From Mariprofundus sp. NF (GTDB lineage: Bacteria; Pseudomonadota; Zetaproteobacteria; Mariprofundales; Mariprofundaceae): DNA of 35,465 nucleotides. Below are positions 1 to 35,465 of the stretch, piece after piece. The stretch covers positions 1-35,465 of the forward strand of contig NZ_VWNC01000012.1 of the NCBI RefSeq assembly GCF_013387455.1, in the 5' to 3' direction. How positions within the stretch are numbered: the first letter of the stretch is position 1; the number at the start of each line of letters is the position of its first letter. Both the position numbers and the translations under genes were made by a program. The notes below the pieces were generated by a model. That model had not been told where the DNA came from. It ran no database searches and saw only the letters and a program-made list of their open reading frames with translations.

Positions 1-86
1 TCAACCTGTTCGACAATGCTCAATTTAAAGCCCAATGTATAATCACGCTGACTTCGTCTGCGCCTTGCTGTTTCTTCCTTTCCCAT
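1..86 (-). CDS. IS3-family transposase OrfA, N-terminal fragment (cut by window edge)
   Basis: Twenty-eight residues are visible: MGKEETARRRR, then a segment of the form DYTLGFKLSIVEQVE. The basic head followed by a 'FKLxIVExVE' helix is how many IS3-type OrfA helix-turn-helix proteins begin; these bind the IS ends as the N-terminal half of the transposase. The ATG at 86-84 is preceded by AAAGGAC at good spacing. Nothing can be said of the catalytic OrfB half, which would lie outside the window. Confidence 0.55.
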   Translation of the reverse strand, partial: MGKEETARRRRSQRDYTLGFKLSIVEQV

Positions 87-126
87 AATAAGTCCTTTTT
101 GTGTCAACTTATTTCAGGACGGGACA
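1..126 (-). mobile_element. Edge of an IS3-like insertion sequence (terminal end plus start of transposase OrfA)
   Basis: The element runs out of the window at base 1. Its outer end is placed at about base 126 because, read on the minus strand, it begins TGTCCCGTCCTGAAATAAG, a TG-starting end typical of IS3-family elements. This is followed within 40 bases by a ribosome binding site (AAAGGAC) and the ATG of an OrfA-like reading frame. The second terminal repeat and any target-site duplication lie outside the window, so completeness and activity cannot be judged. Confidence 0.55.
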
Positions 127-135
127 GATTGAATT

Positions 136-168
136 AAAAAAGGCGGCTCATCTGAGCCGCCTTTTTTA
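136..168. terminator. Bidirectional rho-independent terminator
   Basis: A nine-base-pair stem GGCGGCTCA/TGAGCCGCC (142-150 and 153-161) with a 2-base loop is flanked by A-rich sequence on the left and T6 on the right, so it can act on both strands. It lies just downstream of the SEC-C gene on the minus strand and separates it from the IS edge. Confidence 0.85.
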
Positions 169-192
169 TGCTGTGATTTTAAAGCTTTAACA

Positions 193-906
193 TCAGACGT
201 GCTGGGCAACCAGCTCCAGCCAGTAGTGGGCCAGGGTCTTGCTGTAGCCCTCTGCACCAGCCGCTTCCAGTTCAGTCAGTAACCCTTCAACATACTCATC
301 GGGGATATGGTAGATCGCACCTGAGGTCTCCCAGGTGTCCTCTGATTGCATCAGGCGCAGACCCACGGTATCACCGACATCAAACATGGTGCTTGATGAT
401 GCATCTGCAATGGTGATCTCTTCAGAGCCGTTATCCGGGTAGCACTTGATACTGAAACTCTTATTCATCTGCACATCACTGATCTGATAAAGCTGTAGTG
501 GGCGTTCAGCCAGCTGGCTGAGATAGGCTTTCTGCTCATCATCAAGGCCAATATCGGCACTGAGAATAAGCTGCAGTGGGCGATTTTCGCCTTCGACACC
601 TTCAAGGCTTCCTTCAGCCGTCAGGTATTCGAGAAGGTTAACATCATGGATACTGCGGATTGCCGGATGAGCAGAGCCGATCTCGCCATGCTGATCTTCA
701 CTCAGCCCCTCAAGCCAGACATCATCTACCCAGTTGGCAATCGGTTCTTCATAAGCGTGGCTGACCCATCCCAGTGCAATCTGAATGCCGCGACGGCGAT
801 TGGCGCGGCCAGAGGCAATAGCGTTCTCTTTGATCTGGCAGCATCTTTTATATTTCTTGCCGCTGCCGCAGGGGCAGGGGTCATTTCGTTGGACTTTGCG
901 GACCAC
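193..906 (-). CDS. SEC-C motif-containing protein, function unknown
   Basis: A 237-residue soluble protein opening with a SEC-C zinc motif: DPCPCGSGKKYKRCC, with Cys11, Cys13, Cys22 and Cys23 as the ligands. The same motif forms the C-terminal tail of SecA and occurs in many otherwise unrelated bacterial proteins. The remaining 200 residues are acidic, have no signal peptide or membrane segment, and match no family I can name. The start is GTG at 906, chosen because AGGAGATAAT precedes it and because it places the zinc motif right at the N terminus. The gene stands alone on its strand and ends at the terminator at 136-168. Its role (chaperone-like, ribosome-associated or other) cannot be deduced. 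Confidence 0.85.
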   Translation of the reverse strand: MVRKVQRNDPCPCGSGKKYKRCCQIKENAIASGRANRRRGIQIALGWVSHAYEEPIANWVDDVWLEGLSEDQHGEIGSAHPAIRSIHDVNLLEYLTAEGSLEGVEGENRPLQLILSADIGLDDEQKAYLSQLAERPLQLYQISDVQMNKSFSIKCYPDNGSEEITIADASSSTMFDVGDTVGLRLMQSEDTWETSGAIYHIPDEYVEGLLTELEAAGAEGYSKTLAHYWLELVAQHV

Positions 907-1025
907 ATTATCTCCTGTTGATCTACCTGTGAGGATATTAATGCAGCTACTCTAAGACAAGAAGAGGGCATCTGTTAAGTTAAAACAGCAATTTAGGTAA
1001 GATAATTATTACTGCATGAATGCCA

Positions 1026-1053
1026 TTGCCATCTCAAAACTCCATGCTATCTT
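1026..1053 (+). promoter_or_regulatory. Candidate sigma-70 promoter for the tRNA-Ser unit
   Basis: TTGCCA (1026-1031), a 16-base spacer, and TATCTT (1048-1053) give 5/6 and 4/6 matches to the -35 and -10 boxes, with transcription expected to begin near 1060, about 50 bases before the first tRNA. This is a visual match only. Confidence 0.35.
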
Positions 1054-1108
1054 TCCGCACCTGAAATTCCGGGCTTGGAAATTGGCTAAAAGTCCGGTTC
1101 ATAAATAC

Positions 1109-1197
1109 GGAAGGGTGACAGAGCTGGCCGAATGTACCGGTCTTGAAAACCGGCGTAGGGAAACCTACCGTGGGTTCGAATCCCACCCCTTCCGCCA
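1109..1197 (+). tRNA. tRNA-Ser(UGA)
   Basis: An 89-base class II tRNA. The acceptor stem GGAAGGG (1109-1115) pairs with CCCTTCC (1187-1193), the discriminator is G and CCA is encoded. The anticodon stem CCGGT/ACCGG encloses loop CTTGAAA with anticodon TGA. The long variable arm (CGTAGGGAAACCTACG) is diagnostic of serine, and the T loop is GTTCGAATC. Confidence 0.97.
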
Positions 1198-1252
1198 TTT
1201 ATCGTTATGATATGCGCTTGGCATATCTGCAACGATGGGACGACGACCCAAC

Positions 1253-1342
1253 GGAGAGATGGCTGAGTGGCCGAAAGCGCGCCCCTGCTAAGGGTGTATA
1301 GGCTAAAACCTATCGAGGGTTCGAATCCCTCTCTCTCCGCCA
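1253..1342 (+). tRNA. tRNA-Ser(GCU)
   Basis: A 90-base class II tRNA. The acceptor stem GGAGAGA pairs with TCTCTCC, followed by G and encoded CCA. The anticodon loop contains GCT between CCCCT and AGGGT. The extended variable arm is TATAGGCTAAAACCTATCG. It follows the first tRNA-Ser by 55 bases with no terminator between, so the two are probably one transcript. Confidence 0.97.
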
Positions 1343-1397
1343 GTCGCCCAAATGCCTAGCCACTGTTTGTAATGGTGTCGGAAGAACGGAGGAGAAG

Positions 1398-1922
1398 ATG
1401 AAGAGACGTGCTATGTCGATGATTCGTCCGATCTTCTCTGTTGCTGTTATGCTTGGAGTCACATTGTTGATCTCCGGATGCGAACAGGAGAAGGCAAGTC
1501 AGATCGAGTGGCAGCTGCCACTGGAGAAGCCGGAAGATCTGCATGCAGGTCAGAATCACGAGGCGGTTCCTGAGTGGGCTGTGTCGAGAAATGGACATGC
1601 TGAGTTCATCTGGTTGGAGAAAGCAACAACGCGCCAGCATAGTACAGTCGTGGCGTTAGGCGGAGCCGCAGAGCTAAATGGTTGGGATATCCGGCTGTTG
1701 GGTCTGGCATCGGGATTGAGAGTTCAAAATAGAGCTTTTCTGAACGATGAAAATGTGCATAATCCCGCCGCCTTCGTAGAGGTAAGTCGAGATGGTAAAG
1801 GTTACTATCGCGGCTGGCTTTATGAGAAGTTTCCCGAGTTGTTCGGTATGGACGATTCGGGGTGGAAAGTTTGGTTGAAAGGCATTACCTTTCGGCCCCC
1901 TTCGGAAACGGAGGGAAAGTAG
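1398..1922 (+). CDS. DUF2155-like lipoprotein
   Basis: A 174-residue predicted lipoprotein. The basic N terminus and hydrophobic segment end in lipobox LISGC with Cys28; Glu at +2 predicts sorting to the outer membrane. The body carries the pattern seen in DUF2155 periplasmic proteins: a preceding beta segment, 'GWDIRLLGL', 'NPAAFVEVSRDG', 'YRGWLYEKFPEL' and a final 'WKVWLKGI'. The function of that family is not established. The start is firm: GGAGGAGAAG immediately precedes ATG 1398. The gene is embedded between tRNA genes: tRNA-Ser(GCU) ends 55 bases upstream, and its TAG stop (1920-1922) directly abuts tRNA-Arg at 1923. Release of the tRNA therefore should cut the message right at the stop codon. 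Confidence 0.8.
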   Translation: MKRRAMSMIRPIFSVAVMLGVTLLISGCEQEKASQIEWQLPLEKPEDLHAGQNHEAVPEWAVSRNGHAEFIWLEKATTRQHSTVVALGGAAELNGWDIRLLGLASGLRVQNRAFLNDENVHNPAAFVEVSRDGKGYYRGWLYEKFPELFGMDDSGWKVWLKGITFRPPSETEGK

Positions 1923-1999
1923 GCTCCCTTAGCTCAGCTGGATAGAGCATCTGACTACGAATCAGAAGGCCGGGCGTTCGAATCGCTCAGGGAGCGCCA
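1923..1999 (+). tRNA. tRNA-Arg(ACG)
   Basis: A 77-base tRNA. The acceptor GCTCCCT pairs with AGGGAGC, then G and encoded CCA. The D arm is GCTCAGCTGGATAGAGC. The anticodon arm is TCTGA-CTACGAA-TCAGA with anticodon ACG, expected to be edited to inosine by TadA. The T stem GGGCG/CGCTC contains one G-U pair. Confidence 0.97.
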
Positions 2000-2003
2000 T
2001 CTT

Positions 2004-2040
2004 AAAAAGGACTCGCAGAAATGCGGGTCCTTTTTTCTTT
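2004..2040 (+). terminator. Rho-independent terminator of the tRNA/lipoprotein unit
   Basis: The stem AGGACtCGCA/TGCGgGTCCT closed by loop GAAA is followed by T6. It sits 5 bases past tRNA-Arg. Confidence 0.9.
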
Positions 2041-2065
2041 TCAGGCACGCACGTATTTGTTGGTG

Positions 2066-2233
2066 ATGCTTGATATCAGTGGGATTCCTCTGGGTGGGGA
2101 ATCGGTATGGTCGAGGCGTGAGGCCGTTGTTTTCATCATTGTATCGTTAATCATTTGCTACCTGATAGGTGAGACGATAATGTCGATTCTCAATCTGGCA
2201 TGCTTGAGGGAGAGTGGTTATCCAATTTTCTAG
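2066..2233 (+). CDS. Possible small membrane protein (55 aa), unproven
   Basis: An ATG-started frame encodes 55 residues with one convincing hydrophobic segment (AVVFIIVSLIICYLIG) followed by an amphipathic tail. It overlaps the start of the next gene by 20 bases, as translationally coupled genes do. Against it: the ribosome binding site is poor (only GGTG upstream) and no family is recognised. It may be a chance frame. Confidence 0.25.
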   Translation: MLDISGIPLGGESVWSRREAVVFIIVSLIICYLIGETIMSILNLACLRESGYPIF

Positions 2234-3827
2234 ATTAAATAAGATCCTTTTACCTCTCCTTCTGCTTATCCCGCTTTTTATCTGCGCAGAAGTTTCGTTT
2301 GCAGCACAACAGGTCCAAACGGTTTCTGAAGCTGCTCTGGATAATGTGGATAAGAAAGAGGCAGCTGAAAGCACTCCTCTTACACAGGCAAAGGGGCTGA
2401 TCACGCTTGATTATGAAGTGATTCCTGTTCCGGGCATTCAATCGCTTGATCTGATTGGTGTACACTATCTGCATCAACTCAATAGCTGGCTCTACCTTGG
2501 TATAGGCGTTCATGCGCCGCTGGTTCAGGGTAATTACGGCGGCTTTATGGCTTTTGACACAACCATCCATGCGCAGCGTAAAATATTCGGGGATCTATTT
2601 GTCGATGCCGGTCTCTCACTTGGTGGCGGTGGTGGTGGTTCGACTGTAAAGCAGAGCAGGCAACTCTCCGGTACGGGCGGATTTGTCAAAAGCTACGCAG
2701 GTGTGGGTTACGACTTTAACGGTTTCTCTGCCGGGGTAAACTACAGCCACTTTCGATTCTTGAATTCACTGATAAATCACTCGCAAGTTAATCTGTTTGT
2801 TCAAAAACCGGTTTCATACATGATTGGTTCATATGCGGATGCAGGCAGCAGGTTCGAGTCTGACTGGGGCTCTGCTGAATCCGGAGAAAACATATTAACA
2901 TTTGAACTGAACAATATTTTCCAGATTAAACCTCAAGGCACATCCAGGAAAACCATTAACGCCTTCTCCCTACAGTTTTCCCATTTCCTGACTGAAAATC
3001 ATTATCTGCTTTTTGCAGCTGATATCGGCTACAGTGGCATCCCGTTGTATAATCAGGTGTTAGGCGGGCTGGGTTACAGGTTGCCAGTGTCATCTCGCAT
3101 CAATATTTATGGTCAGGTTGGTGTCGGCTCAGGAGGTTATGCGCCTGCTGAAATTGATACCGGCCCCGGGCTGCTTGTTTATCCTAAACTTTCGCTGGAA
3201 TACATGTTGAACAGCGAGCTTGGAGTATCTCTGTCCGGTGGTTATCTGTTTGCACCCAAGGGCTCCTCTAAAAACTTCACCCTCGGCGCTGCTGTAAACT
3301 ATCACATCTCCGGCAGCGAGAATCACCCGCAGAGGTCCAGTTCAGTCGAAGAGCGGGAGTTTAGAGGCTTCCGCTTTAACCTATTTCAACAGACCGAATT
3401 TGATGTTCAGGTTGGCAATAACAGGCATAACAATATAAACATGTTATCGATTCAGTTTGATTATATTCTCAATGATTACTTCTATATCCCAATGCAGGCG
3501 AACGTCGCATACAATGAGTTTTTAGGCTATCCGGGTTATGGGCAAATGTTAACCGGATTGGGTGTTCAGACTGACTTCTCAGCGACTAACAGCTTGCAGG
3601 GTTTCATGCAGATTCTGGCTGGTGCAGACGTTCATGGCATGGTGTTTAAACCTACAATCGGGGTTAATTTAACGCTAAGTGACCACCTTGCGCTCTATGC
3701 GCAATTGGGCAAAACAGTATCACTCCATAAACTGAACCTTTACCCGAAGAGCCTGCGATTAAGCTCCTACTCTGCAGGTTTGGGACTGACCTACCGCTTC
3801 TCCCTACCCAATACCATTCTGAAATAA
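2214..3827 (+). CDS. Outer-membrane beta-barrel protein with three tandem modules
   Basis: A 537-residue exported protein. A signal peptide covers residues 1-30 (cleavage near SFA/AQ), followed by a short polar linker to about 60. The rest is alternating hydrophobic/aromatic beta strands rich in Gly, Tyr and Ser, as in transmembrane barrels. Three similar modules are visible, roughly residues 77-182, 248-365 and 408-525. Each begins with a strand of the type 'LSLQFSHFLTENHYL', then a Gly-rich hairpin ending 'GLGY/GLGV', and a later 'G.....P.....L....L.LY...G' pattern. I do not recognise a named porin family. The start is GTG 2214, preceded by GAGGGAGA; the spacing is tight. No terminator is obvious after the stop. 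A role as porin, receptor or surface structural protein is all that can be suggested. Confidence 0.75.
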   Translation: MVIQFSRLNKILLPLLLLIPLFICAEVSFAAQQVQTVSEAALDNVDKKEAAESTPLTQAKGLITLDYEVIPVPGIQSLDLIGVHYLHQLNSWLYLGIGVHAPLVQGNYGGFMAFDTTIHAQRKIFGDLFVDAGLSLGGGGGGSTVKQSRQLSGTGGFVKSYAGVGYDFNGFSAGVNYSHFRFLNSLINHSQVNLFVQKPVSYMIGSYADAGSRFESDWGSAESGENILTFELNNIFQIKPQGTSRKTINAFSLQFSHFLTENHYLLFAADIGYSGIPLYNQVLGGLGYRLPVSSRINIYGQVGVGSGGYAPAEIDTGPGLLVYPKLSLEYMLNSELGVSLSGGYLFAPKGSSKNFTLGAAVNYHISGSENHPQRSSSVEEREFRGFRFNLFQQTEFDVQVGNNRHNNINMLSIQFDYILNDYFYIPMQANVAYNEFLGYPGYGQMLTGLGVQTDFSATNSLQGFMQILAGADVHGMVFKPTIGVNLTLSDHLALYAQLGKTVSLHKLNLYPKSLRLSSYSAGLGLTYRFSLPNTILK

Positions 3828-3870
3828 GCTGATTGGAAAAAGCGATGTAAAATATTGGGACTTTATCGTC

Positions 3871-3904
3871 TATACTAATAATGCCATCTAATAAATAGAT
3901 GGCT
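3871..3904 (+). promoter_or_regulatory. -10-like box and 5' UTR hairpin ahead of the DUF992 gene
   Basis: TATACT (3871-3876) resembles a -10 box, with only a weak -35 match upstream. Directly after it GCCATCTA ATAAA TAGATGGC forms a perfect 8-base-pair hairpin (3882-3902), ending about 15 bases before AGGAG. Such a 5' stem could stabilise the message or control its translation; this is inference. Confidence 0.4.
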
Positions 3905-3924
3905 TGTATAGATAGGAGTCAGAT

Positions 3925-4434
3925 ATGAAAAATAATAAATTAGTAGCCACAATGATCACCCTGATAGCGCTGTTCTCGCTTTCATTTCAGGCTCAGGCTG
4001 GGGAAACCAAGTCGGGAGCAAAAATTGGTGTATTAACCTGTATCACCCAGCCCAATACGGGCATAAGCCTGATTATTCATTCCACTACAGATGTGAAGTG
4101 TAGCTTCAGTGCGACAGGTGGTGGCGGCGTTGAAAATTATGTTGGCGAAACCGGTGTGGGACTGGGTATCGATATGCGATTTGATCGTGAAACCCATCTG
4201 GTATACACCGTCCTGGCAGTTGAAAAAGTTGGAAGTTATAAACTGGCCGGTAAATATGTCGGTGGTGGCGCTTCAGTAACTGTCGGAGCAGGTGTTGGTG
4301 CACAGGTGCTGATCGGAGGTAATGATAAAAGCATATCTCTGCAGCCGGTTATTGAAGGAAGTACCGGTCTTGGCATCAGTGCAGGCATTACCTACCTCTT
4401 CCTGCAGCCTGATAAGGGTTCAGCGGCTGATTGA
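3925..4434 (+). CDS. DUF992 family secreted protein
   Basis: A 169-residue secreted protein. A signal peptide ending QAQA/GE (residues 1-25) is followed by a domain matching DUF992: 'KIGVLTC', a second Cys in 'VKCSFSATGGG', 'ENYVGETGVGLGIDM', 'LAGKYVGGGASVTVG' and 'GGNDKSISLQPV'. The two Cys probably form a disulfide in the periplasm. The family is glycine-rich and beta-structured, common in alphaproteobacteria, and has no assigned function. ATG 3925 follows AGGAGTCAGAT, a good ribosome binding site. It is a separate unit with its own probable promoter region. Confidence 0.85.
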   Translation: MKNNKLVATMITLIALFSLSFQAQAGETKSGAKIGVLTCITQPNTGISLIIHSTTDVKCSFSATGGGGVENYVGETGVGLGIDMRFDRETHLVYTVLAVEKVGSYKLAGKYVGGGASVTVGAGVGAQVLIGGNDKSISLQPVIEGSTGLGISAGITYLFLQPDKGSAAD

Positions 4435-4438
4435 TTTG

Positions 4439-4467
4439 GCCAGGCAATATCCGATGCGATGCCTGGC
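4439..4467. other. Perfect 8-bp inverted repeat after the DUF992 gene
   Basis: GCCAGGCA and TGCCTGGC are separated by 13 bases. There is no T-run, so it is not a classical terminator; it could protect the 3' end of the message. Confidence 0.4.
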
Positions 4468-4670
4468 ACCATAGGATTGGCAGAAGGTGTTCTAAGGTGT
4501 ATATAAATCGGTAGTTTAGAGGTGAGGCTGCGAGAGATCGTGGCCTTTTTCTTTATCTGTAGCGCTGTTTTGACACAGGTTTGGCTAGTGGTGATTCAAC
4601 TCACGGCATGGGAAAAGTGTGACCCGCAGAATCCGGGGTGTTCGGTGAGAACAGTGAAAAGGAGGATGAT

Positions 4671-4805
4671 ATGTCTGTACTATCTAATCTTGAAGACTAC
4701 ACAAAACATTATAAAGAGGAGCACTCATGGGAAGATGTTCTCTTTGCCCTGCAAGTTCCTATTGCACTGAGTGCGTTGGCGATTCTGTTTCTTCTCTCTT
4801 TCTAA
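4671..4805 (+). CDS. Small single-pass membrane protein (44 aa)
   Basis: A short gene with one of the best ribosome binding sites in the window (AAAAGGAGGATGAT directly before ATG 4671). It encodes 44 residues: a polar, acidic N-terminal half (MSVLSNLEDYTKHYKEEHSW) and a hydrophobic C-terminal segment (VLFALQVPIALSALAILFLL) ending in SF. The topology predicts a tail-anchored protein with its N terminus in the cytoplasm. No family is recognised. It lies 67 bases before the cytochrome c lipoprotein gene on the same strand, so an association with an electron-transfer or membrane complex is possible but unproven. Confidence 0.65.
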   Translation: MSVLSNLEDYTKHYKEEHSWEDVLFALQVPIALSALAILFLLSF

Positions 4806-4875
4806 GTCAGGAATGGTTTCTAAATCACTAAACTTCTCTATACTACTCTGAAGAGATGCAACACAAGGAGAGATG

Positions 4876-5694
4876 ATGAGATATTTTCTAATGTTATGTA
4901 TTGCCCTGGGTGTGGCGATAAGCGGTTGTTCTTCTGAAAAAGAGCAGCCACCTGCACCCATGACACAGGCTGAAGAGCAGGCTGATGAAATGGCAGTGTC
5001 AGAAGAGATCACCAAGGTGGTGGAAGAGGTTGCCAAAGCTGCAGATGAAACCGTAGATGCAGTGGCAGAGACAGCTAAAGAGGTATCAGCAGATGTCGTG
5101 GCATCTGGCGACACGATGGTTGATGATGCAAAAGCTAAAATGGATAAGATGACGGCTGACAGTGATGCTGCAGTAGCTAAGGCAGCGGCAGACAAGGCAG
5201 CGGCAGCTAAGGCAGCAGCAGCTAAGGCAGCAGCAGACAAGGCAGCAGCAGACAAGGCAGCAGCAGACAAGGCAGCAGCAGACAAGGCAGCAGCAGACAA
5301 GGCAGCAGCAGACAAGGCAGCAGCAGACAAGGCAGCAGCGGCCAGTGCAGTAGCCACCAGCTCCGGCAATGCAGCTGCGGGTGCAGGCAAGGTCGGTAAG
5401 TGTAAGGCGTGCCATAGCTTTGATGCTGGTGGCAGCCATAAGGTTGGCCCTAATCTGTTTGGAATTTACGGTAAAACAGCAGGTAAGGTCGCTGGATTCA
5501 GTAAATATGGTAGCGATCTTAAAGGCGCAACATTTGTCTGGGATGAGGCGAAACTGGCGGCGTGGGTATGCAATTCTAAATCCGCCATCAAAGAATTGAC
5601 CGGCAATAGCGGTGCAAAAACCAAGATGTCCAAGCAGAATGTATGTGGAAGCGATGCTGAAAATGTGGCGGCTTATCTGAAGTCACTGCATTAA
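4876..5694 (+). CDS. Cytochrome c lipoprotein with a TolA-like Ala/Lys helical stalk
   Basis: A 272-residue predicted lipoprotein (lipobox AISGC, Cys18, Ser at +2, so outer-membrane sorting). Residues 25-165 are Ala-, Lys-, Glu- and Asp-rich and should be helical; residues 101-155 are eleven 5-residue units [A/D]KAAA. The C-terminal 105 residues are a class I cytochrome c: CKACH (Cys176, Cys179, His180), 'KVGPNLFGIYGKTAG' and a 'KTKMSKQ' axial Met251. Two extra Cys (232 and 257) flank the Met loop. The likely role is periplasmic electron transfer with the haem domain held away from the membrane anchor. Two consecutive ATGs exist; 4876 is preferred over 4873 because AAGGAG is then 5 bases away instead of 2. 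The gene ends in a strong terminator. The redox partner is unknown. Confidence 0.88.
   Translation: MRYFLMLCIALGVAISGCSSEKEQPPAPMTQAEEQADEMAVSEEITKVVEEVAKAADETVDAVAETAKEVSADVVASGDTMVDDAKAKMDKMTADSDAAVAKAAADKAAAAKAAAAKAAADKAAADKAAADKAAADKAAADKAAADKAAADKAAAASAVATSSGNAAAGAGKVGKCKACHSFDAGGSHKVGPNLFGIYGKTAGKVAGFSKYGSDLKGATFVWDEAKLAAWVCNSKSAIKELTGNSGAKTKMSKQNVCGSDAENVAAYLKSLH
5176..5340 (+). repeat. Eleven 15-bp coding repeats, seven of them near-identical
   Basis: The units encode [A/D]KAAA; the last seven (5236-5340) are GACAAGGCAGCAGCA apart from the final base. The 15-bp period keeps the reading frame, so slippage would lengthen or shorten the helical stalk of the cytochrome lipoprotein in 5-residue steps. 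Confidence 0.95.
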
Positions 5695-5711
5695 GCAGTC
5701 ATTAGAGATGC

Positions 5712-5745
5712 AAAAAAAGGCCTCCACTGCGGGGGCCTTTTTTTA
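5712..5745 (+). terminator. Rho-independent terminator of the cytochrome gene
   Basis: A7 leads into stem GGCCTCC/GGGGGCC (one T-G pair) around loop ACTGC, followed by T7. It begins 17 bases after the stop codon. Confidence 0.88.
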
Positions 5746-5765
5746 TTGTCGCCGTACGCTTGTTG

Positions 5766-5911
5766 AAAACTATGCAATTTCATTGCAAGCCTGTGCGTAG
5801 CACAGTGCCTTTATAGTTTTTGACTCTTGCACGCGGTTAGCCAAAACGCGGCTTTGACGATTTCAATCGTCTGCGTATTGGCTGTGCGAACCTATGGAAT
5901 TTATTCCATAG
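5766..5911. repeat. Structured palindromic intergenic element
   Basis: Three structures lie in series between two converging genes. The first is a three-way junction: AAAACTAT (5766-5773) pairs with ATAGTTTT (5813-5820) and encloses hairpins GCAAT-TTC-ATTGC and CTGTGC-GTA-GCACAG. The second is nested: AGCCAA (5839-5844) pairs with TTGGCT (5878-5883) around GACGATT-TC-AATCGTC. The third is CTATGGAA-TTTA-TTCCATAG (5892-5911). No reading frame is present. The arrangement resembles a mosaic interspersed repeat (REP or MITE type). Copy number elsewhere in the genome cannot be seen. Confidence 0.6.
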
Positions 5912-5942
5912 TGGTTAAGTTGTAGATTAATGGTTTTGGAGT

Positions 5943-7211
5943 TCACTCACTGACTGGAGTTTTTACAATGCGAACCCGTTTAATCCAGTCGCCCTTAACA
6001 CTGAGTACCTCAACCTGCACATCAGCAATAGTCAGGCAGAGCCGGCCTTCGGGCACATCGCCGAGAATCTGAACAATCAGTCCGCCAATGGTGATAGCAC
6101 CCTCTTCAGGCAGATCACTGTCCATGGCCTGATTGATATCATGCAGGGCCACGGTGGCAGCGGTTACGAGGCTGCCATCGGGTTGTGCCCACATATCCAT
6201 CTGGGCCGGCACATCCGATTCGTCATGGATCTCACCGACAATCTCTTCAATGATGTCTTCAAGGGTAACCAGTCCTTCAATATCACCGAACTCATCCACA
6301 ACGATGGCCAGATGCTGATGGTTGGTCTGAAAATCAAACAGCTGAGCCAGTGCATTCTTATTGGCCGGAATATAGGAGGGGGTTTTCCAGATCAGTGCAT
6401 CACTGAGGCTGACTTCAGGATGTTTCAGCTTAAGCAGATCACGCAGATGTACAATGCCGATCAGATTATCCTGCTCATTAAGGTATACCGGATAGCGGGA
6501 GTGGGGGGCTTTGGATACTTCGCGCAGTGCCTTGCCTACCGTTAAGGTGCCATCCAGAAGGTGCATGTTCGGGCGCGGTGTCATCAACGCTTTTACAGCT
6601 ACCTCATGCAGGGTAAGACTATTGTTGAGCATCTGTTCGCGGGCCTGATCAAGTACACCTGACTCAGCACTGATATCAATCATGCTGGCCAACTCTTTAT
6701 GGGTCAGTGGCGTCTCTTCTTTGTCCGGGATATGCAGGATGCGTTTGAGCATGGAGATAATTGCAATCAGCACCTTAACCAGTGGGGAGAGTACGCGTTG
6801 AATCATATCCATCGGCCCGGCGACTTTGCAGGCGATCGCTTCAGCATGGGCCACAGCAATGGTTTTGGGGAGGATCTCGGCAAAGATCAGTACAACCACG
6901 GTCATGGCGATGGTGGCGTAGAGGATGCCGGCATCACCGAATTCAGAGACGAACAGGGCAGTGGCAATCGCCGAAGCGGCGATGTTCACGAAGTTATTGC
7001 CCAGCAGAATGGTGGAGAGCATACGCTCAGGATGGTCAAGGAGCGCTTCGGCTTTACCTGCACCCAGATCGCCATGCTCCTGTCGTACGCGCAGTTTGGC
7101 GCGCCGGGCACGGGTCAGGGCAGTTTCAGAGCCTGAAAAGAATGCTGAGAGCAACAGCAGGAAAAAGAGGATGCCTACTGCGAATGAAATTGAGATGTCT
7201 GCGATGTCCAT
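5943..7211 (-). CDS. corB: CNNM/CBS-domain transporter-like protein (CorB/HlyC-CorC family)
   Basis: A 422-residue inner-membrane protein with the full family architecture. A CNNM (DUF21) domain with about four membrane segments covers residues 1-190, including 'SAFFSGSETALTRARRAK' and 'LLGNNFVNIAASAIATAL'. A tandem CBS pair covers about 205-330 ('MTPRPNMHLL', 'SRYPVYL', 'FGDIEGLVTLEDIIEEIVGEI'). A C-terminal CorC_HlyC domain ends at about 415. The family is linked to magnesium/cobalt efflux or Mg resistance. The gene follows the ypjD-like gene by 9 bases in the order known from E. coli (ypjD then corB/yfjD), supporting a two-gene operon. The segment after the stop holds the structured element instead of a plain terminator. 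Confidence 0.92.
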   Translation of the reverse strand: MDIADISISFAVGILFFLLLLSAFFSGSETALTRARRAKLRVRQEHGDLGAGKAEALLDHPERMLSTILLGNNFVNIAASAIATALFVSEFGDAGILYATIAMTVVVLIFAEILPKTIAVAHAEAIACKVAGPMDMIQRVLSPLVKVLIAIISMLKRILHIPDKEETPLTHKELASMIDISAESGVLDQAREQMLNNSLTLHEVAVKALMTPRPNMHLLDGTLTVGKALREVSKAPHSRYPVYLNEQDNLIGIVHLRDLLKLKHPEVSLSDALIWKTPSYIPANKNALAQLFDFQTNHQHLAIVVDEFGDIEGLVTLEDIIEEIVGEIHDESDVPAQMDMWAQPDGSLVTAATVALHDINQAMDSDLPEEGAITIGGLIVQILGDVPEGRLCLTIADVQVEVLSVKGDWIKRVRIVKTPVSE

Positions 7212-7220
7212 GGTTAGGGG

Positions 7221-8042
7221 TTAGTTAATCCAGGTGTTGATCAGTTTGACGCCGAAGTAGGCGAGAATAAACAGCACATAAGCAGTCAATACAGCACGGC
7301 TGGCAATGCGGGTGGGCCAGCTGTCCTGATGGCGTTTAATCAGCAGAATAATCAGTACAGCCAGTGTGAATACAGCCAGCAGCACCTTATGACTAAAAAG
7401 TGCAAAGTGCTGATACTGGGTCCACTGCCAGAGCAGACCGGTGATGATGCTGACAGCAATCAGGCCGGTTGCCATTTTAACCTGTGCAATCATATGGCGC
7501 TCAATGCTTACCAGTGATGGCAGTGCCTGAATCAGTTTGAATGACCTCTTTTTCTTCAGCGCCCGATCCAGAAGGATCTGCATCAGGGCATGAATCGCTG
7601 CCAGCGTCAGCACGGCATAAGAGATCAGTGCCAGCAGCAGGTGGCCGGTCTCCAGCAGCGAGGTGGTGTGTACCCAGTTGGGGGCATGCGCCTCAGGCAG
7701 AATAGGGGTAAGAAACAGTGGAATGGCAGTCAGTGGCAGCAGGAAAAGGCCTAAACCCTGAATACCGTGGCGCAGAATGCCGAAGGTGTAAACCATCTGC
7801 ACAATCAGTGTGAAGACAGCTGTACTGGTGGCCAGTGTGAAGTTAATACCATCGGTGGTGACCGACTCCAGCAGATGAATAGCCCAGACATTTGCGCCGA
7901 TTGCGGCAGCCATAAGGCTGGCAATAGTGCTGGCGATGTTGGTGTTTTTGCGGTCATGAGGTTGTTTTGCATCACGCCATAACATGGCTGCAGCGATCAA
8001 TGTGATCAGAGCAGCGGCAAAAAACAGAATCGATGACGTCAT
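7221..8042 (-). CDS. ypjD: YpjD-like inner-membrane protein of the cytochrome c assembly (CcsA/HemX) superfamily
   Basis: A 273-residue polytopic protein with about eight hydrophobic segments. It matches the E. coli YpjD/HemX-like branch of the cytochrome c assembly superfamily. Visible family features are a periplasmic-side His in 'WVHTTSLLETGHLLLALISYAVLTLAAIH', the LD.ALKKKR cytoplasmic loop, and a final 'SHKVLLAVFTLAVLIILLIKRH'. The ATG at 8042 is preceded on its strand by AGGAAGTGAA. It is co-directional with corB, and the same pairing is known from gammaproteobacteria, where the proteins have been connected with Mg/Co resistance. A role in haem delivery is possible from the superfamily but is not indicated by neighbours. 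Confidence 0.85.
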   Translation of the reverse strand: MTSSILFFAAALITLIAAAMLWRDAKQPHDRKNTNIASTIASLMAAAIGANVWAIHLLESVTTDGINFTLATSTAVFTLIVQMVYTFGILRHGIQGLGLFLLPLTAIPLFLTPILPEAHAPNWVHTTSLLETGHLLLALISYAVLTLAAIHALMQILLDRALKKKRSFKLIQALPSLVSIERHMIAQVKMATGLIAVSIITGLLWQWTQYQHFALFSHKVLLAVFTLAVLIILLIKRHQDSWPTRIASRAVLTAYVLFILAYFGVKLINTWIN

Positions 8043-8201
8043 TTCACTTCCTTAAAACGGCTACTGTCTCATTTGAAACAGGGATCAAACCGATATGATA
8101 GCAGGTTTATATCCGATGTATCAGAGCAGTGCAACGGGATTGGCATTTGCAGCGATGCTAACCAAGTTGACCATGCCAGTAAAAGAGAGACAATCGGCAA
8201 T

Positions 8202-8891
8202 ATGAAAGTTGGCCTGTTATTGCTGGCTGCCGGCAGTGGCAGCAGATTCGGTGGCGAGATTGCCAAGCAGTATGTTGAGGTGCTGGGCAGGCCCCTGTTG
8301 CTCTATACGCTTGACTCTCTGGCTGCCGATTCCCGGATCGCGCTGGTGCAGCCGGTCATCTCTGCAGGCGATGAGCGATTTGCGCAGCTGGTCAAAGATC
8401 AAAACTACCCTTTTCAGCTTTTGCCACCGGTGACAGGAGGGGCTGAACGCTCACTCTCCATGCAGCAGGGATTAAATGCGCTGCCGAATGATATCGAACT
8501 TGTGGCCGTGCACGATGCTGCAAGGCCGCTGCCATCTGCTGAACTGCTGTCCGATGTGATTGATGTGGCGCAGCGCTGTGGTGCTGCAGTGCCTGGGTTG
8601 GCAGTGGCCGACACGATCAAAAGGGTAGATGCAGATGGCAAGGTGATTGAGACTCCTGATCGCAACTTCTTAAGAGCTGTGCAGACACCACAGGTGGCGC
8701 GTAAAGCATGGTTTGAGAAGGCGTTGGCGCTTGAGGCGGGGCGTCTGCATTTGCACACCGATGATGCCTCACTGCTGGAGGCGGCCGGTTTCGATGTCTA
8801 TATCAGTCGCGGTGATATCAATAACAGGAAAATAACCACGCCTGAGGATCTGCACTGGTTGGAGTCGCAGTTGCTGGGTAGGAGGGGATAA
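8202..8891 (+). CDS. ispD: 2-C-methyl-D-erythritol 4-phosphate cytidylyltransferase
   Basis: A 229-residue enzyme of the MEP isoprenoid pathway that joins CTP and MEP to give CDP-ME. Visible motifs are the nucleotide-binding '[11 protein letters not shown]' (residues 7-17) with the conserved Lys22 in AKQY, 'VHDAARPL', 'RAVQTPQ', '[12 protein letters not shown]' and '[14 protein letters not shown]'. The frame stays open upstream to a TTG at 8073, but ATG 8202 is chosen because it puts the nucleotide-binding loop at the N terminus and gives the usual family length. The ribosome binding site is weak (GAGAGA at long distance). ispF starts 1 base after its stop, so the two form an operon catalysing two non-consecutive steps of the pathway. 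Confidence 0.93.
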
Positions 8892-8892
8892 G

Positions 8893-9372
8893 GTGAATAT
8901 TCGCATTGGTCACGGTTTTGATGTGCACAGATTTGCAGAGAATCGCCGCCTTCTGCTCGGTGGTGTGGAGATCCCTTTTGAGATGGGGTTGCTAGGCCAC
9001 TCTGATGCCGATGTATTGATTCATGCGCTCTGCGATGCACTGCTCGGTGCAGCTGCGCTCGGCGATATCGGTCACCATTTCCCCGATAGTGATGCCCAAT
9101 ATAAAGATGCAGACAGCACGCTGCTGCTCTCAAAAGTTGTGGCGCTGTTATGTAAAGAAGGTTGGAGTATCGGTAATGTTGATATCACCGTGATGGCTGA
9201 AGCACCTAAACTCGCCCCCTTTATTGCTGTGATGAGAACACGTCTGGCCGGATTGCTTCTGGTTGATCAGGGTCAGGTCAATGTCAAAGCGACGACCACT
9301 GAAAAACTCGGTTTTATCGGCCGCAAAGAGGGCATTGCCTGCGAAGCGGTGGCTCTGATCTGCAAAATCTGA
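8893..9372 (+). CDS. ispF: 2-C-methyl-D-erythritol 2,4-cyclodiphosphate synthase
   Basis: A 159-residue enzyme, the normal length, that cyclises CDP-ME 2-phosphate to MEcPP with release of CMP. Family motifs are '[11 protein letters not shown]' (zinc ligands Asp and His), '[21 protein letters not shown]' (third ligand His), '[10 protein letters not shown]', and near the end '[26 protein letters not shown]'. The GTG start at 8893 is preceded by GGAGGGG inside the end of ispD, so translation is coupled. The next gene converges from the opposite strand only 18 bases downstream, without a visible terminator between. Confidence 0.96.
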
Positions 9373-9390
9373 ATTAGTGTCAACAGGCGC

Positions 9391-10161
9391 CTAGCGCAGG
9401 CGCAGGCTGAGGGTAAAATTACCCGTGCCATCCGGCACTGATTCAACAACAATAACAAACTCTGTCTGACTATTTTCTGCTGCACGATTCAACGCTCCTG
9501 GCAAATCAAAAGGTGTTTGGACGATGCTTTTGGCAGCGGGTTTTTCGGTGATAGGCAGGCTGATGGTTGCCAAAGCCCGATCAGGCTGTTGGTTGGCGTA
9601 GAAGGTGACCTCAATGTCGGGGTAGGGCATGCTGCTGGCCAGCAGGTTTTTGATAGTGCCGGAGATCACCATCACCCGGCTGTTATCATCACGAATCACC
9701 CACTCGCTCTTCACACTCTGCGGCAGAATCAGCCAGTCTTTCTCTCTGTTCTCAAGCGGTAGGGTCAGGTTGATCAGCGTACTGCGCATCCAGCGGTTAT
9801 CCAGCCACGCCTCTTGCCGGGTCCAGATGCCTGCCAATGTCACAACGAGCAGGGCAGTGAAAAACCAGGGCCAGAGATGGGCCTGCTCTCTTACCGGTGC
9901 GATAAGTTCAGAAGATTCATCGCTATGTGTGTTTTCGTGAATGGTCACTGCTTCATTTTCTGTTTGGTCACGTGTGCTCAAAAATGGTGGTGAGGCAAAC
10001 AGGTCGGGTGAGTATATCCATGGTTGTCGTTGATCAGGGGTCTGGGACTCATCTGACAGCGGTGAAAATTCACTGCCGCAGTGACTACAGGTGAGACTCG
10101 TCAGCTCAATGTCAGTTTCGATGTCGATCGGTTTCTGGCATGAGGGGCAGGTGATAAGCAT
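9391..10161 (-). CDS. Zinc-ribbon membrane protein with DUF3426 domain
   Basis: A 256-residue protein. The N terminus is an MJ0042-type zinc ribbon with Cys5, Cys8, Cys25 and Cys28 (CPSC...CSHC). Then come a polar Ser/Glu-rich linker, one membrane helix at about 97-113 (WPWFFTALLVVTLAGIW), and an extracytoplasmic beta-rich domain fitting DUF3426 ('VMVISGTIKNLLASSMPYPDIEVTFYANQQ', 'LPITEKPAAKSIVQTPFDLP'). This cytoplasmic ribbon plus external DUF3426 architecture is widespread in proteobacteria; its function is not known. The gene is divergent from ftsE with about 118 bases between, and convergent with ispF. Confidence 0.85.
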   Translation of the reverse strand: MLITCPSCQKPIDIETDIELTSLTCSHCGSEFSPLSDESQTPDQRQPWIYSPDLFASPPFLSTRDQTENEAVTIHENTHSDESSELIAPVREQAHLWPWFFTALLVVTLAGIWTRQEAWLDNRWMRSTLINLTLPLENREKDWLILPQSVKSEWVIRDDNSRVMVISGTIKNLLASSMPYPDIEVTFYANQQPDRALATISLPITEKPAAKSIVQTPFDLPGALNRAAENSQTEFVIVVESVPDGTGNFTLSLRLR

Positions 10162-10189
10162 CTGCCTATGTTGATTGCTGCCCTCTGAT

Positions 10190-10217
10190 TTGTCAGCAAC
10201 TTGAGTGCTGGTATTAC
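10190..10217 (+). promoter_or_regulatory. Candidate sigma-70 promoter for ftsEX
   Basis: TTGTCA (10190-10195), 16 bases, TATTAC (10212-10217). The expected transcript start near 10224 lies ahead of the chosen ftsE start at 10280 and past the in-frame TTG at 10205, which supports the downstream start. Visual match only. Confidence 0.35.
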
Positions 10218-10279
10218 ATTGCGGGTTGCAGCTGCTTCAGGCAGGTGACAGCGGCGGGCTGGCAGGCTACCGTTTCCAC

Positions 10280-10960
10280 ATGTCGCACGACCAACCCCAG
10301 ATACAGATGCAGCAACTGATGTTACGTTACCCAACAGGTAAGGTGGCCCTCTCCGGTGTTACGCTGGATATCCATCAGGGGCAGTTTGTCTACCTGATCG
10401 GGGAGAGTGGTGCAGGCAAATCATCATTGATGAAGATGCTCTATGGCGGTGTGCGCCCCTCATCGGGCCAGTTGAGTGTGCAGCAGATCGATATGCGTGA
10501 GGCGGGTGAAGCGCGTATTCGCGAAATCAGACAGCGCACCGGTATCATCTTTCAGGATCATAAACTGCTCTTTGCACGCACTGTGTTTGAAAATGTAGCA
10601 CTGCCATTGCGTGTGCAGGGCTGGAAAACCGAACGCTTGATTCCGCGGGTGCGCAAGGTGCTTGAGTATGTCGGCCTTGCAGATCGACTCTGGTCCTATC
10701 CGCAAGCACTCTCCGGTGGTGAGCAGCAGCGTGTTGCCATTGCCCGTGCCATGACTGCCAACCCATCAATTATTATTGCCGATGAGCCGACCGGCAACCT
10801 TGATATTGAGACAGCCAGCCGGGTGCTCGATTATCTGATGGATCTCAATCGGCAGGGCGCAACGGTTATTATGGCAACCCATGATCTGCATCTGCTGGAG
10901 TCGCATCCGGGACGTGTGATTCAGCTGCATGCCGGATCTCTGGCCGGTGGTGACCTGTGA
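10280..10960 (+). CDS. ftsE: Cell-division ABC transporter ATP-binding protein FtsE
   Basis: A 226-residue ABC ATPase. Walker A is GESGAGKS (41-48), the Q loop is 'IIFQDHKLL', the ABC signature is LSGGEQQ (144-150), Walker B is IIIADE (164-169) followed by 'PTGNLD', and the switch His sits in '[10 protein letters not shown]'. The substitution pattern around '[13 protein letters not shown]' and 'NVALPLRV' is that of FtsE and not of import ATPases. With FtsX it forms the complex that activates septal peptidoglycan hydrolases. The frame extends upstream, but ATG 10280 gives the usual FtsE length. The ribosome binding site is weak. ftsX overlaps the stop by 4 bases (GTGA). Confidence 0.94.
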
Positions 10961-11850
10961 GAAGAAATAGTACGCCTGAATTGATTCCGGATAAGGTAAA
11001 TCCAAGGCTTCCCGGTGGCTTTAATGTGCCACCCTTTGGCATTCAACAGACGCTGGCGGTCATTATTGTCTGTATTGCACTCTGGGCGGTGGGCGCGATC
11101 TGGCTGGGTGTACAGGCGGCTAGCCAGTGGGTTGGTGGCTGGCAGGATGATATCCATATTCATGTCTATCTTGATACCGCCAATGCCAGTCAGGAACCTG
11201 AACTGAGAAGCGCACTTGAAGCGATTCCCCAGATCTCCGCACTGCGCAAGATTTCACCGGAGGAGGCTGCCCGCTGGATGCAGGAGTGGCTGGACAATGC
11301 CGGATTGAATCAGAAAGAGCTGGTGAGCCGACTACCTATCACCTTTGAGCTCTCCCTCAACGATGAGCAGAGCCAGTTTCTCTTTGATGATATTCGAGAT
11401 GCCGCGACCCGTCATGGCGGCGCGGTCAATGAGAGTGAAGTGGATATGGCACAGGCCCACCAGTGGATTGCCCAAGCGGAATATCTGGCCTGGTTTGCCT
11501 CACTGATTCTGGCTCTTGCGATGGCACTGATTATCTCCAACACCCTGCGCATGATGTTGCTGGCACGAGCTGATGAGATTCATTTGATGCGCCTGATGGG
11601 AGCCAAGGAGTGGTTTGTACGCATGCCGTTTATTCTTGAAGGTATGTTGCTTGGTGGTATTGCCGGTATTGCCGCCTGGATTCTGCTCTGGCCGCTGTTA
11701 CTGGGCACCGGCGAGTGGCTTGAGATGTTGCAGGTAGATCTGAATATGTGGGTGCTGTTATTGCCGCTGCTGCTCGGCGGTGCACTGGTCGGCGCTTTTG
11801 GCGCTCTGGTTGCAACGGCACGGGTAGATTCAAGCGAGAAAGCCGGATAA
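10957..11850 (+). CDS. ftsX: Cell-division protein FtsX
   Basis: A 297-residue inner-membrane partner of FtsE. A short basic cytoplasmic N terminus is followed by a first helix (about 25-48), then a periplasmic domain of about 120 residues opening 'DDIHIHVYLDTANAS' and containing 'KISPEEAARWMQEWLD' and 'LPITFELSL'. Three further helices follow, with the cytoplasmic coupling segment 'ARADEIHLMRLMGAKEWFVRMPFILEGML' between the second and third. This is the standard FtsX topology. The start GTG overlaps the ftsE stop, giving a coupled ftsEX pair. No rpoH follows, unlike the E. coli order; the next gene is tRNA-Gln. Confidence 0.93.
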   Translation: MRRNSTPELIPDKVNPRLPGGFNVPPFGIQQTLAVIIVCIALWAVGAIWLGVQAASQWVGGWQDDIHIHVYLDTANASQEPELRSALEAIPQISALRKISPEEAARWMQEWLDNAGLNQKELVSRLPITFELSLNDEQSQFLFDDIRDAATRHGGAVNESEVDMAQAHQWIAQAEYLAWFASLILALAMALIISNTLRMMLLARADEIHLMRLMGAKEWFVRMPFILEGMLLGGIAGIAAWILLWPLLLGTGEWLEMLQVDLNMWVLLLPLLLGGALVGAFGALVATARVDSSEKAG

Positions 11851-11863
11851 CTGTTTTTCAGAA

Positions 11864-11892
11864 TTGACGAACGTGATTGATGCCATTATTGT
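11864..11892 (+). promoter_or_regulatory. Sigma-70 promoter of tRNA-Gln
   Basis: TTGACG (11864-11869), a 17-base spacer and TATTGT (11887-11892) are followed by a GC-rich discriminator (GCGCGCCC), typical of stringently controlled stable-RNA promoters. The expected start lies about 10 bases before the tRNA. Confidence 0.65.
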
Positions 11893-11908
11893 GCGCGCCC
11901 ACCGTCAC

Positions 11909-11982
11909 TGGGGGATCGTCTAATGGTAGGACAGCGGTCTCTGACACCGTCAATCGTGGTTCGAATCCACGTCCCCCAGCCA
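11909..11982 (+). tRNA. tRNA-Gln(CUG)
   Basis: A 74-base tRNA. The acceptor TGGGGGA pairs with TCCCCCA, followed by G and encoded CCA. The anticodon arm is GCGGT-CTCTGAC-ACCGT with anticodon CTG. The T arm is CGTGG-TTCGAAT-CCACG. Confidence 0.96.
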
Positions 11983-11987
11983 AACAT

Positions 11988-12018
11988 AAAAAAAGGGCCC
12001 CTCGCGGGCCCTTTTTTT
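11988..12018 (+). terminator. Rho-independent terminator of tRNA-Gln
   Basis: An A-run leads into GGGCCC-CTCGC-GGGCCC followed by T7, 5 bases after the tRNA. The symmetric flanks would allow it to work from either side. Confidence 0.92.
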
Positions 12019-12042
12019 ATGTTTACTGTGGAACTAAGGATG

Positions 12043-12224
12043 CGAACCATGGTTCGACTATCCAGCAGGATAGCTGGATAGATCGCCACAATGTGGCGAC
12101 CCCGAAGGGGCGAGGGCCAAGGATGGCCCGAGTAATCCACGTCCGGGGCAGGAAGTCTGGAAGAACAAAATCGCTTTAGCGATGGCCCCAAAAGGGCGAG
12201 GGATCATGGACAGCCCGAGTAATC
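12043..12224. repeat. Palindrome-rich intergenic element with a degenerate tandem duplication
   Basis: Most of the gap of about 380 bases between the tRNA-Gln terminator and ackA. In series: palindrome CGAACCATGGTTCG (12043-12056); hairpin TATCCAGC/GCTGGATA (12059-12080); then two diverged copies of one unit (12083-12137 and 12171-12224). Each unit has a first hairpin (TCGCCACA/TGTGGCGA versus ATCGC/GCGAT), a second (CCCC/GGGG versus GCCC/GGGC), the shared words GGGCGAGGG and CCCGAGTAATC, and a GGG/CCC pairing between them. No protein-coding frame is credible here. From 12225 to 12399 I see no further clear signal apart from the likely ribosome binding site of ackA. Confidence 0.6.
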
Positions 12225-12399
12225 AGCCCTGACACTACATATCCCAAATCGGCTTAAATGACTGGATTTCGATGCCGTAATAACCCGGTAGGGTGTGTGT
12301 CATTATTGAGTCAGGTGGCTCAGGTTCATTTACGTGATGAGTGCAGAGTCGTAGCCTTAGGATTTAATGGGTTCAATAGATCATCGGAGTTATTTTTCA

Positions 12400-13608
12400 G
12401 TGTCAAATACAATGGTTCTGGTCATCAATACAGGCAGCTCTTCGATCAAAATGGCGCTGGTGGAGATGCCGTCGGAGAAACTACTCAGTGAGGCTGTGAC
12501 TGAGCGAGTTGGTGAGGCCGGTACAATTCTGAGCTGGAAGGTTGCCGGTGAAACACAACGCTTTGATCTTGCCGGTGCAGACCATCATGTCGCTATGGCG
12601 AAAATGCTGGAAATCCTGTTTGCCAGCGTGGATAGAGCGAGCATTGCCGCAGTGGGGCATCGGGTTGTACATGGCGGCGAGAAATTTATAAAGCCGACTC
12701 TGCTGGATGATGCTGTGATTGCGGAGATCAAGTCCCTCTCGCATCTGGCACCACTGCACAACCCTGCCAACCTGTTGGGTATTCAGGCAGCGATGAAACA
12801 TCTGCCAGTTATTCCCCATATCGCAATTTTTGATACCGCTTTTCATCACGCTATGCCACCCCATGCATGCCTCTATGCGGTACCCTATAGCTGGTACAGT
12901 GACTACGGTGTGCGTCGTTACGGATTTCATGGCAGTAGTCACCACTATGTGGCGCAACAGGCCGCGCTGTTACTTGGCCGTGAGTTTGATGATTGTAATC
13001 TGATCACTGCCCATCTGGGTAATGGTTGCAGTGCTACGGCCATCGCCAACGGCATTAGTGTGGATACCACGATGGGTATGACACCACTGGAAGGGTTAGT
13101 CATGGGTAGTCGCAGTGGCGATGTCGATCCGGGACTGCATGAGTATATGGCCAGAGTCAGTGGTGCTTCGCTGGCAGAGATCAGCGAAGCTTTGAATCGG
13201 CAATCCGGGCTTCTGGGCTTATCGGGCCGGAGCAATGATATGCGCACCTTGCTGGATGCGACCGAAGCTGGCGATGAGAGGGCGGCGTTGGCCGTAGATA
13301 TCTTCTGCTACCGCCTGGCAAAATCACTGGCAGGGCTTGCTGTCGCGTTGCCTCAAATTGATGCCATCGTCTTTACCGGTGGCATTGGTGAACATGCGGC
13401 AGTTGTGCGGGAGAAGACAGTGGCACAACTGGCCATTCTGGGTGTTGCACTTGATGCCGAGAGAAACAGACAACACGGTAGAGCGTCGCATGGCTTTATC
13501 AGTAAGGCTGAGGGTTCTGTTCCTGTTCTGGTTATTGCCACCAGTGAGGAGACCATGATCGCCCGTTATGCATACGAAGTGTTAAAGCGAGAGGAAAATA
13601 TCACATGA
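12400..13608 (+). CDS. ackA: Acetate kinase
   Basis: A 402-residue enzyme that interconverts acetyl phosphate plus ADP and acetate plus ATP. ASKHA-fold motifs are 'VLVINTGSSSIKMAL' at the start, 'AVGHRVVHGGE', 'LAPLHNPANLLGI', 'AIFDTAFHHAMP', 'RRYGFHGSSHHYV', 'TAHLGNGCSATAI', 'DTTMGMTPLEGLVMGSRSGDVDPG' and 'VFTGGIGEHA'. The start is taken as GTG 12400 (MSNTMVLVINTG). GGAG lies 10 bases upstream, and the length and N terminus then match known AckA; ATG 12412 lacks a ribosome binding site. pta overlaps the stop by 4 bases, so the pair is a coupled operon for overflow metabolism or acetate assimilation. Confidence 0.96.
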   Translation: MSNTMVLVINTGSSSIKMALVEMPSEKLLSEAVTERVGEAGTILSWKVAGETQRFDLAGADHHVAMAKMLEILFASVDRASIAAVGHRVVHGGEKFIKPTLLDDAVIAEIKSLSHLAPLHNPANLLGIQAAMKHLPVIPHIAIFDTAFHHAMPPHACLYAVPYSWYSDYGVRRYGFHGSSHHYVAQQAALLLGREFDDCNLITAHLGNGCSATAIANGISVDTTMGMTPLEGLVMGSRSGDVDPGLHEYMARVSGASLAEISEALNRQSGLLGLSGRSNDMRTLLDATEAGDERAALAVDIFCYRLAKSLAGLAVALPQIDAIVFTGGIGEHAAVVREKTVAQLAILGVALDAERNRQHGRASHGFISKAEGSVPVLVIATSEETMIARYAYEVLKREENIT

Positions 13609-15725
13609 GTCACGCATTTCTACTTGTTTCTACCGGAGCCGGGGCAGGTTTGACAACAGTCAGTCTCGGCATGGTGCGGGCGCTGGATCGCATCGGCATT
13701 CGCGCCGGCTTTTACAAGCCGATTGCTCAGCTGCGCGATAGTGATCAGGGCCCGGAACGCTCAACGCGTCTGGTTGAGCACATGATCGACGTCAAAGCAC
13801 CGCAACCGATAAGTCTCAGACGGGCCACCTCGCTGCTGGGATCGGGAAGGGAAGGGCTGCTGATGGAGGAGGTGATTGCACTTTATCAGCAGAGTTCTCG
13901 CCATACCGATGTCGTGATTGTCGAGGGATTGGTCGCTGATGGACATGCCGGTTACGCCACGCGCCTGAATGCTGCCATCGCCCGGGCGCTGGATGCGGAG
14001 GTGATACTGGTTGGTAAACCAGAACCTGATCTGGATGAGTATATTGATATTACTGCCAATGCTTTCAGTGATGCCAATGGTAGCGCGCTGGCCGGTATCA
14101 TTATCAACCAGCTGGGAGCACCTGATGATCAGGAGTCACAGGTGCTGCAGGCTGATGCACTGCAAACCTGTTCCGACAGGCCTGATGCACTGCAAGCCAG
14201 TGGTGAGATGGGACGTCGCTTAGCCAACAGCTCATTCTACAATATTGGATGTATTCCATGGCAGCCGTCATTAATAGCGCCGCGCATGTGTGATATCGCC
14301 AGCTATCTTGGTGCCAAGGTGCTCAGTGAGGGGGATATGCGGTTGCGGCGAGTGCAGCGTATGGAGTTATGCGCACGCACGCTGGCCAATATTCACAGTG
14401 TTTATCAGCCGCATACGTTGTTGATCTTCCCCGGTGATCGTGACGATGTTTTCGTTGCAGCATGCATGGCGGCTATGAATGGCGTGCGTATTGCCGGTAT
14501 TCTGCTGACCGGTGGGTTGAGGCCGAGCTTTGGCATGATGAATCTCTGCGAGCAGGCTCTTCGGACAGGTATCCCACTGTTGCTGGTGGAGAGTAGCTCA
14601 TTTCAGACCGCATCAAAGCTGGCTCGTATGCCTGCTGAGGTGGCGGCTGATGACTTTGATCTTATCGATCAGGCGGTTGATCATGTCGCCAACCATCTGG
14701 ATGCAGGCTGGCTTAAGGCGCGCTGTGCGATTGAGCGTAAACCACGCCTCTCACCGGCAGCATTCCGTTATCAGCTGATTCAGCAGGCATCTCAGTCAAA
14801 GCGGCGCATTGTTCTGCCTGAGGGGGAAGAGCCGCGCACGATTATGGCCGCCTATCAGTGTCAGCAGCGAGGTGTTGCTCACTGCATACTACTGGGGAGC
14901 CCGGAAAAGATTCACCAGATTGCATCCTCTCAGGGCATCACGTTAAGTGATGAGACGATGATTATTGATCCGGTGACTGTGCGGCAGCGATATATTCAAC
15001 CGATGGTGACCTTGCGAGAGCATAAGGGGATGACCAGCCAGATGGCGGAAGATCAGCTGCAGGCTCGAATTGTTCTGGGCACGATGATGCTGGCTATGGA
15101 TGAGGTTGACGGACTGGTTTCAGGTGCGTTGCATACCACCGCTAATACAGTGCGTCCGGCCTTTCAGTTGATCGGCACCAGTGCATCCGCTGAGCTGGTC
15201 TCCTCCATCTTTTTCATGTGTCTGCCCGATCAGGTAGTGGTCTATGGTGATTGCGCCATTAATCCTGATCCTGATGCCAGTCAGTTGGCTGATATTGCTA
15301 TTCAGAGTGCGGACTCAGCCAGTCGTTTTGGTCTGCAGCCAAGGGTGGCGATGATCAGCTATAGCACAGGTGAATCAGGAGCAGGGCTGGATGTGGATAA
15401 GGTGCGACAGGCTACTGCCATGGTCCGAGAGCGCAGGCCGGATCTGATTGTTGACGGGCCACTACAGTATGATGCCGCAGCCATTGTTTCGGTGGGCAAA
15501 AGCAAAGCACCGAAAAGTCAGGTGGCAGGTCAGGCTAACGTGTTTGTATTTCCCGACCTTAATACCGGTAACACCACCTACAAAGCGGTACAGCGAAGTG
15601 CTCATCTCGTCAGTATCGGGCCGATGTTGCAGGGCTTGCGTAAGCCGGTGAATGATCTCTCGCGTGGTGCATCCGTCGAAGATATTGTCTATACCATCGC
15701 CTTGACAGCGATTCAGGCGGGCTGA
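13605..15725 (+). CDS. pta: Phosphate acetyltransferase, long (three-domain) form
   Basis: A 706-residue enzyme exchanging acetyl-CoA and acetyl phosphate. The three-domain form is complete. An N-terminal P-loop/BioD-like domain (STGAGAGLTTVSLG at residues 9-22, lacking the usual Lys as in other long Pta proteins) is followed by a central DRTGG-type regulatory domain (about 225-355, 'LLIFPGDRDDVFVAACMAAMNGVRIAGILLTGG'). The catalytic PTA_PTB domain (about 385-705) contains 'RIVLPEGEEPRTI', 'DGLVSGALHTTANTVRPAFQLIGT', 'VVYGDCAINPDPD', 'MISYSTGESG' and 'DGPLQYDAA'. The ATG overlaps the ackA stop. A short Ala/Asp-rich insertion near residues 183-200 contains two similar 'DALQ' words and looks like local slippage. 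No terminator is visible right after the stop. Confidence 0.96.
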   Translation: MSHAFLLVSTGAGAGLTTVSLGMVRALDRIGIRAGFYKPIAQLRDSDQGPERSTRLVEHMIDVKAPQPISLRRATSLLGSGREGLLMEEVIALYQQSSRHTDVVIVEGLVADGHAGYATRLNAAIARALDAEVILVGKPEPDLDEYIDITANAFSDANGSALAGIIINQLGAPDDQESQVLQADALQTCSDRPDALQASGEMGRRLANSSFYNIGCIPWQPSLIAPRMCDIASYLGAKVLSEGDMRLRRVQRMELCARTLANIHSVYQPHTLLIFPGDRDDVFVAACMAAMNGVRIAGILLTGGLRPSFGMMNLCEQALRTGIPLLLVESSSFQTASKLARMPAEVAADDFDLIDQAVDHVANHLDAGWLKARCAIERKPRLSPAAFRYQLIQQASQSKRRIVLPEGEEPRTIMAAYQCQQRGVAHCILLGSPEKIHQIASSQGITLSDETMIIDPVTVRQRYIQPMVTLREHKGMTSQMAEDQLQARIVLGTMMLAMDEVDGLVSGALHTTANTVRPAFQLIGTSASAELVSSIFFMCLPDQVVVYGDCAINPDPDASQLADIAIQSADSASRFGLQPRVAMISYSTGESGAGLDVDKVRQATAMVRERRPDLIVDGPLQYDAAAIVSVGKSKAPKSQVAGQANVFVFPDLNTGNTTYKAVQRSAHLVSIGPMLQGLRKPVNDLSRGASVEDIVYTIALTAIQAG

Positions 15726-15743
15726 TTTCCCTCGTTCTTTTAC

Positions 15744-15772
15744 TTGCTTATTTCGGCTGAAAAATGTATATT
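15744..15772 (+). promoter_or_regulatory. Sigma-70 promoter of the 6S RNA candidate
   Basis: TTGCTT (15744-15749), exactly 17 bases, TATATT (15767-15772). Predicted initiation at 15779-15781 coincides with the base of the long RNA helix described next. Confidence 0.6.
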
Positions 15773-15779
15773 GTTTTCA

Positions 15780-15996
15780 GAAGCTGCAGTGGCGTTGTGG
15801 CTTATATACTTGGGTCGATACGCTATAATTGGGAGCTTACCTATTCCGGCTGTGTGAATGCCTTTACTGGCGTACCTGATGTCGGAATGACGCGCCCACC
15901 TGAGCAGAAAAGGGTTCAGTTTATATAGGCCACAGCGCCACTGCAGTTACTAAGAACTCCTCCAGGGCCCGCTCTATCGCGGGCTCTGTTTTTTTC
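15780..15996 (+). ncRNA. ssrS: Candidate 6S RNA
   Basis: A free-standing transcript flanked by a promoter (15744-15772) and a terminator (15964-15996). Its ends pair in one long helix: 15784-15808 (CTGCAGTGGCGTTGTGGC and on) with 15922-15946 (TATATAGGCCACAGCGCC and on), 25 consecutive pairs including two G-U, extendable by two more. The interior is a rod with bubbles, closed near the tip by ATTCCG/CGGAAT. The 3' side carries AAAAGGGTTCAG followed by GGCCACAGCGCC, reminiscent of the GGGUUCA...CAGC...GC 3' arm of proteobacterial 6S RNAs. 6S RNA traps sigma-70 RNA polymerase by imitating an open promoter. The identification is from structure and recollection of family features; no covariance search was possible. 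Confidence 0.68.
15964..15996 (+). terminator. Rho-independent terminator of the 6S RNA candidate
   Basis: CAGGGCCCGC and GCGGGCTCTG form a 10-base-pair stem (one G-U) around TCTATC, followed by T7. Confidence 0.9.
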
Positions 15997-16050
15997 TCCG
16001 CCTGTTGTGGATGGGCTCTCGCGATTGCTCGTCATTAATATGAATAACTT

Positions 16051-16178
16051 TTAACAGATGATTAACCCACCTCTTAGATGGAGCTCGCTACGGTTTGTCG
16101 CGTCTGGCGCTACTCCTCCCTCCCCTCCCTAGTGTTTCGCGTCAGACATTAGGCTCCGGCATCTGCCGGAGCCTTTTT
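16051..16178 (+). ncRNA. Possible small RNA with a C-rich (anti-Shine-Dalgarno) loop
   Basis: A weak promoter match TTAACA (16051-16056)-18-TAGATG (16075-16080) would start a transcript near 16087. A 9-bp stem GTCTGGCGC/GCGTCAGAC (16102-16110 with 16139-16147) and an inner ACT/AGT present an all-pyrimidine loop CCTCCCTCCCCTCCCT (16115-16130). A terminator hairpin follows at 16151-16178. C-rich loops of this kind are used by several trans-acting small RNAs to mask ribosome binding sites. There is no reading frame here. It could instead be an untranslated leader or a remnant. Confidence 0.4.
16151..16178 (+). terminator. Rho-independent terminator
   Basis: GGCTCCGGCA-TC-TGCCGGAGCC, ten perfect pairs with a tight loop, then T5. 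Confidence 0.9.
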
Positions 16179-16441
16179 CGTTGCTGCTGCAAGCAATGAT
16201 CGTCGCAAATAAAAGTCGGAACAGTTATTGCTCAGGTGAGAGAAACAGTCAGCATCCCTTAGCATGTATATTGGCGATGTTGAAAGAGCTTCCAGAGAAT
16301 GAATCGAAGAAACTCCCTTGCAGCCACCTTTTTCCGCAAATGTTTAAGGGAAATAAACATGCAATAGATATCTATCCGGTTGATACTGAAGCAGATTATT
16401 AACGTCGAACAAGTCGCCATCTGCTGTTACACTGCCGCCTG
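16179..16441. other. Intergenic stretch with a weak 41-residue frame
   Basis: Between the second terminator and the DUF4390 gene. An ATG frame at 16277-16402 would encode 41 charged residues but has no ribosome binding site and no recognised family; it may be a gene remnant. I see no promoter here that I would defend, although one must exist for the next operon. Confidence 0.3.
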
Positions 16442-16996
16442 ATGATGTGTATTTGGCGATGCAGATGGGTGAACGTGATCCCGCTTCTGGCAGCTCTTTT
16501 TGTTGCTGTCTGTGGAACTGCATCTGCAGCGGAAACGGACACATTGAAGGTGCAGATGGATGAGAAGGTCATCTATTGTGCTGCCACCTTAAAAGATAGT
16601 GATGAAGTTTTTTTCCATGCCCTGAAAGATGGCATTCCCGTTGCCACCGTATGGAACGTACAGGTCGACAGACTCCGGGAGTACTGGCTGAATAAAGGTA
16701 TAGCCGGCATTGTGGTAGTTCGCCGGGTGGTCCCTGATCTGTTGTCACGCAGCTGGTTACTGGAGGATCAGGCCAGTGGCATCTCCCGCCGCGTCTATAC
16801 GGCTTCCGAAGTGAGCCACTTCCTTTCAAATCTTGATCATTTCCCGGTTCTGGATCGCACTCTCCTTACTGCCAATACAGTTTATCTGATGCGTGCATCA
16901 GTGGAGCTGCACACAGGTGAAATGAATGATGCCTGGTGGAATGAGTTGATGAAACCGGCATATGCCACCATGCAGCAGGAGTTTTCGCTGCCGTGA
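16442..16996 (+). CDS. DUF4390 periplasmic protein
   Basis: A 184-residue exported protein with a hydrophobic signal sequence ending TASA/AE near residue 30. The mature part is beta-rich with Trp and acidic residues: 'DEKVIYCAATL', 'GIPVATVWNVQVDRLREYW', 'RSWLLEDQASGISRRVYTASEVSHFLSNLDHFPV', and an ending 'YLMRASVELHTGEMNDAWW'. This matches DUF4390, a family repeatedly found immediately upstream of NtrY-type sensor kinases; a role in sensing or regulating the kinase is a reasonable inference from position only. Two in-frame ATGs (16442, 16445) and a GTG at 16469 are possible starts; none has a good ribosome binding site, and the GTG would give the most typical signal peptide. ntrY overlaps the stop by 4 bases. 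Confidence 0.8.
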   Translation: MMCIWRCRWVNVIPLLAALFVAVCGTASAAETDTLKVQMDEKVIYCAATLKDSDEVFFHALKDGIPVATVWNVQVDRLREYWLNKGIAGIVVVRRVVPDLLSRSWLLEDQASGISRRVYTASEVSHFLSNLDHFPVLDRTLLTANTVYLMRASVELHTGEMNDAWWNELMKPAYATMQQEFSLP

Positions 16997-19155
16997 GGCG
17001 ATTGGGTGTTATGCGGCTGATCCCGCTCTTGATGTCTCTAACGCTGTTGACGATTACAGTCATTCTGTGGCCAACAGCAGAGGGTGAGTCGGGCCTGCTT
17101 GCGTGGGTCAATGTCGGGCTGATGCTGATTCTATCACTGCTGCTGATTCAGTACGGTATTAAGCTTGTTCGTGAGCGACGGGAACCACCTCCGGGTTCAC
17201 GTCTGCGTGCCAAACTGGTCATTGCTCTGGTAGGCATGCTGCTTATTCCGGCCATGGTTATTCAGATGGCAGCCAACCAGATGGTCGAGCGAGGCATGGA
17301 TGTCTGGTTTGATGTGCGTGTGGATACCCTGCTGGATCGTGCTCTGAATCTGGCGCAGGGTTTTTATGAACGCGTTGAGATCGATATGAAGCGCAGCATG
17401 CTTAACTATATCAGCGATAGTACGCTGATTGAGGCTGCCTCGGGGAATCTGGGTTACAGTGCTGTAACCACCTATCTCTCTGGAATTCGAGGTGTTGAGG
17501 GGTGGCAGAAAGCCGAATTGTTCGATATTAATGAGCTTCTTGTTGGTGGTGTGCAGCTGGGTGAGCTCAGTGCGCTGCAGGCTGAACCATTGAGTGAATC
17601 GGCAAAACTGTCCATGCGACTGGGCAGGGTGGCGACAGAGCTTTTGACTCGCGATGGTGGAGAGGTGGCAGTGGGTTACGCCCCGATTGTTGGCCCGACC
17701 TCAGTGATTGGTCTGTTACGTGTTGAGATTCGCCTGCCTGCCGGTGTGATTCAGAATGCCCGTGCGGTCGAGTCCGATTATCGCAGCTACCGTCAACTGG
17801 AGCATAATCGCCAGAATATCCGTGAGACATTTACCCATGTGATGCTGTTTGTGACACTGCTGGTTGTACTGGTAGCGGGTCTGGTTGGTCTTCTATTTGC
17901 ACGCAGGTTAACCGCGCCGGTCGGGGATCTTGCCGATGCACTCAGACGCGTCACTGAAGGGGATCTGAATGTCGTGATTTCCGAATCCTCCCAGGATGAG
18001 CTGGGTTCTCTGGCACGCTCCTTTAATACGATGGCAAATCGTCTGAAAATGAATGTGGAGGCGATTGAGCAGGCACAACAGGATCTGACCAAAGCGCTGG
18101 ATAATAGTCGGCAGCGGCAATATGTACTGGAATCACTGTTGGCCAACCTGCATACAGGCGTGCTTCTGGTTGATGGTGGTGGACGGGTGCGCCTGCTTAA
18201 TCAGGCGGTAAGGGAGATTCTACAGCTGCCGGATAACTGGATGCCAAGTGTCGATATTTTGCAGGCGACACAGGGAAGTCTGCACGATATTGGCGAATTT
18301 TATGATGAACTTAGCCATCAGCAGGAGGATCACCTGCAGCGGGAGTTTGATATTGAACTCTCTGAAGGGCGTAGTCTGCATGTGCTGGCGCGAGGAGCAC
18401 GGCTGAGTGAGACCGGCGCCAGTGGCTTTTCGGGTTATCTGCTGGTGATTGATGATATCTCCGATCTCGCCGAGGCACAGCGTAACAAAGCCTGGGCTGA
18501 AGTGGCGCGTCGTCTGGCTCATGAGATCAAAAATCCACTGACGCCGATCAAACTCTCTGCCGAACGGCTGCAGCGCCGTTTCCGCTCCCAGGTGGATGAT
18601 GAGAAGGTGTTTGATGTCTGTACCCAAGCGATCATTGCTCAGGTGGAGCGGTTGCAGCGTTTGATTGCCGACTTCTCAACACTGGCAAGAATGCCGCAGC
18701 CGAAAATCAGGCAGACAGCTGTGGCATCACTGCTGCGTGAGATGGATGAGCTGTTTAACAGTTATCGCCGCCTTGATGTAAGCCCGTGTGATGCTGATTG
18801 GAACTGCTGTTGTGATCCCGATCAGGTGCGTCAGGTGCTGATTAATCTGATGGATAATGCGCTTGCAGCAACTGAAGGTATGGATGGTAAGGTTGTTCGA
18901 CTCTATGCCCGGATGAGTGAAGTGTGCATTGAGTGGCATGTTGAGGATGATGGTGAAGGCATTGAGGCCGCATCGGCATCTCAGCTATTTGAAGCTTACT
19001 ACTCCACTAAGAGTAATGGTTCGGGTCTGGGGCTGGCTATCGCCAAGCGGATTGCCGAGGATCACGGTGGACGATTAAATCTGGTTTCACCTGCGAAACC
19101 AACACACTTCTGCCTGCGCTTGCCCAGGCAGGTGGAAGAGATGGAGGAATCATGA
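16993..19155 (+). CDS. ntrY: NtrY-type sensor histidine kinase
   Basis: A 720-residue membrane kinase. Two close N-terminal helices (about 6-25 and 32-55) and a third (about 70-90) precede a periplasmic sensor region of about 180 residues. The next helix (about 278-302) leads to a HAMP domain (about 300-352: 'RRLTAPVGDLADALRRVTEGDL') and a PAS domain (about 370-480). HisKA has the phosphoacceptor His510 in 'RRLAHEIKNPLTPIKLSAE', and the HATPase ends with 'NLMDNALAA', 'DDGEGIEA' and 'GSGLGLAIAKRIAEDHGG'. The layout is that of NtrY, a nitrogen- or redox-responsive kinase. GTG 16993 overlaps the upstream gene and ntrX overlaps the stop, so the system is translated as a coupled unit. Confidence 0.92.
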   Translation: MRRLGVMRLIPLLMSLTLLTITVILWPTAEGESGLLAWVNVGLMLILSLLLIQYGIKLVRERREPPPGSRLRAKLVIALVGMLLIPAMVIQMAANQMVERGMDVWFDVRVDTLLDRALNLAQGFYERVEIDMKRSMLNYISDSTLIEAASGNLGYSAVTTYLSGIRGVEGWQKAELFDINELLVGGVQLGELSALQAEPLSESAKLSMRLGRVATELLTRDGGEVAVGYAPIVGPTSVIGLLRVEIRLPAGVIQNARAVESDYRSYRQLEHNRQNIRETFTHVMLFVTLLVVLVAGLVGLLFARRLTAPVGDLADALRRVTEGDLNVVISESSQDELGSLARSFNTMANRLKMNVEAIEQAQQDLTKALDNSRQRQYVLESLLANLHTGVLLVDGGGRVRLLNQAVREILQLPDNWMPSVDILQATQGSLHDIGEFYDELSHQQEDHLQREFDIELSEGRSLHVLARGARLSETGASGFSGYLLVIDDISDLAEAQRNKAWAEVARRLAHEIKNPLTPIKLSAERLQRRFRSQVDDEKVFDVCTQAIIAQVERLQRLIADFSTLARMPQPKIRQTAVASLLREMDELFNSYRRLDVSPCDADWNCCCDPDQVRQVLINLMDNALAATEGMDGKVVRLYARMSEVCIEWHVEDDGEGIEAASASQLFEAYYSTKSNGSGLGLAIAKRIAEDHGGRLNLVSPAKPTHFCLRLPRQVEEMEES

Positions 19156-20561
19156 CCGCACGAATCATGATTGTGGATGATGAAGAACCGATTCGCGACT
19201 CACTTCAGGGACTCTTTGAAGATGAGGGTTATCTGGTGGTTTCTGCAGCATCTGGCGAAGAGGCGATGGCCAGACTGCGTAAACAGAGCGTTGACTGTGT
19301 GTTGCTAGATATCTGGATGCCGGGTATCGATGGCCTGGAGACGCTGAGTCGTATTCATCAGGTTGATGCCAATCTGCCGGTGATTATGATGAGTGGACAT
19401 GCCACGATTGATACCGCTGTACGCGCAACCCGTCAGGGTGCGTTTGATTTTGTCGAGAAACCACTCTCATTTGATCGTCTGATGATTCTCTGCCGTAACG
19501 CGGTACAGAAGCGCCGTCTGGAGCAGGAGAACAGTGACCTTAAACGGCAGGAGAAAGACCACCACAGCCGCAGAGAGTTGATCGGTCAAAGCGCAGTTAT
19601 CCGCGAAGTAAAAGCCCTGATCAAAAGGGTGGCTCTCTCCGATTCGCCTGTGCTTATCGTCGGAGAACATGGCACAGGAAAAGCCGTTGCGGCTACACTT
19701 CTGCATGAGGCTTCCAAGCGCAAAGATGGCCCTTTTGTCGAGGTGAATACAGCCAGTGTTATTGTTAATCGCATGGACTCTGAGCTGTTTGGCCATGAGA
19801 AAGGTGCCTTTACCGGCGCACTGCATCCGCAACGTGGCCGTTTTGAATCGGCCAACGGTGGAACCCTCTTTTTTGATGAGGTGACCGAGCTTAGCCTAAG
19901 TGCACAGGCCAAAATTCTGCGTGTGATGCAGGAGCGGGTGGTGCAGCGCTTGGGCAATCCCACTCCGATGCCTGCCAATGTTCGCCTGATCGCTGCCAGC
20001 TCCCACGATCTGGAGCAGGTGCTCAGGGATGGGCAGTTGCGTGAGGATTTTTACTATCGTTTGAATGTCGTTTCCATTCGTATGCCATCACTGAGGGAGC
20101 GCATTGAAGATATGCCGCTACTTGTCGAAACGCTGGCAGCTGAGCAGGCTAACGAACTGGGAGGAGAGCCCGTGCGCTTCAGTTCAGAAGTACTCAGTGA
20201 ATTAATGGCATACCATTGGCCGGGTAATGTCCGTGAATTGCGCAACTATATTGAGCGTTGTCATATCCTCATGCCTGGCGAAGAGATGACACGTGAAAGC
20301 ATGTTGCCGCCGGATCAGTCCACTACCCAGATCTCCCACAGCACTACGGCTGCAAAGGCATCTGTCGCCATGTCCGGTGTCGAGGCCGACAGCTTTCATG
20401 AGGCACGCGAAGCCTTTGAGCGCACCTACCTTTTACAAAGTCTGGAAAAACACGAATGGAACATCAGTCGTACGGCTGCCGATATCGGCATGGAACGAAG
20501 CCAGCTACATCGCAAGATCAAAGCGTTCGGGCTCGTTCCGCCTGAGAAGGAGTCCTTATGA
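19152..20561 (+). CDS. ntrX: NtrX-type sigma-54-dependent response regulator
   Basis: A 469-residue regulator. The receiver domain has the acidic pocket Asp9/Asp10, phosphoacceptor Asp53, Ser81 and Lys103. The AAA+ domain has Walker A GEHGTGKA (171-178), an intact sigma-54-contacting loop GAFTGA (218-223), Walker B 'LFFDE' and arginine-finger segments 'REDFYYRLNVVSIRMP' and 'RERIEDMPLL'. A C-terminal Fis-type helix-turn-helix ('EKHEWNISRTAADIGMERSQLHRKIKAFGL', about 433-465) binds DNA. The retained GAFTGA argues that this protein can activate sigma-54 promoters, one candidate for which lies at 25820 in this same window. It overlaps ntrY by 4 bases and trkA by 4 bases. Confidence 0.94.
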   Translation: MTARIMIVDDEEPIRDSLQGLFEDEGYLVVSAASGEEAMARLRKQSVDCVLLDIWMPGIDGLETLSRIHQVDANLPVIMMSGHATIDTAVRATRQGAFDFVEKPLSFDRLMILCRNAVQKRRLEQENSDLKRQEKDHHSRRELIGQSAVIREVKALIKRVALSDSPVLIVGEHGTGKAVAATLLHEASKRKDGPFVEVNTASVIVNRMDSELFGHEKGAFTGALHPQRGRFESANGGTLFFDEVTELSLSAQAKILRVMQERVVQRLGNPTPMPANVRLIAASSHDLEQVLRDGQLREDFYYRLNVVSIRMPSLRERIEDMPLLVETLAAEQANELGGEPVRFSSEVLSELMAYHWPGNVRELRNYIERCHILMPGEEMTRESMLPPDQSTTQISHSTTAAKASVAMSGVEADSFHEAREAFERTYLLQSLEKHEWNISRTAADIGMERSQLHRKIKAFGLVPPEKESL

Positions 20562-21931
20562 ATGTAGTGATCCTCGGGGCAGGTGAAGTTGGCTTTCACA
20601 TCGCCAGCCGTTTGGCGACAGAGGGCAATAATGTCTCTGTGGTAGATATGGATGAGGAGCGTCTTCAGGTTATCTCCGACTCCATGGATGTGAAGACGAT
20701 CTGTGGTATGGCTTCTCATCCACGTATTCTTGAAGCGGCAGGTGCAGCCAATGCCGATCTTCTGATTGCTGTGACCACCAACGATGAGGTGAATATGCTC
20801 GCCTGTCAGGTGGCACACTCACTATTTAAGGTGCCCACCAAGCTGGCGCGTGTGCGCGAAGCCGATTATGCCCTGCACAGGGATCAGCTGATTGGCAGGG
20901 ATGATCTGCCCATTGATGTGATCATCTCGCCAGAGGGTGAGGCCGCCAAGGTGGTGATGGGGCGTCTGAATGTATCCAGCGCACTGGATGCCCGTGAGTT
21001 TTTCGGTGGAGAGATTCAACTGGTGGAATTTGTAGTTCGCCCCAAGAGCCTGTTGGCAGGTCTCTCGTTGATGGAGTTACCTGAGGTGATGGGCGATCTC
21101 GATGTCTATGTTGTGGCCCATGAGCATAATAATCGCTGGACGGTTCCCAAAGGAAATACAGTACTACTCTCCGGCGACAGTATCTATGTCGCCGTTTCGC
21201 GTATACAGCTTGATAAGCTGATGATTAAACTTGATATGGCCTGCCACTCACCGCAAGGGCGAAATGTGATGATGGTCGGCGGTGGTCATATCGGCTTCAA
21301 GGTGGCCTCTGAGCTGGAGAAGGCTGGTGCGTTTGTTAAACTGATTGAAGCCAATGGGCCAAGGGCTGAATGGCTTTCGGATCAGTTCAGCAATGTGGTG
21401 GTGATTCATGGCGATGCACTGGATCAGAAACTGCTGGAGGAGGAGAACATCGATAAGATGGATGATTTCCTGGCCCTGACCAATGATGATGAGACCAATA
21501 TCCTCAGTAGCCTGATCTCCAAACGTTATGGTGTGCCGCATGTGGTTACACTGGTAAATCGCTCGATCTATACCCAGCTTGTCCGTCAGATCGGGCTCGA
21601 TGTTACCGTCTCTCCGCGCCTCTCCACGGTTGCCTCAATCCTCAGTTTTGTGCGAAAGGGGCGTATTCACGGTATGGCTTCGCTTGCTGATGGCAATCTG
21701 GAGGTGCTGGAGGCTGAAGCACTTGAGACCAGTGCTATTCTCAATAAACCGCTGAAAGAGCTGGATATGCCTGAGGACACAGTGATCGGAGCAATTCTGC
21801 GCGATGGCAAGATTATTGTCCCTAACGGCAGAGTGAAGGTAGAGACACACGACCACGTATTGATTGTGACAACGAGCGCTTCTGTTCCCGAAGTTGAGAA
21901 GCTGTTCGAAGTCCATCTCGAATTCTTTTAA
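20558..21931 (+). CDS. trkA: Trk potassium uptake regulatory protein TrkA
   Basis: A 457-residue cytoplasmic protein with two RCK units. Each has a Rossmann nucleotide-binding N part and a TrkA-C part: 'VVILGAGEVGFHIASRLA' at residue 2 with 'VDMDEERL' (NAD acid), and 'VMMVGGGHIGFKVASELE' at about 236. Further markers are 'LIAVTTNDEVNMLACQVA' and 'LALTNDDETNILSSLISK'. TrkA gates the TrkH potassium channel in response to NAD(H)/ATP. The ATG overlaps the ntrX stop (ATGA). The ntrYX-trkA neighbourhood is well known in alphaproteobacteria and some other lineages. Confidence 0.95.
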   Translation: MNVVILGAGEVGFHIASRLATEGNNVSVVDMDEERLQVISDSMDVKTICGMASHPRILEAAGAANADLLIAVTTNDEVNMLACQVAHSLFKVPTKLARVREADYALHRDQLIGRDDLPIDVIISPEGEAAKVVMGRLNVSSALDAREFFGGEIQLVEFVVRPKSLLAGLSLMELPEVMGDLDVYVVAHEHNNRWTVPKGNTVLLSGDSIYVAVSRIQLDKLMIKLDMACHSPQGRNVMMVGGGHIGFKVASELEKAGAFVKLIEANGPRAEWLSDQFSNVVVIHGDALDQKLLEEENIDKMDDFLALTNDDETNILSSLISKRYGVPHVVTLVNRSIYTQLVRQIGLDVTVSPRLSTVASILSFVRKGRIHGMASLADGNLEVLEAEALETSAILNKPLKELDMPEDTVIGAILRDGKIIVPNGRVKVETHDHVLIVTTSASVPEVEKLFEVHLEFF

Positions 21932-21940
21932 GGCTGAACT

Positions 21941-23380
21941 GTGCATCCTAAAGGTGTAATCTGGACCATCGGTATTCTTGTTGCCCTCTACGGGGCCAGC
22001 ATGATGATTCCGGCGCTGGTAGCGCTCTATTACGATGCTGGTCACGTTGTTGAGTTCCTTGAGGCCGGTGCGATCGTCATGCTTTTTGGCGCTTCGATGG
22101 CAAAATATGGGGGTGGGGCACCCAAGCAGTTAAGCCATCGCGATGGTTTTATGATTGTTGCTCTGGCATGGCTGATTCTCTCCCTGTTGGGGGCAGTGCC
22201 ATTCTGGACAACAGGCACGGTATCGACCGTGGTCGATGCACTCTTTGAATCAACCTCCGGTCTGACAACCACCGGAGCAACTGTACTTTCAGGGTTGGAT
22301 AATCTTCCGCGCTCCATTCTCTTCTGGCGCTCGATGCAGGAGTGGCTGGGCGGCATGGGAATCATCGTTCTGGCTGTGGCCGTGATGCCGCTGCTGGGTG
22401 TCGGTGGTATGCAGCTGTTTAAAGCGGAAACACCGGGGCCGGTGAAGGATAAGCTCACCGCGCGGGTCACTGAAACAGCCAAGCTTCTCTGGTATCTCTA
22501 TCTTGGCCTGACCATTGTCTGTGGCCTCTCCTACTGGCTGGCAGGTATGACGCCATTTGATGCGATCAATCATGCCATGTGTACAGTGGCCATTGGTGGG
22601 TTCTCCACACATGATGCCAGTTTCGGTTTCTATCACGGTATTCCTCTACAGCTTGTTGCAGTCTTCTTTATGATTTTTGCCGGTATCAATTTCACCCTGC
22701 ACTTTGCCGCTGCGCTGCACGGCTTCTCTCTGCGCACCTATCTGCAGGATGAGGAGTTTAAGACCTATATCCTCTGGATCTCGGTGATGTTGATCCTTAT
22801 CGGCGGCATGATCGGCTGGACCGGGCAGGATGAGGTGATACATGTGATCTTCAATGTGGTCTCCATTGCCACAACGACAGGTTTTGCTGTCAGTGACTAC
22901 AGCCAATGGCCACCGGGGGCGACGATGCTGCTGCTGATGACGATGTTTGTCGGAGCCTGTGCAGGTTCCACAGGTGGTGGCATGAAAGTGGTTCGGATAC
23001 TGCTGCTGTTTCGCCAGGGTATGCGTGAGATCCGGCGTCTGGTGCATCCTCATGGTGTGATTCATGTCAAGATGGGCAGCCATCGCATCTCCTCCAAGGT
23101 GACCGAGGCGCTGTGGGGTTTCGCGGTCCTGTTTATCGTCTGTTATATTATTATTGCCACACTGCTGGCTTTCACCGGTGTGGATATCGTCACCTCATTT
23201 ACCGCTGCAGCAGCGTGCATCACCAATACCGGCCCCGGTTTCGGTCAGGTAGGACCTGCCAGTACTTATGCCGATCTTCCCGAGATGGCCAAAAGCGTTC
23301 TTATCTTCGGCATGATTCTTGGCCGCCTTGAGATTTATACATTTTTCGTGATGTTGGTACCCGAGTTCTGGCGCGATTAA
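21941..23380 (+). CDS. trkH: Trk potassium uptake channel TrkH
   Basis: A 479-residue membrane protein made of four M1-P-M2 repeats. The pore loops are 'STSGLTTTGATVL', 'CTVAIGGFSTHDASF', 'SIATTTGFAVSDYS' and 'ACITNTGPGFGQVGP', each with the expected selectivity-filter Gly. The segment 'ACAGSTGGGMKVVRILLLF' is typical of TrkH/TrkG. It assembles as a dimer on a TrkA ring for K+ uptake. The start is GTG 21941 with AAGG 8 bases upstream. It follows trkA by 9 bases and is probably the last gene of the DUF4390-ntrYX-trkAH operon; no clear terminator follows. Confidence 0.95.
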   Translation: MHPKGVIWTIGILVALYGASMMIPALVALYYDAGHVVEFLEAGAIVMLFGASMAKYGGGAPKQLSHRDGFMIVALAWLILSLLGAVPFWTTGTVSTVVDALFESTSGLTTTGATVLSGLDNLPRSILFWRSMQEWLGGMGIIVLAVAVMPLLGVGGMQLFKAETPGPVKDKLTARVTETAKLLWYLYLGLTIVCGLSYWLAGMTPFDAINHAMCTVAIGGFSTHDASFGFYHGIPLQLVAVFFMIFAGINFTLHFAAALHGFSLRTYLQDEEFKTYILWISVMLILIGGMIGWTGQDEVIHVIFNVVSIATTTGFAVSDYSQWPPGATMLLLMTMFVGACAGSTGGGMKVVRILLLFRQGMREIRRLVHPHGVIHVKMGSHRISSKVTEALWGFAVLFIVCYIIIATLLAFTGVDIVTSFTAAAACITNTGPGFGQVGPASTYADLPEMAKSVLIFGMILGRLEIYTFFVMLVPEFWRD

Positions 23381-23423
23381 AAGTCACGGGGGTAGTTCCC
23401 ATCTTTAATGAATAGAGGTTGTT

Positions 23424-24923
23424 ATGATTGAAATTTCAGTAAAAGCAGGACATGCACACAAACAGCGTGATGATGCTGTGATTATCCCGCTACTTGACGG
23501 GCGCAAGCTGAGTGAATCGGGAAAAACACTTCAGGAAGCTACAGGCAAGAGTTTGCCATCATTTCTGCGTAAATTTGATCTGAGTGGGAAATTCGGCGAA
23601 ACAGCCACCCTCTATGATATTGAGGGTACCTATAGCCAGCGCATTGTACTATTGGGGGCAGGTGATGAGAAAAAACTGACACTGCAGAAACTGCGTGGGC
23701 TGGCAGCCCGGGTAGCCCGTGAGATAGACAGGAGCGGGGCGCGTGATATCTCGCTCTATCTGCCTGAATTAGTGGTGCGTGGAACATCTGTGGCTGAACG
23801 GGTGCAGGCCATTGCCGAGGGTGTCTGGCTTGGTCTCTACAGTTTTGAGAAATACAAAAGCAAGCAGGAAGAGAATAAGCGGGCACTGCGATCAGTGACC
23901 ATTATGGTCGCCTCACGCAGAGATCTGGATGATGCAACTGCTGCAGTGGCGCGGGCGCGGGCTGTAGCCGCTGGAACCAACTTTGCCCGTGACCTTGGCA
24001 ATGAACCGGGTAATGTCTGTACGCCGGAATTCCTTGGTGATCAGGCGGCTTCACTAAGTCATAACAAGTTGAAAGTGACCGTGATGGATAAAAAAGCGAT
24101 TCAGAAGGCGGGTTTCACTGCGCTACTGGCGGTGAATCAGGGGTCTGCCAAAGAGCCGCGTTTTATTGTGCTGGAGTACAATGGCGGTAAAAAGTCAGAG
24201 GCACCGGTTGCCCTGGTTGGTAAGGGGCTCACCTTTGATGCCGGCGGTATCTCGATCAAACCCGGTGCACAGATGGATGAGATGAAGTTTGATATGTGTG
24301 GCTCAGCTGCCGTACTGGGTATCTTCAAATCTGTAATCGAGCTGAACCTGCCCATTAATCTGCTAGGCGTTATTCCTGCAACAGAGAATCTGCTCGGATC
24401 TGCGGCCTACAAACCGGGCGATATCATTACCAGCTACAAAGGCATCACCATCGAGGTGCTCAATACCGATGCGGAAGGACGCATTATTCTCTCTGATGCA
24501 CTTGCTTATGCGGCCGAGAAAAAACCGGCTGAAATTATCGATTTTGCCACACTCACCGGTGCCTGCGTCATCGCACTCGGAGGTCAGGCCTCAGGACTGC
24601 TGGGTACCGGCGAGCCACTGAAAAAGGCGCTCAAACAATCAGGCGACTATACCCATGATCGGGTTTGGGAGCTGCCGATGTTTGAGGAGTATCAGGAGCA
24701 GATTAAATCTGAGATCGCTGATATCAGGAATATTGGTGGCAGAGAGGCCGGCACCATCACTGCTGCATGTTTCCTCTCCCGTTTTGTTGATGATATTCCC
24801 TGGGCACATCTCGATATCGCCGGTACAGCATGGAATATGAAAGGGAGCGATATCTGTGCCAAAGGCGGAACCGGTGCAGGTGTTCGACTGGTGGTCGATT
24901 ATCTCTCCAGAAAGGTCGCTTAA
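23424..24923 (+). CDS. pepA: Leucyl aminopeptidase (M17 family)
   Basis: A 499-residue cytosolic metallo-aminopeptidase. The N-terminal macro-like domain (1-170) is followed by the catalytic domain. 'GKGLTFDAGGISIKPG' carries the metal-binding Asp and the catalytic Lys region, 'MDEMKFDMCGSAAV' further ligands, and 'NTDAEGRIILSDALAYA' the signature with the second metal ligands and catalytic Arg. The C-terminal part 'HLDIAGTAWNMKGS...GGTGAGVRLVVDYL' is typical. PepA proteins can also bind DNA in E. coli (xer recombination, car regulation); nothing here shows whether this one does. GAGG 7 bases before ATG 23424 supports the start. In many proteobacteria holC and valS follow directly; here they are displaced. 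Confidence 0.95.
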   Translation: MIEISVKAGHAHKQRDDAVIIPLLDGRKLSESGKTLQEATGKSLPSFLRKFDLSGKFGETATLYDIEGTYSQRIVLLGAGDEKKLTLQKLRGLAARVAREIDRSGARDISLYLPELVVRGTSVAERVQAIAEGVWLGLYSFEKYKSKQEENKRALRSVTIMVASRRDLDDATAAVARARAVAAGTNFARDLGNEPGNVCTPEFLGDQAASLSHNKLKVTVMDKKAIQKAGFTALLAVNQGSAKEPRFIVLEYNGGKKSEAPVALVGKGLTFDAGGISIKPGAQMDEMKFDMCGSAAVLGIFKSVIELNLPINLLGVIPATENLLGSAAYKPGDIITSYKGITIEVLNTDAEGRIILSDALAYAAEKKPAEIIDFATLTGACVIALGGQASGLLGTGEPLKKALKQSGDYTHDRVWELPMFEEYQEQIKSEIADIRNIGGREAGTITAACFLSRFVDDIPWAHLDIAGTAWNMKGSDICAKGGTGAGVRLVVDYLSRKVA

Positions 24924-24995
24924 CCACATCTGTACGGGTGGCTGTTGTTGCCGATAGAGAGGAATTTTTTTCCATACTGTCAGAGGATGGTTTCC

Positions 24996-25020
24996 ATAAC
25001 CTGTTGTAACTAAAGGTTAT
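24996..25020. other. Inverted repeat after pepA
   Basis: ATAACC and GGTTAT are separated by 13 bases, in the gap between pepA and the next gene. There is no T-run; it could be a weak terminator or an operator. Confidence 0.25.
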
Positions 25021-25053
25021 TTATTCTGGCGGCTGGCTTGCTTTTGTTTGGGT

Positions 25054-25740
25054 ATGCAAGTTGTTTCTCACCACTCCCTTCTGCCGCCTGCCGCTTCTGC
25101 GAAAGTCAGGCCGGTAGCCTTGCAGCCTCAACCTGTTGAACGACTTGCTCCGACCAGTGCGCCTGACAAACCCTCCGGCTACTGGCAGTCGGGCAGCTTC
25201 AGCTTTGGCGATTTTATCGACATGATCAATCCGCTGCAGCATCTGCCGGTCATCTCCACGATCTATCGCAAACTGACCGGAGATGAGATGGGCGATGCGC
25301 CGCGCATGATCGGTGGCGCGGTGTTTGGCGCTGTGCTTGGCAGCTGGGTTTCAGGTCTGGTATCGGCGGTGGCCAATGTGTTTGTCTCCCATTCAACTGG
25401 CAAAGATATTCCAGAGCATGTTATGAGTGTTGCAATGCCGGTCAGTGACGAGGCAAAACCAGTTGTCAGCCAGAGCCCGGTTTTTGCGCCAACCCATGCA
25501 GGCAGTGTGCCGCCTCTTCGCAAAGCACCTGCAGAGCTTGTCGCTGCAGAAAGGCAGGCATATTCCACTCCAGCCAGTACTGTTCACAGCCACTCAACAC
25601 TACAGCAGGCATCATCAGTCAGTAAGACGACTGAAACATTATCACAGCTTGAACAGGCTCAAGCCTCAGCTGCAATTGCTCACTACAGGCAACATATCGC
25701 TATCGATGATATAAAACGGGATAGCCACTACTGGGCTTAA
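25054..25740 (+). CDS. Hypothetical glycine-zipper protein with conserved 'INPLQHLPVISTIYRKLTGD' block
   Basis: A 228-residue protein without an N-terminal signal. A Pro/Ala-rich head (1-55) leads to a well-defined block at about 60-115: 'GDFIDMINPLQHLPVISTIY', then 'MIGGAVFGAVLGSWVSGLVSAVANVFV', a small-residue-rich glycine-zipper-like hydrophobic stretch that could insert in or lie on a membrane. The C-terminal half is low complexity (Ser/Ala/Gln/Thr). Similar 'INPLQHxPxxSTxYRxxTGD' blocks occur in uncharacterised proteins of alphaproteobacteria, as I recall; the function is unknown. The start is uncertain: ATG 25054 (TTG 25048 is the alternative) has no clear ribosome binding site. It lies between pepA and the sigma-54 promoter on the same strand. 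Confidence 0.6.
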   Translation: MQVVSHHSLLPPAASAKVRPVALQPQPVERLAPTSAPDKPSGYWQSGSFSFGDFIDMINPLQHLPVISTIYRKLTGDEMGDAPRMIGGAVFGAVLGSWVSGLVSAVANVFVSHSTGKDIPEHVMSVAMPVSDEAKPVVSQSPVFAPTHAGSVPPLRKAPAELVAAERQAYSTPASTVHSHSTLQQASSVSKTTETLSQLEQAQASAAIAHYRQHIAIDDIKRDSHYWA

Positions 25741-25819
25741 ACCCTGTCTGTTTGAGAGCAGTGTAATTTCGATTTGCCACTATTTTTCATAGCTATTAAG
25801 GTTAAACGCAAGTGCAAGG

Positions 25820-25835
25820 TGGCACTGTTTTTGCA
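25820..25835 (+). promoter_or_regulatory. Candidate sigma-54 (RpoN) promoter
   Basis: TGGCACTGTTTTTGCA has the invariant GG and GC separated by exactly 10 bases and matches the -24/-12 consensus (TGGCAY-N5-TTGCW) at nearly every position; transcription would start near 25846. It points at the fimV-like/ATPase gene pair. No binding site for the activator can be defined by eye. Confidence 0.65.
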
Positions 25836-25988
25836 TATCTGTTTTATACACGCAAGTTGATGTGTATAGTGGGTTTTTCTGTCGGGAAGGCAGATTGCAG
25901 GGGATGGGGTTTTAGATGAAAGAGAGCTTGAAATAGTGATAGTTAACAGGGTTTTGACCATATTCAGTTGCCATGGCTTGATGTGCAG

Positions 25989-27704
25989 ATGAATAACAGC
26001 GTGTTAAACTATCTGATAAGGATGAAGTTCGGGCTGCTGTTTGTGCCTGTTCTTATTTTGACGCCGTTGCTGTTTGCATCTGCGCCAGCCTATGCTCTGG
26101 GCCTGGGCACCTTGACCCTGAATAGCCATCTCAATGAGAAACTGGATGCCACTGTACCACTGCTTCTTACAGGTAGTGAAACGATGAAGAAGGTGAGCGT
26201 TGAACTCGCATCACCTGGCGAATATCGCCAGATGGGCTTGCCATGGAATGGTTTTCTGAAACTGGTTCGTGTTGAAATCCACAACCGCATGTCAGGCGCA
26301 CCCTATGTCAAACTGGTCTCTCCGCTGGCGGTAAATGCGCCGCTGCTATCGTTGGTATTAAAAACGAGCAAAGAGGGGCGCGGTACCTATTTCAGACATT
26401 ATCAGGTTTTCCTCGATCCGAATGAGATGCCTGCTCTGTATGACAAAAAACCAGAGGTCATAGCGATCAACAATGCCAGTGACACGCCATCGGTGAATAT
26501 TGATAACGCTGGTGACTGGGCACGCATCTGGCGTTATGGACCAGTCAAGGCGGGTGATAGCCTGAGTGAAGTTGCCTACCGCCTGCGCAAGGACAAACGA
26601 TTCAGCAACAAGCAGGTGATGATGGCACTGTACGAGGGCAATCCCGAGAGTTTTGCCAATGGTGATATTAATCATCTGAAGAAGGGAGCCTGGTTACAGG
26701 TGCCCAAAGGTGAGGTGGTGACCAGTTACGGCTCCACCGTTTCAATGCAGAAGCTTAGCCGTCTGCTGGCCAGTGCATCCACATCGGGCACGGCGACAAC
26801 AACTGAGGTCAAACCTGCTGCACCGTCAGCATCAACAGACGAGGAGTTGCAGTACAGTGGCAATATCACCCTGAATAAAGCATCAGGAACAGCTACCACA
26901 ACGCAAACTGCGGATCTTGCATCGCTGCAGAAGCTAGATTCGATTCATGAAGAGGTGATGTCGGGCAAATTGCAGATGAGTGATCTGAGTAATACGGTTG
27001 CCAATCTTGGCAAATCTGTAACGGGGATTGAGAAGGAGATGAAAGTGCTGAAGGCCGATGTCATCATGCTCAAGGCCAAAGCAGAGGCATCATCTTCCTC
27101 AGAGGATTTCAATTACTGGATGGCCGGCTTCTTTGTGGTTCTGATTGCTTTTGGTATTGCAGTGATAAGTCTGCTGAATCGTCGTCAGGTCAAAGGCGCC
27201 TGGGAGAAACCGGCGGAAGCCGCAGCTGCACCTGCCGCAAGCAGTGCGGTGACAAAAAAAGAGGTGGTTGAGGTTAAAGAGGAGAAGGTCCCTGAGCTGA
27301 AACCTGAAGTGAAACCCAAAGTGCCGGAAACACTAACACTGGAACCAGCTGCCCCTGCTGAGGCGAGCATGGAAAGTGAGTCTACTGCGGAAGTTGAGCC
27401 TTCTCCGGAAGTGACGCTTGAGAATGAGACACTGGCCAACAAGATTGAGGAGAGCCTTGGCCATTGTGATTATGAAAAAGCAGAGCAGATGTTGCAGGCC
27501 GGTGAGCGGCAATATCCCGACTCATTGCGACTGGCAGCGCTGAAAGCACAGCTCTACCATGAAACCGAACGTGAAGAGTTACGGAATGAGCTGATCAACA
27601 GCATCAGTGAATCCTCTGACAAAAAGCGCTGGGAGGAGTTCTGTAAGGTTCTGCCCAGCCATGTCTGGAACGCCTGCTTTGGTGATGGTGAGGGGATTCA
27701 ATAA
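25989..27704 (+). CDS. FimV-like membrane protein with LysM domain
   Basis: A 571-residue protein with the architecture of FimV, the peptidoglycan-associated organiser of type IV pilus and polar systems. A signal sequence (about 13-37, ending APAYA/LG) is followed by the FimV N-terminal domain ('LGTLTLNSHLNEKLDATVPLL', about 38-145) and a LysM-type segment ('VKAGDSLSEVAYRLRKD...LKKGAWLQVPKG', about 184-240). A coiled region precedes a single membrane helix (about 376-397). The cytoplasmic tail is Glu/Pro/Val-rich and ends in a short TPR-like helical part ('CDYEKAEQMLQAGERQYPDSLRLAALKAQLY'). The usual terminal FimV TPR domain is only weakly present. ATG 25989 is used; TTG 25968 and ATG 26022 are alternatives and none has a good ribosome binding site. 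The next gene's ATG overlaps its stop by 1 base. Confidence 0.75.
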   Translation: MNNSVLNYLIRMKFGLLFVPVLILTPLLFASAPAYALGLGTLTLNSHLNEKLDATVPLLLTGSETMKKVSVELASPGEYRQMGLPWNGFLKLVRVEIHNRMSGAPYVKLVSPLAVNAPLLSLVLKTSKEGRGTYFRHYQVFLDPNEMPALYDKKPEVIAINNASDTPSVNIDNAGDWARIWRYGPVKAGDSLSEVAYRLRKDKRFSNKQVMMALYEGNPESFANGDINHLKKGAWLQVPKGEVVTSYGSTVSMQKLSRLLASASTSGTATTTEVKPAAPSASTDEELQYSGNITLNKASGTATTTQTADLASLQKLDSIHEEVMSGKLQMSDLSNTVANLGKSVTGIEKEMKVLKADVIMLKAKAEASSSSEDFNYWMAGFFVVLIAFGIAVISLLNRRQVKGAWEKPAEAAAAPAASSAVTKKEVVEVKEEKVPELKPEVKPKVPETLTLEPAAPAEASMESESTAEVEPSPEVTLENETLANKIEESLGHCDYEKAEQMLQAGERQYPDSLRLAALKAQLYHETEREELRNELINSISESSDKKRWEEFCKVLPSHVWNACFGDGEGIQ

Positions 27705-30133
27705 TGAGTACTCTCAATAGCCGCTACCAGGCGGTAATCATTAATCTGATGGACGGGAAACATCTGGACGGTTATCTGCTCGGCTTCTCTCCGATCATGA
27801 ATAAACTGCATTTCATCGAAATCAACGCATCCGGCGAAGAGGTGCCCAGCAAGCTGAATGTGAAACAGATCGTCTATATCGGCATGAAACATTCGCCCGA
27901 TGCCACTGTAGAGCACCCCTCAAAACTGCAGCATATGGATGAGTTGAAAATTGTTACGGTAAATTCTGAGCCATTCAGGGTGCTTGTGCAGCCGGCCATG
28001 TCACATGCACCCGGTTTCTTTGCCATCGGTAAAGATGATGACTTCCCATTTGAGCGCATCTTCTTCTATCACCACGGCATCCGTTTGCAGGAAAAACCGG
28101 AGCGACTCGGTGATATTCTGGTCGATCAGGAGATCATCTCAGCCGAAGATATCGAGCAGGCCATTGAGCAGCAGATGCAGTCGATGGTTCCCATTGGCAA
28201 TATTCTTAAAGAGCAGGGTAAACTTAAAGATACGGATCTCGATTTGGCGTTGGCAATGCAGCAGACCCACGAGATGAAGCTTGGTGATCTGCTTGTCGAT
28301 CAGGCTCTGGTGACCAACGAAGATATTGAACAGGCGCTGGTAGAGCAGGCAGAGACCAAGAAAGGTGGCGAAGAGGAGAAGCCTCTCGGTCATATTCTGA
28401 TGAGTAAGGGCAAGGTGAAGGATTCCGATATTAATTCGGCCCTGCAAGTTCAGAACCGGCGCAAAATGCGTCTGGGTGAGCTACTGATTGAAGCTGGCCT
28501 GATTGACGACAATGATCTGCAGTATGCACTGGAAGAGCAGAAGGTGCGTGGTCAGCGCATTGGTGAGATTCTGCTCAGCTCCGAGGTGATTACTGAAGAT
28601 CAGCTGCTCTCTGCACTGGCCAAGAAGTTCCGGTTGCCGACCCTTGATCTGGATGAGTATGAAATCAATCCGATGGCCAGCGTTGAGATTGGCCGTGAAA
28701 TTATTGAGCGCTATCAGATTGTACCGATCGACTCTGATCGCCACTCCCTGACCATTGCCCTCTCAGATCCGATGGGACTTGAGGCTTATGATGGCATCTC
28801 CTTTAAAACCGGTAAAAAGGTACATGAGGTGCTGGTCAAAACAACACAGCTGAAGTCACATCTGGAGAAGCTTCTGCAGGAGGAGATCATCGAAGAGGAT
28901 CTCTCCTGTGAATTCCTGCAAAAGGAGGATATGGAGGAGGACGAGCCGTTTAATGAGCTGGAGATGACCCAGTCGGCTGAAGACAAACCGATTGTCCGAC
29001 TGGTGAACCGCCTTATTCGTAACGGTCTGCGCAAAAAAGCATCCGATATCCATATTCTTCCACAGGCTAAAAAGATTACGCTGGCCTATCGCCAGAATGG
29101 TGAATTGATTGCAGAGAGTGCCCTGGATAAAAGTCTGCATCGCCAGATATCTGCCCGTATCAAGATTCTCTCCGGTATGGATATCTCCGAGCAGCGCCTG
29201 CCTCAGGATGGCCGTCTTATCTTAAGAGAGGGTAAACATACCTATGAGTTCCGTGTCTCCTGCATCCCAAATACCTTTGGTGAATCACTGGTGCTGCGTG
29301 TCCTGAGTAAGGAAGCGGCTGTGGATCTCGATACGCTGGGTCTGCGTGAAGATGATATGAAACAGTTGTCGGTGATGGCCCGCAAGCCGTTCGGACTGAT
29401 TCTGGTGACCGGTCCCACAGGTTCGGGTAAATCCACCACACTGTTTGCTGTGCTCAACTCCATTGCGCATCTGCCTGCTCATATTCTTACCATTGAGGAT
29501 CCTGTGGAGTCGGAGATTCCCGGCGCTAACCAGATTCAGGTGCATCAGAAGATCGGTATGACCTTCGCCCGCATTCTGCGCAACGTGCTGCGACACGATC
29601 CCGATATCATCATGATTGGTGAGATGCGTGATTCAGAGACTGCTGAGATCGGTATTGAAGCCGCACTTACCGGTCATTTGATGCTCTCCACGCTGCATAC
29701 CAACTCTGCAGTGGATACCATTATTCGTCTCAATGATCTGGGTATCCCCAACTATCTGATTGCACCGGCACTGCTGGGCATTATCAGTCAGAACCTATTG
29801 AAGAAACTCTGCCCTGATTGTCGTCGTGAAATTGATCAGAGTGACCCATCTTTCACCATGATTCGTGACCTTGGACTGGAGGTTCCGGAACACCTCTATG
29901 AGAAGGTGGGCTGTGATAAGTGCAATGATAGTGGTTATGTGGGTCGATTGATGCTCTACGAGTTCCTCGTGGTGAACGACAAGATTCGTGAGGCTATTCA
30001 TGAAGGTAAAACCGGTGGCGAGCTGCAGAAGATCGCCGTTGCAAATGGTCTGCAACCGAAATCACTGCATGCTCTGAAGATGGCAGCCGATGGCGACATT
30101 GATCATCACGACTTTATCTATTCACTGGTATAA
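27704..30133 (+). CDS. GspE/PilB-family secretion/pilus ATPase with six MshEN-type repeats
   Basis: An 809-residue ATPase. Residues 1-130 form an unusual N-terminal part, starting with a small beta domain ('VIINLMDGKHLDGYLLGFSP...VPSKLNVKQIVYIGM'). Six MshEN-type units then begin near residues 134, 163, 192, 228, 257 and 286, each of the form RLGxxLxxxGxx...DLxxALxxQ. They are followed by the normal T2SSE N-domain link ('RLPTLDLDEYEINPMAS'). The motor has Walker A GPTGSGKST (570-578), the Asp box 'EDPVESEI', Walker B 'IIMIGEMRD', the His box 'HLMLSTLHTNSA', and a zinc knuckle Cys703-x2-Cys706...Cys737-x2-Cys740. MshEN domains bind cyclic di-GMP in MshE. The RBS GAGGGG and TAATG overlap couple it to the FimV-like gene. 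No pseudopilin or platform gene is nearby. Confidence 0.9.
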   Translation: MSTLNSRYQAVIINLMDGKHLDGYLLGFSPIMNKLHFIEINASGEEVPSKLNVKQIVYIGMKHSPDATVEHPSKLQHMDELKIVTVNSEPFRVLVQPAMSHAPGFFAIGKDDDFPFERIFFYHHGIRLQEKPERLGDILVDQEIISAEDIEQAIEQQMQSMVPIGNILKEQGKLKDTDLDLALAMQQTHEMKLGDLLVDQALVTNEDIEQALVEQAETKKGGEEEKPLGHILMSKGKVKDSDINSALQVQNRRKMRLGELLIEAGLIDDNDLQYALEEQKVRGQRIGEILLSSEVITEDQLLSALAKKFRLPTLDLDEYEINPMASVEIGREIIERYQIVPIDSDRHSLTIALSDPMGLEAYDGISFKTGKKVHEVLVKTTQLKSHLEKLLQEEIIEEDLSCEFLQKEDMEEDEPFNELEMTQSAEDKPIVRLVNRLIRNGLRKKASDIHILPQAKKITLAYRQNGELIAESALDKSLHRQISARIKILSGMDISEQRLPQDGRLILREGKHTYEFRVSCIPNTFGESLVLRVLSKEAAVDLDTLGLREDDMKQLSVMARKPFGLILVTGPTGSGKSTTLFAVLNSIAHLPAHILTIEDPVESEIPGANQIQVHQKIGMTFARILRNVLRHDPDIIMIGEMRDSETAEIGIEAALTGHLMLSTLHTNSAVDTIIRLNDLGIPNYLIAPALLGIISQNLLKKLCPDCRREIDQSDPSFTMIRDLGLEVPEHLYEKVGCDKCNDSGYVGRLMLYEFLVVNDKIREAIHEGKTGGELQKIAVANGLQPKSLHALKMAADGDIDHHDFIYSLV

Positions 30134-30176
30134 GTCGGTTCTCTCTTTTTTGCAGTTCTGGAATCGGTAACTATAG

Positions 30177-30896
30177 ATGAGTAGTGTCATCCCCATGCCG
30201 GATGCTGCTAATGCTTACCCTCTTTTTCGCCTGATCAATGATGCCCATTCACCCTTGGGTGATATTTTTTTTGGCATTGTCACAGGTCTCGGTGACGGGT
30301 TGATTATCTCGCTGCTCTGTTCACTGTTGATTCTGTTTCACATGCGTGCAGGCATTGCTTCGCTTGGCGCATTTATTATCTCAGGGTTGGTTGCCCAGAT
30401 GCTTAAACGGGCATTTGATATGCCGCGGCCACCTGTAGTGCTCGATAATGTGCATGTGCTGGGTCATAGCCTCTCGTCGCATAGTTTCCCATCCGGCCAT
30501 GCAACGTCCGATGGTGTCATGGTGTTGCTGGCATTTATCATCTGGTCCCGTGCTGACTGGCGAAGCTGGAGCGTTGCGACACTGTTTGTTCTGGCAGCTG
30601 TTGGCCGGATTTATGTCGGTGTACATTTCCCCGTTGACGTGGCGGCAGGGCTTTTCATCGGTATGGTAACGATGTGGTTGTGCTGGAGGTGGAGTGCAAG
30701 GCTGCCTGTGGATGCATGGCTGCAATCTGCCTGGTCCTGGAAAATTCCAGCACTTATTGTGGTTGCGCAGGCCGCTGTACTTGGCCTTGGTTATCATGTG
30801 CAGCCTGCAACGGCTCAACCACTGGCTCTTATTCTGCCACTACTGTCGTTATTGCTGCTGGCACAGGTATGTAAACAGAGGTTAGCGCATGAGTGA
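30177..30896 (+). CDS. PAP2-family membrane phosphatase
   Basis: A 239-residue inner-membrane phosphatase with about six helices. The three-part PAP2 catalytic signature is intact: 'KRAFDMPRP' (KxxxxxxRP), 'SFPSGHA' (PSGH) and 'GRIYVGVHFPVD' (an xRxxxxxHxxxD form with Gly in the first place). Such enzymes dephosphorylate undecaprenyl diphosphate, lipid A or phosphatidic acid in the periplasmic leaflet; the sequence alone does not decide which. It begins 43 bases after the ATPase stop and its last codons overlap holC by 8 bases, so it may belong to the same transcript as the pilus-type genes and holC. Confidence 0.88.
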   Translation: MSSVIPMPDAANAYPLFRLINDAHSPLGDIFFGIVTGLGDGLIISLLCSLLILFHMRAGIASLGAFIISGLVAQMLKRAFDMPRPPVVLDNVHVLGHSLSSHSFPSGHATSDGVMVLLAFIIWSRADWRSWSVATLFVLAAVGRIYVGVHFPVDVAAGLFIGMVTMWLCWRWSARLPVDAWLQSAWSWKIPALIVVAQAAVLGLGYHVQPATAQPLALILPLLSLLLLAQVCKQRLAHE

Positions 30897-31329
30897 TGAG
30901 ATGAAAGTCCATTTTGAACTGCTCGACAAAGCTGATCGTGTCGAGGGTATTGCACGCCTTCTGCTCAGACGTGGCCGCTTAACGCCGCATCTTCTGGTGC
31001 TCTGTCCGGATGCCGGTTTTGCCGCCCAGCTGCATGAGCGGTTGTGGACAGTACATCCCGAATCTTTTCTGGCCAACGGCATTGCCGGTGCAGATAGCAC
31101 TGCCAACGCCATGCAGCCGATTCTGCTGGCTACCGAGACTGTCCGTGACAACGGGCCTGAGGTGCTGGTCAATGGATGCCTTGAGGTGCCACCGGATATC
31201 TCCGGCTTTGCCCATCTCGTCGATTTCGTTGATGGCTGGGATGAGTCACTCAAGCAAGCTGCTCGTGAGCGTTTCCGCACCTATCGTCAGATGGGACTTG
31301 ATCCGAAATATCTGGGTAACAAGTCATGA
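30889..31329 (+). CDS. holC: DNA polymerase III subunit chi
   Basis: A 146-residue protein fitting HolC, the clamp-loader accessory subunit that contacts SSB. The features are 'VHFELLDKADRVEGIARLLLRR' at the start, 'LVLCPDAGFAAQLHERLWTVHPESFLANGIAG', 'QPILLATE', 'EVLVNGCLEVPPDISGFAHLVDFVDG' and 'KQAARERFRTYRQMGLDP' at the end. ATG 30889 is preferred (AGAGG 7 bases upstream); ATG 30901 is possible. Its placement between pepA and valS matches the usual proteobacterial order with inserted genes on each side. It overlaps the PAP2 gene by 8 bases and the PilZ gene by 4. Confidence 0.88.
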   Translation: MSDEMKVHFELLDKADRVEGIARLLLRRGRLTPHLLVLCPDAGFAAQLHERLWTVHPESFLANGIAGADSTANAMQPILLATETVRDNGPEVLVNGCLEVPPDISGFAHLVDFVDGWDESLKQAARERFRTYRQMGLDPKYLGNKS

Positions 31330-31775
31330 GTAGTCTGAATCACGACGAAAACCGCAGACAGTTTTACCGTCATCCGGTAGATGTGCCGATTCAGGTCTAT
31401 CCGCAGAGTGAGTTGGCTGAGAGTGCGCCGATGAGTGATCTCAGTGAAGGCGGTCTTGCCTTCCATACCAATGTGTTTATTGAGCGCGGTAAGGTGTTGC
31501 GGATCAGAATCCCTTATGTTGATCCGGCCTTTGATGCGAAATGTGTGGTGCGCTGGCAGCGGGTATTCGGTGACGGTGATGGCTTTGAGATCGGCGTGAT
31601 GTTTCTTGATGAAGAGACCGCATTCCGCATCAAGATGGTGCAGCAGGTGTGCCATATCAAAAACTATCAGAAACAACAGAGTGAGCAGGGTCGTGAACTT
31701 GCATTCGGGGATGCAGCCAATGAGTGGATTACAGAACACGCTGCAGATTTTAAACCTACAGATGCACCTGAATGA
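31326..31775 (+). CDS. PilZ-domain protein (predicted cyclic-di-GMP receptor)
   Basis: A 149-residue cytoplasmic protein consisting of a PilZ domain and a short helical tail. The c-di-GMP-binding motifs are intact: RxxxR in 'NRRQFYRHPVDVPIQ' and D/NxSxxG in 'MSDLSEGGLAFHTN', followed by 'CVVRWQRVFGDGDGFEIGVMFLDEE'. Unlike the PilZ protein of type IV pili, which lacks these residues, this one should bind the nucleotide. ATGA overlaps on both sides couple it to holC and the DUF2461 gene. Its closeness to an MshEN-type ATPase suggests a shared second-messenger circuit (inference). Confidence 0.9.
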   Translation: MSSLNHDENRRQFYRHPVDVPIQVYPQSELAESAPMSDLSEGGLAFHTNVFIERGKVLRIRIPYVDPAFDAKCVVRWQRVFGDGDGFEIGVMFLDEETAFRIKMVQQVCHIKNYQKQQSEQGRELAFGDAANEWITEHAADFKPTDAPE

Positions 31776-32452
31776 AACACTTTACTGCTGAAACGTTCAC
31801 TTTTCTTGAAGAGCTGGCTGAGAACAACAATCGCGACTGGTTTGCTGCCAATAAAGTGCGCTACGAGGATCTGGTGCGCACTCCGGCACTGCATTTTATT
31901 GAGGCAGTAGGGGAGCGGTTGCCTGGTATTTCACCGCACTTCAGAGCCGATGCCCGCAAGATGGGTGGCTCGCTGATGCGAGTCTATCGCGATAGCCGTT
32001 TCTCCAAAGATAAAACACCCTATAAGACCAATGTCGGTATCCAGTTTCGCCATGAAGCGGGCAAGGATGTGCATGCGCCGGGTTACTATCTTCACATTAG
32101 TGCTGCCGAATGTTTTGTCGGTGTCGGCACCTGGCATCCACCATCCGATGCGCTATATAAAATCCGTGACCTGATGGCCAATGATCCCGATCTCTGGCTT
32201 GCTGCCCGTGACGATCCCCAGTTCAGCCGCTGGTTCCGACTGGCAGGTGATAGCCTGAAAACCGCACCGCGCGGTTTTGATAAAACCCATCCGGTAATTG
32301 ATGATATCAAACGCAAAGATTTTATCGGCCTTAGTGACATCGCACCAGCCCTGATCGAACAGGAAGAGCTGGCCGAAATCGCCTGCGACTACTTCAAAGC
32401 TGGCCACTCGCTCATGCAGTTTCTCTGCAGTGCCCAGCGGGTTCCGTTCTAA
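31772..32452 (+). CDS. DUF2461 family protein
   Basis: A 226-residue soluble protein that fits DUF2461 (TIGR02453): 'FTFLEELAENNNRDWFAANKVRYEDLV' at the N terminus, 'GSLMRVYRDSRFSKDKTPYKTNVGIQFRH' and 'GYYLHISAAECFVGVGTWHPPSDALYKIRD' in the middle, and 'GFDKTHPVIDDIKRKDFIG' near the C terminus. The family is widespread and has no proven function. It overlaps the PilZ gene by 4 bases and precedes valS by 81 bases in which I see no terminator. Confidence 0.88.
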   Translation: MKHFTAETFTFLEELAENNNRDWFAANKVRYEDLVRTPALHFIEAVGERLPGISPHFRADARKMGGSLMRVYRDSRFSKDKTPYKTNVGIQFRHEAGKDVHAPGYYLHISAAECFVGVGTWHPPSDALYKIRDLMANDPDLWLAARDDPQFSRWFRLAGDSLKTAPRGFDKTHPVIDDIKRKDFIGLSDIAPALIEQEELAEIACDYFKAGHSLMQFLCSAQRVPF

Positions 32453-32533
32453 ACTGACATTCACTGGTTGCCCGTCTGCGGGTTGGACGTAGGATGGCGG
32501 ACCAATTTGTAACAAGTATCGAGGATTACCCCC

Positions 32534-35200
32534 ATGAGCCAGCACGAGCTTGCTAAAATTTATGACCCCCAAGCGGTTGAACCTGCCATCAATGAACAGT
32601 GGTTGAGTTCAGACGCATTCCGTCCGAAAGCCGCCAGCGGGGACAAATCCGATGATGCATATTGTATCGTCATTCCGCCGCCGAATGTGACCGGTAAGCT
32701 ACACATGGGCCATGCCTTCACCTTTACCATTCAGGATATGCTGATCCGCTGGCAGCGCATGAAGGGTAAATCGGTGCTCTGGCAGCCGGGTACAGATCAT
32801 GCCGGTATCGCAACGCAGATGGTGGTTGAGCGTATTCTCGATAAAGAGGGCGTACACCGCCGTGACCTTGGTCGTGAGCGTTTCCTTGATCGTGTCTGGG
32901 AGTGGAAAGAGCACTCCGGCGGTACCATTGTTTCGCAGCTCAAACGGATTGGCGCATCCTGCGACTGGAGTCGTGAGCGTTTTACGCTCGATGAAGGACT
33001 CTCCAATTCAGTTCGTGAAGTCTTTGTCCGTCTCTATGAAGAAGGTCTGATCTATCGCGGTAAACGTCTGGTGAACTGGGATCCGGTTCTGGAGACAGCT
33101 GTATCCGATCTGGAAGTTGAACATGATGAGGAGCAGGGGCACTTCTGGCATATCCAGTATCCCATTGCTGGGAACAATCCTGATGATCCGATTCAACATG
33201 TGATTGTTGCAACGACTCGTCCTGAAACCATGCTGGGTGATGGTGCTGTTGCAGTTCACCCTTCTGATGAGCGCTACAGAGATCTGATCGGTAAAGAGCT
33301 GATCCTGCCACTGTGCAATCGTACGATTCCGGTGATTGCCGATGAGTATGTTGATCCCGAATTCGGTACAGGCTGTGTGAAGATCACACCGGCGCATGAT
33401 TTTAACGATTATGATGTTGGTAAACGTCATGATCTGCCGCTGCTCAATATCTTTACCAATCGTGCCCATATCGCCGAGGAGGAGTGGATTCCTGAGCAGT
33501 ATCATGGTCTTGATCGTTATGAAGCGCGTGAGCGCATGGTGGCTGATCTGGAAGCTGAAGGGTTGCTCTACAAGGTTGAAGATCATATGCACAAGGTGGG
33601 TCGTGGTGACCGTTCACATGCAGTGATCGAGCCATATCTAACCGATCAGTGGTACGTAGATATCAAGCCATTGGCTGAACCTGCCATCAAAGCAGTGGAA
33701 GATGGCGACATCAAATTTGTACCGCAACACTGGGAGAAGACCTACTTCGAGTGGATGCGCAATATTCAGGACTGGTGCATCTCCCGTCAGCTCTGGTGGG
33801 GGCATCGGATTCCTGCCTGGTATTGTGAAGATTGCGACCATATCACCGTGAGTCGCGAAACAGCTGAGTGCTGTGGTGGCTGTGGCTCGAAAAACATCCG
33901 TCAGGATGAGGATGTGCTTGATACGTGGTTCTCCTCCGGCCTGTGGCCATTCTCAACGCTTGGCTGGCCTGAGAACACAGAGGAGATGGAGAAGTTCTAC
34001 TCCACCAATGTATTGGTGACCGGTTTTGATATTATCTTCTTCTGGGTTGCCCGCATGATCATGATGGGCATGAAGTTCACCGGTAAGGTTCCCTTTAAAG
34101 ATATCTATATCCATGCGCTGATTCGTGATGCGCAGGGTCAGAAGATGTCCAAGTCCAAGGGTAATGCGATTGATCCGCTGGAGATCATTGGCGATTACGG
34201 TGCCGATGCACTGCGTTTCACACTGGCGCATATGGCAACACCGGGTCGTGATGTGAAGCTGGATATCAAACGTATTGAATCCAACCGTAACTTCATGAAC
34301 AAGATCTGGAATGCTGCACGTTTTGTCTTTATGAATCGCGGAGATGCCAAACCGGATGCCTCGATTCAACCGACTCAGGATGTGAATCGCTGGATTCTCA
34401 GTGAGTTGAATAGTTGCAGTACTGATGTTGAGCAGGCACTGACCGATTACCGCTTTAATGAGGCGGCTGGTACCCTGTATAACTTCATCTGGGGTAGCTA
34501 CTGCGATTGGTATGTGGAGGCGGCCAAGGTGGCGCTCTATGGTGATGATGAAGCTGCAAAAGCTGAAACCCAGATCGTTATGCTGACAGCACTCGATGGC
34601 TGGTTGCGTCTGCTGCATCCAATCTGTCCGTTTATTACCGAAACCCTGTTCCAGGAGCTGCATGGTGCTGATGCGCGACTGGTGACCGATGATTGGGCGC
34701 AGAGTTATGCCTCTGATGATCAGGCTGTAAGGCGTATGAATCGTGTCATGGAGGTGGTCTCTGCGATCCGTTCTGTGCGTGGTGAGATGAACGTGAATCC
34801 GGGCAAACGCATTGCTGCGATTATCGCCTGCAGTGCTGAAGTTCAGGCTGATCTTGAGGCTGAGCAGAAGCTGCTGATCTCGCTGGCTAAGCTGGAGTCG
34901 CTGGCATGGCAGGATGCTGACACAGAGGTCGATGGTGCTGCTGTTGCACCACTGGCAGAAGCGAAGGTCTATCTACCTTTGGCAGGGCTGATCAATGTTG
35001 AAGAGGAGACGGCTCGCCTTAACAAAAACATCGCCAAGCTTGAAAAAGATATCAACATGAATGAAGGCAAGCTGGCCAATCCGAAGTTCTGTGGCAGTGC
35101 TCCGGAAGCAGTGGTGGCTAAGGTGAGAACGGATCTTGATGAAGCCAAAGCCAAACGTGAAGAGATGATGGGTGCGATCAAGCGGTTGAGTCGTCTGTAA
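32534..35200 (+). CDS. valS: Valyl-tRNA synthetase
   Basis: An 888-residue class I synthetase charging tRNA-Val. Visible in order: an N-terminal extension beginning 'LAKIYDPQAVEPAINEQW', the HIGH motif as 'PNVTGKLHMGHAF' (residues 49-61), the CP1 editing domain with 'ATTRPETMLGD' and 'PAHDFNDYDVGKRH', 'DVLDTWFSSGLWPFSTLGWP', the KMSKS motif in 'GQKMSKSKGNAIDP', an anticodon-binding helical domain, and a C-terminal coiled coil ('EEETARLNKNIAKLEKDINMNEGKL'). All parts are present and the length is usual for proteobacteria. ATG 32534 has GAGG 9 bases upstream. It is the end of the pepA-holC-valS block and is followed by a terminator. Confidence 0.97.
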   Translation: MSQHELAKIYDPQAVEPAINEQWLSSDAFRPKAASGDKSDDAYCIVIPPPNVTGKLHMGHAFTFTIQDMLIRWQRMKGKSVLWQPGTDHAGIATQMVVERILDKEGVHRRDLGRERFLDRVWEWKEHSGGTIVSQLKRIGASCDWSRERFTLDEGLSNSVREVFVRLYEEGLIYRGKRLVNWDPVLETAVSDLEVEHDEEQGHFWHIQYPIAGNNPDDPIQHVIVATTRPETMLGDGAVAVHPSDERYRDLIGKELILPLCNRTIPVIADEYVDPEFGTGCVKITPAHDFNDYDVGKRHDLPLLNIFTNRAHIAEEEWIPEQYHGLDRYEARERMVADLEAEGLLYKVEDHMHKVGRGDRSHAVIEPYLTDQWYVDIKPLAEPAIKAVEDGDIKFVPQHWEKTYFEWMRNIQDWCISRQLWWGHRIPAWYCEDCDHITVSRETAECCGGCGSKNIRQDEDVLDTWFSSGLWPFSTLGWPENTEEMEKFYSTNVLVTGFDIIFFWVARMIMMGMKFTGKVPFKDIYIHALIRDAQGQKMSKSKGNAIDPLEIIGDYGADALRFTLAHMATPGRDVKLDIKRIESNRNFMNKIWNAARFVFMNRGDAKPDASIQPTQDVNRWILSELNSCSTDVEQALTDYRFNEAAGTLYNFIWGSYCDWYVEAAKVALYGDDEAAKAETQIVMLTALDGWLRLLHPICPFITETLFQELHGADARLVTDDWAQSYASDDQAVRRMNRVMEVVSAIRSVRGEMNVNPGKRIAAIIACSAEVQADLEAEQKLLISLAKLESLAWQDADTEVDGAAVAPLAEAKVYLPLAGLINVEEETARLNKNIAKLEKDINMNEGKLANPKFCGSAPEAVVAKVRTDLDEAKAKREEMMGAIKRLSRL

Positions 35201-35225
35201 TAACTGTCCTCATTTCAATATTAAA

Positions 35226-35251
35226 AGAGGAGGCTTCGGCCTCCTTTTTTT
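35226..35251 (+). terminator. Rho-independent terminator of valS
   Basis: The stem AGGAGGC-TTCG-GCCTCCT with an extra-stable TTCG tetraloop is followed by a T-run, 26 bases after the stop. Confidence 0.93.
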
Positions 35252-35416
35252 GTTCGGATGATCTGTGTTTGGTGCTGCTTTTGTATCGTCTTTCTGAGAG
35301 CGCCGAAACCCAGAGAGGGAATGAATTTCCCTTTTTATGAGCTAAGTGACATTTCGTGTTGGTCGAGTTTTTCGATATCCCTTGTCCTGATTGGGTTTGC
35401 GGGCGAAATAAGCCAT

Positions 35417-35440
35417 AATTAGACAAGGTGTTAGTCTAAT
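35417..35440. promoter_or_regulatory. Inverted repeat, possible operator, before a gene at the window edge
   Basis: ATTAGAC and GTCTAAT are perfectly inverted around 9 bases, ending 3-5 bases before an ATG. It could be a regulator-binding site or a hairpin occluding translation. Confidence 0.4.
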
Positions 35441-35443
35441 CGC

Positions 35444-35465
35444 ATGAAAAAAACTCTGTTCAATA
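35444..35465 (+). CDS. Start of a gene cut by the window edge
   Basis: ATG 35444 begins MKKTLFN before the sequence stops. The Lys-Lys followed by hydrophobic residues would suit a signal peptide, but seven residues cannot establish a family. The ribosome binding site is weak (AAGG 15 bases upstream). Confidence 0.3.

Follow-up and report, generated by a model that had tools for sequence, protein, structure and literature searches.

Locus and gene architecture

The intergenic DNA between pta and the ntrYX operon of the iron-oxidizing bacterium Mariprofundus sp. NF raises the question of whether it encodes a free-standing 6S RNA, as an original prediction had it, and how such a gene would relate to the 6S gene at zapA. 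We analyzed a stretch of 35,465 nucleotides, hereafter the window (contig C12 of the 2.53-Mb genome), in which ackA (12367–13608), pta (13605–15725), the candidate RNA gene and genes for a DUF4390 protein (16442–16996), an NtrY-like kinase (16993–19155), an NtrX-like sigma-54 activator (19152–20561) and TrkA follow one another. The encoded Pta shares 94% identity with its counterpart in Mariprofundus sp. KV and 71–82% with those of other Mariprofundus and Zetaproteobacteria, which marks the genome as a Mariprofundus-like zetaproteobacterium.

All elements of the RNA gene lie on the + strand. The predicted −35/−10 pair was located at 15744–15772 as a sigma-70-like promoter, with TTGCTT at 15744–15749, a 17-nt spacer and TATATT at 15767–15772, and both boxes and spacing are kept in three relatives (G015, G007 and G011; 78–95% identity across 15740–15779). 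Because its −35 box is weak, this promoter is not listed by a simple promoter scan; from the position of the boxes, transcription is expected to start at about 15779–15780. The RNA itself occupies 15781–15950 and is followed by an intrinsic terminator at 15963–15995 (10-bp stem within 15963–15988, then T7) that is kept in four species.

A separate conserved sRNA candidate lies outside the 6S RNA at 16102–16174 (+ strand), with a hairpin at 16102–16147 and its own terminator at 16151–16174. The hairpin exposes a C-rich, anti-Shine-Dalgarno-like loop, TCCTCCCTCCCCTCCCTAG, at 16114–16132 (UCCUCCCUCCCCUCCCUAG). The candidate is 87–94% identical among four species, compared with 32–44% for the next 150 bases, and its core was found with at most one mismatch in 22 of 78 genomes of the class, as a single copy in 21 of them. 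It often stands upstream of DUF4390, in the window upstream of DUF4390-ntrYX. Rfam returned weak resemblances to anti-hemB (E 0.02) and ar14 (E 0.49).

Assignment to the 6S family

A covariance search with RF00013, suggested with the original prediction, matched the window RNA over its full length at 43.0 bits (E 3.2e-7). This is 3.4 bits short of the gathering score of 46.4, so that a default Rfam scan is silent at the locus and the 6S membership of the RNA rests on its clade, the second zetaproteobacterial family described below, in which scores above gathering do occur (e.g., 60.3 bits for G004_C46). A covariance model built from this family (R1), of which the window sequence itself forms part, scored the RNA at 160.9 bits. 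The motif GRGYCGAU or a close variant was present in 56 of 57 copies of the family and in 34 of 35 ssrS genes. It belongs to the 5′ bubble, in which E. coli 6S RNA starts pRNA synthesis (U44); in the window RNA the equivalent segment at 15812–15819 is slightly divergent, reading GGGUCGAU instead of GAGCCGAU. Together with the tree and covariation given below, which tie the RNA by common ancestry to other 6S RNAs, these features bear out a free-standing 6S RNA between pta and ntrYX: judged from its sequence, the locus is a real 6S-family RNA gene, a paralogue within a second family that has expanded.

Fold and covariation

The predicted fold is the rod typical of 6S RNA, with a closing stem, a large central bubble and an apical stem-loop. 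Its closing helix, originally put at 25–27 bp (15784–15808 with 15922–15946), comprises 27 perfect base pairs, 15782–15808 with 15922–15948, and its 5′ arm would mimic the downstream duplex of a promoter. The interior of bubbles and short stems was also recovered: the apical arm UGGGAGC ... GCGCCCA with its inner stems spans 15830–15897 (consensus helices 3–5) and would mimic the upstream promoter, and the 3′ side of the central bubble at 15900–15919 is hairpin-capable in the MFE fold (CUGAGC-8 nt-GUUCAG).

The folding energy of −81 kcal/mol was far below that of 200 dinucleotide shuffles (−52.3 ± 3.7; z = −7.7), none of which folded as well. Across 55 second-family homologues, two-sided changes occurred in 32 of 44 consensus pairs, compared with 15.1 ± 2.2 in shuffles (0 of 500 as high), although kinship among sequences alone can beat shuffles without any structure. 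A control with slid partners retains this relatedness, and there 38–43% of cells were paired as against 95.8% in the consensus structure, a percentage biased towards structure by its derivation from the same alignment, which makes the count of two-sided changes the stronger measure. The search for compensatory helix changes among relatives was likewise borne out, at two pairs of the long helix among the four pta-linked orthologues. The structure of the window RNA is thus more than a chance fold.

The longest uninterrupted helix run is 27 bp in the window RNA, whereas its median is 20 bp among second-family copies and 14 bp among ssrS genes. Such an unusually long perfect helix, a score below gathering and the many diverged paralogues would all suit a 6S-derived RNA that no longer binds polymerase and acts otherwise, for instance as an RNase III substrate or as an antisense or sponge RNA. 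We regard this as improbable, as the bubble sequences that matter in 6S RNA, GGGYCGAU, CCCACCU and AGGGUUCAG, rank with the best-conserved columns in the family and a mere duplex would need none of them.

Four 6S genes in one genome

RF00013 found four full-length places in the genome, the window copy and three on contig C1. The standard ssrS lies at C1:28005–28182 (62.2 bits) between zapA and fthC (ygfA), its first bases overlapping the zapA reading frame. The other two, at C1:321602 (L195; 39.8 bits) and C1:299049 (L194; 35.6 bits), are away from both zapA and pta and carry sigma-54-type promoters and C-rich terminator loops. The window gene, placed between pta and DUF4390-ntrYX and not at zapA-fthC, is therefore one of three paralogues additional to ssrS. 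The original prediction of a different genomic context holds for this gene, but not as a replacement of the zapA-linked copy, which stays where it is. It had also named, as grounds against itself, a clear 6S gene elsewhere combined with no RF00013 match here or in relatives; ssrS supplies the former, but both the window and relatives match RF00013.

On the − strand at C1:318709–318737 (L195 100–190), a sigma-70-like promoter is followed directly by a C-rich terminator hairpin with no 6S body. A hidden 6S gene was considered at this site and rejected, none being there; the site may be what is left of a lost copy, or it may encode a mini-RNA.

A second 6S family across Zetaproteobacteria

When RF00013 was applied to 61 relatives, most well-assembled genomes of the genus contained three to five places, and other genomes usually one. 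The 92 zetaproteobacterial matches comprised 35 zapA-linked ssrS genes, with the canonical ssrS at zapA-fthC in relatives, and 57 free-standing copies in varied contexts, which we define as the second family (class B, "6S-2-like"). R1 detected matches in 75 of 78 genomes of the class, ssrS included, and the best genomes had five to seven matches including ssrS; second-family copies reach up to five or six per genome. In a survey of 200 Pseudomonadota genomes, more than one 6S match was found in only 3 of 150 outside the class, a count that may miss weak additional copies because the filters were strict. An IQ-TREE phylogeny of 111 RNAs separated ssrS from the second family at 100/100.

Within this tree, the window copy and those of G015, G007 and G011 formed a monophyletic pta branch (100/99), all four placed after pta and before DUF4390. 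Their promoter, RNA and terminator are 78–98% identical among the four species, against 39–65% in the spacer behind. At its pta locus, Mariprofundus sp. KV (L036) has a 6S gene, which other Zetaproteobacteria (L035, L037–L041 and L043) lack at this place. A match near pta in M. micogutta (L042 6749–6919) was rejected as a pta-linked copy, being the ssrS of that genome; it lies about 0.6 kb behind pta, making pta and ssrS close neighbours there. A plasmid search with the pta-linked locus gave no matches.

This conservation bears on two further explanations. A mobile, MITE-like palindromic element, or a chance or terminator palindrome, could account for perfect terminal inverted repeats and for several copies per genome, some of them clustered; yet the copies have diverged, show compensatory changes over the full length of the rod and possess promoters and terminators of their own. 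In addition, four species keep the pta site, where the RNA is better conserved than the sequence around it, and Rfam identifies 6S, so that we give this explanation almost no weight. Scarcely more credible is a decaying duplicate without function: paralogue turnover is visible, as in the lone C-rich terminator at C1:318709, but the pta copy retains its promoter, helix pairing and terminator in four species.

The terminator of most second-family copies follows the pattern GGCCTGCC-(C-rich loop, CCCTCCCC)-GGCAGGCC-T(n), from which that of the pta branch differs in being plain. In sequence, this C-rich loop is similar to anti-Shine-Dalgarno motifs, for example CCUCCUCCC in the alpha-r14 RNAs (PMC10746234).

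In a genome of another order (G045), three extra RF00013 matches (L197, L198 and L199; 47–53 bits) lie in related segments, 83–99% identical over about 800 bases, beside a gene for a ParB-domain protein and genes that may be phage-like. These may represent 6S-like RNA on mobile or prophage DNA; the segments had no match in a phage collection.

Sigma-54-type promoters of second-family copies

Many second-family copies are preceded by TTTGGCAY-N5-TATGCT, which corresponds to a sigma-54 −24/−12 element. In the first set, where it was noticed, the element stood before 27 of 57 second-family copies (expected 0.58) and 0 of 35 ssrS genes (expected 0.70). An independent set of further copies, mainly from other genera, gave 16 of 30 (expected 0.34); the 30 include a single ssrS, and the 16 include a site at 34 nt, farther away than is usual. 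With a limit of 24 nt, the sigma-54 type accounts for 42 of 85 second-family copies, at a fixed distance; TGG and TGCT are invariant in these 42, and A is preferred 13 nt after the GC. The tree calls for at least 15 promoter changes, and rpoN is present in every zetaproteobacterial genome of the first set that carries sigma-54-type copies.

In the genome of the window, the strict pattern occurred eight times, against none in a reversed control, and two of the eight belong to the C1 6S genes. A GG-N10-GC promoter 13–24 nt before the RNA is accordingly present at both C1 paralogues and absent at the window copy, which is of the sigma-70 type. Misread −35 boxes were rejected as a source of these sites in view of the invariant TGG and TGCT and the exact 10-nt GG–GC spacing in 42 copies, that spacing being a condition of the search and TGCT not, and of the eight-to-none control. 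These patterns indicate that about half of the second-family copies appear to be sigma-54-driven, which is unusual. The sigma-54-type copies yielded no UAS motif shared by all of them; one genus has a recurring inverted repeat, TTGAC-N6/7-GTCAA, some 150 nt before the 6S RNA (L239, L240, L244, L247–L249, L251 and L255), a plausible candidate for the enhancer at which a sigma-54 activator would bind.

Proposed function and comparison with known 6S systems

The window gene is very probably a 6S paralogue of about 170–215 nt with its own sigma-70-type promoter and terminator, belonging to a second family beside ssrS and acting in the manner of 6S RNA. It would be transcribed from its own promoter after pta and stopped at its own terminator. 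By homology, the central bubble of the rod would imitate an open promoter, and the RNA would bind the housekeeping RNA polymerase holoenzyme and keep it off DNA promoters until the polymerase, starting at GGGUCGAU in the 5′ bubble, copies a short pRNA and the RNA is released. The putative pRNA would begin opposite 15819 as 5′-AUCGACCC... (5′-AUCGACCCAAG...). In gammaproteobacterial 6S RNA, the downstream helix is unwound as pRNA is made, which allows a hairpin to form in the 3′ bubble (PMC8876501), and a comparable hairpin is possible at 15900–15919 of the window RNA. Since unwinding a continuous 27-bp closing helix should be costlier, pRNA-driven release is predicted to be harder than for ssrS.

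We infer that the paralogues differ in when they are made, and we lean slightly towards a sigma-factor switchboard, in which ssrS is joined by paralogues of which about half would use sigma-54 holoenzyme with an enhancer-bound activator and half sigma-70, the window copy being the constitutive or growth-phase branch. If so, the RNA made in response to a sigma-54 signal would tie up sigma-70 polymerase and so shift transcription in favour of alternative sigma factors. 6S RNA is usually encoded by a single gene and transcribed by the housekeeping polymerase that it inhibits. A class in which genomes carry as many as six paralogues, half of them under sigma-54 promoters, would show that 6S output can be coupled to specific signals, and would offer direct access to the division of labour among 6S RNAs and to the dependence of pRNA release on the closing helix. 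Our literature search found no 6S RNA described with Mariprofundus and, in the titles and abstracts covered, no sigma-54-driven 6S gene; earlier surveys (Wehner 2014, Barrick 2005) may list these genes. As far as this literature shows, and with priority claimed to that extent, the novelty lies in the expansion across the class and in the sigma-54 promoters that recur within it.

The window RNA shares with E. coli and other gammaproteobacterial 6S RNAs (ssrS, RF00013) a rod built of a closing stem, a central bubble and an apical arm, the bubble motifs GRGYCGAU and CACCU..AGGGUUCA, and a full-length RF00013 alignment. Its gene differs in lying away from zapA-fthC, in having its own promoter and a separate terminator, in its length of about 170 nt and in existing besides ssrS, and its uninterrupted 27-bp closing helix contrasts with the interrupted arms of classical 6S RNAs. 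Two-copy 6S systems are known from Bacillus and Legionella. Bacillus 6S-1 and 6S-2 are likewise diverged paralogues encoded by independent genes in one genome, whereas a zetaproteobacterial genome can hold as many as five or six copies of the second family, of which about half have promoters of the sigma-54 type. Legionella pneumophila, with 6S and 6S2, provides a second 6S gene in a proteobacterium, reported to be differentially expressed (PMC3048289); it has two genes only, and the parts of that report consulted mention no sigma-54 promoter, whereas the zetaproteobacterial family is class-wide.
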